A stretch of 64,000 nucleotides of DNA from Spirosoma taeanense (GTDB taxonomy: Bacteria; Bacteroidota; Bacteroidia; Cytophagales; Spirosomataceae), in assembly GCF_013127955.1 (NCBI RefSeq), contig NZ_CP053435.1:1426001-1490000 (forward strand). Reading direction: 5' to 3'. The first letter of the stretch is position 1; each line of letters begins with the position of its first letter. A program made the translations under genes and the position numbers. Below, one piece after another: positions 1 to 64,000 of the stretch. The notes under the pieces were generated by a model. It made no database searches and was not told where the DNA came from. It saw only the letters and a list, made by a program, of their open reading frames with translations.

Positions 1-1
1 C

Positions 2-136
2 AAGCGGCTGAAGCCCCGACGCGTAATTTTCAACCCCGGAGCGGAAAACCCAGGTTTCGAACGTGAACTTCGGTCGGCTGGTATTGAGCCAATTGAAGCC
101 TGTACGCTCGTTATGCTGTCGATCGGGACCTATTAA
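2..136 (+). CDS. CoA-binding domain protein, C-terminal fragment
   Basis: The window opens inside a plus-strand frame that reads 44 codons to a TAA. The end contains VIFNPGAENPGFE, then IEPIEACTLVMLSIGTY. This matches the C-terminal pattern of small Rossmann-fold CoA-binding proteins (COG1832, YccU type), in which an asparagine-proline-glycine segment is followed by an EACTLVML strand. These proteins bind CoA or a nucleotide in the cytoplasm and their role is poorly defined. The start lies outside the window. A hairpin follows the stop within about 10 bases, so this is the end of a transcript. The family call rests on the C-terminal third only. Confidence 0.7.
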   Translation, partial: KRLKPRRVIFNPGAENPGFERELRSAGIEPIEACTLVMLSIGTY

Positions 137-142
137 TAGACC

Positions 143-177
143 GAAGCCTGCCAAACGATATACGCCTGGCAGGCTTC
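143..177. terminator. Hairpin between convergent genes
   Basis: An 11-bp perfect stem (GAAGCCTGCCA paired with TGGCAGGCTTC, 13-nt loop) lies between the end of the CoA-binding gene and the end of fabH. It can serve both converging transcripts. There is no strong T-tract on either side, so termination may be weak. Confidence 0.6.
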
Positions 178-193
178 TCTGGATTCTGAAGAA

Positions 194-1201
194 TTACCAC
201 CGGATTAACGCCGAGGCCCACGTAAAGCCGCTGCCAAACGCGGCCAGACAAACCAGATCGCCGGGTTTGACGCGGCCCTGTTCGTAGGCTTCGGTCAGGG
301 CAATAGGAATGGAAGCAGCCGTTGTGTTGCCGTAGTGCTGAATGTTGTTGAATACCTTTTCGTCCGGCAGGTTCATCTGCTGCTGTACGTAGTTCGAAAT
401 CCGGATATTGGCCTGGTGCGGCACCAACAGGGAAAGATCTTCGGCCTGAAGTCCATTGGCCGTCAGGCTCTCATTAATAACTTCCATGAACCGCACCACG
501 GCGTGTTTAAATACGGCATTGCCATTCATAACGACGCTACTACCGCCCGTTTCCATCATTTCGGTTGAAACGAAGCGACCGGGACGGCTGCTGCCGGGGT
601 CTTTCAGATACAGTTCTTCGGCGTAACGGCCGTCGGCATGTAGATGCGTGGACAGAATCCGGTGTTCCGGGTCGGTCGTGGCCTGTAAAACGGCCGCTCC
701 CGCGCCATCGCCAAAAATAACGGCAACACCCCGGCCTTCGGTGGTTTTATCCATCAGCGTTGACTGAATCTCTGACCCAATCACCAGCGCGGTTTTATAC
801 ATACCGGTTTTTATGAACTGATCGGCAATCGACAGGGCGTAAACAAACCCTGAACACTGTTGCCGGACGTCGATAACGGCGATACCTTCCAGGCCCAGTT
901 CGCGCTGCATCAGAAAAGCTGAACCTGGAAAGTAATAATCAGGCGACAGAGTAGCGTAAACAATCAGATCGACGTCGTTGGCAGCTAAGCCAGCCCGTTC
1001 CAGCGCCATGCGCGAGGCCGCTGTGGCCATGCTGGCGTTGGTGTCTTTGCCGTGGGTGAAAAACCGCCGTTGCCGGATGCCCGTCCGCTCCTGAATCCAG
1101 GCGTCGGACGTATCCATATATTGCCGCAGGTCGTCGTTCGTAACGATGTTATCGGGAACGTAAAACCCTAATCCTGCAATTCTGGAATAAACCGTATTCA
1201 T
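194..1201 (-). CDS. fabH: Beta-ketoacyl-ACP synthase III
   Basis: This cytoplasmic condensing enzyme starts fatty acid synthesis by joining an acyl-CoA primer to malonyl-ACP. The 335-residue protein has the full KAS III triad: Cys116 in QQCSGF, His262 in VPHQAN and Asn292 in YGNTT, with the usual 30-residue His-Asn spacing. The C-terminal GSGFTW segment is also present. The frame stays open to a TTG at 1225, but the ATG at 1201 is preferred: the protein then begins MNTVYSRIAG, as in the family, and a perfect -7 element (1223-1230) sits just upstream. The gene is not beside plsX or fabD here. It follows purS across a palindromic spacer. Confidence 0.95.
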   Translation of the reverse strand: MNTVYSRIAGLGFYVPDNIVTNDDLRQYMDTSDAWIQERTGIRQRRFFTHGKDTNASMATAASRMALERAGLAANDVDLIVYATLSPDYYFPGSAFLMQRELGLEGIAVIDVRQQCSGFVYALSIADQFIKTGMYKTALVIGSEIQSTLMDKTTEGRGVAVIFGDGAGAAVLQATTDPEHRILSTHLHADGRYAEELYLKDPGSSRPGRFVSTEMMETGGSSVVMNGNAVFKHAVVRFMEVINESLTANGLQAEDLSLLVPHQANIRISNYVQQQMNLPDEKVFNNIQHYGNTTAASIPIALTEAYEQGRVKPGDLVCLAAFGSGFTWASALIRW

Positions 1202-1222
1202 CCTTGATAGTATAGTAGTCGG

Positions 1223-1230
1223 CAAAGGTA
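1223..1230 (-). promoter_or_regulatory. Bacteroidota -7 element for fabH
   Basis: The minus strand reads TACCTTTG, a perfect match to the TAnnTTTG -7 consensus. Transcription would start near 1217, giving a leader of about 16 nt before the ATG at 1201. No clear TTTG -33 box is visible. Confidence 0.55.
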
Positions 1231-1257
1231 CGGATTCTGAAAGGTTAACGGCTTATT

Positions 1258-1294
1258 CCAGACCTGCTAGGTTTTGTAAACCTTACAAGTCTGG
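1258..1294. repeat. Compound palindrome between purS and fabH (REP-like or terminator)
   Basis: The outer arms CCAGAC and GTCTGG enclose TG/CA and AGGTTT/AAACCT pairs around a TGT loop, giving a nearly continuous 37-nt hairpin. It begins 2 nt after the purS stop and has no T-tract. AGGTTT/AAACCT palindromes of this kind resemble dispersed intergenic repeats I recall from Cytophagales genomes. Copy number cannot be checked here. Confidence 0.5.
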
Positions 1295-1296
1295 GA

Positions 1297-1548
1297 TCAG
1301 GCTGTGTGCAGCTTGAACGAATACTCTTCCATGATGAGGTTCGCCAGTAACTGACGGCAGGCCGAATCGACAGTCTCGCGGGCCTTCTCTTCGGTTTCTG
1401 CATCGACCTCCAGCCGTACGTGTTTGCCAATACGAACGTTGTCGATGCTATCCATCTGAAGATTGTGCAGACCTAACTTAACGGCTTTGCCCTGTGGGTC
1501 CAGAATCTCCGGACGGGTCATGATGTCGATTTCAGCGATGTATTTCAT
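1297..1548 (-). CDS. purS: Phosphoribosylformylglycinamidine synthase subunit PurS
   Basis: PurS is the small structural subunit of the three-part FGAM synthase (PurS, PurQ, small PurL) of purine synthesis. It bridges glutaminase and synthetase. The 83-residue length and the sequence fit well: MKYIAEIDIMTRPEILDPQG at the N-terminus, then DNVRIGKHVRLEV, and a C-terminal LANLIMEEYSF. These are the hallmarks of the family. purQ and purL are not in the window, so the complex is encoded at separate loci. pssA lies upstream on the same strand across a 52-nt spacer of AGCGAAAG repeats. Confidence 0.93.
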   Translation of the reverse strand: MKYIAEIDIMTRPEILDPQGKAVKLGLHNLQMDSIDNVRIGKHVRLEVDAETEEKARETVDSACRQLLANLIMEEYSFKLHTA

Positions 1549-1556
1549 TGGTAAAA

Positions 1557-1580
1557 AGCGAAAGAGCGAAAGCGAAAGAG
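1557..1580. repeat. AGCGAAAG tandem repeat
   Basis: Three copies of AGCGAAAG occur at 1557-1564, 1565-1572 and 1571-1578 (the last two overlap) in the pssA-purS spacer. An inverted copy, CTTTCGCTC at 1622-1630, lies in the 3-prime end of pssA and pairs with GAGCGAAAG at 1564-1572. The effect could be a long-loop hairpin between the two genes. Confidence 0.55.
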
Positions 1581-1600
1581 TGGTTTGTTGTGAGGGTGAT

Positions 1601-2302
1601 TCACCGGTTTACTCGTTCAACCTTTCGCTCATTTGTAAAAAGTGAAAGGATAATGTACAGCAGAATAATGAGTGGTATGGCTGCGTACTGCAAAAATAAC
1701 AGGAGCAGCACGGATGCCAGCAGAAAACTATATTTAATGCGGTTTTCGGCCCAGCCGAACGATTTGAATTTCAGTGCAAACAGCGGCACATCCGATACGA
1801 GCATGAACGAAAACGCAATCATCATGCCCAGGGCGATGTCGTTCTGCCAGAAGCCGTCAAACTGGGGCTGGTAGCGACCCATGAGCGGGAAAGCCCCAAT
1901 CAACATGGCGTTGGCCGGAACGGGCAGACCAATGAATGACTCCGATTGCCGAGTGTCGATGTTGAAATTGGCGAGCCGCAGGGCCGACAGGACGGCAATC
2001 AGAAACGCCCCGTACGAAATTGCGCCCAGTTCCTGAAACCAGCACAACTGAAACACCATGACGGCGGGCAACACCCCAAACGTGACAACGTCGGCCAAAG
2101 AGTCCAGCTCTTTACCGAACGGCCCCGACACCTTAACCAGGCGGGCCACGAAGCCATCGCCGAAGTCAAGCACGGCCGCCAGCCCGATGAGCCAGGAAGC
2201 GGTTTCCAGATGGCCGCGCATTGCCATAACTATACCGATACACCCGCACAGCAGATTGCCGCAGGTCATGGCGTTGGGAAGGTGTTTGAGTAGTGCGTTC
2301 AA
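1601..2302 (-). CDS. pssA: CDP-diacylglycerol--serine O-phosphatidyltransferase
   Basis: This integral membrane enzyme makes phosphatidylserine, the precursor of phosphatidylethanolamine. The 233-residue protein carries the CDP-alcohol phosphotransferase signature: DFGDGFVAR, then GPFGKELDSLAD, which supplies the DG, AR, G, D and D positions. Several hydrophobic segments follow. The start is a TTG at 2302, because homologues begin with a short basic segment before PNAMTCGNLLCG; the next ATG would remove it. It starts 1 nt after the stop of the upstream MBL-fold gene, which suggests translational coupling. Confidence 0.9.
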   Translation of the reverse strand: MNALLKHLPNAMTCGNLLCGCIGIVMAMRGHLETASWLIGLAAVLDFGDGFVARLVKVSGPFGKELDSLADVVTFGVLPAVMVFQLCWFQELGAISYGAFLIAVLSALRLANFNIDTRQSESFIGLPVPANAMLIGAFPLMGRYQPQFDGFWQNDIALGMMIAFSFMLVSDVPLFALKFKSFGWAENRIKYSFLLASVLLLLFLQYAAIPLIILLYIILSLFTNERKVERVNR

Positions 2303-2303
2303 G

Positions 2304-2945
2304 TTAGTGCGATCTTACAAATGGGTTCGTCCGTTTTTCGTGCCCAATGGTGGTTGGGTCCATGTGGCCCGCATAAACGACGTAATCGTCGGGCAGGGTA
2401 TAAAACTGCGTCCGGATGCTGTTCAGCAGGTCATTGTGGCTGCAGAAGGGAAGATCGGTACGGCCCACGCTCCCCCGAAATAGAACATCGCCCCCAACGA
2501 CGTAACGATCCGCGTGATTGATAAACGCGACATGGCCGGGTGCGTGGCCCGGCACAAAGACCACATCCAAGATTGTGTTGCCGAACCGGAACTGATCGCC
2601 TTCTTTCAGATGCGCATCAATTTCGGCGGGTTCGTATCCCCGCAGCCCGTAAACAGCGCAGCGCGTCGGAACGTCATCGTAGATAGGCTGGTCTAATGGG
2701 TGCAGATAGGCTTTTACGCCATACCGGCGTTTCACGTATGCCACCCCGAACACATGGTCCAGATGCGCGTGAGTGAGCAGCAGGTATTTGAGAGTCAGTT
2801 TACGTTCGTCAATGAATCGCCCTAATGCTTCTTTTTCGGCCTGCTCATAGCAACCGGGGTCAATCACTACGGCTTCGCCCGTGACGTCGTCGGCAATGAC
2901 GTATGTATTTTCCTGAAACGGAGAGAATTCAAACGCTTGAATCAT
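2304..2945 (-). CDS. MBL-fold metallo-hydrolase (glyoxalase II-like)
   Basis: This 213-residue cytoplasmic hydrolase has the metallo-beta-lactamase motif THAHLDH in about residues 58-64, plus further ligand positions in VPGHAPGH, GGDVLF and YAGHMDPT. It is most like the short hydroxyacylglutathione hydrolase/YcbL group, which hydrolyses thioesters using two metals. The C-terminal substrate-binding domain of full glyoxalase II is absent. The physiological substrate cannot be read from sequence. pssA starts 1 nt after its stop. Confidence 0.85.
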   Translation of the reverse strand: MIQAFEFSPFQENTYVIADDVTGEAVVIDPGCYEQAEKEALGRFIDERKLTLKYLLLTHAHLDHVFGVAYVKRRYGVKAYLHPLDQPIYDDVPTRCAVYGLRGYEPAEIDAHLKEGDQFRFGNTILDVVFVPGHAPGHVAFINHADRYVVGGDVLFRGSVGRTDLPFCSHNDLLNSIRTQFYTLPDDYVVYAGHMDPTTIGHEKRTNPFVRSH

Positions 2946-3022
2946 ACGCTAACGCAGACAGATTGTCCGTCGTAAATAGAAAGCAGGCAGGCTTCGGAAA
3001 TGTTCGTGTGGCTGCCTTACCA

Positions 3023-3724
3023 TTACAAAAGTAGAAACACCGTTGGTTTTTTGCGCAAATCGGGCACCTGGGTTTTCCATTCGCGAACGGTTAGTGTGCG
3101 CACGAAAGCATCCGGGGCGGTCAGGTTGCAGGCTACGCACAGGCGTGTGTTCCCCTGGCAATTAGCCAGAATGTCGGCCATTAGGGCATCGTTCCGGTAG
3201 GGGGTCTCCATGAAAATCTGCGTCTGCTGCCGTTGCTGCGCTTCTTTTTCAAGATGACGTAACGTGCGGGCACGGTCCTGGCGGTCAATGGGTATATACC
3301 CGTGAAAAACAAAGGATTGACCACTCAGCCCCGACGCCATCAGAGCCAGTAAAATAGACGAAGGGCCTACTAAAGGTTCAACCCGCCAGCCCAGCGCATG
3401 CGCCATGCCAACCACTACCGAGCCCGGATCGGCTACGCCGGGACAACCCGCTTCCGACAGCACGCCCGCATTGCGTTTACGTTCCATCAACTCCTGAATC
3501 TGTCGGCGGGTGTCGGCCGGGGGCGTGTCTTTGTCCAGGTCAAAGAACGTGGTCTGGTCAATCACACGGCTGGTCTTTAACCCACTGATAAACCGCCGGG
3601 CCGACCGGACATTTTCAACAAAATAAGCATCGGTTTTTTCGATAACCTCCTGCACATAGGCGGGTAAAACCTGTCCGGCGGTGTCATCGGCGAGGAGAGT
3701 AGGAATCAGATAAAGTGTAGGCAT
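3023..3724 (-). CDS. SAM-dependent tetrapyrrole-methylase-fold methyltransferase (RsmI-like)
   Basis: The 233-residue protein belongs to the fold that includes RsmI, the 16S rRNA C1402 2-prime-O-methyltransferase. Visible features are the N-terminal LYLIPTLLADD, the SEAGCPGVADPGS loop that binds SAM, and VGPSSILLALMASG. It is shorter and more divergent than typical RsmI (about 280 residues). Bacteroidota often carry such a paralogue besides true RsmI, so assignment as RsmI is not safe. It lies in a minus-strand run with no obvious terminator before the MBL-fold gene downstream. Confidence 0.8.
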   Translation of the reverse strand: MPTLYLIPTLLADDTAGQVLPAYVQEVIEKTDAYFVENVRSARRFISGLKTSRVIDQTTFFDLDKDTPPADTRRQIQELMERKRNAGVLSEAGCPGVADPGSVVVGMAHALGWRVEPLVGPSSILLALMASGLSGQSFVFHGYIPIDRQDRARTLRHLEKEAQQRQQTQIFMETPYRNDALMADILANCQGNTRLCVACNLTAPDAFVRTLTVREWKTQVPDLRKKPTVFLLL

Positions 3725-3755
3725 ACAGAAAAAAGGCAGATTTGTCGGGACGCGT

Positions 3756-4523
3756 TCAAGAAAGAAAATTCATCAGGGTTTCGACAAACTCAGCGGGCTT
3801 TTCGGCCTGTACCCAGTGGCCCGCGCCCTGAATCGTTTCAATCCGGGCATTCGGAAAGATGCGTTTAATCGCCGGAATATCTTCATCCAGAATATAGGGT
3901 GACTCGCTACCCCGAATAAACAGCGTTGGGCCGGTTACGATCTGTGGGTTCGTCAGTTCCTCACCAACGCCGTGCAGTTCGCGCTCGATAACGGGCAGGT
4001 TGAGCCGCCAGTCGAATCGGCCGTGTTCGTTACGGTACAGATTCTTCAGCAGAAACTGGCGTACGGGCACCAGGGGTTCATATCGGCTCAGAATGGCGTC
4101 GGCGTCATTACGGCTAGTAATGTTCAGTAAGTCGATCGCGTTCAGGCCGCGAATGATTTCGGTGTGATGGACGGGGTAAAACTTGGGGGCAATATCCACT
4201 ACAACGAGCTTTTCGAACGTTCCCGGATACAGCATGGCGTACTGCATAACCGTTTTGCCGCCCATCGAGTGCCCAATCAGAATCGGGTTCTCCAGTTTAT
4301 GCTCAAGTAGAAATTCGCGCAGGTCGGCGGCCATACTCTGATAATCCTGTTCGTTGGCGCGGGGCGAGTGACCATGATTGCGCTGGTCGATGGCAAAAAC
4401 GCGGTAGCCACGGGCGGCTATTGTCTTGCTGATCGTCAGCCAGTTATCGGATGAGCCAAAAATGCCGTGGAGAATAACGATAGCCGGGCCGGTGTCGCCC
4501 ATTTGGCGGAAAAATAGTTTCAT
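3756..4523 (-). CDS. Alpha/beta-fold hydrolase (YbfF-like esterase)
   Basis: The 255-residue cytoplasmic protein shows the alpha/beta hydrolase layout: the oxyanion region ILHGIFGSSDNW, the nucleophile elbow GHSMGGK (serine at about residue 99), an acid after the core strand near SESPYILDED, and the catalytic histidine in GAGHWVQ. Family members of this type (YbfF group) hydrolyse small esters or acyl-CoA. The substrate is unknown. It lies 31 nt upstream of the RsmI-like gene on the same strand. Confidence 0.87.
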   Translation of the reverse strand: MKLFFRQMGDTGPAIVILHGIFGSSDNWLTISKTIAARGYRVFAIDQRNHGHSPRANEQDYQSMAADLREFLLEHKLENPILIGHSMGGKTVMQYAMLYPGTFEKLVVVDIAPKFYPVHHTEIIRGLNAIDLLNITSRNDADAILSRYEPLVPVRQFLLKNLYRNEHGRFDWRLNLPVIERELHGVGEELTNPQIVTGPTLFIRGSESPYILDEDIPAIKRIFPNARIETIQGAGHWVQAEKPAEFVETLMNFLS

Positions 4524-4578
4524 TGACTTGAAGAACCACAGAAGCCGAAAAGACTCTTTACGTTGTGGGTATTATCAT

Positions 4579-5631
4579 TTATTGAACATAAACCAGCTTT
4601 TCTCTCTGCTCGACCAGTTCACCGAACGGTTGCAGTCTCAGACCGTTTTCTCCAGCTACCCGCTCAAACTCGGTTGTGCTGTGCGGTTCAACGGCAATGA
4701 GCAGCCCCCCGGACGTTTGTGGGTCGGCCAGCACATACCGCTGGGTTTCGGTGAGCGGGGCAATCTTATGGCCATAACTATCCCAGTTCCGGACGGTGCC
4801 GCCGGGAAAGCTTTTCTGCGCCAGATATTCATCAACAACCGGCAGTTTCGGCACCGCTTCGTAATCAATTACAGCACTTACGCCGGAGCCTTCAGCCATT
4901 TCGGTAAGGTGTCCCAGCAGGCCAAAACCCGTTACGTCGGTCAGGGCCTTAACGTAAGGCAGTCTTCCCAGCACTGCGCCAAACCGGTTCAGTTGCGCCA
5001 TCTGAGTCGGTGCCATGTCGGCATGCTCCGGTTTTAGGATTCCCTTTTTCTGCGCCGTGGTCAGAATACCTACGCCGAGCGGTTTGGTCAGGTACAGACG
5101 GCATCCGGCCGTGGCCGTATTGTTTTGTTTCAGATGATCAAGCCGGACTTTACCCGTAACGGCCAGTCCAAAAATAGGTTCAGGCGAATCGATACTATGC
5201 CCACCAGCCAATGGAATACCCGCTTCGAGACAAACGGCGCGCGATCCGGCCATCACCTGCCCGGCTACTTCGGGCGGCAGCTTGTCCAGCGGCCAGCCCA
5301 GAATGGCTATCGCCATAATCGGTTCGCCCCCCATAGCATACACGTCACTGATGGCATTAGCCGACGCAATCCGACCGAAATCGAAGGCATTATCGACGAT
5401 GGGCATGAAAAAGTCAGTCGTGCTGATAATCGCTTCTCCATTGCCAATATCCATAACAGCCGCGTCGTCGCGCGAGTCATTGCCGACCAGCAGGCTTTTG
5501 TAATGAGGCTGCGCGGAGGTCTGGTTACTGTGCAGAATCTGATCCAGAATTTTGGGCGAAATCTTACAGCCGCAGCCCGCGCCATGGCTGTATTGGGTAA
5601 GTTTAACCGCAGTGGTTTCGGTTGGTAGCAT
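4579..5631 (-). CDS. selD: Selenide, water dikinase (selenophosphate synthetase)
   Basis: SelD makes selenophosphate from selenide and ATP. The 350-residue protein begins with the family motif [13 protein letters not shown]. Cys20 and Lys23 align with catalytic Cys17 and Lys20 of the E. coli enzyme, so this is the cysteine form, not a selenoprotein. [14 protein letters not shown] and [12 protein letters not shown] are also present. No selA, selB or selenouridine synthase gene is in the window, so the use of selenophosphate is undetermined. The minus strand reads TAGTTTTG at 5639-5646, a good -7 match, but so close to the ATG that the transcript would be almost leaderless. Confidence 0.95.
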
Positions 5632-5671
5632 AACGGGACAAAACTAAGGAAGAAAACCCGGCCCGGCTGAA

Positions 5672-5706
5672 TCGGGCGCCTGCTGAATTACGCAGCAGGC
5701 GCCCGA
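5672..5706. repeat. GC-rich 14-bp inverted repeat in the selD/TonB divergent region
   Basis: The arms TCGGGCGCCTGCTG and CAGCAGGCGCCCGA are perfect and separated by AATTACG. The region lies between divergent starts, so it is not an end-of-gene terminator. It stands out in otherwise AT-rich intergenic DNA (5632-5958), which also holds the receptor promoter and no gene I can support. Confidence 0.6.
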
Positions 5707-5861
5707 ATGGTTCGTCCGGACTTCAATGGCTTCCAAATGAGGATATAGGTTTAACATAAGCTTAATACAAAGAATAGAACAGAAGGGTATTTAGTTTGAT
5801 TTATTCCGTGAATATTACGCGAGAATAGACCATGGGTGGTACTTTTTAAAGAAATCTTACC

Positions 5862-5891
5862 TTGTTGCCCCAAAAAAAAGTTTCATCTTTG
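5862..5891 (+). promoter_or_regulatory. Promoter of the Oar-like TonB receptor gene
   Basis: TTG at 5862-5864, a 19-nt spacer, then CATCTTTG at 5884-5891 (one mismatch to TAnnTTTG). The predicted transcription start is near 5898. Confidence 0.5.
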
Positions 5892-5958
5892 CGGCTGAAT
5901 TGACGCATTACCTAACCGTATGAGTTTCTTACGAATACCAACCAAATCAAACACTTCT

Positions 5959-8900
5959 ATGTCTAAAAAATTACTGCAATTCAGGGCAGCGTTACTGCTG
6001 TTCGGCAGTATGCTGTTAGTCCTGCTCGGTGGGAGCGGGGCAATGGCACAGGTAACTTCATCGGCAATCACCGGCGTTGTTGTTGATGCGAAGGGAGAAC
6101 GACTGCCCGGCGCAACGATCGTGGCCGTGCATACCCCATCGGGTACGCGCTACGGTACGGTTACGAACACGTCGGGTCTGTTCACGTTACCGAACGTTCG
6201 GGTAGGTGGGCCCTACACCATTACCGCAAGCTTTGTAGGTTTCAAAACGCAGGTAAAAGAAGGCGTATTTGCCAGTCTGGGTACGGCCGCCGACGCTAAT
6301 TTCAAGCTCGATGACGAAGGCACGAACCTAAGCGAAGTAGTTGTGTCGGGCAGCCGGAGCGAACTGTTCAGTTCGGACCGGACGGGCGCGGATGCGTCCT
6401 TTACGCGGGAGGCTATCAACACGATTCCGACCATTTCCCGGACGCTGACGGATATTACCAAGTATAACGCCTACGGCAACGGGCAGTCGTTTGCAGGACA
6501 GGACCCCCGTTTCAATAACTTCACCATCGACGGATCGGTATTCAACAATGGCTTCGGGCTGGGTAGTTCAGCACTGGCTGGTGGCCGGACGGGAACAACG
6601 GCTGTTTCTCTGGACGCTATCGATCAGCTTCAGGTTAACGTAGCTCCGTTTGATGTACGGCAGTCCGGCTTTACCGGGGCGGGCATCAACGCCGTAACTC
6701 GCTCGGGAACCAACGATGTTTCAGGTTCGGTATATCACCTGTTCCGGAATAACGGCCTGGTAGGTAACAAAGCGAACGGAACCGAGATCACTCCCAAGCC
6801 GAACATCGATGAAAAAACCTTTGGCTTCCGGCTGGGTGGTCCTATTATCAAAAATAAACTGTTCTTCTTTATCAACGGCGAGCAGTTTAACAGCAGCACG
6901 CCTGCTCTGACGTGGAGCCTGAACCGGGGAACGACTACTGGCGGTAACGTGTCCCGCGTACTGGAATCGGATATCCGCGATCTCGACCAGTTCATGCAGA
7001 CGAATTTTGGTCGCAGCCTGGGCGCTTATGATAACTTCAATAACGGAGTAAAAAGCACAAAAGGACTGATTCGTCTGGACTATAACATCAACGACCAGCA
7101 CAAACTGTCTGTACGGTACTCGCACCACGATTCGGAGTCGGACGTGATCATCAGTAACAGTAACAGTAGTAACACGGCCGGTAATGGTAACCGGACTAAC
7201 AGTAACCTGGCTATTTCACCCCAGAATGCTGGCTACATCATTGCTGATAACACTCGTTCGCTGGCGGTTGAACTGAACTCGAACTTCAACGGTAAGTTTG
7301 CCAACGACCTGCTGGTTACCTATAACAAGCAGATTGAAGACCGTACGTATAGAACGTCTCAATTTCCAACGATTGATATTCTGAAGGATGGTAGTACGTA
7401 CACCTCGATCGGTTTCGATCCGTTCACCCCGAACAACAAACTGAACTATTCGACATTCAACATTACGGATAACTTCAGCTACTTCGCCGGTAAGCACACG
7501 CTCACGGCCGGGGTCGTTTTTGAGCACTTTACGTCAAATAACGTGTTCTTCCCGTCGTCGAACGGGGTGTATGTGTACAACTCCATTGACGACTTCAAAC
7601 AGGCTGCTTTAGCGTCGATCACTAATCCGACCAGCACTACGTCGCCCGTTACGGTTGCCCGGTACAACCTGCGCTATTCGCTGATTCCGGGTGGTGGCGA
7701 ACCGCTGCAGACCCTGAACCGAAACCTGTATAGCGCCTATTTTCAGGACGAGTATCAGGCCAGCCCGCAGTTTAAGCTGACGCTGGGTCTGCGCGGAGAT
7801 ATCTTTGCGTATGATAACAGCACCGCTTCGTCATTCAACAACCCAATTGTTGCCGGCCTGACGTTCAGAAATGAAAATGGTGAGAACTACAAAGTCAGCA
7901 CGGGGGCATTCCCCAGGCCGCGTCTGCTGCTGTCGCCCCGCCTTGGTTTTAACTACGACGTAAAAGGCGACAAGACAACGCAGATCCGAGGTGGTAGCGG
8001 CATCTTCGTATCGCGTATTCCCGAGGTACTGGTGTCCAACCAGTTGGGTAACAACGGGGTAAACACCGCGGTTATTAACGTGACCAACACCCGGGCTTAT
8101 CCGTTCGTGACGGATCCGAGCCTGCTGCCAGCGGCTGTTCGTCCGCCAGATCCCTCTTCCGTTAATCTGGCCAACCTGCCTCCCTACGTGGTGAACGCAT
8201 CGGATGCCAACCTGAAGTATCCGCAGATCTGGAAGTCAGACATCGCTGTTGATCAGCGGCTGCCCTGGGGCCTGGTAGGTACTGTTGAATTTGTTTATAA
8301 CAAAACCATTCAGGCTCTGCGGTACATCGATGCCAACCTGAAAGCGCCAGCCCGGACGCTGAGCGGTTCAGACACCCGTCCGCTTTATCCTGCCTTCGGC
8401 GTCACGAGCACGGGCACCGGTTCAGCTAATACCGTGAACGTTGCCCGGTATATCAATCCGCAGGTAGCAAACGTGTTCGTGCTGAGAAACACGAATAAAG
8501 GAAGCTCGTATATTGTAACGGCTAAAGTCGAAAAGCCTGTAGCCCGTGGCTTTGGTGGCTCGCTGGCCTATACCTACGGTTTGGCACGAGATCTGGCTTT
8601 TGTCGGCAGCACAGTTCAGGCTAACGTTCCGACCGTACTTGGTCAGAACTTCCTGACAATGTCGTATTCGGACCAGGACCTGCGCCACCGGATTGTGGGT
8701 TACGCGAACTACCGGATCAATTACGGTGGTAAGTTCGGCGGTTCTACGGCCTTTACACTCGGCGTTCTGTCAAGCAGCGGCAGCAAGATTTCGTACACCT
8801 ACAACCAGGACATCAACTCGGATGGTCAGACGACGAACGATCTGATCTACGTGCCCCGGAATGCTTCGGAACTGTCGTTCTCTCCGCTGACAATCGGTTC

Positions 8901-9369
8901 GGGTGCAACGGCTCAGACCTTCTCGCCAGAGCAGCAGGCGGCCGCCTTTGATGCTTATATTGAAGGCAACTCGTATCTGAAAACGCGTCGTGGTCAGTAC
9001 GCTGAACGTAACGGGGGCTCTTACCCCTGGTTGACCCGTTTCGACTTTACGGTTATCCAGGAGTTCTATGTAGCCGTCGGTTCGAAAGGCAAACGGAATA
9101 CAATCCAGTTCCGCGCTGATATTCTGAACGTGGGCAACCTGATTAACAGCAACAGCAATGGCTTCTTCTCCGGCGTAGGTAACGTAGCAACGACCTTCAA
9201 CCCGCTGACGGTTGCCAGTGTCAACACGACGACGGGCGTGCCCAGTTACCGGTTGGCAACGCAGGTGGTAAACGGCCAGACGGTTCTGCTGAAAGATTCG
9301 TTCCGGCCCAGCGTTACCATCAATGATGTTTATCAGGCTCAGTTGGGTATCCGGTATATCTTCAACTAA
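5959..9369 (+). CDS. TonB-dependent receptor with N-terminal carboxypeptidase-regulatory domain (Oar-like)
   Basis: This large outer-membrane receptor has about 1136 residues. A signal peptide ([17 protein letters not shown], ending near AMAQ) is followed by a beta-sandwich CarboxypepD_reg-like domain ([20 protein letters not shown]). A plug region with [20 protein letters not shown] comes next, and then a long barrel ending in GIRYIFN. The plug and barrel resemble Oar-type proteins, whose ligands are mostly unknown; some transport or secrete proteins. An in-frame ATG at 5920 would add 13 residues before the basic signal-peptide start, so 5959 is preferred but not certain. The gene is monocistronic, with its own promoter and a strong terminator. 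Confidence 0.9.
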
Positions 9370-9381
9370 TCTGCTTTTGTT

Positions 9382-9423
9382 ACTAAAAAACCCCACCAGC
9401 GCAAACTGGTGGGGTTTTTTAGT
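9382..9423. terminator. Bidirectional intrinsic terminator
   Basis: An 18-bp stem reaches from ACT-AAAAAACCCCACCAG to its complement around a CGCAAA loop. A and T tracts on the two sides let it end both the receptor (plus) and patatin (minus) transcripts. Confidence 0.9.
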
Positions 9424-9459
9424 ATAGACCTGACACGCCTTCTAAACACGTTCTAGGAC

Positions 9460-10449
9460 CTATGTCAACGCAACAGCTTCACCGTTCAGCTTACGCGTTT
9501 TCAGCATATCCGTTCCGGCCTGATAGCCCGAAACAATCATCCGGCCGATGTCGTCGGAGGTGAACTTCATCAGGTTCAGGAATAAGGGTTCGGTAGGCCG
9601 GATAATCGTCAGGTGCAGGTGACGTCCGTGGAGCTGCTCGCGCTCGGCGAAACGCTCAGCCCAGGCAATATCGTTGTTGACAAGCTGATTGACCGTAATG
9701 TCCTTAACCCGGTCGGCCAGGTTAAGCAGGTTCCGATAATTGAATTTTTCGTTATAGATTTTCTTGGCGTGGCAGGCCACACAGGCTATTTCGGTTGCAC
9801 CGTCTTCGATAGCAACACGCAGCGGAGCCACTTCGCGCAGCCCGCCATCCAGGAACGCCCGCCGATGGTCGCCCGCAATCTGCACGGCCGGCATCAGAAA
9901 CGGCAGGGAACTGCTGGCGTAGACAAAATCCAGAAAATTTGGGTCGTTGGCGTCAGCGTACAGCATGTCGCCATTCACGATATCCACAGCTCCGACTTTT
10001 AACGTAACGGGTCCGGTTTTCAACGCTTCCAGATCGACATTCCGGCGGATCAGGTTCTGAATGGGGGAATTATCGAGCAACCCGTCGAAGCGGCTCATCA
10101 ACGTATTGTACCCCATTCGGAAACGGGATCGAATAACCGCCACATCGTCGGGGCGGGTGATGTTCCGAATCCAGAATTCAATCAGATATTTCCCGACTTT
10201 CTCCCAGTCTACATGACCGGTTTCGGCCTGCTGCCGGGCGGCTTCGTTAGCCAGAAAGGTTGCATTCAGACTACCGACAGAGATGCCGTAAAGCTGGTCG
10301 GGTACGAAGCCGCTTTCGAAGAGAGCCATAGCGGCCCCGGCCTGAAACGCGCCTTTCAATGAGCCTCCACCCAGAACCAGCGCTTTGGTGGGCGGTTGTG
10401 TTTCTGCCGGTACGGTAGTGGGTAGTGCTGGGGTTGGATTATTGATCAT
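9460..10449 (-). CDS. Patatin-like phospholipase family protein
   Basis: The 329-residue protein has the patatin Ser-Asp dyad: oxyanion loop GGGSLKG near residue 28, nucleophile elbow GISVGS near residue 59, and DGGLREVAPL carrying the catalytic Asp. Such enzymes hydrolyse acyl chains from lipids. No signal peptide or beta-barrel domain is present, so it is probably cytoplasmic or peripheral rather than a secreted ExoU/PlpD type. The proline- and threonine-rich N-terminus (about 25 residues) is variable. Neighbours do not suggest a pathway. Confidence 0.88.
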   Translation of the reverse strand: MINNPTPALPTTVPAETQPPTKALVLGGGSLKGAFQAGAAMALFESGFVPDQLYGISVGSLNATFLANEAARQQAETGHVDWEKVGKYLIEFWIRNITRPDDVAVIRSRFRMGYNTLMSRFDGLLDNSPIQNLIRRNVDLEALKTGPVTLKVGAVDIVNGDMLYADANDPNFLDFVYASSSLPFLMPAVQIAGDHRRAFLDGGLREVAPLRVAIEDGATEIACVACHAKKIYNEKFNYRNLLNLADRVKDITVNQLVNNDIAWAERFAEREQLHGRHLHLTIIRPTEPLFLNLMKFTSDDIGRMIVSGYQAGTDMLKTRKLNGEAVALT

Positions 10450-10691
10450 AAATAGCGTAGAATCAGGGGTATCGATTGGCAGTAAGTTGAGGGTTTTTGA
10501 TTAATAAACAAAGGAAAATTGATTAAGCAAGAACATCCGCGTTCATTCGTTTTTAAGCGGCTTTTTCGGCGTCTGCACATTCCTTGCTATACTTGCCGGG
10601 AATTTAGTCGGTAGCAGTCAGGCCTAAGTCAACAGAATATTTTGATGGCAGGCCGATTGCTGGATTACGACACAGGATTGACGACTCAAAC

Positions 10692-11666
10692 ATGGCTCTT
10701 ACTGTCGCTGATATACAAGCTCCGATTACTGCTGAAATGGACTTATTCGAGCAGAAATTCCGGGACTTGATGAAAAGCGACGTTATGCTGCTCGACCAGA
10801 TCATGAATTATATCGTGAAACGGAAGGGCAAGCAATTACGTCCCATGTTTGTGTTTCTGATGGCGGGCGTTTGCGGTCCGATCACCGAATCTACGTATCG
10901 GGGCGCGTCACTCATCGAACTTCTGCACACAGCCACGCTAGTTCACGACGACGTTGTCGATGACTCCAATTATCGGCGTGGCTTTTTCTCAGTCAACGCT
11001 CTCTGGAAAAATAAAATAGCCGTGCTGGTGGGCGACTATCTCTTGTCGCGGGGCTTACTGCTGTCGGTCGATAACGGTGATTTCGAACTGCTACAGATCG
11101 TATCGAAAGCAGTGCGGGAAATCAGCGAGGGTGAATTGCTGCAAATCGAGAAAGCGCGACGGCTGGATATTACCGAGGATGTGTATTACGAGATCATCCG
11201 CCAGAAAACAGCCTCGCTGATTGCGGCCTGCTGCGCTGTAGGAGCACGGTCGGCAGGTAGCGACCCGGCAACGGTCCAGAAAGCCCGGACTTTCGGCGAG
11301 AAGGTTGGTATAGCTTTCCAGATCAAAGACGATTTGTTTGATTACGGCACGGCTGAAGTTGGAAAGCCGCTGGGTATCGACATCAAAGAGAAAAAAATGA
11401 CCCTGCCGCTTATTTACGCCCTGGGCAAGGCGGGGTTTTTTGAAAAGCGCCGAATCATCAACATCGTCAAGAACGAAAGCGAAAATCCTAAAAAGGTGAA
11501 CGAGGTGATTGGGTTCGTAAAAAATTCGGGCGGCATTGAATACGCGACCGAAGCGATGAACCGCTATGTCGCCGATGCGCAGGCGCTGCTGGATTCATTT
11601 CCGGCCTCAACATACCGACAATCGCTGTATCAGCTGGTGCAGTACACAATAGAGCGCAGCAAATAG
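10692..11666 (+). CDS. Polyprenyl diphosphate synthase
   Basis: This 324-residue trans-prenyltransferase has the first aspartate-rich motif in LVHDDVVDDSNYRRG (about residues 84-98), the second in FQIKDDLFDYG, and the basic KGKQLRP segment. It elongates allylic diphosphate with IPP to make the side chain of menaquinone, or a related long prenyl chain. Length and motifs fit the octaprenyl/heptaprenyl group (IspB/HepT-like). Chain length cannot be set from sequence alone. Its stop is separated by a single base from the stop of the convergent hydroxylase gene, with no terminator between them. Confidence 0.9.
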   Translation: MALTVADIQAPITAEMDLFEQKFRDLMKSDVMLLDQIMNYIVKRKGKQLRPMFVFLMAGVCGPITESTYRGASLIELLHTATLVHDDVVDDSNYRRGFFSVNALWKNKIAVLVGDYLLSRGLLLSVDNGDFELLQIVSKAVREISEGELLQIEKARRLDITEDVYYEIIRQKTASLIAACCAVGARSAGSDPATVQKARTFGEKVGIAFQIKDDLFDYGTAEVGKPLGIDIKEKKMTLPLIYALGKAGFFEKRRIINIVKNESENPKKVNEVIGFVKNSGGIEYATEAMNRYVADAQALLDSFPASTYRQSLYQLVQYTIERSK

Positions 11667-11667
11667 T

Positions 11668-12459
11668 TTACGTCTTCTTGTCCGGAGCGCTACTTGTCTT
11701 CTCCGCGAAAAGCCGGTGGAAGTCCGGGCTTTCGGTTTTCATCCATTTATCCCAGAACGTAAAGTACAGCCCGTAGTTGAAGCGGAACTGCGTATGGTGC
11801 AGACTATGGTGCGTAGCGCCGATGAGCCAGCGCCCCAGCCAGTGCTGGTTAAAATCGCGTGGGTAAATTTCTGTATTGAGGTGGTTGATGGCGCTCGATA
11901 CAGTCATAATCAGCAGGATTAAACCGACTGCCGAAATGTGCAGGGGGATAACAAACGTCAGTGCCGGAATCACAATGGCCTGCAGGGTGCTTTCGAGTGG
12001 GTGAAATGAAAAAGAAGTCCAGGCAGATGTCGTGATGCTGTCGTGGTGCGTCTTATGCACCCACCGATACACGCCCGGTCGGTGCATCCAGCGATGGAGC
12101 CAGTAATAATACGTCTCATGAAAAAACAGGACAACCGCAACGCTGATGGGATACCACCAGATTGGGTAAGTCCGAAAATCCGTGTAGATACGGGTATAGC
12201 CTGCCTGATAGGCCATAATGACAGCCATAGCAATAGCGGTAAAGATGAGCGAGGTCAGCAGCGACCAGCCTATCTCGCGCCAGTCTTGGCCTGCTTTCCG
12301 GGGACGCATCTGTACGGCACGGTGCGCAAACTGATCTTTCATGGAAACCCTGAACAGCCACCAGAACGCCAGTGAAAACAGGACGTAACGCCCAAAAACC
12401 GCGAGGAAGAAAAGCAGGGCTGTGAGCCAGAACGTGGCCGGCCCGGTAATTTGAATCAT
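11668..12459 (-). CDS. Sterol desaturase / fatty acid hydroxylase family protein
   Basis: This 263-residue membrane di-iron enzyme has four or more transmembrane segments and the histidine boxes of the family: HETYYYWLHRWMH, HKTHH, NHLNTE and HHSLHH. Members introduce hydroxyl or double bonds into lipids or carotenoids. The substrate here is unknown. It is convergent with the polyprenyl synthase gene at a 1-nt distance, so the two 3-prime ends are likely to form overlapping transcripts. Confidence 0.88.
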   Translation of the reverse strand: MIQITGPATFWLTALLFFLAVFGRYVLFSLAFWWLFRVSMKDQFAHRAVQMRPRKAGQDWREIGWSLLTSLIFTAIAMAVIMAYQAGYTRIYTDFRTYPIWWYPISVAVVLFFHETYYYWLHRWMHRPGVYRWVHKTHHDSITTSAWTSFSFHPLESTLQAIVIPALTFVIPLHISAVGLILLIMTVSSAINHLNTEIYPRDFNQHWLGRWLIGATHHSLHHTQFRFNYGLYFTFWDKWMKTESPDFHRLFAEKTSSAPDKKT

Positions 12460-12589
12460 ATAGACTATCAGCTGGGAAAGCTTCGCTTATTCAACCGAAT
12501 TTATTTGCCAATGTTAAAAATCTGATGGTGTTTTCAAAAAGGAGTTACGTCTCCTGCAGGTTTCATAAACGCTTTATTTAGCCAGGTCG

Positions 12590-12617
12590 TTGCCCCACTA
12601 ATTAATTTGTACTTTTG
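12590..12617 (+). promoter_or_regulatory. Promoter of the PafA-like phosphatase gene
   Basis: TTG at 12590-12592, a 17-nt spacer, then TACTTTTG at 12610-12617, a perfect -7 match. Transcription would start near 12624, about 30 nt before the ATG. Confidence 0.7.
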
Positions 12618-12652
12618 CGGGCAGTTTTCTCAATTATTAATATACCGGCTTC

Positions 12653-14317
12653 ATGCGCCTGCTTTCCTCAATTGGGCTGCTTTCCTTACTCACCGTAACG
12701 GCCTTTGCTCAGCCCCAGAAAACAACCCGTTCGGCAACTGCCTCAACCCGTCAGACGCTGGCCCGGCCTAAACTAGTCGTGGGTATCACGGTCGACCAGA
12801 TGCGCTACGATTATCTGTATCGGTATTACGACAAATACGGTACCGGCGGATTCCGTCGGCTCATGAATGAAGGCTTCAACGCCCGCAACAACCACTATCA
12901 TTACGCAGCTACGTATACTGGGCCGGGGCATACGGCAATCTTTACAGGGTCGGCTCCGGCCCTGAACGGTATCGTCGGCAATGATTTCTATGATCGGAAT
13001 CTGGGCCGTCTGATGTACTGCGCCGAAGATACGAGTGTCAGCACCCTGGGCAACACCGGAAATGCTGGTAAGATGTCGCCCCGGAACATGCTCGTTACGA
13101 CCATCGGCGATCAGTTGAAACTCGCTACCGATGGGCGGGCTAAAGTTATTGGTATTGCCCTGAAAGACCGGGGCGCTATTCTGCCAGCTGGTCACGCAGC
13201 CGACGGGGCCTACTGGTTCGATTCCCGCGATGGTAATTTTATCAGCAGTACCTTTTACGGCAAAGAACTGCCCGCCTGGGTGCAGGCTTTTAACGCCCGC
13301 AAACTGCCCGAACAGTTTATTGGCCAGACATGGCAGGCCAGTCTGCCCATGAACCAGTACACGGAAAGCACAACCGACGACCAGGCTTATGAAGGTTCGC
13401 TGCCGGGCGAGGCCAAAGCAGTGTTCCCCCATGAGTTTATTGGTACGGCAGGTGGGCTAAAATACGAAGTGCTGCGCACCAGCCCCTACGGTGACCAGAT
13501 CACCAAGGAATTTGCGCTGGCGGCCTTGAAAGGAGAGCAGTTAGGACAGCATAGCGTAACTGATATGCTCTGCGTAAGCTTCTCCTCACCCGATTACATT
13601 GGGCACACGTTTGGTACCCACGCCGTTGAAACCGAGGACAACTACCTACGGCTGGACCGCCAACTGGCCGACCTGTTTGCAGAACTGGACGCTACGGTTG
13701 GTAAGGGGCAATGGCTGGCGTTTCTGTCGGCCGATCATGGCGTAGCCGATGTGCCGGGTTTTTCGCAGCAGTACCGCATTCCGGCTGGGGTGAAGAGCTA
13801 TGGCGAAGTGAGCGAAGCCGCCAAGGCAGTTCTGGAAAAAGCTTTCGGGCCGGGACAGTGGATCCTGTCTTACATGAACCAGCAGCTGTATTTGAACCGG
13901 AACCTAATGGCCGAGAGAAAAATTGCCATGCAGGATGTGTATGAGCTGCTGCGGAGTACCCTGCTGAAGCAGCGGGGAATCGTCAATGTCATAAACCTGC
14001 ACAATCTCTATGCAGAACCTTTACCTGAGCTCCAGGCCAACCTGTTCCGCAACGTGTATCACCCCAATCGGAGTGGGGATATTTACGTAATGCAGCAGGC
14101 CGGCTGGTTCGAAGGACGAGCCAAAGGCACCACCCATGGCACTACCTATGCCTACGATACCCACGTACCGTTTCTGATCTATGGCTGGGGCGTCCGTCCA
14201 GGTCAAACCTTCCGCCGGACGCACATACACGACATTGCGCCGACCGTTACAGCGCTGCTTAGTATCCTCGAACCCAGTGGCTGTATTGGTAATCCGGTCG
14301 AAGAGGCAATCAAATAA
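12653..14317 (+). CDS. PafA-type alkaline phosphatase family protein, exported
   Basis: The 554-residue protein has a signal peptide ending near AFAQ and an alkaline-phosphatase-superfamily core. Key segments are VGITVDQMRYDY (first metal Asp), TYTGPGHTAIFTGS holding the nucleophilic Thr near residue 89, FSSPDYIGHTFG and LSADHGVAD. This arrangement matches PafA, the calcium-activated periplasmic phosphatase common in Bacteroidota, which releases phosphate from monoesters. A phosphate-starvation role is plausible, but no pho-type operator was recognised. The gene is flanked by its own promoter and a terminator. Confidence 0.88.
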   Translation: MRLLSSIGLLSLLTVTAFAQPQKTTRSATASTRQTLARPKLVVGITVDQMRYDYLYRYYDKYGTGGFRRLMNEGFNARNNHYHYAATYTGPGHTAIFTGSAPALNGIVGNDFYDRNLGRLMYCAEDTSVSTLGNTGNAGKMSPRNMLVTTIGDQLKLATDGRAKVIGIALKDRGAILPAGHAADGAYWFDSRDGNFISSTFYGKELPAWVQAFNARKLPEQFIGQTWQASLPMNQYTESTTDDQAYEGSLPGEAKAVFPHEFIGTAGGLKYEVLRTSPYGDQITKEFALAALKGEQLGQHSVTDMLCVSFSSPDYIGHTFGTHAVETEDNYLRLDRQLADLFAELDATVGKGQWLAFLSADHGVADVPGFSQQYRIPAGVKSYGEVSEAAKAVLEKAFGPGQWILSYMNQQLYLNRNLMAERKIAMQDVYELLRSTLLKQRGIVNVINLHNLYAEPLPELQANLFRNVYHPNRSGDIYVMQQAGWFEGRAKGTTHGTTYAYDTHVPFLIYGWGVRPGQTFRRTHIHDIAPTVTALLSILEPSGCIGNPVEEAIK

Positions 14318-14338
14318 TCGCGGAACCGTAACGCAGGA

Positions 14339-14375
14339 AAAAAGGGTAAGATAAGGAACTGATTTTACCCTTTTT
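14339..14375. terminator. Bidirectional terminator between the phosphatase gene and birA
   Basis: AAAAAGGGTAA pairs with TTACCCTTTTT around a 15-nt loop, followed by further Ts on the plus strand. The genes converge here, so it probably serves both. Confidence 0.85.
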
Positions 14376-14380
14376 CTCTT

Positions 14381-15151
14381 TTACTCGTCCAGCACAAACG
14401 CGATCTCTTTAAAGGCATAGTATCGAATCTGGCCTCCTTCAGCCAGGGCTAGTCGGCCGGTGGCATCAATACCGATAATCGTGCCCCGGAAGCGGCTGCC
14501 TTCGCGCTCGAATATATGCTCTTCCTGATAGCGATATAAAGTCTGGAGATAATTGATTTTTAGCAGGTCACGCTGACCGGAGCGAAGCTGTAAATAGCGC
14601 TGTTCCAGCTTTTCGGTCAGCGTGCCGAGCAGGCCGGGCAGATCATAGCCGTTTGGCAGGGGCCATTGCCGTTGCAGGGATGTAGCGGTTGAATACTGGA
14701 ATTCTGTTTGGTTAACATTCAATCCCACGCCAATAATTGACCAGCCAATAAAGTATCCCTGCAACATATTTTCAATTAATATCCCGCCGGCTTTCTGGTT
14801 ACCCACGTAAATGTCATTGGGCCATTTAACGCGCAATTGGCTGGTTAACAAGGGTTGCAAAGCGTCGTAAATACCCAGCGATACAGCCATATTCAGCCAG
14901 AACTGTTCCGTAGCATTCAGGAATGCCGGCTTTAAAATCAGTGAAAAGGTTAGATTCTGACCTGGTTTTGCTTCCCAGACATTACCCCTCTGGCCGCGTC
15001 CGGCAGTTTGCTGATCGGTTACGACAATAAGACCTTCCGGTGGGTCATTCTGGGCAATCAAAGCAGACGCTTCGTCGTTAGTGGACTGACAGCTTGGCAG
15101 ATATTGTATTTTTTGCCCAATAAAAAGCGTTTTGGGATAGATTTTGTACAA
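14381..15151 (-). CDS. birA: Biotin--[acetyl-CoA-carboxylase] ligase
   Basis: This 256-residue enzyme attaches biotin to the biotin carboxyl carrier protein. GRGQRGNVWEAKPGQNLTFS and KWPNDIYVGNQKAGGILIEN form the biotin/ATP site. There is no N-terminal helix-turn-helix, so this is the class I, non-repressor form. No ATG precedes the conserved N-terminus. A TTG at 15151 is the best start and begins LYKIYPKTLFIGQ. Upstream ATT codons in frame are possible too. A perfect palindrome overlaps this start. The gene is divergent from rsfS. Confidence 0.9.
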   Translation of the reverse strand: MYKIYPKTLFIGQKIQYLPSCQSTNDEASALIAQNDPPEGLIVVTDQQTAGRGQRGNVWEAKPGQNLTFSLILKPAFLNATEQFWLNMAVSLGIYDALQPLLTSQLRVKWPNDIYVGNQKAGGILIENMLQGYFIGWSIIGVGLNVNQTEFQYSTATSLQRQWPLPNGYDLPGLLGTLTEKLEQRYLQLRSGQRDLLKINYLQTLYRYQEEHIFEREGSRFRGTIIGIDATGRLALAEGGQIRYYAFKEIAFVLDE

Positions 15152-15160
15152 AATTTTGTA
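15147..15160. repeat. 14-bp perfect palindrome at the birA start
   Basis: TACAAAATTTTGTA is its own reverse complement and overlaps the TTG start of birA. It could be an operator in the birA/rsfS divergent region (15152-15262) or simply AT-rich composition. Confidence 0.4.
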
Positions 15161-15262
15161 TAGTTTAGTAGAAGGAAGCTAATGGATGGTGCTGTGAACT
15201 AGTAACGTTCGCCAGGCAAAGTACCCGCTGATTAGCTTATCGTGCAATGTTAAACTGAAAGC

Positions 15263-15658
15263 ATGAGAATCAACACAAACAGTGAATTTACCGCCGAGCA
15301 GATCCGTGATTTCGTGGTGCGGGGTATGCAGGAAAAGAAAGCGCATGACATTGTTGTAATGGACCTGCGTAATGTCAAGAATGCCATTTGCGATTACTTC
15401 ATTCTTTGCTCGGGTAATTCCGATACACAGATTGACGCCATCTCCACTTCTGTAGAAGAAGAAGTTTATAAAGCCAGCAAGCAGGACCCCTGGCACAAGG
15501 AAGGAAAGCTGAACCGGGAGTGGATTCTGCTTGATTACGTGGACGTAGTCGCCCATGTATTCAAAAAAGATCGACGGGCGTTCTACGACCTTGAGCAGCT
15601 TTGGGGCGACGCCGAAATCCAGTACATTGAAGATGGCGAGTTGTCAACAGTAGGCTAA
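15263..15658 (+). CDS. rsfS: Ribosomal silencing factor RsfS
   Basis: RsfS (YbeB, DUF143) binds ribosomal protein L14 and blocks joining of the subunits when nutrients are poor. The 131-residue protein shows the family features DIVVMDLRN, CDYFILCSGNSDTQ, GKLNREWILLDYVDVVAHVF and the acidic RRAFYDLEQLWGDA end. It lies upstream of ftsH on the same strand, the usual Bacteroidota arrangement (birA, rsfS, ftsH). A 123-nt gap before ftsH leaves room for a separate promoter. Confidence 0.94.
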   Translation: MRINTNSEFTAEQIRDFVVRGMQEKKAHDIVVMDLRNVKNAICDYFILCSGNSDTQIDAISTSVEEEVYKASKQDPWHKEGKLNREWILLDYVDVVAHVFKKDRRAFYDLEQLWGDAEIQYIEDGELSTVG

Positions 15659-15781
15659 ATCTACTGGCTATTTTGGCCCGCTTATGGGGCAGGCAAACCG
15701 CTTGTCCTAACCGTCAACCCAGAGAAACATTCGTTCATAATACGGTGTTACTCAAGAAATCCGTTTGTACAACCTGAGGAA

Positions 15782-17815
15782 ATGTCAGAAAACAACAATA
15801 GAAATCCGTTAGTACCCCGGGGTAATGGCCCAAGAAAGCCAAACTTTCAGGGGTGGATTGTAGCGCTGCTGATTGCCGCTATCCTGGGCATTACGTTTTT
15901 CAACAAAAGCTCGGCTACCCGCGAGATTTCGCAGAAGCGGTTTGAGCGGATGGTGAAAGATCATGAGGTATCAGAGGTAATTTTAGTCAATGATAAAATT
16001 GCGGAAGTAACCCTTACGCAACAGGCCGCTCAAAGTCCTAAATACCGTAGTCAGTTCGCCGATAAGCCTTACTTTGGCACGAGTCACGGACCTCATTTTC
16101 AATTTCAGGTTGCCTCTGGTGAATCGTTTAAGAAGGATCTAGACCAGTTGCAGCAGGGCCTGCCTGATAATGAGAAGATTGATTTCAAGTTCGAGAGCCG
16201 GAGCGACTTTGGCAGTATTATCAGCACGTGGGGCTTCCTGATTGTGATGATCCTGGCTATGTATTTTCTACTGGGCCGGATGTCGGGCGCGGGTGGACCA
16301 GGCGGCCAGATTTTCAACATTGGCAAATCAAAAGCCGCCCTGTTCGACGCAGATAACAAGGTAAAGATTACGTTTAACGACGTAGCTGGTCTGGACGAGG
16401 CTAAAGAAGAAATCAAGGAAATTGTTGATTACCTGAAGAATCCAACTAAGTTTACCAAGCTTGGCGCCAAGATTCCAAAAGGTGCGCTCCTGATTGGCCC
16501 TCCGGGTACGGGTAAAACCCTGCTGGCGAAAGCCGTTGCCGGTGAAGCCGGTGTACCGTTTTTCTCACTGTCGGGCTCCGACTTTGTGGAGATGTTCGTT
16601 GGTGTGGGTGCGGCCCGTGTACGGGATTTGTTCAAGCAGGCTAAAGAGAAAGCCCCCTGTATCATTTTCATTGATGAGATTGACGCGGTAGGCCGGTCGC
16701 GGGGGCGGGGCTCCATGCCCGGTGCCAACGATGAACGCGAAAACACGCTGAACTCGCTGCTGGTGGAGATGGATGGGTTTGCAACCGACTCCGGGATTAT
16801 TATCCTGGCTGCTACCAACCGTCCCGACGTACTTGATTCAGCCTTGCAACGTCCTGGCCGATTCGACCGTCAGATCAGCATTGACAAACCGGATATTATT
16901 GGCCGGGAAGCTATCTTCCGGGTTCACTTGAAGCCAATCAAGCTTTCGGCTGACGTTGACCCGAAAGAACTGGCTGCGCAGACGCCTGGCTTTGCTGGTG
17001 CTGAAATTGCCAACGTTTGTAACGAAGCGGCCCTGATTGCTGCCCGCAGCGACAAGGAAGCCGTCGATATGAAAGACTTCCAGGACGCTATGGACCGCGT
17101 GATTGGTGGTCTGGAGAAGAAGAATAAGCTGATTTCGCCCGAGGAAAAAGAGATCGTTGCTTACCACGAAGCCGGTCATGCCGTAGCAGGCTGGTTCCTC
17201 GAACATGCCGATCCGCTTGTTAAGGTAACGATTGTTCCCCGTGGTGTAGCCGCGCTGGGTTATGCGCAGTACCTGCCTCGTGAACAGTATCTGTACCGTA
17301 CCGAGCAGCTTATGGACGAAATGTGCATGGCGCTGGGCGGTCGGGCAGCCGAAGATCTGATTTTCGGTAAAGTATCGACGGGGGCGCTGAGTGATCTGGA
17401 GCGTATCACTAAACTGGCTTACAGCATGGTGACGATGTACGGCATGAACGACAAGATCGGGAATGTATCGTTTTACGATTCCAAACAGTCGGACTACGCC
17501 TTTAACAAACCGTACTCGGAAGAAACGGCCAAGCACATCGATGAAGAAGTCCGCAAGATTGTTGAAATAGCCTATAACCGGACGAAAGACCTGCTGACAG
17601 ATAAGCGGGAAGCGCTGGAGGTTATTGCCAAAGAATTGCTCGAAAAAGAAATTCTTTATCAAAACGATCTGGTGCGTCTGATTGGTAAGCGTCCGTTCGA
17701 ACGCGAGACGGTCTACCAGGCTTATAAGAACAAAGGCGTTGCCGAAGAGGTGAAGGAAGAAATTGGCAAGGAGGCTAAGCCTGCCGAAACCGAACCGGAA
17801 TCGTTACCGCTCTAA
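15782..17815 (+). CDS. ftsH: ATP-dependent zinc metalloprotease FtsH
   Basis: FtsH is a membrane-anchored hexameric AAA+ protease that degrades damaged membrane proteins and regulators. The 677-residue sequence has a first transmembrane segment at about residues 25-41, a periplasmic domain, and a second segment ending near YFLLGRM. Walker A GPPGTGKT is near residue 238, then Walker [13 protein letters not shown], the second-region-of-homology arginines in RPGRFDRQ, and zinc motif HEAGH near residue 461. The C-terminal tail is rich in Glu and Lys and ends in ESLPL, typical of Bacteroidota. The gene ends in a strong terminator. Confidence 0.97.
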
Positions 17816-17829
17816 AGCAATTAATCAAC

Positions 17830-17861
17830 AAAAAAGGCTTCTCAAGCGGGAAGCCTTTTTT
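17830..17861. terminator. Terminator of ftsH
   Basis: A 12-bp stem (AAAAAAGGCTTC with GAAGCCTTTTTT) and an 8-nt loop, closely followed by TGTTTG. A and T tracts on both sides make it usable by the convergent phosphoesterase gene also. Confidence 0.9.
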
Positions 17862-17884
17862 GTTTGTGTTCCAGTGGATCGAGG

Positions 17885-18376
17885 CTATTTTTTGCCCAGC
17901 TCAACAACCTGCATATCGGCAATCCGGCCTGCATCGAGTGTAAAACGGATAGCTGTGCGCATGAGATGAAAGCCGGTTTTACCGGCCGCGCCGGGATTGA
18001 TGAATAATAAATTATGCATGGCTGGATCACGCACGACTTTCAGAATATGTGAGTGGCCGCAAATAAACAGGTCAGGCGGGTTAAGTTGTAAGTTGGGCCT
18101 GACGACGGGATTATACCGGGGTGGTGCACCACCAATATGGGTCATCCAGATGTCCAGTTCTTCCAGTTCAAACCGCTGATGGGCGGGAAGGTCGCTTGAT
18201 TCGCGATCGATATTGCCGCATACAACCCTGGTGGGTTTAAACGCTTTTAACTCATCAATCACCGTTAAGGCGCCCACGTCGCCAGCGTGCCAGATTTCAT
18301 CACAGGCGTCGAAGTGCCTGAAGAGTTGTGGGTCCAGAAAGCTATGCGTGTCAGAAAGCAGGCCAATGCGAGTCAT
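17885..18376 (-). CDS. YfcE/MJ0936-type metallophosphoesterase
   Basis: The 163-residue cytoplasmic phosphodiesterase has all metal-binding blocks: LLSDTHS near the start, WHAGDVG, CGNID, MTHIGGAP and CGHSHI. Small proteins of this kind hydrolyse phosphodiesters in vitro; the natural substrate is generally unknown. The frame extends to a TTG at 18385, but the ATG at 18376 (MTRIGLLSD) fits the family. It is 51 nt downstream of the acyl-CoA ligase gene on the same strand, so co-transcription is likely. Confidence 0.88.
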   Translation of the reverse strand: MTRIGLLSDTHSFLDPQLFRHFDACDEIWHAGDVGALTVIDELKAFKPTRVVCGNIDRESSDLPAHQRFELEELDIWMTHIGGAPPRYNPVVRPNLQLNPPDLFICGHSHILKVVRDPAMHNLLFINPGAAGKTGFHLMRTAIRFTLDAGRIADMQVVELGKK

Positions 18377-18427
18377 AAGAATCAATTTTCAGCAAATCCA
18401 TTTATGGAGTCTGTCTCTGGCTTGCTG

Positions 18428-20101
18428 TTACTGTAAAATCAGGTCTTTCATCTCCGACCGGATTCGCTTTTTATCTATTTTACCAACGCTGGTTTTAGGG
18501 ATTTCGGGTACGAACAGAATCCGGTCGGGAACGTACCATTTGTTGAGCTCGCCAAGCTGCACTTTAGCCTGCATGCCAGATTTTATACCCTCAGCGGTTA
18601 GTTCAGCCCCCGGTTTCTGCACGATCAGGGCATGCGGGCGTTCGCCCCAGCGTTCGTCGGGCAAGCCAACGACGGCGGCTTCGGCTACGCCGTCAACCTG
18701 CGACAACAAGTCTTCAATGTCGAGTGAGGAGATCCATTCGCCACCGGTCTTAATCACGTCTTTCGTTCGGTCAGCAATCAACACCCAGTTGTCGGGCGTA
18801 ATGCTGGCTACGTCGCCGGTATGGAGCCAGCCACCTTTCCAAAGGGCCGCTCCACATTCGGGGTCTTCGTAATACCCCTGCGTTAGCCAGGGTCCCCGCG
18901 CCACAATTTCGCCCAATGAATGTCCGTCGTGCGGCACAAAATTCCCTTCATCGTCCATCAGATGCATCTCAATAAACGGTGCAATCCGGCCGGCGCGGGT
19001 GAGATAGTCAACCTTCTCGTCAACAGGTAGGTTACGTTCAAGATCGTTCAACTGGGAAAGCGCCATGATTGGAGCCGTTTCCGACATGCCATAGCCCTGA
19101 TACACCTGGATGCCAAGTTCAAGCGCGCCTTTAGCCAGCCCTTTCGTCAGCGCCGACCCACCGATGATCACCTTCCAGCGGGTTAAATCGACCTGATTGG
19201 CGACTGGACTGTTGACCAGCATATTTAGGATGGTGGGAACGCAGTGCGACAACGTAACGCCTTCTTTCAGCAGGAGTTTCAGCAAAAGTTCAGGCTCATA
19301 TCGCCCCGGATAAACCTGCTTGGTCGACAGCATGGTCGCCAGAAACGGGAAACCCCAGGCATGCACGTGAAACATAGGCGTAATGGGCATATACACGTCC
19401 GTTACCGACGAAAACGGTACAGCTTGGTAGCCGCAGACGTAAGTTGCCAGACCCATCGTGTGCATAAATAATTGCCGGTGCGAAAAATAGACGCCTTTGG
19501 GGTTACCTGTCGTACCAGTAGTATAAAATGTGGTTGCCCAGGTGTTTTCGTCAAAATCCGGGAAATCGTACTGATCCGATGCGTTACCAAGCAAAGCCTC
19601 GTACTCGCCCGAAAAGCCAGTCGGCAGGTCTCCAACGGCAATGGGATCGGTATAGACCTTATCAGATATAAGCACGAATTTCTCAACCGTCGTCAACTGG
19701 TCTTTAATGGCGCTCAGAATGGGCAGGAAGTCTTCATGAATCAGGACGATTTTATCCTGAGCGTGATTCATTGTATACAGAATCTGAGCGGACGAAAGTC
19801 GAACATTGATAGTATGCAGTACCACCCCGTAGCTTGTCACACCGAAAAAACATTCCAGATACCGGTGGCTATCCCAGTCAAGTACGGCAACCGTATCACC
19901 GGGCTTTACGCCGAGGTCTGTTAATACATTGGCTAACTGCCGAACGCGCCGGTTGAACTCGACGTAATTCATTCGAAACAGATCGCGGTAGATTATCTCA
20001 CGCTGCGGCTCATATTTGGTGGACTGGGCCAGCAGGGTTTTAATCAGCATGGGCGGTTCAACAGCTTCGGCGGTGCGGGGAATCAATTTCGTCTGAATCA
20101 T
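18428..20101 (-). CDS. Fatty acid--CoA ligase (AMP-dependent synthetase)
   Basis: This 557-residue ANL-superfamily enzyme activates a fatty acid to its CoA ester through an acyl-AMP. The P-loop-like TTGTTGNPKGV, the acceptor motif QGYGMSETAP, the hinge TGDVASITPD and the catalytic lysine in KTSVGKIDKK are intact. It resembles the medium-chain AlkK-like group of about 540-560 residues. The frame continues to a TTG at 20146, but the ATG at 20101 (MIQTKLIPRT) lies behind a -7-like TACCTTCG (20136-20143), which favours it. A strong terminator separates it from the upstream nucleoside transporter. Confidence 0.9.
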   Translation of the reverse strand: MIQTKLIPRTAEAVEPPMLIKTLLAQSTKYEPQREIIYRDLFRMNYVEFNRRVRQLANVLTDLGVKPGDTVAVLDWDSHRYLECFFGVTSYGVVLHTINVRLSSAQILYTMNHAQDKIVLIHEDFLPILSAIKDQLTTVEKFVLISDKVYTDPIAVGDLPTGFSGEYEALLGNASDQYDFPDFDENTWATTFYTTGTTGNPKGVYFSHRQLFMHTMGLATYVCGYQAVPFSSVTDVYMPITPMFHVHAWGFPFLATMLSTKQVYPGRYEPELLLKLLLKEGVTLSHCVPTILNMLVNSPVANQVDLTRWKVIIGGSALTKGLAKGALELGIQVYQGYGMSETAPIMALSQLNDLERNLPVDEKVDYLTRAGRIAPFIEMHLMDDEGNFVPHDGHSLGEIVARGPWLTQGYYEDPECGAALWKGGWLHTGDVASITPDNWVLIADRTKDVIKTGGEWISSLDIEDLLSQVDGVAEAAVVGLPDERWGERPHALIVQKPGAELTAEGIKSGMQAKVQLGELNKWYVPDRILFVPEIPKTSVGKIDKKRIRSEMKDLILQ

Positions 20102-20173
20102 GGCAGTATCCTGGTTTGGAAGACAACGTAGAAGCCGAAGGTACAATTGAACGAACTGAAGAAAAAATAGTAA

Positions 20174-20215
20174 TTAGCAAACGACCCGACTTTATAAAGT
20201 CGGGTCGTTTGCTAA
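20174..20215 (-). terminator. Perfect 21-bp palindrome, likely terminator of the nucleoside transporter
   Basis: TTAGCAAACGACCCGACTTTA is followed directly by its reverse complement. On the minus strand the stem is followed by a loose T-run (TATTTTTTC) 5 to 6 nt later. It lies after the transporter stop and before the ligase promoter. Confidence 0.75.
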
Positions 20216-20242
20216 GCAGGAAGAACAATAAAAGTCGTTAAC

Positions 20243-21484
20243 TTACAGTAGCAGACCCGCCAGCGTCGCCGACATATAGCTGGCCAATGTACCACAAACG
20301 AGGGCTTTGAAGCCTAATCGGGCGAGGTCGCTACGGCGGTTGGGAGCCAGCTCGCCAATACCACCTACCTGAATAGCGATAGAGCTGAAATTAGCAAAGC
20401 CGCAGAGCGCAAAACTGGTAATGGCAACCGTCTTCGGGTCGAGGGTAGTTTTAATCTTTACGAGGTCCAGATAAGCTACAAACTCATTAACGACCATTTT
20501 GGTACCCATCAGAGCGCCAGCGGCCTGGATGTCTTTTCCGGGCACACCCATCGCCCAGGCGAACACCGAGAACAGTTTGCCAAGTAGAAAATTCATACTC
20601 AGGTCAGGAATGTTAAATACCGAGACGCCGATGCGCAGCAGAATATAATCGAGCAGAGCGATCACAGCGATAAAGCCAATCAGCATAGCTACCACATTCA
20701 GGCCGACCTTTAGACCTTCGCTGGCGCCACCTGCAATGGCGTCGAGTAAATTGACGTGGTTCTTTTTAATTTCAACTTTGACCACGCCCTGCGTTTCAGA
20801 AACTTCGGTTTCGGGAAATACAATCTTGCTGATGACAAGGGCGCCGGGTGCGGCCATTATACTGGCTGCCAGCAGGTAAGGCGCCGGTACGCCCAGCGAA
20901 ATATACACGGCCAGAACGCCCCCGGCTATGCAGGCAAAACTACCCGTCATAGAAGCCATCAACTCCGAATTGGTCATGGTCCGGAGGTAAGGTTTCACCA
21001 TAATCTGCGCTTCAACCTGCCCGACAAACGTACTGGCTACGTTGGACAGCGCTTCCGCTCCACTTACTCCCATCAGCGTTTTCATAACCCGGGCCATCAT
21101 GGAGACCACCCGCTGCATGATACCGAGGTGATAAAAGATGTTGACCAGAACCGCTACGAAAATGATAGTTGGGATGATTTTAAAGAAGAAAATAAAGTCG
21201 TTGCCTACCCCAAAGGCGCGGTCCAGAATATCGCGTCTGACCAGTGAACCAAAGACAAACTCGGCACCTTTGTCGGAGAAGGATAAGAGTCTGGCAACGG
21301 CTTTCCCTAACCAGTTGAATATTTGGCCGCCAACCTCAGTTTTTAAAATAAAGACGGCCAGCCCAAACTGGAGAGCCAAGCCAACGCCAATAGTACGATA
21401 GTTGATGGCTTTACGGTTGTTCGACAGGGCGTAAGCAATTCCCAGAATTAAAACAATACCAATCAGGCCGGTAAAACGATCCAT
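20243..21484 (-). CDS. Concentrative nucleoside transporter (NupC/CNT family)
   Basis: This 413-residue inner-membrane symporter imports nucleosides with H+ or Na+. It has the alternating hydrophobic segments of the CNT family. The conserved core elements GTKMVVNEFVAY, FALCGFANFSSIAIQ and GGIGELAPNRR carry the nucleoside-binding and gating residues. Length matches NupC (about 400). A minus-strand TATCTTCG-like -7 (one mismatch) lies near 21514. No nucleoside catabolic gene is adjacent, and terminators bound it on both sides. Confidence 0.93.
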   Translation of the reverse strand: MDRFTGLIGIVLILGIAYALSNNRKAINYRTIGVGLALQFGLAVFILKTEVGGQIFNWLGKAVARLLSFSDKGAEFVFGSLVRRDILDRAFGVGNDFIFFFKIIPTIIFVAVLVNIFYHLGIMQRVVSMMARVMKTLMGVSGAEALSNVASTFVGQVEAQIMVKPYLRTMTNSELMASMTGSFACIAGGVLAVYISLGVPAPYLLAASIMAAPGALVISKIVFPETEVSETQGVVKVEIKKNHVNLLDAIAGGASEGLKVGLNVVAMLIGFIAVIALLDYILLRIGVSVFNIPDLSMNFLLGKLFSVFAWAMGVPGKDIQAAGALMGTKMVVNEFVAYLDLVKIKTTLDPKTVAITSFALCGFANFSSIAIQVGGIGELAPNRRSDLARLGFKALVCGTLASYMSATLAGLLL

Positions 21485-21577
21485 TCAGTGAAAACGAAAG
21501 TCTAATTAAGGTGGCGAAGATACAAACAAAAGGGGCTGAAATGACGTTAGAACAGGGCTCAAGAAGACAAAAGTGAA

Positions 21578-21618
21578 AACGGGACGATTCGGCCATACGA
21601 GTGCCAAATCGTCCCGTT
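21578..21618 (-). terminator. Terminator of ppk1
   Basis: AACGGGACGATT pairs with AATCGTCCCGTT across a 17-nt loop. On the minus strand the stem runs into TTTTCACTTTTG, which supports termination of the polyphosphate kinase transcript. Confidence 0.8.
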
Positions 21619-21651
21619 CGGCGGTTCACCCGCCCATCCCTTGTGTAATTC

Positions 21652-23997
21652 TTAAATATCTGCGATAGCCCGCTCGGCGCCTTCCTGATATTCTTCCTCA
21701 ATCTGGGCAACTTCAGCGGGTTTAATTTCCGGGTCGAACAATCGTGCTTTGCTTGCCTCTTTTTCGGTCACTTCAAAAAAGCGCTGATGCATATTGAACG
21801 GCTTACTGCCGACTGGTACGTCGCATTTCTTAAAATTGCCGTCTTCGTTCAACTCAAAGGCATTTACGTTGTCGCGCAGGTTATAATCCAGAATCAGGAT
21901 TGCCTGTTGCTTGACTCGTGGATCAGCCAGATAAAACAGCGACTCGATCCGCCGGTCAAAACTCCGTACCATGATGTCGGCGCTACCGCCATAAACTTTC
22001 GGATCGCCGTTATTATGAAAATAGTAAATCCGGGTATGCTCCAGAAAATCGCCTACGATGGATCGTACCGTAATATTCTCGCTTAAACCGGTGCGGTGGG
22101 GACGTAGGCAGCAGATACTACGTACAATCAACCGGATAGGAACGCCTGCCTGCGAGGCTTTATACAGCTCGTTAATAACCTCTTTGTCTTCCAGGGAATT
22201 GACTTTGATGCAGATACCACTTGGCAAGCCGTGTTTGGCATTATCGGCTTCTAAGCGAATGAGCCGTACGAGCTGTTCGCGCATGTCGCGCGGGGCCGTA
22301 ATCAGATACTGGTATTCGTTCGGTAAGGAATGCCCCGTGATAACGTTGAAGAACTCCGAAATGTCGTGGGTGTACACTTCGTTCGTCGTCAGCAGACCAA
22401 TATCTGTGTATAGTTTTGACGTGTCTTCATTGTAGTTTCCGGTAGCCATATGCGCATAGCGCACTACGCGGCTGCCCTCATTCCGAACGACCAGCAGCAG
22501 TTTTGTGTGTGTTTTAAAGCGGCTGATTCCGTAGATGACAAAACAACCCGCTTTCTGCAGACGCTGGGCCTCCCGGATGTTGTTTTCTTCATCAAATCGC
22601 GCTTTTACCTCAAACAGAACCGAAACGTGTTTTCCATTTTCGGCGGCTTTGAGCAGGGCTTCCGTAATGCGTGACCGCTTCGCCAGCCGGTAAACCGTAA
22701 TTTTTATAGCCAGTACGTGCGGGTCTTCTGCGGCCTGTTCGAGCAGCTGCAGGACGGGCTCGAAGTTGTTGTAAGGATGATGAAGGAAAAGGTCCCGCTG
22801 CTTGATTAACTCAAAAATGTCGTCGGTTTTGTCGCGCCCAGCCCGCAACAGTCCCAGTGGTGGCACCGGCGCATGCGGTCGGGGCATGTCATCTTTAAAG
22901 TCCGGATAATTGATGATTTGCCAGAAGGCCGAAAAGTCAAGCATGGTGCGCGACTCAAAAATATTCAGGTCGTCAATCTCCCAGCGTTTTTTGAGCAGAT
23001 TCAGCATCCAAGGCGACCCAACATGGCCGGTTGCATCAATTTCAACCTCAACGCGCGTTACGCGTCCCAGCCGCCGGTTTTTGATTTTCTGCCGGACTTC
23101 ATCAATAAAATCAACTTCATCGTCGTCATTTTCTTCGAGCGTGAAATCGCCATTCCGGGTGATACGAAACAGATTGACCGACGTTAGCTCGACGTTTCGG
23201 TAAAGTTTCTTGATGTTCTGCCGGACAATTTCTTCAATCGGAATAAATACCGTTACGTCTTCCCGCTCAAAAGACAAAAAACGCGGCAGGTTAGCCGGAA
23301 TCTGCACGAACGACAGTCGTTGGCGATCGTCTTCATCTTCGGAGCGCAGGCTTTGCAGTTCGGCGCCGTCGGGACTTTGCGTTACGACGCCGAAGATCAG
23401 CACTTTTGCCAGCAGAACCGGAAAAGTGTGCGTGTAGTCGTACAGCATCGGCGTCAGCGTTGGGTAAATTGCCCGGTCGAAGTAGCTGGTCGCTTCGGTC
23501 TGTTCGTCAGGTGTCAGGTCCTGATAATCCACCAGCATAAGCCCATTTTCGGCAAAGAGCGGCAGCAGTTCTTCGGTGAACAACTGCTGCTGGTCCCGGC
23601 AAAACTGCTGTGCGTTCGTGAACAGAGCCTTACGGAACGGCACCTCGCGCAGACCGGAGTAATCGATCCGCTGTTTGTGGTAATCCAGATAATTATACAG
23701 GCTACCTACGCGAATCATAAAGAATTCGTCGAGGTTGGATGCCGAAATGGCCAGAAATTTGAGCCGTTCCATTAGCGTCCGTTCGGTGCTGCGCGCCTGA
23801 TCCAGGACCCGCTCGTTAAATTTGAGCCAGCTTAGATCGCGACTGAGGTAATCGCTCTGATCAATAACGCTGCTGACTTTTTCGCTAACTTTTGCCATTT
23901 TATCAATTGCCTGCGCCGGCGGGTTCGTCTGGCGGTGCATAAATCGGGAAACCAAATTTCCTAATATCGTACGGTTGGGGTTGAAGGAATAACGCAT
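21652..23997 (-). CDS. ppk1: Polyphosphate kinase 1
   Basis: PPK1 reversibly makes polyphosphate from ATP. The protein (781 residues from the ATG at 23997) has the N-terminal DLSWLKFNERVL and LKFLAISASNLDEFFMIR. The phospholipase-D-like catalytic domains show RYAHMATGNYNEDTSKLY (phospho-His region) and YYFHNNGDPKVYGGSADIMV. The frame reaches a TTG at 24018. An internal ATG at 23898 (MAKVSEK) is another credible start, since family similarity begins shortly after it. The gene is bounded by terminators and is monocistronic. Confidence 0.94.
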   Translation of the reverse strand: MRYSFNPNRTILGNLVSRFMHRQTNPPAQAIDKMAKVSEKVSSVIDQSDYLSRDLSWLKFNERVLDQARSTERTLMERLKFLAISASNLDEFFMIRVGSLYNYLDYHKQRIDYSGLREVPFRKALFTNAQQFCRDQQQLFTEELLPLFAENGLMLVDYQDLTPDEQTEATSYFDRAIYPTLTPMLYDYTHTFPVLLAKVLIFGVVTQSPDGAELQSLRSEDEDDRQRLSFVQIPANLPRFLSFEREDVTVFIPIEEIVRQNIKKLYRNVELTSVNLFRITRNGDFTLEENDDDEVDFIDEVRQKIKNRRLGRVTRVEVEIDATGHVGSPWMLNLLKKRWEIDDLNIFESRTMLDFSAFWQIINYPDFKDDMPRPHAPVPPLGLLRAGRDKTDDIFELIKQRDLFLHHPYNNFEPVLQLLEQAAEDPHVLAIKITVYRLAKRSRITEALLKAAENGKHVSVLFEVKARFDEENNIREAQRLQKAGCFVIYGISRFKTHTKLLLVVRNEGSRVVRYAHMATGNYNEDTSKLYTDIGLLTTNEVYTHDISEFFNVITGHSLPNEYQYLITAPRDMREQLVRLIRLEADNAKHGLPSGICIKVNSLEDKEVINELYKASQAGVPIRLIVRSICCLRPHRTGLSENITVRSIVGDFLEHTRIYYFHNNGDPKVYGGSADIMVRSFDRRIESLFYLADPRVKQQAILILDYNLRDNVNAFELNEDGNFKKCDVPVGSKPFNMHQRFFEVTEKEASKARLFDPEIKPAEVAQIEEEYQEGAERAIADI

Positions 23998-24028
23998 ACT
24001 ATAGATTCTAGCTTTCAATTACAACAAA

Positions 24029-24052
24029 AAAGCGGGCCAAACAGCCCGCTTT
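24029..24052 (-). terminator. Terminator of gyrB
   Basis: AAAGCGGGC pairs with GCCCGCTTT around TGTTTG on the minus strand and continues into a run of six Ts, a classic intrinsic terminator 15 nt after the gyrB stop. Confidence 0.9.
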
Positions 24053-24066
24053 GTGTTATCAATCGG

Positions 24067-26067
24067 TTAAACATCCACTCGGGCGTATTTTGCGTTTCGT
24101 TCGATAAAGTCGCGTCGGGGAGCGACATCATCGCCCATCAATGTTGAAAAGACGTGGTCGGCGTCGGCGGCCGACTCGACCGTCACGATTTTCAGGCTGC
24201 GCGTGTCGGGGTTCATGGTGGTACTCCAGAGCTGTTCGGCGTTCATCTCACCTAAACCCTTGTAACGCTGCACCCCTACGTTTTCTTCGCGGCCACTACC
24301 GGCCAGTTCCTTCACAGCGGCTTCGCGCTGCTGCTCGGTCCAGCAGTATCGTTCTTCCTTGCCTTTCTTAACGAGGTACAGGGGCGGCTGAGCGATATAG
24401 ACGTAACCGTTGTCAATCAGGGCCTTCATGTTGCGGTAGAATAACGTCAGAATCAGCGTCCGGATGTGGCTGCCGTCAACGTCGGCGTCGGTCATGATGA
24501 TGATCTTATGATAACGGAGCTTGTCCAGGTTCATCACCGTTTCGTCGTCTTTCTTTTCCAAACGTACGCCAAGAGCCGTCCAGATATTCTTGATCTCTTC
24601 GTTCTCGTAGATCTTATGCTCCATCGCCTTCTCAACGTTCAGGATTTTACCCCGTAGCGGCAGAATTGCCTGGAACGCGCGGTTACGGCCCTGTTTGGCG
24701 GTTCCACCCGCCGAGTCACCCTCTACCAGATAGAGTTCGCATTTTTCCGGGTCGGTATCCGAGCAGTCGGCAAGCTTACCGGGCAGGCCCATGCCGCCCA
24801 TAAAATCCTTGCGCTCGGTCATGATGCGTTTGTAGGCGAGGTCAGCGGCAATACGCGCCTGTGCCGACACGAGCACTTTCTTGACAATACCCTGCGCTGT
24901 CTTGGGATTTTCTTCAAGCCAGGTTTCGAGCATATCGGCCATCGCCTGGCTTACGGCGCTGACTACTTCCTGGTTGCCCAGCTTGGTTTTGGTCTGGCCT
25001 TCAAACTGAGGCTCCTGCACTTTCACCGAGATAACGGCCGTCAGGCCCTTCCGGAAGTCTTCGCCATTGAAAGTGACCTTACCGACATTTTTGGGCAGAA
25101 CCCCCGGATTTTTATCGGCGTAATTTTTCAGGACACGCGTTAAGGCCGATCGGAAGCCCTGTACGTGCGTACCTCCTTCGTGCGTGTTGATGTTGTTAAC
25201 GTACGACAATACGTTCTCACCGGCCTCGTAATTGTACACCAGCGCTACCTGTACCGGGGTCGAACCTTTATCGCTCTCCATATAGATCGGCTTCATGCCG
25301 TCGAGTGGGGGACGGGTTTCGTCGAGATACTGCACAAACTCTACCAGACCACCCTCCGAAAAGAAATCGTCCTGACGAAGCGGTGCGCCGGCTTCGTCCA
25401 GTTCGCGCAAATCATTCAGAAAGATATGAATGCCTTTGTTGAGGTAAGACAGTTCGCGCAGACGACCGGCAACCGTATCGTATTTGTAAACGGTTTCGGT
25501 GAAAATGCTGGCGTCCGGTTTAAAGTGAACCGTCGTGCCATGATCATCAGTCTCGCCAATGACGCGCACCTCATATTGCGGATGGCCGATTTTGTAAGCC
25601 TGTTCGAAGATCTTGCCGTCGCGGTGAACTTCCACGCGCAGATCGGTCGAGAGGGCATTTACGCAGGAGACGCCGACGCCATGCAGACCGCCGGAAACTT
25701 TATAAGTGTCTTTATCAAACTTACCACCTGCGTGCAGTACGGTCATAACCACCTCCAGGGCCGATTTGCCCATTTTGGTGTTGATGCCGGTCGGGATGCC
25801 CCGGCCATTGTCCTGTACAGTGATCGAATTGTCGGGATTGATAGTAACGGTAATCTTGTCGCAGTAGCCGGCCAGTGCTTCGTCAATCGAGTTGTCAACA
25901 ACTTCCCAGATCAGGTGGTGAAGGCCACGAATACCGACGTCGCCAATATACATGGCGGGGCGTTTACGAACAGCCTCCAGTCCTTCTAAGACCTGGATGT
26001 TATCGGCGCCGTAGTTGCCTAAAACGGTTTCGGTCGGGGCGTCTGCTTCAATCAGTTCGTTGGTCAT
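24067..26067 (-). CDS. gyrB: DNA gyrase subunit B
   Basis: GyrB is the ATPase subunit of gyrase, which introduces negative supercoils. The 666-residue protein has the GHKL ATPase block (RPAMYIGDVG, EVVDNSIDEA, DNGRGIP, GGLHGVG). The transducer QTKTKLGN and the TOPRIM motifs LVEGDSAGG (about residue 450) and DADVDGSHI follow. The C-terminal end GDDVAPRRDFIERNA is typical of GyrB without the proteobacterial insert. Distinguishing it from ParE rests on the QGRNRAFQAILPLRGKILNVEK segment and overall length. gyrA is not nearby, as is usual in this phylum. Confidence 0.95.
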   Translation of the reverse strand: MTNELIEADAPTETVLGNYGADNIQVLEGLEAVRKRPAMYIGDVGIRGLHHLIWEVVDNSIDEALAGYCDKITVTINPDNSITVQDNGRGIPTGINTKMGKSALEVVMTVLHAGGKFDKDTYKVSGGLHGVGVSCVNALSTDLRVEVHRDGKIFEQAYKIGHPQYEVRVIGETDDHGTTVHFKPDASIFTETVYKYDTVAGRLRELSYLNKGIHIFLNDLRELDEAGAPLRQDDFFSEGGLVEFVQYLDETRPPLDGMKPIYMESDKGSTPVQVALVYNYEAGENVLSYVNNINTHEGGTHVQGFRSALTRVLKNYADKNPGVLPKNVGKVTFNGEDFRKGLTAVISVKVQEPQFEGQTKTKLGNQEVVSAVSQAMADMLETWLEENPKTAQGIVKKVLVSAQARIAADLAYKRIMTERKDFMGGMGLPGKLADCSDTDPEKCELYLVEGDSAGGTAKQGRNRAFQAILPLRGKILNVEKAMEHKIYENEEIKNIWTALGVRLEKKDDETVMNLDKLRYHKIIIMTDADVDGSHIRTLILTLFYRNMKALIDNGYVYIAQPPLYLVKKGKEERYCWTEQQREAAVKELAGSGREENVGVQRYKGLGEMNAEQLWSTTMNPDTRSLKIVTVESAADADHVFSTLMGDDVAPRRDFIERNAKYARVDV

Positions 26068-26278
26068 ATTGGAATGGAAATAGATCAGAATATCTGTTAT
26101 CGGGGCCTTAGGAACAGGCGCGTTCAGGAGCGCTTTACAGATTGTAAAAATACAAAATTTTTCCTTCTTTTCCTACCCCTTTTGGTAAGATTACGTTAAT
26201 ATACGTCAAATACAGAAAAAGAACAGACTACCTCTCATATGGAGCGGAATTGAGCCCTTTTGCTAAAGCCGGCCCCTA

Positions 26279-26317
26279 TTTTTTCGGGCGATTAGTGACG
26301 CTAATCGCCCGAAAAAA
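26279..26317. terminator. Orphan bidirectional terminator-like hairpin
   Basis: TTTTTTCGGGCGATTAG pairs perfectly with CTAATCGCCCGAAAAAA around TGACG. It has the shape of a bidirectional terminator, yet no gene end lies next to it: gyrB starts on one side, and the unknown gene already has its own terminator on the other. Confidence 0.7.
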
Positions 26318-26492
26318 GATGTCTGTTATACCCGTATTGGCGGGATAGATTATTTCTCAGAAAAGTATTATTAATACAGTCAGGTAACCAGTAGGTTTCA
26401 TTCAGGGTTTATACTCAGAAAACAGCATTCGCAATCTATTCGTTTATACCTGTCCAGGGGGGCTGGCTGACCAACGGAACGCCATATAAAAA

Positions 26493-26520
26493 GCCGGCTT
26501 CGTCATGCGACTGAGCCGGC
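26493..26520 (-). terminator. Terminator of the 134-residue unknown gene
   Basis: On the minus strand GCCGGCT and AGCCGGC form a stem across 14 nt and run into TTTTTATATGG. It lies 27 nt beyond the stop. Confidence 0.8.
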
Positions 26521-26546
26521 CTGAGAAATAAGCTGTTAGCTGGAAG

Positions 26547-26951
26547 TTAATCCTCCGGATAAGGAATATAGATGAAGCCCGCAAAATCGCCGTGAATCAC
26601 AAACAAACAGCAATATTCGTCGGGTTTTTTATAGTTCTCTTTCCATAAATCCACCGATTCCGGGCCGATCAGCGTACGTTGGGTGAATTCGTCCAGAAAC
26701 GAGGCTTTGTAATTCCACTGGTTTTCCAGCTCGCTGGCCCCAATCAGAAGCTGCCCCACCGGTACGTCCCGGCGTGATGCTACAAAAATGGGGTACTCCG
26801 AGAAGCCTCGTTTCCGAATCTGGTACGACGCTTCTTTCAACTGATCGGCCACTTTGACGAAGTCTGATGAAATCACGCCCATCAACTCCTTGTTAACGTC
26901 GTAGGAGTTGGCATCGTCCAGCAGTGTGTTTTCGTTGCTATGATTAATCAT
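26547..26951 (-). CDS. Conserved hypothetical protein, unknown function
   Basis: I do not recognise this 134-residue soluble protein. It has no signal peptide, membrane segment or known motif. The N-terminal part is acidic and helical (DDANSYDVNKELMGVISSDFVKVADQLKEA). The middle has ASRRDVPVGQLLIGASELENQWNYKASFLDEFTQR, and the end is hydrophobic and proline-containing (FVIHGDFAGFIYIPYPED). The composition suggests a compact alpha/beta fold. It sits 66 nt downstream of alanine dehydrogenase on the same strand and ends in its own terminator, so it may be the last gene of a tsaE-ald unit. Confidence 0.75.
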   Translation of the reverse strand: MINHSNENTLLDDANSYDVNKELMGVISSDFVKVADQLKEASYQIRKRGFSEYPIFVASRRDVPVGQLLIGASELENQWNYKASFLDEFTQRTLIGPESVDLWKENYKKPDEYCCLFVIHGDFAGFIYIPYPED

Positions 26952-27017
26952 GTTGAGGGATTGAACGTGTTTGGTTAATTCGCCAGGTGATCTATCCGGG
27001 CAAACCGGGATTCAAAC

Positions 27018-28229
27018 CTAAAACCTTGCTGCCAGCAGTAGCTGCAGATCCTTGAACCGCATGTTAAACTTACGGGCAATGTAGAGGTTAGTCAGCGTTC
27101 CCTTATGAGCATAAACACCTTTCATGAACCATCGGTTCGTGTACATCATCTGCTCAATGCCGCCGGTGGTGCCGGTTTCGAGCAGAAAAGGCAGGAAGAT
27201 GTTGCTCAGAGCCATGCTGGCCGTATAGGCCACGCGGGCGGCAATGTTTGGCACGCAGTAATGAATGACGCCCATATGCTTGAAGGTCGGATGCTTATGG
27301 GTCGTCATGCGCGAAGTCTCGAAGTTACCGCCCTGGTCAATTGAAACATCAATGATAACCGAGTCGGGTTTCATGCGGCCAATCATCTCCTCGGTTACAA
27401 CAATGGGGCTCAGGCCGTCTTCGGCCCGCATGGCCCCAATGACTACGTCAGCCCGCTGAATGGCTTCGGCAAGCGTATCGGAGTCGATAATCGACGTGTA
27501 GATATGCTGTCCGATGGAATATTTAAGCCGCTGGAGTTTGTATAAATACTTGTCGAAAACTTTTACATCGGCCCCCATGCCGAGCGCCGTTCGCACGGCG
27601 TATTCCGTAACGGTGCCCGCGCCGAGCATCACGACTTTTGTGGGTGGAACGCCCGTAATGCCGCCCAGAATAATGCCCCGGCCGTTATCGGCATTGCTCA
27701 GGTATTCGCCTGCAATGAGCATAACTGTACTGCCTGCAATTTCGCTCATGGAGCGAATGATTGGCATGTTACCGGCCTGATCCTCAATGAATTCGTAGCC
27801 GAGTACGGTCAGACTTTTCTCGTTGATTTTCTCGAAGTAGCTCCGGTCGTGGGCAGGCAGGTTTAGGGCCGAAATGACCGTACTGCCCGATTTGACGTAT
27901 TCGAACTCGCCATCGACGAGCGGTTCGACTTTCAGAATCAGATTGGCCTCGTACACTTCCTGGGGCGAATAGGCGATCTGCGCACCGGCTTCGCTATATT
28001 CTGAATCCTGAAATTTAGCTTTTTCGCCCGCGCCCTGCTCCACAATTACGTTGTGGCCGTTACGTACCAGAATCGATACCGCTTCGGGCGTCAGCGCGAT
28101 GCGGTTTTCCTGGAGCGACACTTCTTTCGGCAGGCCGATAAGCAGACTGTGTCGGCTGGTTTTTACGGCCAGCGGAGCTTCTTTCGGATACAGGGCCGTT
28201 TGCTTGGCCAATTCCTCAAATCCGGTCAC
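27018..28229 (-). CDS. ald: Alanine dehydrogenase
   Basis: This NAD-dependent enzyme interconverts L-alanine with pyruvate and ammonia. The 403-residue protein has the Ald/PntA N-terminal domain (IGLPKEVSLQENRIALTPEAV, which carries substrate-binding residues), the Rossmann motif VVMLGAGTVTEYA, and ending blocks PTFKHMGVIHYCVPNIAARV and ALSNIFLPFLLE. It is longer than the Bacillus enzyme (about 370) because of an N-terminal extension of about 28 residues, as in Bacteroidota homologues. The start codon is GTG at 28229. An 18-bp inverted repeat (28247-28305) lies directly in its leader. Confidence 0.92.
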   Translation of the reverse strand: MTGFEELAKQTALYPKEAPLAVKTSRHSLLIGLPKEVSLQENRIALTPEAVSILVRNGHNVIVEQGAGEKAKFQDSEYSEAGAQIAYSPQEVYEANLILKVEPLVDGEFEYVKSGSTVISALNLPAHDRSYFEKINEKSLTVLGYEFIEDQAGNMPIIRSMSEIAGSTVMLIAGEYLSNADNGRGIILGGITGVPPTKVVMLGAGTVTEYAVRTALGMGADVKVFDKYLYKLQRLKYSIGQHIYTSIIDSDTLAEAIQRADVVIGAMRAEDGLSPIVVTEEMIGRMKPDSVIIDVSIDQGGNFETSRMTTHKHPTFKHMGVIHYCVPNIAARVAYTASMALSNIFLPFLLETGTTGGIEQMMYTNRWFMKGVYAHKGTLTNLYIARKFNMRFKDLQLLLAARF

Positions 28230-28246
28230 TTTCTATGTCTTTTCAG

Positions 28247-28305
28247 GAACAGATGACGTCTGAAAATTGCATTAGAACCATACAATCTTCAGACGTCATC
28301 TGTTC
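28247..28305. promoter_or_regulatory. 18-bp inverted repeat between tsaE and ald
   Basis: The arms GAACAGATGACGTCTGAA (28247-28264) and TTCAGACGTCATCTGTTC (28288-28305) are perfect, with a 23-nt loop. The hairpin begins 2 nt after the tsaE stop and ends 18 nt before the ald start. It lacks a T-tract on the minus strand, so it is more likely an attenuator, processing site or operator than a simple terminator. Confidence 0.6.
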
Positions 28306-28306
28306 G

Positions 28307-28729
28307 CTAGCCAATTAAACTGGTCTCAACTGTTCGGCGGTCATCAACATCCGCCGAAATCTGAATCTGGTAGTACTGAGTTGGCCAAAGCGACGTAATG
28401 CGCTCTGGCCATTCCACAAAACAGTAATCGCCCGAATCGAAGTATTCTTCGATGCCGATGTCTAAAGCTTCGGCTTCGTTGCGCAGCCGGTAACAGTCAA
28501 AATGATAGACCGATCTGCCTTCGTGGGTGGTATATTCATTAACAATTGAAAACGTTGGGCTCTGGGTTGTACTGACAACGCCCAATGCCCGGCACAACGC
28601 CTTGATGAGCGTGGTTTTGCCCGCGCCCATTTCGCCCTCGAAGAGCCATACGGACCGGTTACGTCCTTCGGCAAGCAGCCGGTGGGCCACCGTATCCAGT
28701 TCGTCGAGCCGCTGAAAATGGAGTGTCAT
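28307..28729 (-). CDS. tsaE: tRNA threonylcarbamoyladenosine biosynthesis ATPase TsaE
   Basis: TsaE is the ATPase partner of TsaB/TsaD in making the t6A modification of ANN-decoding tRNAs. The 140-residue protein has the P-loop GEMGAGKTTLIKALC and the family segments SPTFSIVNEYTT, YHFDCYRL and GDYCFVEWPERI. The frame reaches a TTG at 28756, but a perfect -7 element occupies 28754-28761, so translation must start downstream; the ATG at 28729 (MTLHFQRL) fits. The gene has its own promoter at the 3-prime end of the oxidoreductase gene, and probably reads into ald. Confidence 0.93.
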   Translation of the reverse strand: MTLHFQRLDELDTVAHRLLAEGRNRSVWLFEGEMGAGKTTLIKALCRALGVVSTTQSPTFSIVNEYTTHEGRSVYHFDCYRLRNEAEALDIGIEEYFDSGDYCFVEWPERITSLWPTQYYQIQISADVDDRRTVETSLIG

Positions 28730-28753
28730 AGGGCAGTAACAATATACAGCCCG

Positions 28754-28761
28754 CAAAGATA
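28754..28761 (-). promoter_or_regulatory. -7 element for tsaE
   Basis: The minus strand reads TATCTTTG, a perfect -7 match, in the short gap between the oxidoreductase stop (28769) and the tsaE start (28729). No -33 box is clear. Confidence 0.6.
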
Positions 28762-28768
28762 CGGATTT

Positions 28769-30079
28769 TTAGACGGACCACTCCTTTCGCATGGGACGGC
28801 TTAACAGGCGATTGGCTTCGGCGTCGTTCTCAAATTTTTCTTTATCGGGGTTCCAGCGCAGCGGGCGTTTAAGTTTATAGGCAATATTGCCAATGTTACA
28901 GACTGTAGCCGTGCGGTGTCCGACCTCTACGTCGCAGATCGGATTTTTGCGGCTTATAATGGCATCCAGAAAATCTTTGTAGTGATTGTCGCTGTAATAA
29001 ACCGAAGTACCGCTTCCACCTTTTTCGGTTTCGCCAGTTGGTTTATCCTTTAGCGAGGCAGGGGTGGTGATTAGTTCGCCCCGCGCTACTTTCACTTCCC
29101 CTTCAGTACCAATAAACTGACAGAATTGTTTGCCTTCGACGGGCTGGTGGTTCATGATAACGCCATTTGCGTACCGATACGTCAACCCTTTGCCGCTGTT
29201 ATCGGTTGGGGGCGTTAGCTCGACCGGGCCGGAACTATCCATATTCAGGCCCCATTGCGCAATATCGAACATGTGGGCGCCCCAGTCGGTCATGCCGCCC
29301 CCACCGAATTCATCAATGTCGCGCCATTGACCCCAGAACGAATCTTTGGCCGTAGGCAGCAGCACGTGGTTGAATGGCCGGGCAATGGTGTTCGGGCCGA
29401 GCCAGGCGTCCCAGTTCAGGCCAGTGGGCATGGGTTCAGCCTGCAGATCCCACGGGCGCGGTCGGCCGCCTACGTTGACATTGATAGTTTTGATTTCGCC
29501 GATAGAGCCGTTCCGAACCAGCTCGACCGCCTGCCGGAATTCTTTCCAGGACCGCTGCATACTGCCCGTTTGGAACACCCGCTTATATTTTCGGGCGGCT
29601 TTCACCATATCGCGGCCTTCTTCGACGGTGAGCGCCAAGGGTTTTTCGCAGTAAATATCTTTGCCCGCTTTTGCCGCCTGAATGGCGAGCACACTATGCC
29701 AGTGGTCGGGCGTGGCAATGACGACGGCATCAATGTCTTTGTTGCTGAGCAGCGCCCGGTAATCGTCGTAAGGCAGCACACCGTTGTAAGAGCCTTTATC
29801 CGCCTTGTCGGCATAAAAGGCGTTGACGGCGTCCGAAAAAGCAGTTATACGGGGCTTGTCAACATCGCACGCAGCCATAACCCGGGCGTTGTTCTTCAGA
29901 AACTGATTTCTCAAGCCCCCGGCCTGTTTACCCAGGCCAATGAAACCAACGGAAATCTGATCGCTGGGTGCAAGAAACCCACGACCCAGCACGTGACGGG
30001 GAACAATGTAGAAAGCCGACAGGCTGACAGCCTGCTTCAGAAATGTTCGGCGGTTCGATTGGGCAGATGATTCATTCAT
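28769..30079 (-). CDS. Gfo/Idh/MocA family oxidoreductase with Tat signal
   Basis: This 436-residue NAD(P)-dependent oxidoreductase is probably exported folded. A twin-arginine signal (NRRTFLKQAVSLSAF) leads the protein. The Rossmann domain follows with VGFIGLGKQAG, and then the family EKP motif in DIYCEKPLALTVEEG. The C-terminal alpha/beta domain contains DWGAHMFDIAQWGL. Exported members of this family act on sugars and some are annotated as GH109-like glycosidases. It lies downstream of SusC/SusD but behind a terminator, so its link to that locus is positional. The substrate is unknown. Confidence 0.88.
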   Translation of the reverse strand: MNESSAQSNRRTFLKQAVSLSAFYIVPRHVLGRGFLAPSDQISVGFIGLGKQAGGLRNQFLKNNARVMAACDVDKPRITAFSDAVNAFYADKADKGSYNGVLPYDDYRALLSNKDIDAVVIATPDHWHSVLAIQAAKAGKDIYCEKPLALTVEEGRDMVKAARKYKRVFQTGSMQRSWKEFRQAVELVRNGSIGEIKTINVNVGGRPRPWDLQAEPMPTGLNWDAWLGPNTIARPFNHVLLPTAKDSFWGQWRDIDEFGGGGMTDWGAHMFDIAQWGLNMDSSGPVELTPPTDNSGKGLTYRYANGVIMNHQPVEGKQFCQFIGTEGEVKVARGELITTPASLKDKPTGETEKGGSGTSVYYSDNHYKDFLDAIISRKNPICDVEVGHRTATVCNIGNIAYKLKRPLRWNPDKEKFENDAEANRLLSRPMRKEWSV

Positions 30080-30107
30080 GGGCTAATGAAATTAGGAAAA
30101 ATAAAAA

Positions 30108-30144
30108 GTGGGCAGCCGACAACCTTTACTTGCCTGCTGCCCAC
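30108..30144 (-). terminator. Terminator of the SusC/SusD operon
   Basis: GTGGGCAGC pairs with GCTGCCCAC across 19 nt, and on the minus strand runs into TTTTTATTTTT, 18 nt after the SusD stop. Confidence 0.85.
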
Positions 30145-30162
30145 GGTATGAAACGGAGCGAA

Positions 30163-31890
30163 TTAGTAACCCGGGTTCTGCGTCAGCGTTTCCTGACTGC
30201 CTTTTTTGCTGTTCAGGATTTCCTGCAGCGGTATTGGGAAGTATTCGTGCTTGCCTTTAATGAACTGTACCCCGTTGAGGTATATCCGCTTCTTCGACTC
30301 GGTGGCGTAGTAGGCGTTCAGCACCTGATCGGCAATGCCCCAGCGAACGAGGTCGAACCGGCGGTGGCCTTCCATGCCAAACTCCAGCCGCTGCTCAAAC
30401 TGAACGGCTTTGCGGGCAACGTCACGGCTGGGCCAGGTCGTCGTGTATTCGTTGATTACGTAATTGGCGGCTGCTTTACCGTCTGGATTCTTGACGAATC
30501 CATCGGGGTTGGCCGCCCGCTTCCGAATCTGGTTGACATAACCGCGGGCTTTGTCCAGATCGCCAATTTCTGCCTCTACTTCGGCTAACCAGAGCAATAC
30601 GTGGCTGTAGCGAATCATGCGGTAGTTGTTGGCGTTCAGACGAGGGTTGCCGGCAAAAGTGTTCGTGCCGACATCCGAGCGGTACATTACGTGCTTCTTG
30701 GGCGAATAAGGACCGCCATATGCCTGATCGCGAACGTAAGCCTTGCCGGGGTGAACGCCCCAGTCGAGGTACTGAACACCCCGGCGGCCAACGGTCCAGT
30801 CCAGACGCGGATCAAGGGGACCGGCATAGGGCGTAAACGGAGCCGTCGATTCAACCCCCTGATCGCTGGGTACGTCCGACGCATTGAACGAGTCGAGCAG
30901 TGGCAGGCCGTTGGCATCGGTCTTGAAGGCGTTAACCAGGTTTTGCGAAGGCTGGAAGAAACCGCAGCAGGTCGTTACGCCACCGCCACCATAGGGGTAG
31001 TTCAGCGTCGAACCAATGTTGCCGTTTTCGCCCCCCGATGCTCCGTCGTTTACGGAGTACTGGACCTCAAAAACAGACTCCGCATTATTGTTCGTAACGG
31101 CCCGGAAGTTATCGTGATAGCGGTCCACCAGTTTATACTGACCACTGGCCACAATCGCTTCGAGCAGCGGCTTGGCTTCGGCGTATTTCTTCTGGAACAG
31201 ATAGGCCTTCGCCAGCGTAGCCGCAGCAGCCCATTTCGTCGGGCGTCCCGGCTGGGTTTGCCTGGTGGGCAGCACGTCATAAGCCGCTTTCAGATCGGCC
31301 ACGATTTTAGGCCAGATGTCCTCTTTATTGGGCAGCTTGGTACTCTCCAGATCATTCGGATTATAGATCTGCTCATCGATGTAGGGCACCATGTTGAACA
31401 TCTTTTTGAGTTCGAAATGGTAATGGCCCCGCAGGAACCGGGCTTCGGCCGTGATTTGCTGCCGCTCGGCATCGGTCACGTCTTTGGCAGCGGCCAGAGC
31501 CTGCAGAACGTCGTTCGTGCGGGCAATCCCGTCGTACATGCCCCGCCATTTACCCCGGAAATAGATGTTGTCGGACTGAATATTACCCTGCTCAATAAGC
31601 GATATGGGCGGCTGGTCGCCCGCAATAGTGCCCTTATAGGCATCGTCGGAGGCCACGCTACCGTAAACCCAGTTGTCGGCGCCAGCCTGATAGGAGCGAT
31701 AAGCGCCTTCGGCCGTTGCCCAGCCGTCCAGCAGCGCGTAAGCCCCGATCAGCAAGGAGTTAACACCGGTCTTATTTTGGAGCGTCGTAACGGCCAGTGC
31801 CGCTTTGGGTTGCACGTCCAGGAATTTGTCGGAGCAGGATGACGCGATTGCCAGACAGACAATAGAACTGAGAGTTAGGATCTTTTTCAT
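30163..31890 (-). CDS. RagB/SusD family nutrient uptake outer-membrane lipoprotein
   Basis: SusD-like lipoproteins form the lid over a SusC channel and capture the ligand. This 575-residue protein has a lipoprotein signal (MKKILTLSSIVCLAIASSC with the acylated Cys at position 19). The N-terminal FLDVQPKAA, tetratricopeptide-like helices with ARFLRGHYHFELKKMF, and the C-terminal block NYRMIRYSHVLLWLAEVEAEIG are typical of the family. The end is HEYFPIPLQEIL. It follows susC by 15 nt and is co-transcribed. No glycosidase, sulfatase or peptidase is adjacent, so the imported nutrient cannot be named. Confidence 0.93.
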   Translation of the reverse strand: MKKILTLSSIVCLAIASSCSDKFLDVQPKAALAVTTLQNKTGVNSLLIGAYALLDGWATAEGAYRSYQAGADNWVYGSVASDDAYKGTIAGDQPPISLIEQGNIQSDNIYFRGKWRGMYDGIARTNDVLQALAAAKDVTDAERQQITAEARFLRGHYHFELKKMFNMVPYIDEQIYNPNDLESTKLPNKEDIWPKIVADLKAAYDVLPTRQTQPGRPTKWAAAATLAKAYLFQKKYAEAKPLLEAIVASGQYKLVDRYHDNFRAVTNNNAESVFEVQYSVNDGASGGENGNIGSTLNYPYGGGGVTTCCGFFQPSQNLVNAFKTDANGLPLLDSFNASDVPSDQGVESTAPFTPYAGPLDPRLDWTVGRRGVQYLDWGVHPGKAYVRDQAYGGPYSPKKHVMYRSDVGTNTFAGNPRLNANNYRMIRYSHVLLWLAEVEAEIGDLDKARGYVNQIRKRAANPDGFVKNPDGKAAANYVINEYTTTWPSRDVARKAVQFEQRLEFGMEGHRRFDLVRWGIADQVLNAYYATESKKRIYLNGVQFIKGKHEYFPIPLQEILNSKKGSQETLTQNPGY

Positions 31891-31905
31891 AAAGGATTAA
31901 AGCGT

Positions 31906-34900
31906 TTAGAAGCTCAGGTTCAGACCAACCAATACGGTTTTTGCAACGGGGTAAGAGCCACCATCGACACCGATCTGGCGGTCGTTACCGGCCGAGTAGC
32001 TGCGGAGGTTGATCTCCGGGTCCATGCCGGAATATTTCGTGACCGTCAGCAGGTTCTGCCCCTGCACGTAAACCGACGTAGCGCCCAGCCGCAGCCGCGA
32101 CAGCAGAGCCTGGGGCAGTTGATAGGTCAGCTGGATATTCTTCATGCGGAAATACGAACCGCTTTCGAGGTAGTAGGTTGAAGGCTGAATGCTAACCTGG
32201 TCGCTCGACCGGAGCTGGGGCAGGATAGCATTGGTTGCGCCCGGCCGCCACGACTGATACAGCATGCGGGTGCTGCGGTTACCGGCAAACGTCGGGAAGT
32301 CGGTCCAATACTTCACGTAGTTGAAGATCTGGTTGCCCTGAACGCCCTGGCCAAATACCGTCAGACCGAAGTTTTTATAATTCAGATTCAGGTTCAGGCC
32401 GTAGTTGAAATTCGGGTGGGGATTACCAATAATGCTCAGATCTTTGGTGTTGACCACTCCGTCGCCGTTTATGTCCCGGAACTTGAACCGGCCCGCTACG
32501 TTCTCGGTGGCAGCATTGCCAAACTGCACCGGATGGGCTTTGGCTTCTTCGTTGGTCTGGAAGATGCCATCGATTGTATAGCCAAAGAACGACGAGATAG
32601 GGTAGCCCTGCTGGGTAACCACGAAGTTCTGAATCCGTTCATCGTTGATTCCAAAATACTGCGTGTTGGGGTCGCCGGTTGTTTTGGTCACAACGTTACG
32701 GTAGGTGCCGACGTTGGCGCTGATGTTATAATTCAGGCCGCTGGTCCCAATTTTATCGCCGTAGCTCAGCATCAGGTCAACCCCCCGGTTACGCATTGAA
32801 CCAATGTTCTGGAACGGGTTAGTTGCCACGCCCTGGGTCAGCGGAGCCGAAACCGGGAACAGCATGTCGGTTGTTGTGCGGGTGTACCAGTCAAAGGCTA
32901 CGCTCAGACGGTTCTTCAGCAGGCTGGCGTCAAAGCCAATATTAAGGCTGGTGGTAGTTTCCCATTTGGCTTTGGCGTTACCGAACTGGGTCAGCTCATA
33001 ACCTGGAATTGACGAGGTACGCGAGCCGTTGATGTCGTAGAACGACGTAATGGGGTTGGTGCTAAACTGCGTGAAGGAGTTGTAGTTACCAATCTCCTGG
33101 TTACCAGTCTGGCCAACACCCGCCCGAACCTTCAGGTCGTCGATGAACGTAAGCGGACGCATGAACCCTTCTTTAGATAACCGCCAGCCCACACTGGCAG
33201 CCGGGAAGACTGCCGAGCGGAACTCCCGCGCAAACCGCGACGAACGGTCCCGGCGGACGGTCAGGTCGAGCAGGTATTTGTCGTCGAGCGCGTAGTTGAT
33301 CTTCGCAAACTCCGACGCCAGCCGCCAGTTCGAAGCGCCACCGTTGTTGGTCTGAACGCCTGTACCAGCGCTGAGATATCGGTTTTCGAGGTCATCCACG
33401 GCAAAGTTGGTCCGGCTCGCATCGAAGGATTCGAAATAGCTCTTGATGGCTTCAGTACCCGCAATAAAGTTAAGCCGGTGCCGGTCGCCCAGGTTCAGAT
33501 TATAGGTCAGCATGTTGTACCAGGTCCAGGTCCATTCATAGTTGTTGCTGGTTTGCAGGCTGTTGGAGCCCCGCGCTTCCGCCGATTCAATGTCGCGGAT
33601 GGTGTAGTTGCGGTAGTTGAACAGGTTATAGTCAATACCAAAGCTGGTGCGGGCCGTCAGGTTCGGCAGAATGTCTACTTCGGCGAAGGCATTGCCAAAC
33701 AGCCGGACTTCTTTCTGGATGTTGTCCTTATTGCGGTACAACAGGGCCATCGGACTATTTGCATTGTCGAGGTCGCCACCGCGCGTGCCGGCAAAATTGC
33801 CGGCTACGTCATAAACCGGAATAATTGGCTGGATGCGGTACGCAAACGAAATTGGATTGCTTTCGGCGTTGTTGCCGTTTGGCTGACCAATCCGCTCGCC
33901 GTAAGCCGCCTGAAAATTCTGACCGACCCGAATCCGCTTTGTTACGTTGAACTCCGTGTTCGAGCGCAGTGAGTAGCGTTTGTAGCCCGTGTACTTCATG
34001 ATACCCTGCTGGTTGAAGTAGTTGAGCGACAGCGCGTAGCGCCCGCCTTCGCTACCCCCCGAAACACCAATCTGGTGGTTCTGAATGGGTGCCGGGTTGA
34101 AAATTTCCTCCATCCAGTTCGTGCCTTCTTTGTTGGCCCGCGTAATGAGCAGAAACTTCGACGAGTTGATGTCGTTGTTGTAGTTGACATACGTACCGTC
34201 GGGGTTGCGGGCTACGCGTGGATCGCTTTCCGAGGCACCGCTGGGCAGCACGAAATCCGGAATGACGGGCGTCGGGCCGTTGCCAAACTGCGAATGGATG
34301 GGGTTGCCATTAGCGCCGACCACCCCGGAATTTTTGCGGGCTTCCCAGGTCAGCTGTGCATACTCCTGGGTGTTGAGCATGTCCAGGAGTTTTCCGTGCC
34401 GCTGCGTTCCGTAATACGTGTCATACGTGAATTTGGGCTTGCCTGCTTTGCCTTTCTTGGTCGTGATGATAACTACACCGTTACCCGCCCGCGAACCATA
34501 GATGGAAGCCGCCGAAGCGTCTTTCAGCACCTGTAAGCTTTCAATATCGTTCAGGTTCAGGGTATTGAGGTTGCCTTTGGTGGGAACGCCGTCGATGACG
34601 TAGAGCGGAGAGTTGTCGTTGATGGTCCCGAAACCCCGGATGCGGACCATGACGCCCCCGCCCGGGGAGTTCTCGTTACCGACCGTTACGCCCGCCACGC
34701 GGCCCTGGAGCGCCTGCCCGACGTTGGTCGCCGGCACCGACAGCAACTGCTTGGTATCTACCGTGGCCACAGCGCCCGTAATATCACGTTTAGCCTGCGC
34801 GCCATAACCCGTTACCACGACTTCGCTCAGCGTTTTGATGTCCGGGGCCAGTGAAATGCTGATATCTGTACGGTTACCGATGCTTACTTCCTGCGCCGTA

Positions 34901-35154
34901 AAACCAATGGCCGAGATGGTCAATACATCGCGTCCGTTGGGTACATTCAGGAAAAAGCGACCTTCGGCGTCGGTTACCATACCCGTTTGTGTGCCTTTCA
35001 CCACCACGTTCGCGCCCGGTAGCGGGCTGTTGTCGTTACCGTCCGTTACGCGGCCGGTAATCCTGCGGTCCTGAGCCATAGCTCCAACGCACAATAACCA
35101 GCTTAGCAAAAGCAGGGGGAATGTGCGGTACGCTTGTCGTAAAGCGTTACTCAT
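31906..35154 (-). CDS. SusC/RagA family TonB-linked outer-membrane protein
   Basis: This 1082-residue outer-membrane channel works with the SusD partner. Features in order: a signal peptide ending near GAMAQ, a CarboxypepD_reg domain (ITGRVTDGNDNSPLPGANVVV), the SusC signature near residues 105-120 (LSEVVVTGYGAQAKRDITGA), a plug domain with PLYVIDGVPT and SIYGSRAGNGVVIITTKKG, and a C-terminal barrel ending in VGLNLSF. Length is normal for the family. The 301-nt region upstream holds no clear TAnnTTTG promoter. The locus lacks the FecIR-type anti-sigma/sigma pair that controls many such systems. Confidence 0.95.
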   Translation of the reverse strand: MSNALRQAYRTFPLLLLSWLLCVGAMAQDRRITGRVTDGNDNSPLPGANVVVKGTQTGMVTDAEGRFFLNVPNGRDVLTISAIGFTAQEVSIGNRTDISISLAPDIKTLSEVVVTGYGAQAKRDITGAVATVDTKQLLSVPATNVGQALQGRVAGVTVGNENSPGGGVMVRIRGFGTINDNSPLYVIDGVPTKGNLNTLNLNDIESLQVLKDASAASIYGSRAGNGVVIITTKKGKAGKPKFTYDTYYGTQRHGKLLDMLNTQEYAQLTWEARKNSGVVGANGNPIHSQFGNGPTPVIPDFVLPSGASESDPRVARNPDGTYVNYNNDINSSKFLLITRANKEGTNWMEEIFNPAPIQNHQIGVSGGSEGGRYALSLNYFNQQGIMKYTGYKRYSLRSNTEFNVTKRIRVGQNFQAAYGERIGQPNGNNAESNPISFAYRIQPIIPVYDVAGNFAGTRGGDLDNANSPMALLYRNKDNIQKEVRLFGNAFAEVDILPNLTARTSFGIDYNLFNYRNYTIRDIESAEARGSNSLQTSNNYEWTWTWYNMLTYNLNLGDRHRLNFIAGTEAIKSYFESFDASRTNFAVDDLENRYLSAGTGVQTNNGGASNWRLASEFAKINYALDDKYLLDLTVRRDRSSRFAREFRSAVFPAASVGWRLSKEGFMRPLTFIDDLKVRAGVGQTGNQEIGNYNSFTQFSTNPITSFYDINGSRTSSIPGYELTQFGNAKAKWETTTSLNIGFDASLLKNRLSVAFDWYTRTTTDMLFPVSAPLTQGVATNPFQNIGSMRNRGVDLMLSYGDKIGTSGLNYNISANVGTYRNVVTKTTGDPNTQYFGINDERIQNFVVTQQGYPISSFFGYTIDGIFQTNEEAKAHPVQFGNAATENVAGRFKFRDINGDGVVNTKDLSIIGNPHPNFNYGLNLNLNYKNFGLTVFGQGVQGNQIFNYVKYWTDFPTFAGNRSTRMLYQSWRPGATNAILPQLRSSDQVSIQPSTYYLESGSYFRMKNIQLTYQLPQALLSRLRLGATSVYVQGQNLLTVTKYSGMDPEINLRSYSAGNDRQIGVDGGSYPVAKTVLVGLNLSF

Positions 35155-35455
35155 AGTCGGTTAAAAGATTAGGTGGAAAAGAATTTAAGGATAAGCACAT
35201 AAGTACTATTGCGCTAAAGATGCGCTCTGGCGGATTCTAATGATTTAAACCTATCAAATCGTAAAATACTGACAAAAAGGCGGAGTAACTTTGGGCGGTA
35301 GTACTGAATAAGCACTTTCAGTTCGGGACGAAGGACGGGCTGGCTACGGCTAGTAAGTAGAATTACCTAAACGATTAGGTGGCTGTATAATTAAGAAGCC
35401 CCGATGCTGTTTCGCATCGGGGCTCCGGATAAACACAGTTTGGCAGCAACCTTAC
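35155..35455. other. Intergenic region between pgm and susC
   Basis: The 301 nt contain the pgm terminator (35397-35424) and a small ACCTAA/TTAGGT inverted repeat near 35365. The susC leader has no exact -7 element; CAAATCGTA near 35255 (minus strand TACGATTTG) has one base too many. No gene is supported here. Confidence 0.5.
35397..35424 (-). terminator. Terminator of the phosphohexomutase gene
   Basis: AGCCCCGATGC pairs with GCATCGGGGCT around TGTTTC, 32 nt after the stop. The T-tract on the minus strand (TTCTTAATTAT) is weak. Confidence 0.75.
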
Positions 35456-37213
35456 TTACTTCAGTTGCAGCTCGTCGATCACGCGCTGTACCTTCTCTTT
35501 CAACTGAGCATAGGTTGCATCGAAAGCGTCTTTGCTTTCGAGGGGTTCGCGAACGCTGACGTAGAACTTAATCTTTGGCTCCGTACCCGATGGCCGGGCA
35601 GAGACTTTAGTGCCGTCGGCCGTAAAAAACTGCAGTACGTTCGAGGACTCGATGCCCATCTTGCCCGCTTCAATCGGCACCGTCAGGTTGTTACCGAGGT
35701 CGGTGCGGGTCAGGGCTTTGTAATCGTCAATGCGAACCACCGGCGATCCGGCAATTTCTTTGGGCGGGTTCGCGCGGAAGTCGGCCATCATCTGCTGAAT
35801 CGCTTCGGCGCCTTCTTTCCCTTTCTTGGTCAGCGACACGAGCGCTTCGTAGTAGAAGCCGTTTTCCTGATACATCGCCATCAACATGTCGAACAGGCTC
35901 TGCCCGTTGTCTTTTGCATAGGCGGTCAGCTCAGCGATCATGGTGCAGGAGGCAACCGCATCTTTATCCCGGACAAAATCGCCGATCAGATACCCGTAGC
36001 TTTCTTCGCCACCGCCAATGAACTGCTCCTTACCCTCAAGTTCACGAATAACCTCAGCAATATATTTAAAGCCGGTCAGCGTATTATAGCACGTTACGCC
36101 ATACCGTTCGCACATCCTGTCGATCAGATCGGTAGTTACGATGGTCTTGGCCACAAACTCTTTGCCGGTGAGTTTACCCGCGTCTTTCCAGGCGTTGAGA
36201 AGGTAATAAATAATCAGGCTGGCCATCTGGTTGCCATTCAGCAACTCAAATTCGCCGTGGTGATTGCGGGCACCTGCGCCCACGCGGTCAGCGTCGGGGT
36301 CGGTCGCCATGACCAGATCGGCGTTCAGCGACTGGGCCAGATCGAGCGCCATCTGCATGGCCGGGCGTTCTTCGGGGTTTGGCGACTTAACGGTTGGGAA
36401 GTTGCCATCGGGCGTAGCCTGCCCCTCAACAATATGTACGTTGGTGAAACCCAGCGCGTCGAGGGCGCGGGGCACGAGCGTAATCCCCGTTCCGTGGATG
36501 GGTGTGTAGACGATGTTCAGATTGGCCTGCCGCTTGATGACGTCCGGATTAACGGCGTTCGACTTAATCCGCTCAATGTAAGGCGCGTCAATCTCCTCGT
36601 CGATCAGATGAATTTTTTCAGGAACGCCCTCAAACCTGATGTCATCAACGGACGTAATCTTACTCACCTCGGCGATAATGGCCTTGTCATGCGGAGCTAC
36701 GACCTGCGCGCCGTCGTTCCAGTACACTTTGTAGCCGTTGTACTCCGGCGGGTTGTGCGAAGCCGTTACGACGATACCGCTTTGGCAGCCAAGCTGCCGA
36801 ATAGCAAAGGAAAGTTCGGGCGTAGGGCGCAGGGCGCTGAACAGATACACTTTGATGCCGTTGGCCGAGAAAATATCGGCGACCAGGCGGGCAAACTCCG
36901 GACTCATCCGACGGCTGTCGTGGGCAATCGCAACGCTGATGTCCTCACCGGGGAAGGCGGCATTGATGTAATTGGACAGCCCCTGGGTCGCGGCCCCAAC
37001 GGTATAGCGGTTCATGCGGTTGGAACCCACACCAACCACGCCCCGCAGACCACCTGTTCCGAATTCAAGATCGCGGTAAAACGAATCGGTCAATTCGGTG
37101 ATGTTGCCGGAATCAATCAGGTGTTGAATTGCTTCTTTTGTGTCGGCGTCGTAGTTGCCGCCAAGCCACTGGTCAATACGCTGCTGTGTGGGGGAGTCGA
37201 GGGTGGTTGTCAT
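35456..37213 (-). CDS. Phosphoglucomutase/phosphomannomutase family protein
   Basis: This 585-residue alpha-D-phosphohexomutase moves phosphate between C1 and C6 of hexoses, feeding glycogen and cell-wall sugar nucleotides. Key sites are the phosphoserine loop TASHNPPEYNGYKVYW, the metal loop DPDADRVG, the sugar-binding GGEESYGYLIG, and the phosphate-binding RPSGTEPKIKFYV. The size of about 580 residues fits the PGM2-like/PgcA group of Bacteroidota and Firmicutes. Specificity for glucose over mannose cannot be settled. It has a full promoter at 37251-37281 and a terminator. Confidence 0.92.
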   Translation of the reverse strand: MTTTLDSPTQQRIDQWLGGNYDADTKEAIQHLIDSGNITELTDSFYRDLEFGTGGLRGVVGVGSNRMNRYTVGAATQGLSNYINAAFPGEDISVAIAHDSRRMSPEFARLVADIFSANGIKVYLFSALRPTPELSFAIRQLGCQSGIVVTASHNPPEYNGYKVYWNDGAQVVAPHDKAIIAEVSKITSVDDIRFEGVPEKIHLIDEEIDAPYIERIKSNAVNPDVIKRQANLNIVYTPIHGTGITLVPRALDALGFTNVHIVEGQATPDGNFPTVKSPNPEERPAMQMALDLAQSLNADLVMATDPDADRVGAGARNHHGEFELLNGNQMASLIIYYLLNAWKDAGKLTGKEFVAKTIVTTDLIDRMCERYGVTCYNTLTGFKYIAEVIRELEGKEQFIGGGEESYGYLIGDFVRDKDAVASCTMIAELTAYAKDNGQSLFDMLMAMYQENGFYYEALVSLTKKGKEGAEAIQQMMADFRANPPKEIAGSPVVRIDDYKALTRTDLGNNLTVPIEAGKMGIESSNVLQFFTADGTKVSARPSGTEPKIKFYVSVREPLESKDAFDATYAQLKEKVQRVIDELQLK

Positions 37214-37250
37214 GCAAAAGGCTATTTTACAATAGGAATTAATGATGCGT

Positions 37251-37281
37251 CAAAGTTACGATTCCGCGATTGCCAGCCAAA
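37251..37281 (-). promoter_or_regulatory. Promoter of the phosphohexomutase gene
   Basis: On the minus strand TTTG (37278-37281), a 19-nt spacer, and TAACTTTG (37251-37258) give an exact Bacteroidota promoter. The start would lie about 30 nt before the ATG. Confidence 0.8.
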
Positions 37282-37365
37282 TCCAAACAGGAGAATCATC
37301 AATAAGGCGGAAGAGCTTTCTAGATAGGATGGCTCCTCGCTGTTATTTTTCATAAAAAGCTTATT

Positions 37366-37427
37366 CTTATTTGGAAAAATTCTAAACAGTCATCACCTTT
37401 GCATTGTCAAGAATTATTCTAAATAAG
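37366..37427 (+). promoter_or_regulatory. Promoter and probable operator of the siderophore-type receptor gene
   Basis: TTTG at 37370-37373, a 20-nt spacer, and CACCTTTG at 37394-37401 (one mismatch) form the promoter, with a start near 37408. An inverted repeat AGAAT-T-ATTCT (37410-37420) lies at the predicted start. Outer arms CTTATTT (37366-37372) and AAATAAG (37421-37427) enclose the promoter. An iron-responsive repressor site is plausible from context only. Confidence 0.5.
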
Positions 37428-37433
37428 ATTTGC

Positions 37434-39833
37434 ATGTTCTGTCTCTCTACACGGTACGCTATTATCGCTCTTTTCATAACTTTCGTTTCGCTTTTTAACT
37501 GTGTTCTGGCTGAAGATGGCGACGCGCCAACAGGTTCAGTCCGGGGACGGGTGAACACAAGCGATGGCAAGCCTGCTCCTTACGTTACTATCTCGCTGAA
37601 AGGCAGCAATAAAGGCACCCTTTCGACCGAAGATGGCAGCTATGTGCTGCGGCATCTACCCGAGGGGCAACACGTTATCGTCGCTACGTTCGTTGGATTG
37701 CAGCCCCAGGAACAAGTTGTAACAATAGTCGTTGGCCAGGCAATGCAGGTGAATTTTGAACTAACCGAAACGGCCCGCCAGCTGAACGAAGTACAGGTTC
37801 GGGGCGCCCGGAGCGATAATCAGAAGCCGGTCAGTCTGGGCAAAATAGCCATCCGACCGATGGATTTACCACAGGCTGTCGCCGTTGTAGAGCGCGAGGT
37901 GCTGGAGCGTCAGCAGACACTTCGGTTGAGCGATGTGCTGATGAATACGAATGGAGTTTACATCATGGGCACGTCAGGTGGTACACAGGAGGAAATTGCG
38001 GGGCGTGGGTTTGCTTTCAATAGCAGCAATACTTTTAAGAACGGCGCTCGTTTCAACAATGCCGCCATGCCTGAGATCAGCGCCCTCGAACGCGTTGAGG
38101 TCCTGAAAGGCAGCAGTGCCATTCTGTTCGGAAACGTGGCGGCTGGTGGCATCATTAACCTGGTTACCAAAAAACCGCAGTTTCAGTCGGGTGGCTCGGC
38201 GTCGCTGCGGCTGGGCAGTTTTGGCTTTGTTAAGCCGTCGGTCGACGTGTATGGCGGAATTGGCAAAGGAGAGCGCGTGGCTTACCGGCTCAACACCACT
38301 TACGAGCAGAGCAACAGCTTCCGCGATGAGGTGAAAAGCAAGCGGTTTTACGTCAACCCGTCGCTGCTGTTCAAACTGGGCAACAAAACAGACCTGCTCG
38401 TTGAGGGCGATTATCTGAATGACAACCGCACGGCCGATTTCGGTACGGGTGCCGTCAACTACGTAGTGGCCGACATCCCGCGCAGCCGGTTCCTAGGTGT
38501 ATCCTGGGGCTACAACCGCATTGAACAACGCAGCCTGTCGGCTACGCTGACGCACCAGCTGAATCAGAACTGGCAGATCCGGGCGCTCGGCTCCGCGCAG
38601 AAGTTCGACAGTGACTTGTTTGCAACGCAGCGGCCAAATGGCGCCGGGCAGTTCATCAAAGCTGACGGTACCTGGATTCGGGGCCTGCAACGCACGCGGG
38701 TTGATGAGACGTACTGGATTGGGCAGGTAGATCTGACGGGTCAACTGACGACCGGTTCGATCAAGCATATGCTGCTGATTGGTGCCGATGCCGATCAATA
38801 CCGTACCAACACCACAGCGTTCAACCCGCTGACGCCTTACGATACCATTAACATTTATAATCTGTCGAAGTATCGCCAGCGTACCGACATTCCGACGCTT
38901 TCGGCCCGCACTCTTACCCAGTCGCCCATCAACCGGGCGGGCGTGTATGCGCAGGATCTGATTTCGTTCTCGGAGAAGATTAAACTGCTGGCGGGTCTGC
39001 GCTGGAGCTATCAGCAAACGGGCAGTAACGTACTGACCTACGCCGATAAGAAAACCACCTCGGCCACCGCTTTCGACGACGCGGTAACACCCCGCCTGGG
39101 TCTGGTGTATCAGCCCGTACCAACCACTTCGCTGTTTGTGAGTTATGCGAATTCGTTTGCGCTCAATACGGGTGTTGACGTGTCTGGAAACGCCCTGCCG
39201 CCTTCGTTTATTAATCAGTATGAAGCCGGTATCAAGAACGATCTCTTCAACGGGTTCCTATCGGCCAACGTAACGGCCTACAAGATTGTGAACAGCAACC
39301 TGGCCCAGACGAGCCTGGCGAATGGAAACACAAACAGCAACATTAAGGAACTGGCGGGCGAGGTAACGAGCCGGGGTATTGAAGTGGATTTGAAAAGCAA
39401 GCAGGTGGGCGGCTTCTCGTTCATTGGCGGCTATAGCTACAACCAGACCAAATACACGAAGAGCAACACGTACGTTGTGGGTAGCCTGCTGCGCTATAAC
39501 CCGAATCATACAGCTAACGCGAGCGTCTACTACGCCATTCAGCGGGAAGGCTGGGCAAAAGGCCTAAACCTTGGGCTGACGGCCTTCTATATGGGTGAGC
39601 GCGTTGCTGGCCGCTCAACGCGGGTTACGGTGAACAACGACACCTATCGCCTGATGCCGATCCCGGCCTTTACGCAACTCGATGCGTCGGTTGGCTACTC
39701 ACTGCCCCGCATCTCGATTCGGGCGAAGGTTTCTAACCTGCTTAACGTACTGAGCTATCAGGTGCACGACGACAACAGCGTGAATCCCATTGCTCCCCGG
39801 ATGTTTTCAACGACCATTTTCTATCGCTGGTAA
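37434..39833 (+). CDS. TonB-dependent siderophore-type receptor with CarboxypepD_reg domain
   Basis: This 799-residue outer-membrane receptor is likely to import a ferric siderophore. A signal peptide (CLSTRYAIIALFITFVSLFN, ending near VLA) precedes a carboxypeptidase-regulatory-like domain (GSVRGRVNTSDGKPAPYVTI). The plug follows with DLPQAVAVVEREVLERQQ, ALERVEVLKGSSAILFGNVA and GGIINLVTKKPQ, the hallmark of siderophore receptors, and the barrel ends in FSTTIFYRW. The longer frame begins at a TTG (37404) upstream of the predicted transcription start, so the ATG at 37434 is used. No siderophore biosynthesis or inner-membrane transport gene is adjacent. Confidence 0.9.
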   Translation: MFCLSTRYAIIALFITFVSLFNCVLAEDGDAPTGSVRGRVNTSDGKPAPYVTISLKGSNKGTLSTEDGSYVLRHLPEGQHVIVATFVGLQPQEQVVTIVVGQAMQVNFELTETARQLNEVQVRGARSDNQKPVSLGKIAIRPMDLPQAVAVVEREVLERQQTLRLSDVLMNTNGVYIMGTSGGTQEEIAGRGFAFNSSNTFKNGARFNNAAMPEISALERVEVLKGSSAILFGNVAAGGIINLVTKKPQFQSGGSASLRLGSFGFVKPSVDVYGGIGKGERVAYRLNTTYEQSNSFRDEVKSKRFYVNPSLLFKLGNKTDLLVEGDYLNDNRTADFGTGAVNYVVADIPRSRFLGVSWGYNRIEQRSLSATLTHQLNQNWQIRALGSAQKFDSDLFATQRPNGAGQFIKADGTWIRGLQRTRVDETYWIGQVDLTGQLTTGSIKHMLLIGADADQYRTNTTAFNPLTPYDTINIYNLSKYRQRTDIPTLSARTLTQSPINRAGVYAQDLISFSEKIKLLAGLRWSYQQTGSNVLTYADKKTTSATAFDDAVTPRLGLVYQPVPTTSLFVSYANSFALNTGVDVSGNALPPSFINQYEAGIKNDLFNGFLSANVTAYKIVNSNLAQTSLANGNTNSNIKELAGEVTSRGIEVDLKSKQVGGFSFIGGYSYNQTKYTKSNTYVVGSLLRYNPNHTANASVYYAIQREGWAKGLNLGLTAFYMGERVAGRSTRVTVNNDTYRLMPIPAFTQLDASVGYSLPRISIRAKVSNLLNVLSYQVHDDNSVNPIAPRMFSTTIFYRW

Positions 39834-39851
39834 ACAGTCCGCTATCGCATC

Positions 39852-39890
39852 AGCAAAAAGCCCATCCGACTACAGGATGGGCTTTTTGCT
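39852..39890. terminator. Bidirectional terminator between the siderophore receptor and ddl-like genes
   Basis: AGCAAAAAGCCCATCC pairs perfectly with GGATGGGCTTTTTGCT around GACTACA. The genes converge and tracts are present on both sides. Confidence 0.9.
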
Positions 39891-39915
39891 ATTTATGCGA
39901 ATCACTTACGCTGCT

Positions 39916-41577
39916 TTATACGTAACGCTCGGTAATATGTCGGGCGCGTTCGGCGGTTTCAATCAGCAGCGGGTGGCGCGGCTGGCTAAGCGCCAGTTCC
40001 AGCTCATCAATCGTTTCTTTAAAAAGCAGATGAACCGGAATCTCGTGCGACTCCTGTTTGCTCTTGATATACATCAACGATGGCCGGACTGTGCCCGAAG
40101 CCGCCAGTTCGTTGTACTGCTGCTTGGCTGCCGCAAACTCTTCATCGCTCGATCCGAATGAAATAACCCGTTCCGGCAACGGATTGGCCTTTCGGTCGGC
40201 GAGCCGCGCGTCGAGGTCGGCGAGCAGACGCTTGAGGTGGAACGTGTCTTTACCCGTCCGAATCCGTTCGCGCAGCGACTGACGAATGAGGTACGTCAGC
40301 GAGTTCGCCAGGTTCAGGCCAATTTCGGCCATCTGTTTAAAGATCAATGACGAGGGCGACATGCCGGGTATGGTATTCGGATCGTGGAGCAGAACCCGCC
40401 CCGGTTCGCCGTCGCGGTCGGGCGTCAGAAAACCGTCAATGCGGGAATAAACGTTGATGCCCAATTTGGTGAACACTTCGGCAACCGCGAGCTGAATCTT
40501 CCGGTTGTTCTCCAGACTGGTCTCGACCGGAATCCGCTTTTTGGCTACATTCGTTTTGTACTTCGTCTGAAAATCGAACGACTCGGCATTATAGATTTCG
40601 GTGGGCGGCAGGGCTATCGCCATCTGATCGTCGTCCTGAATAACACCGCACGAAAACTCCTGTCCGCTGATGAATTCTTCAAACAGCACTTCATCTTCGG
40701 CATTGAGCGAAGCCAGCGTAATAGCCTGTCCTTGCAGCGCGTCCAGAGTCTGGACCAATTGAGCCGGATGCCGGATAATCTCACCCGTTTGCTGAATAAC
40801 AACCGGAAAGCTGATACCCGAATCCAGACTAACCATTGTCTGCGCCAGTTCGCGTTTTTCATCCGTCGTCAGGTCGGCCCATTCGCTGAGTTTGCTCCAG
40901 CCGTCGGGTTGAACGCTCATCGTAAAAAAGCACTGCTCTACGGCGCGGCAAAACCTGGTCAGGTCGGCTTCGCGCACTATGGCTACACCAATGCTGGACC
41001 CCTGGTGCGGAGCTTTAACTACAATTGGCAGGCCCAGATGCTCGGTTAGTGATTGAAAGAACTGCGCTTTGTCGGCCCGTTCGTAAGCGTCCAGATTGAT
41101 GGTGGCAGTTTTCTTCTGCTGGCCATTCGCCAGGGCAATCAGCTCGTTCTGCAGGATTTTATTGATACCAACCGCCGAACCAACCAGTCCCGGCCCGGTG
41201 TAGGGCATTTTATACCACTCCAGCAGGCCCTGAATAGCGCCGTCTTCGCAGTCGGGGCCGTGCATCGCCAGAAACGCCAGATCGAAATGCTCGCGGAAGT
41301 GTTCGGGGCGCAGTTCGGGCAGGATGGCGTCGAGCCGGTTGACGTCGAGCGATTCGTCATACACCGAAAACCCGGATTCGTCCTGAGGCAGGGCGTCGCG
41401 CAGGGAAGGAGCCAGTAAAAACTCGGGCTGAACGAGCCGAAACCGACCGCGTCCGTCAACAAATACCAGGACGGGCTCAAACAAGCCTTTGTCCAAATTA
41501 GCTAACGCCGTGCGGCCACCCGCAAACGACACCTCGCGCTCCCGCGCCGGACCCCCGAAAAAAATGCCTATTTTCAC
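39916..41577 (-). CDS. D-alanine--D-alanine ligase family protein, long form
   Basis: The 553-residue ATP-grasp enzyme resembles D-Ala-D-Ala ligase. It has FFGGPAREREVS, LAFLAMHGPDCEDGAIQGLLE, PIVVKAPHQGSSIGVAIV, FEEFISGQEFSCGV and YSRIDGFL. Typical Ddl has 310-370 residues; this one has an enlarged central region and a C-terminal extension of about 120 residues. In the metal site the usual glutamate before the NT-x-PGM motif is replaced: the sequence is LHDPNTIPGM, giving Asp two residues before Asn. The start is a GTG at 41577. It may be the housekeeping cell-wall ligase of this lineage or a paralogue with another substrate. Confidence 0.82.
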   Translation of the reverse strand: MKIGIFFGGPAREREVSFAGGRTALANLDKGLFEPVLVFVDGRGRFRLVQPEFLLAPSLRDALPQDESGFSVYDESLDVNRLDAILPELRPEHFREHFDLAFLAMHGPDCEDGAIQGLLEWYKMPYTGPGLVGSAVGINKILQNELIALANGQQKKTATINLDAYERADKAQFFQSLTEHLGLPIVVKAPHQGSSIGVAIVREADLTRFCRAVEQCFFTMSVQPDGWSKLSEWADLTTDEKRELAQTMVSLDSGISFPVVIQQTGEIIRHPAQLVQTLDALQGQAITLASLNAEDEVLFEEFISGQEFSCGVIQDDDQMAIALPPTEIYNAESFDFQTKYKTNVAKKRIPVETSLENNRKIQLAVAEVFTKLGINVYSRIDGFLTPDRDGEPGRVLLHDPNTIPGMSPSSLIFKQMAEIGLNLANSLTYLIRQSLRERIRTGKDTFHLKRLLADLDARLADRKANPLPERVISFGSSDEEFAAAKQQYNELAASGTVRPSLMYIKSKQESHEIPVHLLFKETIDELELALSQPRHPLLIETAERARHITERYV

Positions 41578-41615
41578 AGAAATGAGAGATATTGCGAATC
41601 GCAAAGAAACAAAAA

Positions 41616-41641
41616 AGCCGCCTGTTTTTAGACAAGCGGCT
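41616..41641 (-). terminator. Terminator of the nifU-like/mrp operon
   Basis: AGCCGC and GCGGCT enclose a TGT/ACA pair, and on the minus strand run into TTTTTTG. It is located 82 nt after the NifU-like stop. Confidence 0.8.
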
Positions 41642-41722
41642 ATTCTAAGGTTTTATTACAGATAGTTTCGGGGCACCGAAACAAATAACGGTCTGTTTTT
41701 GATAATCAGGGCGCGTTTCTAG

Positions 41723-41989
41723 CTAAAATGCGGGCGTAATATTAACGGCCTCTACTTTTTTGATTTCGGGTACGGCTCGTAAAATAGCCTCTTCAAGGCC
41801 GCCTTTAAATGTCATCGCCGACATGGGGCACGAACCGCACGAACCCATGAGTTCAAGCCGAACCGTTTTATCGTCGGTCACTTCCAGCACTTTCACGTTG
41901 CCGCCGTCAGCCGCCAGATACGGTCGCATGCTGTCGAGTGCCCGCTCAATTTGGGTAATCAATTGGTCGTTCTTTACTGCCGTTTCCAT
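41723..41989 (-). CDS. NifU-like Fe-S cluster scaffold protein
   Basis: This 88-residue NifU C-terminal-domain protein has the cluster-binding motif in GSCGSCPMSAMTFKGGLEEAI (CxxC). The beginning, IERALDSMRPYLAADGGNVKVLEV, is the usual NfuA/NifU-C lead. It transfers Fe-S clusters to client proteins in the cytoplasm. The frame opens at a TTG, and the ATG at 41989 is used. It follows the mrp gene by 42 nt on the same strand. Pairing with an Mrp-type ATPase supports a shared role in cluster delivery. Confidence 0.92.
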   Translation of the reverse strand: METAVKNDQLITQIERALDSMRPYLAADGGNVKVLEVTDDKTVRLELMGSCGSCPMSAMTFKGGLEEAILRAVPEIKKVEAVNITPAF

Positions 41990-42031
41990 CAAATGCTCTG
42001 ATTTACGGTAAATTTACAAGTTAACGGGGTT

Positions 42032-43135
42032 TTATGCAACTTCTACGCGCTTTGTCTGATCAACGGTTGCATTGCGAATTGCTACCTGCTGAGCCAGCGC
42101 TTCGGCCGTAGCCCGGAACGCTTCGCTGGCTACGGGTTCGCCAACGCTGATGGCCGGCCGCCCTTCGTCGCCCGCTTCCCGAATGCTCTGCACTAGCGGA
42201 ATCTGGCCTAAGAGCGGTACGTCAAACTGATCTGCCAATAGCTTGCCACCACCTTTACCAAAAATAAAATACTGGTGGTCGGGGAGTTCAGCAGGCGTGA
42301 AGTACGACATATTTTCGATAACGCCCAGCACCGGCACATTAATCTGCGGCTGCCGGAACATTGCCAGACCCTTTGTTGCATCGGCCAGGGCAACCTTCTG
42401 GGGCGTTGTAACAATGATGGCACCCGTAACCGGTACGGTCTGTACCAGCGTCAGGTGAATGTCGCCCGTGCCTGGTGGCAGGTCTATGAGCAGGTAATCC
42501 AGTTCGCCCCAGTCAGCATCGGAAAAGAATTGCTGTAAGGCGCGCCCAGCCATCGTCCCTCGCCAGATGATAGCCTGGCCCGGGGCAACCAGCAGACCCA
42601 TTGACAGAAACTTGATGCCATACTGCTGAACCGGCTCCATTTTGGTCTGGCCGTCAACCTGAAAAATGCGCGGCTGAATGTCTTCGGCACCGAACATGGT
42701 AGGCATAGACGGCCCGTAAATATCGGCGTCGATGATACCAACCTTAGCGCCTGATTTATGCAGCGCAATAGCCAGATTCGCCGTTACCGTCGATTTACCA
42801 ACGCCACCTTTCCCCGACGAAACAGCAATGATATTTTTGACCCCCGGCAGCGTCGGCGCGTTCGACCGTGTAGACGTTACGTCCGAGGTCATATCAATCG
42901 TAACCTGGATGTCGGCGCCAATGTGCGTATGAATCGCGTCTTCACAGCGCTTCCGGATCACTTCTTTGAGCGGGCAGGCTGGTGTGGTCAGCACCACCGT
43001 AAACCGAACGGAGCTAATGCCCAGCGTAATATCTTTCACCATGTTCAGCGAAACAATATCACGCTTCAGATCCGGCTCCTCAACGGTGCTCAATGCCCGC
43101 AAAACGGTATCTTTATGTAAACGGTAATCAGACAT
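42032..43135 (-). CDS. Mrp/NBP35 family ATP-binding Fe-S carrier protein
   Basis: The 367-residue protein has an N-terminal MIP18/DUF59 domain (about residues 1-90, with TTPACPLKE) and a deviant Walker P-loop VSSGKGGVGKSTVTANLA. Also present are DADIYGPSMPTMFG, LLIDLPPGTGDIHLTL and VVTTPQKVALAD. It is a P-loop ATPase that carries Fe-S clusters. The CPxC pair usual after the GVIENMSYF segment is absent here: the sequence reads FTPAELPDHQYFIFG. It lies between the GSCFA gene and the nifU-like gene, in one likely operon. Confidence 0.92.
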   Translation of the reverse strand: MSDYRLHKDTVLRALSTVEEPDLKRDIVSLNMVKDITLGISSVRFTVVLTTPACPLKEVIRKRCEDAIHTHIGADIQVTIDMTSDVTSTRSNAPTLPGVKNIIAVSSGKGGVGKSTVTANLAIALHKSGAKVGIIDADIYGPSMPTMFGAEDIQPRIFQVDGQTKMEPVQQYGIKFLSMGLLVAPGQAIIWRGTMAGRALQQFFSDADWGELDYLLIDLPPGTGDIHLTLVQTVPVTGAIIVTTPQKVALADATKGLAMFRQPQINVPVLGVIENMSYFTPAELPDHQYFIFGKGGGKLLADQFDVPLLGQIPLVQSIREAGDEGRPAISVGEPVASEAFRATAEALAQQVAIRNATVDQTKRVEVA

Positions 43136-43164
43136 ACTCGAAGGAAGAAAATGGCAGCAGGAAT

Positions 43165-44181
43165 TTATGCCAGTACTTTGGTTTTGGATTCATCCTGCTC
43201 CTGAAATTTCAAACGGTCACGAACCTCCGTCAGTTCCGCCGTTACGTCAACGCGTTTGGCTAACTGCTCTAACTGCGTAGCTAACCGGGTCAGAAACTGC
43301 CGATGGGCCGGACTGGTTTCGCCATAGAGGGGGCGGTGGGCCATTGATTTGCTTAGGGTTGCCCACTCTGTTACGAAGCCACGAAGTTCGGCATCAAACG
43401 CGCTATCCGCAAACTTTTCAAAAATATAGTCGTGCGCCTGCGCATTGGGATGAATCAGGTCGGCTTCATAGAAACGATAGTCGCGCAAATCGTCTATCAT
43501 CAGTTCGTAAGCCGGGAAATACGATACCCAGTCGTTCCAGACGGTCAGCTCGTGGGCCAAAACCCGCAGCGTTGACTTGCTCACCGAGTTAAGCGGCAAG
43601 GTATCGCGCGTGTGCCGAACGGGGCTAACCGTCAGCAGAAGTTTCAGCTTCGGGTTTGCCTTGTGCAGCGTCTTGACCAGCCGCTTCAGATCGTCGAGCA
43701 GATACTCATATTGATATAAATATTTCTCAAACAGCGAGCCAGGCATCTTGTGGCAGTTGGCCACTACTTTGCCCGTTTCAATATGCCGGTACACCACGGC
43801 CGAACCGAGGGTCAGAAAAAGAAAGTCGGCCTTGCGGATAGCATCGGCGGTTTCTGCCAGCCGTTTCAGCAGCAAATCCCGCAGATCGTCGCGGCTGGGT
43901 GCCCAGAGCGACGAATGAAAGTCGTAATGAAACCAGATGCCATCGCGTTCAACGTAACGATTTTCGTCGGGGGCAGTCCCGTAAAGCGACATAGTCAGCA
44001 GCTTGGCAACAGACACCGGGTTAAAAATAGTCCCGAAAGGATTGTTCAGCACGTTCAGCTTATGGTCGGACAGCCGCTGGCCGATTACGTCAGCAAAGCA
44101 GGAACCAACCGTTACAATCCGGCTTTTTAAACTCAAGCGGTGGGGAAGGGACTCGGGCGATAATTCCGTATGAAATTGCAT
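43165..44181 (-). CDS. GSCFA domain-containing protein
   Basis: The 338-residue protein contains the eponymous GSCFAD block near residue 27 (VTVGSCFADVIGQRL), followed by NNPFGTIFNPVS, FLTLGSAVVYRH and VSPVRHTRDTL. The GSCFA domain is an SGNH/GDSL-like esterase fold found in many Bacteroidota. The Ser in GSCF and the C-terminal DLIHPNAQAH are the likely catalytic residues. It may remove acyl groups from polysaccharide or cell-wall components, but no signal peptide is present. It is the first gene before mrp (30 nt). Confidence 0.88.
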   Translation of the reverse strand: MQFHTELSPESLPHRLSLKSRIVTVGSCFADVIGQRLSDHKLNVLNNPFGTIFNPVSVAKLLTMSLYGTAPDENRYVERDGIWFHYDFHSSLWAPSRDDLRDLLLKRLAETADAIRKADFLFLTLGSAVVYRHIETGKVVANCHKMPGSLFEKYLYQYEYLLDDLKRLVKTLHKANPKLKLLLTVSPVRHTRDTLPLNSVSKSTLRVLAHELTVWNDWVSYFPAYELMIDDLRDYRFYEADLIHPNAQAHDYIFEKFADSAFDAELRGFVTEWATLSKSMAHRPLYGETSPAHRQFLTRLATQLEQLAKRVDVTAELTEVRDRLKFQEQDESKTKVLA

Positions 44182-44446
44182 ATTTTATTAACAGAAATAG
44201 AGTTGAATTAGGTCCTTCAAACTGCCTAAATCCGTGTCTTAATTTGCTCATTATTAATAAAGTATGCTGCTTGCAGAAAGAAGTTTTATACGCTGTTTCA
44301 GGAGTGTAATCTATATAATCTACTGGATTATCAGATGAAAATAATATTGACAAAAATTAATCTATCTTTAATATTATATCTCATTAGTTTATATTTTGGC
44401 CGATAAGTTAATAAAATCTAATCCTGTAAACTGACTACTACCAGTT

Positions 44447-44824
44447 ATGTCTTTCACAAAACGTGTTAGAACGTTAAGTTTTGATTCACTATACCAATTG
44501 ATTGATCAGGCCCACCACGAAATCAACCGTCGACAGCAATTCATTGAACACGTGCCGGCGCTTCGGCTGCGCGACCTGCCGTTATCCGTAAGGGCCCGCG
44601 ACCTGCTATACCGCACGATTGCCGAGAAAAAGAAACTGGTGTACTGGCAGGACGCGGAAAAACTTAATCTAAGCGAAACCCTGAAGCTGCTGGTGGCCGA
44701 AGACTGGATGCAGATTCGCTACAAGAACGTAAAAGCCTACGACGAAATCCGGACGGCCTTCCATACCTACAAAGCACCACTCGAGCGCTATTATGGAAAC
44801 ATCGAGAGCAATGTAAGCGTATAA
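44447..44824 (+). CDS. Hypothetical protein, unknown function
   Basis: I do not recognise this 125-residue protein. It is basic and predicted to be mostly helical, with no signal peptide or membrane segment. The middle (LRLRDLPLSVRARDLLYRTIAEKKK) looks like a short helical repeat. Upstream lies an AT-rich stretch (44182-44446) unlike the surrounding coding DNA, with no exact -7 element. A very strong terminator follows 3 nt after the stop, so the gene is expressed as a single unit. It might be a lineage-specific regulator, but nothing in the sequence proves DNA binding. Confidence 0.75.
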   Translation: MSFTKRVRTLSFDSLYQLIDQAHHEINRRQQFIEHVPALRLRDLPLSVRARDLLYRTIAEKKKLVYWQDAEKLNLSETLKLLVAEDWMQIRYKNVKAYDEIRTAFHTYKAPLERYYGNIESNVSV

Positions 44825-44826
44825 AT

Positions 44827-44865
44827 GAAAACGGCCGGTTAGATTCATTCTAACCGGCCGTTTTC
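44827..44865. terminator. Bidirectional terminator shared with rplI
   Basis: A 17-bp perfect stem (GAAAACGGCCGGTTAGA) with a TTCAT loop. A and T runs on both sides serve the hypothetical gene (plus) and the ribosomal operon (minus). Confidence 0.92.
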
Positions 44866-44880
44866 AGAATAGGAAGAGGC

Positions 44881-45324
44881 TTACTCAGCCGCCACTACCT
44901 CAAATTTCACCTTGTGCTTCACGTCCTTGTGCAGGTCGAGCGAAGCCTCGTAAGTACCAAGGGTTTTTACGTCGTCAACCGTAATTTTCTTCCGGTCGAT
45001 GTCGAACCCTTTTTCGCGCAGCGCATCGGCTACCTGGGTGTTGGTAACGCGGCCAAAGATTTTGCCACTGTCGCCGGCTTTAGCCGGGATCGTCAGCGTC
45101 ATATCGCCGATACCGTCGGCAATAGCCTGGGCGTCGTTTTTTATTTTTTCGGCTTTGTGAGCCGCCTGACGGATGTTCTCAGCAACGATCTTTTTGTTTG
45201 AATCGGTTGCCATCATCGCATACCCCTGGGGGATCAGGTAATTGCGGCCGTAACCTGGCTTCACCGTTACGGTGTCGTTCTTGTAGCCCAGGCCAGCTAT
45301 ATCGGTTTTTAAAATGATTTCCAT
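44881..45324 (-). CDS. rplI: 50S ribosomal protein L9
   Basis: The 147-residue protein begins MEIILKTDIAGLGYKNDTV and contains the N-domain signature VKPGYGRNYLIPQGYAM. L9 binds 23S rRNA near the L1 stalk and limits frameshifting. The frame opens at a TTG eight codons earlier (45348), but the ATG at 45324 matches the family. The alanine- and lysine-rich linker and the C-terminal domain with GKIFGRVTNTQVADAL are complete. It is the last gene of rpsF-rpsR-rplI. Confidence 0.96.
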   Translation of the reverse strand: MEIILKTDIAGLGYKNDTVTVKPGYGRNYLIPQGYAMMATDSNKKIVAENIRQAAHKAEKIKNDAQAIADGIGDMTLTIPAKAGDSGKIFGRVTNTQVADALREKGFDIDRKKITVDDVKTLGTYEASLDLHKDVKHKVKFEVVAAE

Positions 45325-45407
45325 GTGTAAGTCGGCAGTGGTAAGCACTTGTCGCCAGCAGTGGTATTAAACCCGATCTACCGGCAGCAAGCCGCTATTG
45401 ACTAAAT

Positions 45408-45659
45408 TTATTTCAGTGAGTCGCCTACGTAAGGGAGAATGGCCAGGTGACGAGCACGCTTAACGGCCTGCGCTACTTTGCGCTGATTCTTCAGGCTCGT
45501 GCCCGTCAGACGACGGGGCAGAATTTTGCCTTGTTCGTTCAGCAGTTTCAGCAGGAAGTTGCCGTCTTTGTAGTCAATATATTTGATACCAGCTTTCTTA
45601 AAGCGGTCGTATTTTTTGCGGTTCTCGGTTTTCGAGACAGATTCGTTTTGCAGACTCAT
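45408..45659 (-). CDS. rpsR: 30S ribosomal protein S18
   Basis: The 83-residue protein has the S18 core: the central [39 protein letters not shown] and [13 protein letters not shown]18 pairs with S6 on the platform of the small subunit. The gene is 2 nt after the S6 stop, consistent with coupled translation. No priB or ssb gene is present between S6 and S18, unlike in enterobacteria and Firmicutes. Confidence 0.97.
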
Positions 45660-45661
45660 GA

Positions 45662-46036
45662 TTACTTGGCCTCCCCGGCGTTTTCGGTTTGTTTTTTCTT
45701 ACCCACTAAGCCATTACGCTTCCGATCGTTGTACGCAACAGCGTGCTTATCGAGCGAAACCGTCAGGTGACGGATGACGCGCTCATCGCGGAGATACTCG
45801 GTGTTGAGTTTCTCGATGATCGTGCCGGGAGCCTTAAACTCGAAGAGTTGATAGTAACCCGTGTTCTTGTGCTGGATTGGATAGGCCAGTTTGCGCAGGC
45901 CCATGTTTTCTTCGTGAACGAGTTCCGCCCCGTTATCGGTCAGCACTTTGCGGAACTTGTCAACGGCGTCCTTCATCTGAATATCAGATAAAACGGGAGT
46001 TAAAATGAACACCGTTTCGTAGTTATTGGGAAACAT
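45662..46036 (-). CDS. rpsF: 30S ribosomal protein S6
   Basis: The 124-residue protein begins [18 protein letters not shown] and contains the S6 signature YETVFI and [18 protein letters not shown]. It ends in a basic tail ([21 protein letters not shown]). A longer frame (to 46102) would run through the promoter at 46065-46095, so the ATG at 46036 is chosen. It is the first gene of the operon, driven by an exact Bacteroidota promoter. Confidence 0.96.
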
Positions 46037-46064
46037 TGTCTGTAATTTGTTTGAAATGAGGGCG

Positions 46065-46095
46065 CAAAGGTAAGAAAAAAAATGCACGGAGCAAA
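46065..46095 (-). promoter_or_regulatory. Promoter of the rpsF-rpsR-rplI operon
   Basis: On the minus strand TTTG (46092-46095), a 19-nt spacer, and TACCTTTG (46065-46072): both elements are exact. The predicted start lies near 46059. The -33 element sits in the loop of the upstream gene's terminator. Confidence 0.88.
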
Positions 46096-46147
46096 GAGTC
46101 AAGGAGGAAAATTCGCTTCCCCTGAACCCATTGCCCCGTGCATTTTT
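46078..46147 (-). terminator. Long-loop terminator of the coiled-coil gene, overlapping the rpsF promoter
   Basis: On the minus strand AAAAATGCACGG (46136-46147) pairs with CCGTGCATTTTT (46078-46089) across 46 nt. The stem runs into a T-tract inside the rpsF promoter spacer. The operon promoter is nested in the hairpin. Confidence 0.7.
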
Positions 46148-46163
46148 AGCGCGGTGTTTAACT

Positions 46164-47117
46164 TTATTTCACCGTAAACTCACCCTCACCAATCCGGAAG
46201 CCTTCGCAGTAAATTTCGATGGCGTAACGCCCCGGATTGAATCGCTGGGCGCCCCGTCCATAGATAAAGTCAATTTGTTGGCGGGTGTTGTCGAAGTTAA
46301 AACGTTGCATGGCCGTATAGATCATGCCCTGTCCATTATACGTGAACTCGCCCGAACCGGTGGCCATATCCGAAATAACGGCCCCGCTGGGGTCCAGAAT
46401 CCGTAGGAATAATTCCTTTTCGTTTTGCTGAGCCAGTCCATTGGGGGCCAGTCGTACGGACACTTTAATCTTGTCAATTCGTTTTGATTTATAGCTACCG
46501 CCATCGCGTTCCTTGCCGCGTGCATTGAGCGCCGTGACGACAACGTTCTCGGCCCGCAGAGCAGCGGCAATACTTACCTTTTCGCTTAGCTCCTGATTTT
46601 TGGCGGCTACCGCTACCACCGAGTCGCTGAGGGATTGTCGCTCGGCTTTAAGACCCGTATTTTCCTGAATGAGCGCTTCGTTCTGCTCCGTCAGCACGCC
46701 GTTTTCTTCTTTCAGCCGCGCAATCTCCTGATCTTTCTGAGCGAGCAGGGCCTGGTAGTTCCGGATTTTCTGTTCGAACTTTCGGTTGTCGAACGAATTG
46801 ACGTTACGCAGTTCCCGTTTGTCTTTCTCTAGTTGTTCCTTCGCTTTCAGCAGGGCATCCACGTTCCCGCCCAGTTGCTGAATCTCCGCAATCTTGGCAT
46901 CCAACTGTGACGAAATTGAGTCAAGTTTGGTTTTGGTCGTAAGAACTTCTTCGGTTTTGGCGGCAATGGTGGCGTCTTTGGTTTTGTTGTCCTGCCGTTC
47001 CTGATACCAGAAATAAAGCAGGAGTACATTCAGGGCGGCCAGAACCAATAGCGCAGCCAGGAGGTAGCTACGACTATTGTTTCGGGTTTGAGGTCGGGGT
47101 TCCATTGGATTTGTCAT
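46164..47117 (-). CDS. Membrane-anchored coiled-coil protein, unknown function
   Basis: The 317-residue protein has a short basic N-terminus and a single transmembrane segment (about residues 18-37, [20 protein letters not shown]). A long heptad-rich coiled coil runs from about 40 to 190, including two EEN/EQNEAL-type stretches. A compact beta-rich C-terminal domain ends in [20 protein letters not shown]. The orientation suggests that the C-terminal part is exported to the periplasm. I do not recognise a named family, though similar proteins are common in Cytophagales. An alternative ATG at 47105 would remove four residues. Confidence 0.82.
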
Positions 47118-47242
47118 TTGAACAAACGGGTTGATGGCTGAATCCTTAGCAAAACTAACCTGACCGAAGGTTTATTGCCTTCTTTGCGCAGTTTTGGCTT
47201 ATTCCGGCCAAAAACTACGCGTTTCCGCTTAGTTCTCAAATC

Positions 47243-47250
47243 TATCTTTG
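47243..47250 (+). promoter_or_regulatory. -7 element of yggS
   Basis: TATCTTTG is an exact -7 match 46 nt before the ATG. A possible TTTC at -33 is only a partial match. Confidence 0.5.
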
Positions 47251-47296
47251 CACAATATTCATAAACGGCCCGTATTGGGCTGCCAGTTACACGCCT

Positions 47297-47956
47297 ATGA
47301 TTGCCGAAGCTATACGTCAGATTGAAACGGAACTGCAGGGAAAAGCCAGGCTGGTGGCCGTCACGAAAACGAAGCCCGTTAACCTGCTTCGGGAGGCATA
47401 CGACGCTGGATGCCGGCGTTTTGGAGAGAACAAAGTGCAGGAAATGGCCGACAAACAGCCGCAGCTTCCTGCTGATGTGGAGTGGCACCTGATTGGGCAT
47501 CTGCAAACGAACAAGGTCAAATACATGGCGCCCTTCGTGGCTGTGATTCATTCGGTCGATAGCCTGAAATTATTGCAGGAGATCGATAAACAAGCCAGGA
47601 AGCATAATCGCGTGATTGACTGTTTGCTGCAGATTTACATCGCGGACGAAGAAACAAAGTTTGGCTTGCTGCCCGAAGAAGCGGAAACCCTGCTCAACGC
47701 GCCCGAACTGAACGATTTGATCCATATCCGGATTGTCGGATTAATGGGGTTAGCCACCAACACTGATGACCAGCAGCAGGTTCGGCAGGAGTTTCGTGGG
47801 TTGAAGCAACTGTACGACCGACTGTCGGCTGTCCAGCGGCCAAACGTTGCTTTTCGGGAGCTGTCGATGGGCATGAGTGGCGACTACCTGATTGCGGTTG
47901 AGGAAGGCAGTACGCTGGTACGGGTGGGGAGTGCTATTTTTGGCGCAAGAAACTAA
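47297..47956 (+). CDS. yggS: YggS/PROSC family PLP homeostasis protein
   Basis: YggS-type proteins are single-domain alanine-racemase-fold proteins that bind pyridoxal phosphate and keep PLP levels balanced. The 219-residue sequence has the PLP lysine in VAVTKTKP near residue 25. WHLIGHLQTNKVKY, the GLMGLATNTDD strand, the phosphate-binding RELSMGMSGDY and the ending RVGSAIFGAR are also present. It is in one run with DUF423 (47 nt downstream). Confidence 0.93.
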   Translation: MIAEAIRQIETELQGKARLVAVTKTKPVNLLREAYDAGCRRFGENKVQEMADKQPQLPADVEWHLIGHLQTNKVKYMAPFVAVIHSVDSLKLLQEIDKQARKHNRVIDCLLQIYIADEETKFGLLPEEAETLLNAPELNDLIHIRIVGLMGLATNTDDQQQVRQEFRGLKQLYDRLSAVQRPNVAFRELSMGMSGDYLIAVEEGSTLVRVGSAIFGARN

Positions 47957-48003
47957 TCTGAAAGGAGGTTCCTGCGGATAACGGCGGACCTCGATAAACA
48001 TCT

Positions 48004-48381
48004 ATGAAATTTTTTATTCAATCCGGGGCCCTGCTGGGTCTGCTTGGGGTTGCCCTGGGTGCGTTTGGCGCTCATGCGCTGCGGGCTTCATTGACGGCCT
48101 CCGGTCGGCTCGATACGTTCGAAACGGCGGTTAAGTATCAGTTTTATCATGCGCTGGCTTTGGTGCTGGTGGGTGTATTAATGCAGCAGTTCGGCAGCAA
48201 TCCGGCTATCATCAAATTACTGAACTGGTCGGGCTACGCGTTTCTGGGGGGAGTGCTTATCTTCTCCGGCTCTCTATACGTGCTGTGCCTGACGGGCGTT
48301 ACGTGGTTAGGGGCCATTACGCCTATCGGAGGACTGGCCATGATTGCAGGCTGGGCTCTACTGTTCTGGGCGTTTTTGTAA
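48004..48381 (+). CDS. DUF423 family membrane protein
   Basis: This 125-residue membrane protein has four hydrophobic helices. It carries the DUF423 N-terminal signature (LLGVALGAFGAHAL, then TFETAVKYQFYHALAL) and the later LIFSGSLYVLCLTG. The biochemical role of the family is unknown. It follows yggS closely with no terminator. The 120-nt gap to prfC contains GA-rich and CT-rich stretches. Confidence 0.9.
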   Translation: MKFFIQSGALLGLLGVALGAFGAHALRASLTASGRLDTFETAVKYQFYHALALVLVGVLMQQFGSNPAIIKLLNWSGYAFLGGVLIFSGSLYVLCLTGVTWLGAITPIGGLAMIAGWALLFWAFL

Positions 48382-48476
48382 TCGCATAGAGGGATAGGGC
48401 AGAGGGCTAAGCGTTTATCGTTTTCTTCCCTGACTCAAACCTATGCCCTGTGCTCTGAACCCTGCGCTTTTTTTCT

Positions 48477-48484
48477 TACCTTTG
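48477..48484 (+). promoter_or_regulatory. -7 element of prfC
   Basis: TACCTTTG is an exact -7 match 20 nt before the ATG. No clear -33 TTTG is visible in the T-rich stretch upstream. Confidence 0.55.
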
Positions 48485-48503
48485 TATTCTGATTCTGAGA
48501 ATA

Positions 48504-50099
48504 ATGCAAACCAATATACAGGCTGAAACCGCTCGTCGGCGGACGTTCGCCATCATTAGTCACCCTGACGCCGGAAAGACGACCCTGACCGAAAAATTGC
48601 TGCTTTTTGGCGGGGCCATTCAAACCGCCGGTGCTGTTAAGTCCAATAAAATTAAGAAGTCGGCTACGTCCGATTTCATGGAGATTGAAAAGCAGCGCGG
48701 TATCTCGGTCGCTACGTCGGTGATGACTTTCGAGTACGATAACCTCAAGATCAATATCCTCGATACACCTGGTCATAAAGACTTTGCGGAGGATACGTAT
48801 CGGACGCTGACGGCGGTGGACAGTGTTATACTGGTTATTGATTGCGTCAAAGGCGTAGAGGAACAAACCGAGCGACTGATGGAGGTCTGCCGGATGCGCG
48901 ATACGCCGGTGATTATCTTTATCAATAAACTCGACCGCGAAGGCCGCAACCCGTTCGATTTGCTCGATGAACTGGAGGAGAAGCTGAATATTCGCGTTCG
49001 CCCCATGACGTGGCCCGTCAATATGGGCTCCAATTTTAAGGGTGTTTACAGCCTGATCGAGAAAAAGTTATATTTCTTCAAAGTCAACAAAACGAAGGTT
49101 GAGGACGACGTCTTACCCATTGAACTGGCCGATAGTTTACTCGACCAGAAAGTTGGCGAACGCGATGCGGCTCAGCTACGCGAGGACGTCGAATTAATTG
49201 AAGGCGTGTATGACCCCTTCGAACGGCAGGCTTATCTGGATGGTAAGCTGGCGCCGGTATTCTTTGGCTCGGCGGTCAACAACTTTGGTGTAAAGGAACT
49301 GCTGGAAGGCTTCTGCGACATATCGCCGGAGCCTATTGCCCGGCCGACTGATAAGCGGGAGGTTTTGCCTGGTGAAAAGAATTTCAGCGGGTTCGTCTTT
49401 AAAATTCACGCGAACCTCGACCCGCGTCACCGCGACCGGATTGCGTTTCTACGTGTTTGTTCGGGCGTTTTCGAGCGCGGGAAATTCTATCATCATACTC
49501 GTCTGGACAAGAACGTGCGCTTTGCGTCGCCGTTCAGCTTTATGGCCGATAGCAAAAGCGTAGTGGAAGAAGGCTTTCCCGGCGACGTAGTGGGCCTGTA
49601 TGATACTGGTACGTTCAAGATTGGCGATACGCTGACGGAAGGAGAGGAACTACAGTTTCAGGGCATTCCAAGTTTTTCGCCCGAGATTTTCAAGGAGCTT
49701 GTTAACCTCGATCCTATGAAGTCGAAACAGCTGGATAAGGGAATCCAGCAGTTGACCGATGAAGGTGTCGCGCAGTTATTTAATCTTGAGCTTGGCAATC
49801 GTAAGATTGTTGGCACTGTGGGCGAACTGCAGTTTGAGGTTATCCAGTACCGTCTGGAGAACGAATACGGCGCCAAATGCCGCTGGGTACCTTTGAATTA
49901 CACCAAAGCCTGCTGGATAACCTCCGACAACCCCACTAAGCTGGCTGAGTTTATCCGGCTCAAAGGCAACCAGATTGCTTACGATAAGGACCAGAATCCG
50001 GTTTTTCTGGCTGAGTCGGACTGGATGCTCCGAATGAACCAGCAGAACAACCCCGATATTCAGTTCCACCTTACGTCGGAGTTTAAGGTAGCTGCTTAA
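48504..50099 (+). CDS. prfC: Peptide chain release factor 3
   Basis: RF3 is a translational GTPase that recycles RF1/RF2. The 531-residue protein has the G1 loop [15 protein letters not shown], the G2 region [16 protein letters not shown]3 DTPGHKDF and G4 NKLDREGR. The C-terminal part has the RF3-type segments [20 protein letters not shown] and CRWVPLNY. This separates it from EF-G, which is about 700 residues. It has its own promoter upstream and no visible terminator. Confidence 0.96.
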
Positions 50100-50194
50100 G
50101 CAGTCCCGCTGACTTATTTTATTGGCTTTCTGTAAACTACTGCAGTTGAGTAGAGTTATGTGTTTGTAAATAGACACATAACCACTCAACGCAT

Positions 50195-50632
50195 ATGAAA
50201 ACCATTCTTGCCACTTTTGCCATTGCCTGTCTGGCGGTTGGTTCGGCTGCGGCTCAGCAAAGCAACAACCTGGGCAGCCATGCAGCAAGCACAACGTCTA
50301 CCGGCACCATCGGGAGCGGTACAAATCTGGAACAGAACAGTGCCGGTTCGGTAACGTCGGGTAATGCCAGCAGTTCAGAGAACACGGGTACGACCAATGC
50401 GGCCAGGCCAACACAAAAGACTAATCCGCGCAACGGTACCAAAGCATCGGCGGGCCTTAATAATACGCTGGAGCAGAATAGCGCCGGTACGGTTACGGCG
50501 GGGGCTGTTGAAAGTGGCACTCCAATGACAACCACTACCGACGCCCGCAGTAGCACGATGACCAGTGCTCCAAAGACCAAGGCGAGAACAAAGCGGAGTG
50601 AGCTGGTTAATCTGAAGCCCAACAAGCCCTGA
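50195..50632 (+). CDS. Small secreted repeat protein, unknown function
   Basis: The 145-residue protein begins with a clear signal peptide (MKTILATFAIACLAVGSAAA, cleavage before QQSNN). The mature part is low in hydrophobics and rich in Ser, Thr, Asn, Ala and Gly. It contains a repeat, TNLEQNSAGSVTSGNASS near residue 46 and NTLEQNSAGTVTAGAVES near residue 90, joined by a TQKTNPRNGTKAS linker. It has no Cys and ends in a basic stretch, so it is probably periplasmic or extracellular and disordered. No family recognised. It is followed 47 nt later by another small secreted protein gene. Confidence 0.72.
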   Translation: MKTILATFAIACLAVGSAAAQQSNNLGSHAASTTSTGTIGSGTNLEQNSAGSVTSGNASSSENTGTTNAARPTQKTNPRNGTKASAGLNNTLEQNSAGTVTAGAVESGTPMTTTTDARSSTMTSAPKTKARTKRSELVNLKPNKP

Positions 50633-50679
50633 ACTCCTGACTAATCCTTCGCTGGTAAAGCTAATCTCATTATTTTGTT

Positions 50680-50958
50680 ATGAAAACATTCCTGGTAATT
50701 ACCCTGATGGCCTTCCTGCCAGCCATGGCGTTTGCCCAGCGCGAAAGTGTTAAGAGCAGCAACAAATACAATAGCGCGGCCCTGCGGGTCAGTGATAAGA
50801 AAAAGCAGGCGGCCACGTCTGAGAAATTCAATGGGCAGAAGCCAGACGCACCAGCGAAGTCCAGACCTAACAGCGATAAGACCAAACCACGTGTGCAGGG
50901 AGCCACTGAGTCCGGTAACCGGGTAAAGAATCCAAAAACGAACTCCGGAAATTTGTAA
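50680..50958 (+). CDS. Small secreted basic protein, unknown function
   Basis: The 92-residue protein has a signal peptide (MKTFLVITLMAFLPAMAFAQ, cleavage near AFA). The mature part is hydrophilic, rich in Lys, Ser, Asn and Pro, with no cysteine and no predicted fold. The leader resembles that of the gene immediately upstream, and both are small, exported and disordered, so they may form a functional pair. The gene ends 9 nt before an exceptionally long perfect hairpin. No homologue recognised. Confidence 0.68.
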   Translation: MKTFLVITLMAFLPAMAFAQRESVKSSNKYNSAALRVSDKKKQAATSEKFNGQKPDAPAKSRPNSDKTKPRVQGATESGNRVKNPKTNSGNL

Positions 50959-50967
50959 GATCCTGGA

Positions 50968-51020
50968 GTTGAAGCCATCAAAAGCCACCGAACGGTTCGG
51001 TGGCTTTTGATGGCTTCAAC
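50968..51020. repeat. 26-bp perfect inverted repeat after the small secreted genes
   Basis: A 26-nt arm (50968-50993) is followed, after a single G, by its exact complement (50995-51020). No T-tract follows on either strand, so the structure may stabilise or process mRNA rather than terminate cleanly. It lies between convergent genes. Key core is AAAAGCCACCGAAC. Confidence 0.75.
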
Positions 51021-51212
51021 GTTTAGTGTTGACGAGGTGTCTGCTTATTAACAGTCATCTATTTCCCACGCTACAATCAGAAAATGGCTTACGTCGTAAT
51101 CGCTACCACAGCAGTGAAGCCAACAAAGACAAGCGTGATAGAAGAGAGAAATTTTCAACGATCCGGCCAGCGGTAGCTAAACTCGTATTTCAACAAAAGA
51201 GCCAGGGGCAAG

Positions 51213-52646
51213 CTAGCTTTTGCTGGTATTGATGCTGGTTTCAGGATTGGTAATTTCTTCGGTAGTACGTCCTGCGGATATAAGTGAAGGCCTGTGCCGT
51301 TGGGTAGGCAGGGTAATTCGAAATGTAGTGCCTACACCTACTGCTGATTCGACCGCTATCTGCCCTTGATGCAGTTCAATAATACGGTGGGTCAGCGCCA
51401 GGCCAATCCCGTGGCCGTGAATGGTCATTGTATGTTGAGAACGATAGAAGGGGTCGAAAATATGTGACAGGTCATTGGCCGATATGCCATAACCCTGATC
51501 ACTGATAGTCAGATGGATACGGCTGCGCTCAAACGCAATACGCACCGATACCCGTTCATCGGAAGAATACTTGCAGCCGTTTTCCATCAGGTTCTGCAAA
51601 GCAGTCTGCAGGAGCGATTCATCACCAACGATCACTAAATCTTCTTCCTGATTGGGTAGGTTGTCAAAATCAATATCAATATGGTACTCCGGCTTTTTAA
51701 GCAGGAGCTGATCATGCGCCTGCCAGAGTAGTTCATCAACCCGTACCGGTTGGTAATGCAGAGTCGTTGCATCGGAGTTGGCCCGGGCCAGATCGAGGAG
51801 CCCATTGACGAGCCGGATCATATTTTTAACTTCATCCAGGAGGCTTTCCAGCGTGGCTTCATACTCGTCTGGCGATCGGGCCTGGAGCAGGGTTACTTCA
51901 ATCTGGCCCATCATCACCGTTAGGGGCGTCCGTAGCTCATGCGATGCATGGGACACAAAGCTTTTCTGGGCAACAAAAGCTTCTTCAAGTCGGCTGAGGA
52001 GGGCATTGAACGTTCGGGCCAGATCGGCAATTTCGTCGCGCTGACGCCCAACCCGCAGCCGTTCATGGATATTCGTAGCTGAGATCGCATTCGCCTGACC
52101 GATCAGTTCACTGACAGGACGTAACGCATCCGTTGCGAACAGGTATCCGGCGAGACCCACGATGACCAGGCACAGCAGCCAGCCAAAAAAGAGAATCTGA
52201 CGTAGGTGGTTAAGCTTGGTAAAACCGTATTGATCATTGCCGGACGCAACAATAATCAATACTTCTTTTCGGGCGTTGAGATAGCGAACGACGGCAGCTT
52301 CCAGGTTATCGATCCGAACGTACTGCGGCTGGCCCTCCTTTACACTACGGAGCAGGCCGGGCGAAATAGGAAATCGTGTTCGTTGATTGCCCTGCGTATA
52401 GAGCACATTACCCTGCTCATTATAAACCGTCACCTGCTGGGCGGTGATCGCCGGTAAGTCGCCCTGTGGAAATTCGCCTACGTCTTCGCGAAGCCGGACG
52501 GTCGTTGTCGCCTTTTCACGAAGTCGTTTAAAGAATTCCTGTTCCCGAAACTGGTTGTAGAGATAATACACCGACACTGAAAATAGCAGCAGAATCGAGG
52601 CTACCAGTAGCACGAAAAGCAGCGTCAGGCGGGTGCGAATGTTCAT
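51213..52646 (-). CDS. Sensor histidine kinase with HAMP domain
   Basis: The 477-residue membrane kinase has a first transmembrane segment at about residues 6-26, a periplasmic sensor region, a second segment ending near LVIVGLAGYLFA, and a HAMP linker. The H-box is SHASHELRTPL (phospho-acceptor His near residue 245), then an N-box with NLMENGCKYS and G-boxes SDQGYGIS and GHGIGLAL. It follows the response regulator gene by 71 nt, forming a two-component pair. The layout is CusS-like. The ATG at 52646 (MNIRTRLTLL) is preferred over a TTG at 52667. Confidence 0.92.
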   Translation of the reverse strand: MNIRTRLTLLFVLLVASILLLFSVSVYYLYNQFREQEFFKRLREKATTTVRLREDVGEFPQGDLPAITAQQVTVYNEQGNVLYTQGNQRTRFPISPGLLRSVKEGQPQYVRIDNLEAAVVRYLNARKEVLIIVASGNDQYGFTKLNHLRQILFFGWLLCLVIVGLAGYLFATDALRPVSELIGQANAISATNIHERLRVGRQRDEIADLARTFNALLSRLEEAFVAQKSFVSHASHELRTPLTVMMGQIEVTLLQARSPDEYEATLESLLDEVKNMIRLVNGLLDLARANSDATTLHYQPVRVDELLWQAHDQLLLKKPEYHIDIDFDNLPNQEEDLVIVGDESLLQTALQNLMENGCKYSSDERVSVRIAFERSRIHLTISDQGYGISANDLSHIFDPFYRSQHTMTIHGHGIGLALTHRIIELHQGQIAVESAVGVGTTFRITLPTQRHRPSLISAGRTTEEITNPETSINTSKS

Positions 52647-52717
52647 AACGGAAAAGGGCTGAGCCAATAGAAAGGCCGAGAGGAGTCATCGCCGGATTCA
52701 AAATTTCCTGGTTTCTA

Positions 52718-53395
52718 TTATTCATCTTTCAGCATATACCCCATTCCAATAACGGTGTGAATGAGTTTATGCGGGAAATCCTTATCAACTTTTTTACGGA
52801 GAAAGTTGACGTACACATCAATAACGTTGGTGCCTGTATCGAAGTGGATATCCCAGACTTTCTCGGCAATGTCAACCCGCGAGACGACGCGGCCCCGGTT
52901 GCGCATGAGATAATCAAGCAGACCAAATTCCTTGGCCGTAAGTTCAATCCGCTTATTACCCCGACGAGCTACTTTTTCATTCAGATCGAGTTCGAGGTCG
53001 GCTACCTTCAGAACGTTAGCCTGCATACCGGCTTCGCTGCTGCGCTTGGTCAGGGCCCGCAGCCGGGCCATCAGTTCCCGAAATTCAAATGGCTTAACCA
53101 GGTAATCGTCGGCACCCGATTCAAAGCCCGTTAGTTTATCATCGACCGATCCCATTGCTGTCAGCATCAGTACCGGCGTTCTGACGTTTTCGTCGCGTAG
53201 ATACTGAACGACGTCAAATCCGTTCATTTTCGGCAGATTTACGTCCATGACAATAACGTCATAGGGATTGCTGAGCGCCATGTTACGCCCTACCTGCCCA
53301 TCGTAGGCGACGTCTACCTCGCAGGATTGCTCCTCTAATCCTTTTTTGACGAACGACGCCAGTTTTGGCTCGTCCTCGACTACCAGAATCTTCAT
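52718..53395 (-). CDS. OmpR/PhoB-family response regulator
   Basis: The 225-residue regulator has a receiver domain with acidic pair EDE, phospho-acceptor Asp in VIVMDVNLP, the Thr in MLTAMG and the Lys in YLVKPF. A winged-helix DNA-binding domain follows (GLLDYLMRNRGRVVSRVDIAEKVW and VIDVYVNFLRKKVDK). The receiver resembles CusR-type metal regulators. It is probably transcribed with the kinase from a -7 TAAATTTG (53439-53446 on the minus strand). It is divergent from the membrane-protein pair at 53731, so it may control that pair. Confidence 0.92.
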   Translation of the reverse strand: MKILVVEDEPKLASFVKKGLEEQSCEVDVAYDGQVGRNMALSNPYDVIVMDVNLPKMNGFDVVQYLRDENVRTPVLMLTAMGSVDDKLTGFESGADDYLVKPFEFRELMARLRALTKRSSEAGMQANVLKVADLELDLNEKVARRGNKRIELTAKEFGLLDYLMRNRGRVVSRVDIAEKVWDIHFDTGTNVIDVYVNFLRKKVDKDFPHKLIHTVIGMGYMLKDE

Positions 53396-53730
53396 ACCGG
53401 CAACATACGTAGCGATTAGCTGATTTAAAAATAGCAGGCAAATTTATTACTTAATAGTTACCAAAACGCCACTATTGGGAAATATAGCTAAGCTATTAAT
53501 TTCCTGCGTATATATACTTAGCAGTGGGTTTTGGGCTAACTACCAGTTAATTAATAAATAGCTAAAATAGCCATTTGGCTAGTATGTTTACCATACCAAG
53601 GAAAGAATAGTCTAAAGTTTTTACCTGATCACAACCTGAGTTTTCCTGACTTGCTTCGGATCATCCAGCCAGAGTAATTATTCATTTCGCCTTGATGTGT
53701 TGGTACTGCACATCAATTGTTCACAAATTA
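53396..53730. promoter_or_regulatory. Divergent regulatory region of the two-component system and the membrane-protein pair
   Basis: This 335-nt AT-rich region separates divergent starts. On the minus side TAAATTTG (53439-53446) is an exact -7, with TTTG at 53462-53465 and 15-nt spacing, slightly short. A TAGCCA-TT-TGGCTA palindrome (53568-53581) and a GTATG/CATAC hairpin just after it are possible regulator sites. A stretch with repeated TAGCTA (about 53485-53565) surrounds them. Confidence 0.45.
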
Positions 53731-54942
53731 ATGATTGATTTTATTCCCTCGACGTTAGCTGCTGCTCGTTACCCCGCCAAAACCAGGTCAGTACCGATTG
53801 CGATCTACAGCATTGTGTTTGCCGCACTTTGCACCAGCTGGGGTATTCTCTGGGATATCATGTGGCATATCAGCATTGGGCGCGACGGTCTGTTTTCGGC
53901 ACCCCATGTTTTAATGTATATAGGAGCGATCGTTACGGGCGTGGTGTCAGGCTATCAGATTCTATCAATTACGTTCAATAAACACCATCCGGCCAGGGCC
54001 GTTTCCATTCGGTTCTGGGGTGTTTTTTACGGGTCTCTCGGGGCTATGTTCTGCGTCTGGGGCGCGCTGGCTATGTTAACGTCAGCGCCCTTTGACGACT
54101 GGTGGCACAGTGCCTATGGTTTAGACGTGGAAATTATCTCTCCTCCACACGCCCTGCTGGCCGTCGGATTTCTGATGTTGCAGTTTGGTTGTGTGGTGAG
54201 TGTACTGGCGTTGCAAAACCGGGCGACCGATCTTGCTGACAAACGTCCGATGAGCGGATCAGCTTCCTTTCAGATTAAACAGCTGTTTATTCTGTCCGCC
54301 GGTATACTGCTGGTGCAGTATTACACGCTATTTTACGAGAAACTGATCGAGATAAACTCACACCGATCCCAGTATTATATTCTTTCGGGGCTATTGTTTC
54401 CGGGTTTTCTGATGGCGATAGGGCGGTCTGCGCGACTGAATTATGCCATGACTGCCACCACCATTGCCTATCTGCTGGTGATGCTGATTCCGAGCTGGAT
54501 ATTGCAGTATGTACCGGCAACGCCAAAATTAGGTCCTGTTTTAAATCCCATCACGCATTATCAGCCATTTCACTTTCCATTGCTGCTAATTGGGCCGGCT
54601 TATGTGCTCGACCGGTTGTTCCAGCGGTACGGCCAACGTTTCAGTGACTGGCAGCTGGCGGGAATCGCAGCGGTTATCTTCATGACCGTGTTTCTGCTGG
54701 TTCAATGGCCATTCGGGGCCTTTCTGCATGAGTCTCCTTTGGCTCGCAATCATTTTTTTATGTCGTATTCCTGGCGATATAGCCTGCCGCCAGACTGGCC
54801 ATACCGGTATAAGTTTGACCCGGCGCATCAGGAGTCGGCGGGGCGGTTTGCACTGGGATTGGCTCTTGCGCTGCTGGGGGCTTTCGGCTCGGCCCGCGTC
54901 GGTCTCTGGATTGGGAACTGGATGAGGGAAATCAAGCGATGA
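53731..54942 (+). CDS. Polytopic membrane protein with duplicated D/W/H/G/D/PH motif, unknown function
   Basis: The 403-residue protein has about 9-10 hydrophobic segments and no recognised domain name. Two equivalent segments stand out: WDIMWHISIGRDGLFSAPH (residues 41-59) and FDDWWHSAYGLDVEIISPPH (121-140). In both, Asp, Trp-His, Gly, Asp and a terminal Pro-His recur with nearly equal spacing, which suggests an internal duplication and a metal- or heme-binding site near the membrane. The ATG at 53731 (MIDFIPSTL) is used; the frame opens at 53692. Its stop overlaps the start of the next gene by 4 nt (ATGA), so the two proteins are translationally coupled. Confidence 0.85.
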   Translation: MIDFIPSTLAAARYPAKTRSVPIAIYSIVFAALCTSWGILWDIMWHISIGRDGLFSAPHVLMYIGAIVTGVVSGYQILSITFNKHHPARAVSIRFWGVFYGSLGAMFCVWGALAMLTSAPFDDWWHSAYGLDVEIISPPHALLAVGFLMLQFGCVVSVLALQNRATDLADKRPMSGSASFQIKQLFILSAGILLVQYYTLFYEKLIEINSHRSQYYILSGLLFPGFLMAIGRSARLNYAMTATTIAYLLVMLIPSWILQYVPATPKLGPVLNPITHYQPFHFPLLLIGPAYVLDRLFQRYGQRFSDWQLAGIAAVIFMTVFLLVQWPFGAFLHESPLARNHFFMSYSWRYSLPPDWPYRYKFDPAHQESAGRFALGLALALLGAFGSARVGLWIGNWMREIKR

Positions 54943-56597
54943 GATACCAAAAGCCTACCGCAATTTGCCGCTATGCGGGCAGTATCCTTTTATTGCTGAT
55001 AAGTATTCTGTCGGCTCAGGCGCACGTTGGGAGCCCCGGCGTGATTGTGCAGAAACAGGCGGGTAATTATCAGGTCCTTGTCAGCATTAATCCACCCGAT
55101 GTGGTGCCGGGCACGGCCCGGGTTACGGTCTATGTTGAGCGGGGTCGGGTCGGAAATGTAGAGGCTCGGGCCGTTTATTTCAACGCCGGTGATGAGGCTT
55201 CTCCCTCGCCCGACAGGCTAATCGCTGCCGCCGGTCAGCCAAACAATTTGTCGGGGGATATCTGGTTGATGGACATTGGCTCGGCCAGTATCGAAATTTT
55301 TCTGAACGGACCTGATGGAAAAGCAAAGCTGATTGTGCCGGTAATGTCGGTAGCAACGGCTCAGCGTACGATGCCTGTCGGCACAGGGGCTCTGCTTGCG
55401 GGGCTGGGGGTACTGCTGGTGGTAATGCTGATTACAATTATTGGGGTTAGCGTAACGCAGGCAAAACTCAATCCGGGTCAGGCCATACCGGCTGCGTACC
55501 GGATTCGACAACGCCTGAGCATGGCTCTGACGGCTTTGGTGCTGCTGGGCATCCTAACGGCCGGCCGGTTCTGGTGGGAGAGCCGTGAAAAGCGGTATCA
55601 ATCTATAAACCTGTATCGGCAACTGGACGTAAACTCAACCGTAAAAACGGTTGGGGTGAAGCCGCAATTACTTATTGAGGTAGATACCGCCAGCCTGGCC
55701 CGTAACAACCGACCGCTCAGCTTTATCGTGCCCGATCACGGCAAACTGATGCATACGTTTCTGGTTCGGTTTCCGCAGTTAGACGCGTTCGCGCATCTGC
55801 ACCCGATTCGGCACGATACGCTACACTATCAGACGGCGCTGCCTCCTCTACCCCCCGGTCAGTACCGACTTTATACCGACGTAGTTTACCAGAACGGTTT
55901 TGCCGAAACGCTCACCGATACGGTAACTTTACGGGGCTCGGAACTCCAATCTTATATTGCCTCTGACCGTGACGACAGCTGGCTGGTTGACCCGAATACT
56001 ACTAAGCAGCCCTTACGGCTCGATGGCAGTATGGCGTCGTGCGGTAAGCCCGGTGCCTATGTGCGCCTGAGCGATGGCTCAACCATGATCTGGACGGATA
56101 AACCCACTGATGTTCTGGAAACGGATCAGCTGTATCAGCTTCAGTTTGCCGTAGCGGACGCGGAAGGTCGCCCTGCTCCGCTGGAACCCTATCTGGGCAT
56201 GAGCGGCCACGCGGCTCTAGTGCGTGAGGATGGGCAGGTTTACATGCATCTGCATCCGGTTGGCACGTATTCAATGGCTGCCGAAACTTCGCTGGTTCGT
56301 CGGATTGCGGATACCGCCCGGACCTATCAGTATCCGAATGCTCAGTTTTTTCGCGACAGCATTGACCGCGCTCTTAAGTCGCTCAACGATTTGACTGGTG
56401 ACGAATACAATCAGCGGCTGGGCGCGACCATGCCCGGTATGGTCCATGAAAAAGATGGCAACCGTCACCTGAACATGGTGGCTTTTCCCTATCAATTTCC
56501 GAGTGCGGGCCGCTACCGGATCTGGGTTCAGGTCAAGCGAAACGGTCGGGTCCTGACGGGTGCTTTTGAGACGCAGGTTCGCGCGGCCTGGCAATAG
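54939..56597 (+). CDS. Exported His-rich protein with a predicted N-terminal histidine (histidine-brace-like)
   Basis: The 552-residue protein has a signal peptide whose predicted cleavage (AQA at 26-28) leaves His29 as the mature N-terminus, followed by VGSPGV. A mature N-terminal histidine is how CopC, PmoB and LPMO proteins bind copper. After a beta-rich N-domain (30-140) come two transmembrane segments (about 148-171 and 194-210), then a periplasmic or outer domain. That domain has DHGKLMH (266-272), FAHLHP (284-289), GMSGHA (420-425) and YMHLHP (435-440). A possible recall is a family of AHVGSP-starting proteins in environmental bacteria with no assigned function. Copper handling is inferred, not shown. 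Confidence 0.8.
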   Translation: MRYQKPTAICRYAGSILLLLISILSAQAHVGSPGVIVQKQAGNYQVLVSINPPDVVPGTARVTVYVERGRVGNVEARAVYFNAGDEASPSPDRLIAAAGQPNNLSGDIWLMDIGSASIEIFLNGPDGKAKLIVPVMSVATAQRTMPVGTGALLAGLGVLLVVMLITIIGVSVTQAKLNPGQAIPAAYRIRQRLSMALTALVLLGILTAGRFWWESREKRYQSINLYRQLDVNSTVKTVGVKPQLLIEVDTASLARNNRPLSFIVPDHGKLMHTFLVRFPQLDAFAHLHPIRHDTLHYQTALPPLPPGQYRLYTDVVYQNGFAETLTDTVTLRGSELQSYIASDRDDSWLVDPNTTKQPLRLDGSMASCGKPGAYVRLSDGSTMIWTDKPTDVLETDQLYQLQFAVADAEGRPAPLEPYLGMSGHAALVREDGQVYMHLHPVGTYSMAAETSLVRRIADTARTYQYPNAQFFRDSIDRALKSLNDLTGDEYNQRLGATMPGMVHEKDGNRHLNMVAFPYQFPSAGRYRIWVQVKRNGRVLTGAFETQVRAAWQ

Positions 56598-56685
56598 CAG
56601 TAATGAGTTCGTAGTTGAATAACACCGGGCGGGTGGCTTCTGCATCCCGCCCCTTTCCGTAGCTTACTGTTTAACCTTTAAATAA

Positions 56686-57909
56686 ATGTTCACCATGCGT
56701 TCACGCACAATGGGTATGGCGGTTACCCTATTGTCCGCCTGTATATTAGGAAGTTGTCGGCCAGGAGCTGAATCCGTCAATACGAAACCTGACGAGCGTC
56801 TTGTGCCGGGAGAATACATTGTCGTCTACAAAGCTGATCCGCTGGCGGGCGCTAAATTCATTAATACCTACGACGGTCGCACGCAGAGTGTTCGGCAGTA
56901 CACGCGTAAACTGCTGACTACACTTAGCATTAAATCGGATCAGATTGATCAGGTGTATGGTACGGCAATCAAAGGGTTTTCGGCCCGGCTAACGAAGGCT
57001 GAAGCAGAGCAACTGCGCCAGAATCCGCAGATTGCTTATATTGAGCAGTCGCGTTATGTTAACCCAGACGAACCCCAACGCCTGGACGAGAGCAACGCTC
57101 GGGCCACGGCCGGCCAAGAAGTACCTTGGGGCATTAAATACGTAGGTGGGTTTGTTGATTATTCCGGTTCCAACGCTGCCTGGATTGTCGACACAGGAAT
57201 TGACCTGGATCATAAAGACCTGAACGTTGACGTGAAACGGGGAAAGAACTTCGTTACGTCGGGCCAAGGTGCCAAAACGCTGGATGATCAGCACGGTCAC
57301 GGCAGCCATATGGCGGGTATTATTGCCGCCCGCAATAACAGCATTGGTGTGGTTGGCGTAGCGGCTGGGGCACCGGTTGTTCCCGTGAAAGTGGGCTGGC
57401 GGTTTCAGGATATTACCACGGCTCTGGTGATTGCCGGTGTTGACTACGTAGCGGCCAATGCGAAATCAGGGGATGTGGTTAACCTCAGCGTTGGCGCTTA
57501 CGTAACGGAATCTATGGATGCGGCTGTGTTGAGCATGGCCCGGCGGGGAGATCTTTTCGTAGCAATCTCCGCGGGCAACGCCTACAACGGCAATTATGAT
57601 GCAAACAACATCTCGCCGGGCCGGATCAACGCTCCGAACGTATATACGCTATCAGCCTACGACGATAAAGGCATGTTTGCTAAAATATCCTGCGCGGGAA
57701 ATCCACCAATTGATTTTTCAACACCGGGTGTCCGGATTAAATCAACGGTTAACAATGGGGGGTATGCCACCTTTACGGAAGGGACATCAATGGCAACGGC
57801 TCATATGGCGGGCATTCTGCTGGCAAACGGCGGGGTTGTATACGCCAAAGGCTACGTAAAGGCCGACCGTGATGGTGTGCCCGATGCCATTGCTTCACGA
57901 ATTCCCTGA
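56686..57909 (+). CDS. S8 family serine peptidase, predicted lipoprotein
   Basis: This 407-residue subtilisin-like protease is attached to a membrane by a lipobox (LLSACILGSC, Cys near residue 24). It carries an I9-type inhibitor propeptide (GEYIVVYK to ARLTKAEAEQLRQNPQIAYIEQ). The catalytic triad is Asp in WIVDTGIDLDH, His in HGHGSHMAGI and Ser in GTSMATAHMAG. The oxyanion Asn lies in AISAGNAY. It starts 88 nt after the His-rich protein gene with no terminator between, so it may be co-transcribed, but no mechanistic link is seen. An in-frame ATG at 56695 is an alternative start. Confidence 0.9.
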   Translation: MFTMRSRTMGMAVTLLSACILGSCRPGAESVNTKPDERLVPGEYIVVYKADPLAGAKFINTYDGRTQSVRQYTRKLLTTLSIKSDQIDQVYGTAIKGFSARLTKAEAEQLRQNPQIAYIEQSRYVNPDEPQRLDESNARATAGQEVPWGIKYVGGFVDYSGSNAAWIVDTGIDLDHKDLNVDVKRGKNFVTSGQGAKTLDDQHGHGSHMAGIIAARNNSIGVVGVAAGAPVVPVKVGWRFQDITTALVIAGVDYVAANAKSGDVVNLSVGAYVTESMDAAVLSMARRGDLFVAISAGNAYNGNYDANNISPGRINAPNVYTLSAYDDKGMFAKISCAGNPPIDFSTPGVRIKSTVNNGGYATFTEGTSMATAHMAGILLANGGVVYAKGYVKADRDGVPDAIASRIP

Positions 57910-57965
57910 CGATGAACTAACTATATGATCTGGCAACTGTCTAGTTAAATGGGACTAAAAACAAA

Positions 57966-57994
57966 AAAGCCGCTCCGAAAATCGGGGCGGCTTT
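57966..57994 (+). terminator. Terminator of the S8 peptidase gene
   Basis: AAAGCCGC pairs with GCGGCTTT, with an inner CCGA/TCGG stem and an AAA loop, 56 nt after the stop. Confidence 0.75.
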
Positions 57995-58230
57995 CCGCTT
58001 CTATCCACACCATTTCAAGACCGACGACCGGGTGGCCGCCGAGTCTTGATGTTCAACCTTCCCTTTGTAAAAGGATTGTTATGCTAAACTAAGCAATATC
58101 TTTAACAGTACCATAACCGCACGGGGTTTGCTACTGTTTGCCACTATCGCAAAAGTGGCAATACTCATTGGAATAACGCAAATCTTCAGGTTAAAATTAT
58201 CTAACGTCGTAAAATTTTCGGGAGAGCCCT
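57995..58230. other. Intergenic region downstream of the RND pump gene
   Basis: No gene is supported. The region holds a TCAAGAC/GTCTTGA inverted repeat with a GC-rich interior (around 58013-58046) and a TTGCCACT/AGTGGCAA hairpin (58138-58161). Either could be the end of the RND transcript on the minus strand, but neither has a T-tract. Confidence 0.4.
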
Positions 58231-61200
58231 CTATAGTTCGCTAAACTTATGCCGGTAAAAAGCATAGAAAATCAGCGGAAAAATAAACAACGTAAGCAGG
58301 GTCGCGGTAATGAGCCCCCCGATAACGACAATAGCTAAGGGTTTAGCTGTTTCGGAACCAATGCCGTGGGAAATCGCTGCCGGAATCAGGCCGATCCCGG
58401 CCATCATGGCCGTCATTACCACTGGCCTTATACGGGATATAACCCCTTCGCGGATAGATTCGTTCAGCGTCAGCTTGTTATGCAGGTTCTTTTTAAAGAC
58501 CGAAATCAGAATCACCCCGTTCTGAATACAAATGCCAAAAAGAGCAATAAAGCCTATCCCGGCCGAAATGCTGAAGTTGACGTGCGCAATGAGCAAGGCT
58601 GCAATGCCCCCGATAATCGCAAACGGAACATTGAACAGGACCAGACCTGCGTCTTTTACGTTGCCGAACAGAATAAACAGGATAAAGAAAATGCCCAGCA
58701 GGCTGACCGGGACGACCTGCTCCAGCCGGAGGGTAGCCCGCTGCTGGTTTTCAAAATCCCCAGCCCACTTAAGGCTGTAGCCCGACGGTAAGTGCACGTG
58801 ACCGGCTACTTTTTGCTGCGCTTCGGCAACGGCGCTGCCCATGTCGCGCCCACGAACCGAGAACTTCACGGCCCCGTAACGCTGGCCGGCTTCGCGAAAA
58901 ATCAGAACCGGTCCCGTCTGGGTGTACACGCTGGCAATTTCTTTGATCGGAATCATCGAGCCGTTCTGAGTAGGCACCATCAACTGGCTAATCTGCTCTT
59001 CGTTGGAGCGGAAGGGTTGGTCATACCGAATACGCAGGTCGAATTTGCGCTCGCCTTCATAGATCTGTGTAGCCGCTTTGCCGCCGATGGCCATCTCAAT
59101 TACGGCTTCGGCATCGGCCTTGTCCACACCATACAGGGCTAATTTGCGTTCGTCGAGTTCTACCCGCATTTCGGGCTGGCCGGTCGTGCGGATAACCCCC
59201 AGGTCTTCAATCCCCTGAACCGTAGCCAGCTGTTTCTGAATCTCGCCCGCCTTGCCTTCCAGGATGCTCTGGTCTGGCCCGTAAATCTTTACGGCAATAG
59301 ATCCTTTGACGCCCGATACGGCCTCTTCAACGTTGTCCATGATGGGCTGCGAAAAGCCAAAATTAACCCCTGGAAAAACGCTTAGTTTCTGCTGCATCCG
59401 GTCAACCAGCTGCTCTTTGGTCAGGCCGCTTTTCCACTGATCCTGCGGATAGATGTCTACCAGGAACTCGATGTTGTAAAATCCCGTAGGATCGGTGCCG
59501 TCGTTCGGTCGGCCGGTCTGGGATATAACGCCCTTGACCTCGGGAAATTCATCGAAAATGTGGCGCATCTGTATCGTCTGCTTTACCGACTCGGGCAGCG
59601 AAATGCTCATTGGCATAGTGGCCCGGACGTAAATCGAGCCTTCATTCAATTCGGGCAGGAACTCCGTACCCAACAACTTAAAGCCCGACACGCCAATCAC
59701 GACCAGGGCGGCCGTAACGAGCAAACTCATTTTCTTGTGCGCGAACGTATAGCCAAAGGCGCGCGTGGCCTGCTTCGTTACCAGGTTAACGAACGGATTA
59801 TGCTTTTCGCGAACATTCTTCTTTAACAGAATGCTGGCCAGGACCGGCACCAGCGTCAATGTAAAGATGAGCGCGCCCAGCAGGGCAAACCCAAGGGTCC
59901 AGGCCAGCGGTGAAAACATTTTGCCTTCCACCTTCTGGAACGAAAAGATGGGGATCAGGCAGGTGATGATGATGAGTTTGGAGAAGAATATGGCCTTTCC
60001 CATTTCGGTGCCGGTCTTACGCAGAATTCCCAGCTTGGCCAGCTTATTAAACCGGCTCATGCCCTGCTCATGAGCCAGCTCATCGAGCGTCACGAAGATA
60101 CCCTCCACCATCACTACGGCGCCATCAACGATGATTCCAAAATCGATTGCCCCCATGGACAGCAGATTGGCCGACATGCCTTTCAGGCGCAGACAGATAA
60201 AAGCAAACAGCAACGCCAGGGGAATAACAATAGATACCGTAACGGTAGTCCGCCAGTCGGCCATGAACAAAAAGACAATGACCGTCACGAACACAATGCC
60301 TTCGATCAGATTGTGCGTTACGGTATGCGTGGCGAAATGAATGAGGGTTTCGCGATTATAGAACGTATTGATCTGTACGTCGCTGGGCAGGATGCTTGTA
60401 TTCAACTCATTGATCTTGTCTTTTACCCGCTCAATGACCTCGCTGGGGTTTTCGCCTTTCCGCATCACCACAATACACTCCACAACGTCGTCGCGTTTGT
60501 CGCGACCCGCCTGTCCAAGGCGGGGCAGAGCCGATTCAGAGACCTGCGCCACGTTGCGCACCATAATTGGCGTGCCGTTCACGTTTTTGATGATGATATT
60601 CTGAATGTCCTGCTGATTACGGAGCAGGCCGATACCGCGCACAACGTAAGCCTCCGAGTTTTTCTCGATTACATCGCCCCCTACGTTGACGTTCGCGTTA
60701 GCGACCGCCCGATACAATTGCAGGGGCGTGATAGAGTAGTCCATCAGTCGGCGCGGGTCAACTGATATTGCGTAGGTTTTCACCTCACCGCCAAAGCTAA
60801 CCACGTCGGCTACGCCCGGCACACTTTTCAACTGGCGCTCGATGACCCAATCCTGCAGGGTTTTCAGTTCGCGGGCGTTGCGCGTCGGCGACTGGAGCGT
60901 ATACCGAAAAATCTCGCCCGTTGGCCCGTAGGGCGGCTGCACATCCGGTTTTACGTTTTCGGGCAGGTCTACGTTCCCCAGCAGATTGTTGACCTGCTGG
61001 CGGGCGAAGGCATCGTCGACCCCGTCTTCAAACAGAACCTTTACGACCGACAGCCCGAAAAGTGAGGTTGAGCGGATATCAGTTCGCTTCTGAACCGAGT
61101 TCAGCCCAATTTCAATGGGAATCGTTACGAACTTTTCAATCTCTTCCGCCGACCGGCCGGGCCACTGCGTAATAAGCGTGATCTGAGTATTTGTAACATC

Positions 61201-61329
61201 CGGAAACGCTTCAATGGGTGTATTCTGGTAACTGATAATCCCGGCGACAACCGCCAGCGCAGTTAGAAAAAAGATAAAAAATGTATTCTTCAGCGAGAAC
61301 GTAAGGATACCCTTAATAAACTTATTCAT
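58231..61329 (-). CDS. Heavy-metal efflux RND transporter, CusA/CzcA family
   Basis: This 1032-residue inner-membrane proton antiporter exports metals through a tripartite pump. It begins MNKFIKGILTFSLKNTFF. The first periplasmic loop includes NTPIEAFPDVTNTQ. The HME-RND signature MGAIDFGIIVDGAVVMVE lies near residue 391, with its conserved Asp residues. The barrel ends in LFIFPLIFYAFYRHKF, without the C-terminal TolC-like fusion some CzcA proteins have. The ATG at 61329 is preferred; another ATG at 61347 exists. The membrane-fusion protein and outer-membrane factor usually beside it are absent, so the pump must borrow partners. Metal specificity is unknown. Confidence 0.93.
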   Translation of the reverse strand: MNKFIKGILTFSLKNTFFIFFLTALAVVAGIISYQNTPIEAFPDVTNTQITLITQWPGRSAEEIEKFVTIPIEIGLNSVQKRTDIRSTSLFGLSVVKVLFEDGVDDAFARQQVNNLLGNVDLPENVKPDVQPPYGPTGEIFRYTLQSPTRNARELKTLQDWVIERQLKSVPGVADVVSFGGEVKTYAISVDPRRLMDYSITPLQLYRAVANANVNVGGDVIEKNSEAYVVRGIGLLRNQQDIQNIIIKNVNGTPIMVRNVAQVSESALPRLGQAGRDKRDDVVECIVVMRKGENPSEVIERVKDKINELNTSILPSDVQINTFYNRETLIHFATHTVTHNLIEGIVFVTVIVFLFMADWRTTVTVSIVIPLALLFAFICLRLKGMSANLLSMGAIDFGIIVDGAVVMVEGIFVTLDELAHEQGMSRFNKLAKLGILRKTGTEMGKAIFFSKLIIITCLIPIFSFQKVEGKMFSPLAWTLGFALLGALIFTLTLVPVLASILLKKNVREKHNPFVNLVTKQATRAFGYTFAHKKMSLLVTAALVVIGVSGFKLLGTEFLPELNEGSIYVRATMPMSISLPESVKQTIQMRHIFDEFPEVKGVISQTGRPNDGTDPTGFYNIEFLVDIYPQDQWKSGLTKEQLVDRMQQKLSVFPGVNFGFSQPIMDNVEEAVSGVKGSIAVKIYGPDQSILEGKAGEIQKQLATVQGIEDLGVIRTTGQPEMRVELDERKLALYGVDKADAEAVIEMAIGGKAATQIYEGERKFDLRIRYDQPFRSNEEQISQLMVPTQNGSMIPIKEIASVYTQTGPVLIFREAGQRYGAVKFSVRGRDMGSAVAEAQQKVAGHVHLPSGYSLKWAGDFENQQRATLRLEQVVPVSLLGIFFILFILFGNVKDAGLVLFNVPFAIIGGIAALLIAHVNFSISAGIGFIALFGICIQNGVILISVFKKNLHNKLTLNESIREGVISRIRPVVMTAMMAGIGLIPAAISHGIGSETAKPLAIVVIGGLITATLLTLFIFPLIFYAFYRHKFSEL

Positions 61330-61502
61330 GAGCAAACGACAAGGCATGTGCTGTTGTCGGCTATAAAAGTGAGGGCGGAGGTTTAAATCAGGTTTAAAGC
61401 GCGGTTAAAAGAAAGTTAAATTGATTAGCCAGCTTTGAAATAAGCCCGTTTGCCGGGAGATTAGCTGACAAACAAAAGGGTTATAAATTGATTTTACAGT
61501 GT

Positions 61503-62354
61503 ATGAAGCATATCAACGAGGTTATCAGCCGACCCAGCCAGATTACTCATTTGACCGGGGCCAGTAATTATACCTGGGTGCATTTCCGGGATGGAGCTAC
61601 GGTGCTGCTGTCAAAACCGTTATCATACTTCGAAGAGTATCTGCCCGATTTCGTCCGGGTTCATAAAGTGGCTATGGTTAATCCGCACTATATCCAGCAG
61701 ATACAGAGTCCACCCCGGGCCAAAACGCCGGGTTCGGTAACCCTGCAGAACGGCGTGGTGCTACCGGTAAGCCGCCGGCGGTGGCCCGACGTAACGGATG
61801 CTTTGGATCGGCTCACCCGGCTGGAAAATTCTGAATTTACGCAACTGGCGAATAATCAGCGGGGGGTAGGCGAATCCTTACGCGGCCGGGTCGAGCAGGA
61901 AACCGGCGTGCCGAGTCAGTTGATCACTCCACCCAGCCGCCAGGTCTATGCTGTAATCAAAGACGACGTAAAGAGCCTGTTGCTGCAGCAGATACTGCAA
62001 GAAAAATGGCCGCAATGCACCGTTCGCTTTTTCGCCAACGGGTCTTCCCTGATTGACCACATCGCCCTGCGTGAACCGCCCGCTCTGGTGCTGTTAGACA
62101 TACGGACCGTGGGCTGGAATGGTCTGAATGCGCTGGAAGAGCTGAAGCGAGACAAGCGGCTGCGGGCGATCCCGACGGTAGTATTTATCAGCAATCAATC
62201 GGGCAACGACGTAGAGGTATGCTACGCAACGGGAGCCAACTCGGTTATTTCGCAGACGGGTAGCCACGAAGAGTTTAAGAACGCCGTTGAACGGATCTGC
62301 CAGTACTGGCTGAACTTTGCCGCTCTGCCCATCGCGCGTTCGCTGCGTGCCTGA
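61503..62354 (+). CDS. LytTR DNA-binding protein with C-terminal degenerate receiver domain
   Basis: The 283-residue protein has a LytTR DNA-binding domain at the N-terminus (residues 1-97: ITHLTGASNYTWVHF, FVRVHKVAMVNPHYI, VVLPVSRRRW). A linker with Gln, Asn and Pro follows, then a CheY-like receiver at 148-270. Order is reversed compared with the usual receiver-LytTR regulators. The receiver keeps the acidic pair Asp154/Asp155 and the phospho-site Asp199 in VLLDIRT, but the conserved Lys is replaced by Gln251 in NSVISQT. A TTG start five codons earlier (61488) is possible. It is divergent from the RND gene. Confidence 0.85.
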   Translation: MKHINEVISRPSQITHLTGASNYTWVHFRDGATVLLSKPLSYFEEYLPDFVRVHKVAMVNPHYIQQIQSPPRAKTPGSVTLQNGVVLPVSRRRWPDVTDALDRLTRLENSEFTQLANNQRGVGESLRGRVEQETGVPSQLITPPSRQVYAVIKDDVKSLLLQQILQEKWPQCTVRFFANGSSLIDHIALREPPALVLLDIRTVGWNGLNALEELKRDKRLRAIPTVVFISNQSGNDVEVCYATGANSVISQTGSHEEFKNAVERICQYWLNFAALPIARSLRA

Positions 62355-62375
62355 AGGGTGCTGCACTGCACCGGC

Positions 62376-62858
62376 TTACATCATAAAACGGTCGCTGGGT
62401 AGCGTTACAGTTTCCCACCAGTAGGTGCGTAACATCTGAAAATACTCCTGCCAGCCCTGTATGTTAATAGGTTTAGTGACGTAGGAGGTGCTGCCGTAAA
62501 AATACGACTCAGTTATGTCCTCAAGGTCGTCTGAGTAGCTCAGGATAACGACCGGCACTTGTTTAAATGACGAATCTGGCTGTTTGATTTCCTGCAAGAG
62601 ATGCCAGGCATCCTCCCGGTCTGGTATGTACAAATCCATCAGAATCAGCTTCGGAAGCTCGTTCCCGTCCAGCAGGCAGTTGTGCAGGTACGTCGAGGCT
62701 TCATCAGCCGTTGCGGCCCGAACTGTTTTCACCTCGGGTAAAGCCTGCATAAGCGCCATGCTTATCAAATGCCAGTGGTCGTCACTATCTTCAACGACCA
62801 GCAAACTGGCATGTTGAAAATTTTGCTTGCTGACGGAGCGGTTATGGCGATTATTCAT
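62376..62858 (-). CDS. Single-domain response regulator
   Basis: The 160-residue protein is a receiver domain without an output domain. It shows the acidic pair (VVEDSDD, about residues 21-27), phospho-acceptor Asp in LILMDLYIP, the Ser of VVILSYSD, and the Lys of SYVTKPI. Such proteins (Rcp1-like) pass phosphate to or from kinases. A short N-terminal tail (RHNRSVSKQ) is extra. It ends 21 nt from the convergent LytTR-receiver gene, and its own promoter is TATCTTTG at 62884-62891. The partner kinase is unknown. Confidence 0.88.
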   Translation of the reverse strand: MNNRHNRSVSKQNFQHASLLVVEDSDDHWHLISMALMQALPEVKTVRAATADEASTYLHNCLLDGNELPKLILMDLYIPDREDAWHLLQEIKQPDSSFKQVPVVILSYSDDLEDITESYFYGSTSYVTKPINIQGWQEYFQMLRTYWWETVTLPSDRFMM

Positions 62859-62883
62859 GAGGAAGGTGTAAAGTATTGAATTA

Positions 62884-62891
62884 CAAAGATA
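62884..62891 (-). promoter_or_regulatory. -7 element of the single-domain response regulator gene
   Basis: The minus strand reads TATCTTTG, an exact -7, 25 nt before the ATG. The 213-nt AT-rich stretch beyond (62892-63104) holds AATAAACG/CGTTTATT and CTGCTTAAGCAG palindromes and no gene I can support. Confidence 0.55.
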
Positions 62892-63104
62892 AGTTATTTA
62901 CCACAGCTATTTGCCGAATAAACGAAGATTAACGTCCGGTACGAGTAAACGTTTATTAACAAAGTGATAATGCTAATGCGCTGATTATCAGGTTGACTTT
63001 ATTCAATTTGATGGATGGTTTATTTGAGTTGTCTGCTTAAGCAGCGTTTAGCCCTGAGACTGTTTATCGGTATTGGCAATGTCGGCAATAGCCTGAATTT
63101 CCTG

Positions 63105-63140
63105 CAACAAAAAACCCGGATTAGTCCGGGTTTTTTGTTG
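63105..63140. terminator. Terminator at the 3-prime end of a decayed gene
   Basis: CAACAAAAAACCCGGA pairs perfectly with TCCGGGTTTTTTGTTG around TTAG. It begins 7 nt after the stop of the pseudogene on the minus strand. Confidence 0.85.
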
Positions 63141-63147
63141 TGACAGT

Positions 63148-63556
63148 TTATTTTTTTCGCCGGCTTTTTTTCATCTGCTTTACCTGCGCATGACCCGCCG
63201 GAAGGGGTGGACCTGACCGAAGCTCATTGCCGAAGAGCTGAACGGCTGCTTCCCTGAAGGCCGACAGTCCGTCAATAGAGGGGCCCTGTGTCTAGCGACG
63301 ATGCTCGCCCACGGACTCCTCTTTATCTATGTTCGTGTTAATGAACGTGTAGCTAAACTCCTACGCTTCTTTATCCTGTGGGAAGCTATTCGGGATGAGA
63401 TGCACTTTACGCATACCGCCGTGGCCCAGCTTTTCCAGGTTTGGTGACTGGCTGATGAACGTTCACCCTGCCCCGCTGCAGTATTCACGTTTGTAAGTGA
63501 GGGGATGTCTGTTTCCGATTCAGAAACTCTATGCGACTAATGCCATAGTGAGCCAT
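63148..63556 (-). pseudogene. Decayed coding region with in-frame stops
   Basis: A minus-strand frame starts at an ATG (63556) and reads MAHYGISRIEFLNRKQTSP, ending in a TGA at 63487-63485. In a shifted frame a long conserved-looking stretch follows (SQSPNLEKLGHGGMRKVHL, then SFPQDKEA), broken by TAG at 63361-63363 and again at 63292-63294. It continues as TQGPSIDGLSAFREAAVQL and ends in MKKSRRKK with a TAA at 63148. The translated text keeps protein-like character across the stops, and a strong terminator sits 7 nt beyond the last stop. I infer a gene inactivated by a frameshift and point mutations. The family is not recognised. Confidence 0.45.
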
Positions 63557-63624
63557 TTTTCAACAGTTGAGTTCCGTTATATAAATCTTAGCTGTCAACT
63601 CATAACACTGAGTAAATTTTTGTA

Positions 63625-63646
63625 ACTTTAACTATATAGTTAAAGT
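63625..63646. promoter_or_regulatory. 22-bp perfect palindrome with repeated half-sites
   Basis: The sequence from ACTTTAACTA to TAGTTAAAGT is its own reverse complement. TATAGTTA, part of the palindrome at 63635-63642, recurs 23 nt later (63658-63665), and TTTAGTTA at 63707-63714. It lies in the AT-rich divergent space (63557-63805) between the decayed gene and the gene at 63806, so it may be an operator. Confidence 0.5.
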
Positions 63647-63805
63647 GTAGAGATCGATATAGTTACGGTTTATAGCTGATTCCAGAGCACAAACAGCTCC
63701 TAAAGGTTTAGTTAAGTATAATCCTCTTTGTTGCTGCGCTTCCTAAACGGTTTGAGCCACTCAGCCGGGCAGGCTGAGTCAGGCAACGTTAACATCATAC
63801 GGAAT

Positions 63806-64000
63806 ATGGACGAACAACTGAAATTAATCCTCGCCCTGCTTGGCTTGCTGGTTGCATCCGGGCTTTTAACGTATTTCACGAAACCATCACCTTACATGCC
63901 GGTGGAGACAAAACGAAAACGCAAAAAGAAGATACGGCTGCGGGATGCTCAGCCGTATCTGACGGAAGATGGATTCGTGGCGTTGAACATTGACAGACCT
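63806..64000 (+). CDS. Small membrane protein, N-terminal part (runs off window)
   Basis: An ATG at 63806 opens a frame of 65 codons to the window edge. One hydrophobic helix (LKLILALLGLLVASGLLTYF, residues 5-24) is followed by a strongly basic stretch (KRKRKKKIRLR near residue 40), then a polar part (AQPYLTEDGFVALNIDRP). The positive segment after the helix puts the C-terminal side in the cytoplasm. No family recognised, and the true length is unknown. The 22-bp palindrome upstream may control it. Confidence 0.6.
   Translation, partial: MDEQLKLILALLGLLVASGLLTYFTKPSPYMPVETKRKRKKKIRLRDAQPYLTEDGFVALNIDRP

Follow-up and report, generated by a model that had tools for sequence, protein, structure and literature searches.

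A gene pair of Bacteroidota that may bind copper, and the resemblance of its membrane protein to PmoC/AmoC

What might two overlapping genes do whose products match no described family and yet are kept side by side throughout much of one bacterial family? In the window analysed here, a stretch of 64,000 nucleotides corresponding to bases 1426001-1490000 of one contig in a 5.72-Mb genome, two open reading frames on the + strand share a 4 nt overlap, as an earlier note on this DNA had correctly reported, and encode a polytopic membrane protein (P1) and a second protein with a signal-peptide-like start (P2). Searches of Pfam, NCBIfam and PDB sequences returned no meaningful match for either, and the Pfam families AmoC (PF04896), Monooxygenase_B (PF04744), CopC and CopD were not matched by P1 or P2. 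A full-text search of open-licence papers likewise returned nothing on the pair or on such PmoC relatives in Bacteroidota. The reading favored here, to which we would give a probability of about 0.5, is that P1 and P2 make up a copper-binding membrane complex in which P1 is related to PmoC, most likely serving in copper handling and working in the manner of CopC-CopD. The features on which the argument draws are collected in Table 1.

Table 1. Features of the P1-P2 locus, in window coordinates
Feature	Position	Strand	Basis
P1, polytopic membrane protein, 403 aa, putative remote relative of PmoC/AmoC	53731..54942	+	sequence, model, profile comparisons
P1 site 1, W41-D42...H46...R51-D52...H59	53851..53907	+	spacing and register equal those of the PmoC CuC site
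P1 site 2, D122...H126...D132...H140	54094..54150	+	PmoC CuD spacing; similarity alone not significant
P2, membrane-anchored exported protein (predicted), 552 aa, PmoB-like layout	54939..56597	+	sequence, model, homologues
P2 signal peptide, residues 1-28, ends A-Q-A	54939..55022	+	sequence; helix 8-24 in model
P2 His29, predicted first mature residue, invariant	55023..55025	+	76/76 and 38/38 homologues
P2 pair of long helices, 147-174 and 185-224, between beta domains	55377..55610	+	model
P2 first HLHP motif, residues 286-289, both His invariant	55794..55805	+	38-sequence alignment
P2 second HLHP motif, residues 437-440, both His invariant	56247..56258	+	38-sequence alignment

P1 and P2 are a genuine pair, unlabelled in the databases searched. 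Among 29 genomes, P1 was found in 18, all of the window's genus and including its own genome, and P2 lies beside it in each of the 18; P2 itself was found in 19, the match in the extra genome (G009) being confined to residues 423-548 and broken by three stops. P1 is present in 5 of 395 genomes sampled from the phylum and in 124 of 200 sampled from the family (114 of 167 when only good genomes are counted; 21 of 36 genera), which includes Spirosoma, Dyadobacter, Larkinella and Runella. Scanning the species genomes of GTDB yielded 373 relatives, from which the best 80 loci, selected with peptide patterns that take in site 1 and D122 of P1, were analysed. The gene that follows P1 is P2 in 76 of the 80, a result that supports the co-occurrence which the earlier note had suggested checking; in three of the exceptions (L064, L065, L078) the contig stops shortly after P1, and in the fourth (L095) a different gene comes next.

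The surroundings of the pair vary. The most frequent neighbour after P2, whose N-terminal part reads from its sequence as NlpC/P60-type, occurs in 31 of the 80 loci, and the frequent neighbours look like lineage synteny. Across these Bacteroidota loci no third gene, no PmoA/xmoA gene and no copper gene family is conserved beside P1-P2. The window's genome carries two copies of the pair. As many as 17 of the 80 loci have neighbours in common with the other copy, at C1:405740-408651, and none has any in common with the window copy; the window genes listed other than P1 and P2 have matches in 0 of the 80 loci at over 35% identity. Being non-syntenic with these loci, the window copy is therefore a moved or acquired one. 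The adjacent metal-type regulation and RND efflux to which the earlier note had appealed were set aside as evidence: CzcA is found in 0 of the 80 loci, so that the neighbour-gene part of that argument fails, and the regulator and the kinase give weak generic matches in three loci each. The S8 protease of the window has a match in one of the 80.

P1 carries one motif twice, as D42-x2-W-H46-x3-G-R-D52-x5-P-H59 at site 1 and as D122-x2-W-H126-x3-G-x-D132-x6-P-H140 at site 2. Sub-alignments of the two compared by hhalign match over 46 columns with E 3e-11, which makes the two motifs a genuine internal repeat; both copies had been recognized before, with spacers off by one in places. Six D/H positions of the two sites are invariant in 20 sequences of the genus gathered by similarity, and are matched in all 81 P1 ORFs from the 80 wider loci, where conservation follows in part from the choice of the loci, which relied on peptide patterns that include part of site 1 as well as D122. 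In a broader set of 17 sequences, 11 from Bacteroidota and 6 actinobacterial, the invariant columns are W41, D42, H46, G50, R51, D52, H59, P120, D122, W125, H126, G130, D132, P138, H140, E203, P265 and P364.

The structural model of P1 (pLDDT 87.7) has ten long helices. Averaged over 40 sequences, the numbers of K+R in loops 83-102, 166-182, 232-240 and 299-307 and in the C-terminus are 3.1, 3.5, 2.2, 2.2 and 2.5, and those in the four intervening loops are 1.0, 0.0, 1.3 and 1.1; the 35-residue loop 335-369 (K+R 2.8, acidic 2.8) and the N-terminus (K+R 1.1) are ambiguous for topology. Read with the positive-inside rule, this pattern suggests that both site loops should face the periplasm, on the same side as the domains of P2.

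The two sites of P1 recall those of a subunit of the copper membrane monooxygenases. The copper ligands of PmoC are listed as D156, H160 and H173 for CuC and N227, H231 and H245 for CuD (PMC12576850), and the same CuC set is given in PMC7674155. The spacing of D42, H46 and H59 in P1 equals that of CuC, giving the ligand pattern D-x3-H-x12-H, and the spacing of D122, H126 and H140 equals that of CuD. In nine aligned AmoC sequences the CuC pattern is invariant as D-x2-W-H-x4-R-D-T-x-F-T-x2-H, and site 1 of the window's P1 reads D-x2-W-H-x4-R-D-x2-F-x3-H, in the same register. Site 1 aligns with the AmoC CuC region over 25 columns with E 4.8e-7 and a score of 35.9, against a null of 10.0 +/- 1.9 and with none of 60 shuffles as good. 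The comparison of site 2 with the CuD region gives E 0.16, a chance-level match that 22 of 60 shuffles equalled, so that this correspondence rests on order and spacing (D or N-x3-H-x13-H). Comparisons of full profiles by hhalign bring the two sites together. A profile of 40 P1 relatives aligned with one of 9 AmoC sequences over 102 columns (E 9e-4, probability 23%) with both sites in register, another P1 profile aligned both sites with AmoC in one pass (E 3.5e-4), and 46 P1 relatives, the 40 plus six actinobacterial ones, gave a score of 37.4 (probability 31%) with 19 AmoC sequences; the full-profile probabilities, at 23-38%, are low. The sources of the PmoC/AmoC proteins included 7 of 10 plasmid records, and two phage-contig proteins match Pfam AmoC with E 5.1e-107 and 4.4e-123.

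P2 offers a parallel of another kind. PmoB is built from a soluble beta domain, two helices and a soluble C-terminal part, and the model of P2 (pLDDT 82.8, below 50 in residues 24-31) runs in a comparable order, from a signal helix through a beta domain (residues 35-137) and the two long helices to further beta parts. P2 thus resembles PmoB/AmoB (PF04744) in a signal peptide followed by His, a beta domain, two helices and a soluble C-terminal part, but it is longer, and profile comparison with AmoB revealed no sequence link. Foldseek matched the P2 model to generic multi-domain beta proteins with TM on the query of <=0.20, with no PmoB among the best 50 matches listed. The signal-like start ending in A-Q-A ahead of His29 is present as the earlier note had described, and His directly follows such a start in all 76 P2 homologues found beside P1; by its model, with the two long helices, P2 is not a free exported protein.

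Where the histidines of P2 lie is of consequence for the type of metal site that it could form. H29, H267, H272, H286, H288, C368, H424, H437 and H439 are invariant in 38 of 38 P2 sequences. Residues 284-289 read FAHLHP and residues 435-440 YMHLHP, so that of the clusters announced earlier the HLHP motifs stand and the HAHLHP form does not. In four aligned AmoB sequences the signal peptide is likewise followed by A-H, and an H-x-H-P motif is present (HLHP in L158), but there the motif is in the first domain, whereas the HLHP motifs of P2 belong to its C-terminal part. The CuB ligands of PmoB are given as the N-terminal His33 with H137 and H139 (PMC12576850). Such a combination of a mature N-terminal His with an H-x-H in the same domain, a feature of subunit B in pMMO and AMO, is absent from P2, in which His29 is the sole His of the first beta domain and the two H-x-H motifs are C-terminal; a classic histidine brace, to which the earlier note had pointed, is not supported by this arrangement.

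Distant relatives carried on plasmids supply a genomic context that the Bacteroidota loci do not. A tblastn search of plasmids with P1 found seven actinobacterial records, and an actinobacterial relative used as query added one more, on a Mycolicibacterium chubuense NBB4 plasmid; seven of these loci were read, one near-identical Streptomyces record being left out. In four of the seven, the P1 relative has genes for copper or heavy metals in its vicinity: CopC and a heme-copper oxidase subunit (L243), a multicopper oxidase and a cupredoxin (L244), a four-helix copper protein, heavy-metal P-type ATPases and a metal-sensitive regulator (L245), and a cupredoxin, a heavy-metal-associated protein and a P-type ATPase (L247). 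Two others (L246, L248) offer a BlaI/MecI/CopY regulator and other hints only, and the Rubrobacter locus (L242) has no metal gene near its P1 relative. Relatives of the C-terminal part of P2 were found on seven plasmid records, of which six were read; copper or heavy-metal genes adjoin them in three (L249, L250, L251), an ArsR-type regulator in L254, and two are without annotation. From these loci and from the match of site 1 to a PmoC copper site, the earlier reading of the pair as a metal-binding complex gains part of its support.

The architecture of the actinobacterial proteins is also suggestive. A regular expression finds both motifs in five of six, and only site 2 in the sixth (P0005), whose site 1 has a two-residue insertion. 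The C-terminal parts of the same five run from a hydrophobic segment through A-x-AHDPGQG and a domain to a final hydrophobic segment, an arrangement that would fit a fusion of P1 to a P2-like domain with His first; P0005 is the one of the six without the A-x-A-H domain start, and it adjoins copC. Comparison of the first domain of P2 with the actinobacterial C-terminal domain gave E 0.0064 over 76 columns and a score of 22.7, which was not counted because other pairs score alike (22.6 and 23.2), so that the fusion reading rests on position.

These observations can be accommodated in a single scheme. P1 would share descent with the PmoC part of the copper membrane monooxygenases and hold two tandem metal sites, one CuC-like and the other probably CuD-like, on periplasm-facing loops. 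P2, anchored by its two helices, would expose its N-terminal His and His-rich C-terminal part on the side of the P1 site loops and would pass copper to or from P1, the role of the pair being copper capture, holding or delivery rather than growth on gas. What is observed is the co-occurrence of the genes, the His kept behind the signal peptide, the invariant ligands, the likeness of site 1 to AmoC and the copper or heavy-metal genes beside some of the distant relatives; copper as the metal, the formation of a complex, the topology and the direction of transfer are what we infer. Copper handling is preferred on account of the copper and heavy-metal clusters, and also because copC adjoins P0005, the protein without the His-first start. 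In CopC-CopD a polytopic membrane protein is partnered by an exported one whose mature chain begins with His. P2, with its predicted N-terminal His, and the polytopic P1 repeat that arrangement, and one P1 relative has copC beside it, but the window proteins lack a Pfam CopC or CopD match.

The chief competitor of copper handling sees in the pair a functioning copper membrane oxygenase or oxidase, in which P1 would activate O2 at its CuC/CuD-like sites and oxidise a small or lipid molecule, with P2 as a PmoB-like partner and without PmoA. We consider this rather unlikely. It would account well for the invariance of the site-1 ligands together with R51 and D52 in 17 of 17 sequences, the matching residues being invariant in nine of nine AmoC, for the alignment of both sites with AmoC in register in one pass, and for the PmoB-like layout of P2. 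No substrate pathway was seen, however, no third gene is conserved (the next neighbour reaching 31 of 80 loci), site 2, with Asp in place of the Asn of PmoC, gives no significant match, and the copper and heavy-metal clusters around several actinobacterial relatives are better suited to copper handling. P1 agrees with PmoC/AmoC in the CuC register of site 1, the CuD spacing of site 2 and the order of the sites; it differs in being longer, in the ten long helices of its model, in its plain internal repeat, in having no match to the Pfam AmoC model and in having no conserved xmoA gene nearby. The C-A-B gene trio of pMMO/AMO is likewise not conserved across the 80 loci. The pair is not classed as a copper membrane monooxygenase because no PmoA gene is conserved with it and several defining features of that class are missing.

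A less probable alternative still is that P1 is unrelated to PmoC, a membrane metalloprotein for copper, zinc or another metal whose D-x3-H...H hairpins came to look CuC-like by convergence. The significant similarity spans 25 columns only and site 2 falls short of significance against CuD, as convergence would have it, and the family searches are in keeping. Among P1 and P2 of the window, 40 P1 relatives and six actinobacterial relatives, no family-model match listed passes its cut-off. A Pfam scan of 38 P2 and 40 P1 relatives gave scattered weak matches that vary between members: CopD was matched by 1 of 40 P1 relatives (E 0.026), AmoC is not among the 25 families listed, of 45 in all, for the Bacteroidota P1 relatives, CopC is absent among 24 families listed for the 38 P2 relatives, and one P2 relative has a YtkA-like match (E 0.16, below cut-off). 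AmoC is the best Pfam match, below cut-off, of two of the six actinobacterial relatives (E 0.044 and 0.094); the other four gave Acyl_transf_3 (E 3.4e-5, below cut-off), FixH (E 0.01, in a fused protein that also has YtkA at 0.049, both below cut-off) and, in two cases, nothing. Searches of the window's whole genome with AmoC and Monooxygenase_B found no match, the control genomes being silent too in one of them.

Searches of known structures gave mixed signals. Bacteroidota sequences and profiles used alone against PDB sequences (P0001, P0002, A4, A5) returned nothing meaningful and no AmoC, and in a search of all PDB sequences with the 17-relative P1 profile the top rank went to the AmoC of 9cl6, matched at the CuC site with E 0.038. 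Foldseek with the P1 model gave 9cl6_B as top match (probability 1.00, E 0.046, TM 0.53 on target, rmsd 7.7), followed by a second match of probability 0.28. Chain 9cl6_B is AmoA, not AmoC, a different subunit, as convergence would allow; no further AMO/pMMO chain is in the best 50 of 243 matches, and a viral structure library gave no PmoC among the best 50 listed. The PDB profile, Pfam and Foldseek signals toward AMO are each not significant alone. AmoA, although the top Foldseek match of the P1 model, matches P1 by profile only at decoy level.

Controls on the profile score bear directly on convergence. Column shuffles of the profile gave 14.8 +/- 2.8 with a maximum of 25.7, and none of 200 reached the real score of 37.4; the reversed profile scored 12.7, AmoA 19.2 and AmoB 17.5. 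One of 200 block shuffles exceeded the real score, an artefact of 15 columns at the profile end. Against 37 natural decoy families, which are gene families neighbouring the loci and were not selected as membrane proteins, the best scores of the combined, Bacteroidota-only and actinobacteria-only P1 profiles were 20.5, 25.6 and 24.7, and the corresponding AmoC scores were 37.4, 33.4 and 35.9. With every control but the one artefact below the real score, with the Bacteroidota and actinobacterial sets each giving an AmoC signal, and with two sites that agree in their order and in their spacings of 12 and 13, convergence appears improbable.

If shared descent is accepted, P1-P2 might tentatively be viewed as a new branch of the copper membrane monooxygenase superfamily, built of two genes or of one chain cut to expose His1, and without PmoA. 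Were that true, the plain hairpin repeat of P1 would show how CuC and CuD originated, through a duplication in an ancestor that handled copper; it speaks against this idea that the CuC and CuD regions of AmoC are today not detectably alike, 12 of 60 shuffles being as good. The mechanism and origin of methane and ammonia monooxygenases are disputed and the enzymes are hard to purify, and a distant relative with a CuC-type site in culturable bacteria would provide both an evolutionary outgroup and a simpler protein for copper-site questions. Copper handling by P1 and P2 would also give a testable function to an unlabelled family that 124 of the 200 genomes sampled from a single bacterial family carry. 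A branch of this kind would be common in one family of Bacteroidota and would occur on actinobacterial plasmids as well.

In the window, the genes for the membrane protein P1, a probable remote relative of PmoC/AmoC, and the exported protein P2 are flanked by a CopR/CopS-like two-component pair, whose scores of 264.7 and 221.1 bits lie below the NCBIfam cut-offs of 279.2 and 292.55, and by a CusA/CzcA-family RND pump; among the related loci compared, the P1-P2 pair is not flanked in this way outside the window. The subtilase of the window is weakly matched in one of the 80 related loci (the best 80 of 373 P1 relatives). Tandem copies of P1 and a P1 gene lacking P2, which is followed by a gene for a 487-residue protein of unrelated appearance, are found among the related loci, and a relative of the C-terminal part of P2 is encoded immediately ahead of a heavy-metal P-type ATPase gene.

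Features in the window and at related loci
Feature	Position	Remark
CopR/CopS-like pair	window 51213-53395	NCBIfam scores below cut-off
Subtilase (S8), inhibitor I9 propeptide	window 56686-57909	directly 3' of P2
CusA/CzcA-family RND pump	window 58231-61347	949 bits, cut-off 701
Tandem P1 genes (L015/L020)	G011:C1:314153-316766	then single P2
Tandem P1 genes	G451:C42:10551-13017	
Tandem P1 genes	L065	
P1 gene without P2	L095	next gene 9407-10870
Relative of P2 C-terminal part	L249:3740-4732	annotated heavy-metal-associated-domain protein
P2 remnant (L039)	G009:C11:681236-681604	three in-frame stops
Rubrobacter P1 relative	L242:5900-7022	annotated CDS covers later portion only

Because G009, the sole genome of the same genus without P1, retains a P2 remnant interrupted by stops, P1 and P2 were probably lost jointly there. 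The P1 relative of Rubrobacter spans two reading frames and therefore appears to be frame-shifted. A single Mycolicibacterium plasmid, NC_018022.1 (L159, L248), carries both a complete copper monooxygenase operon and the gene for a P1-type fusion protein, a P1 relative ending as if fused to a His-first domain.
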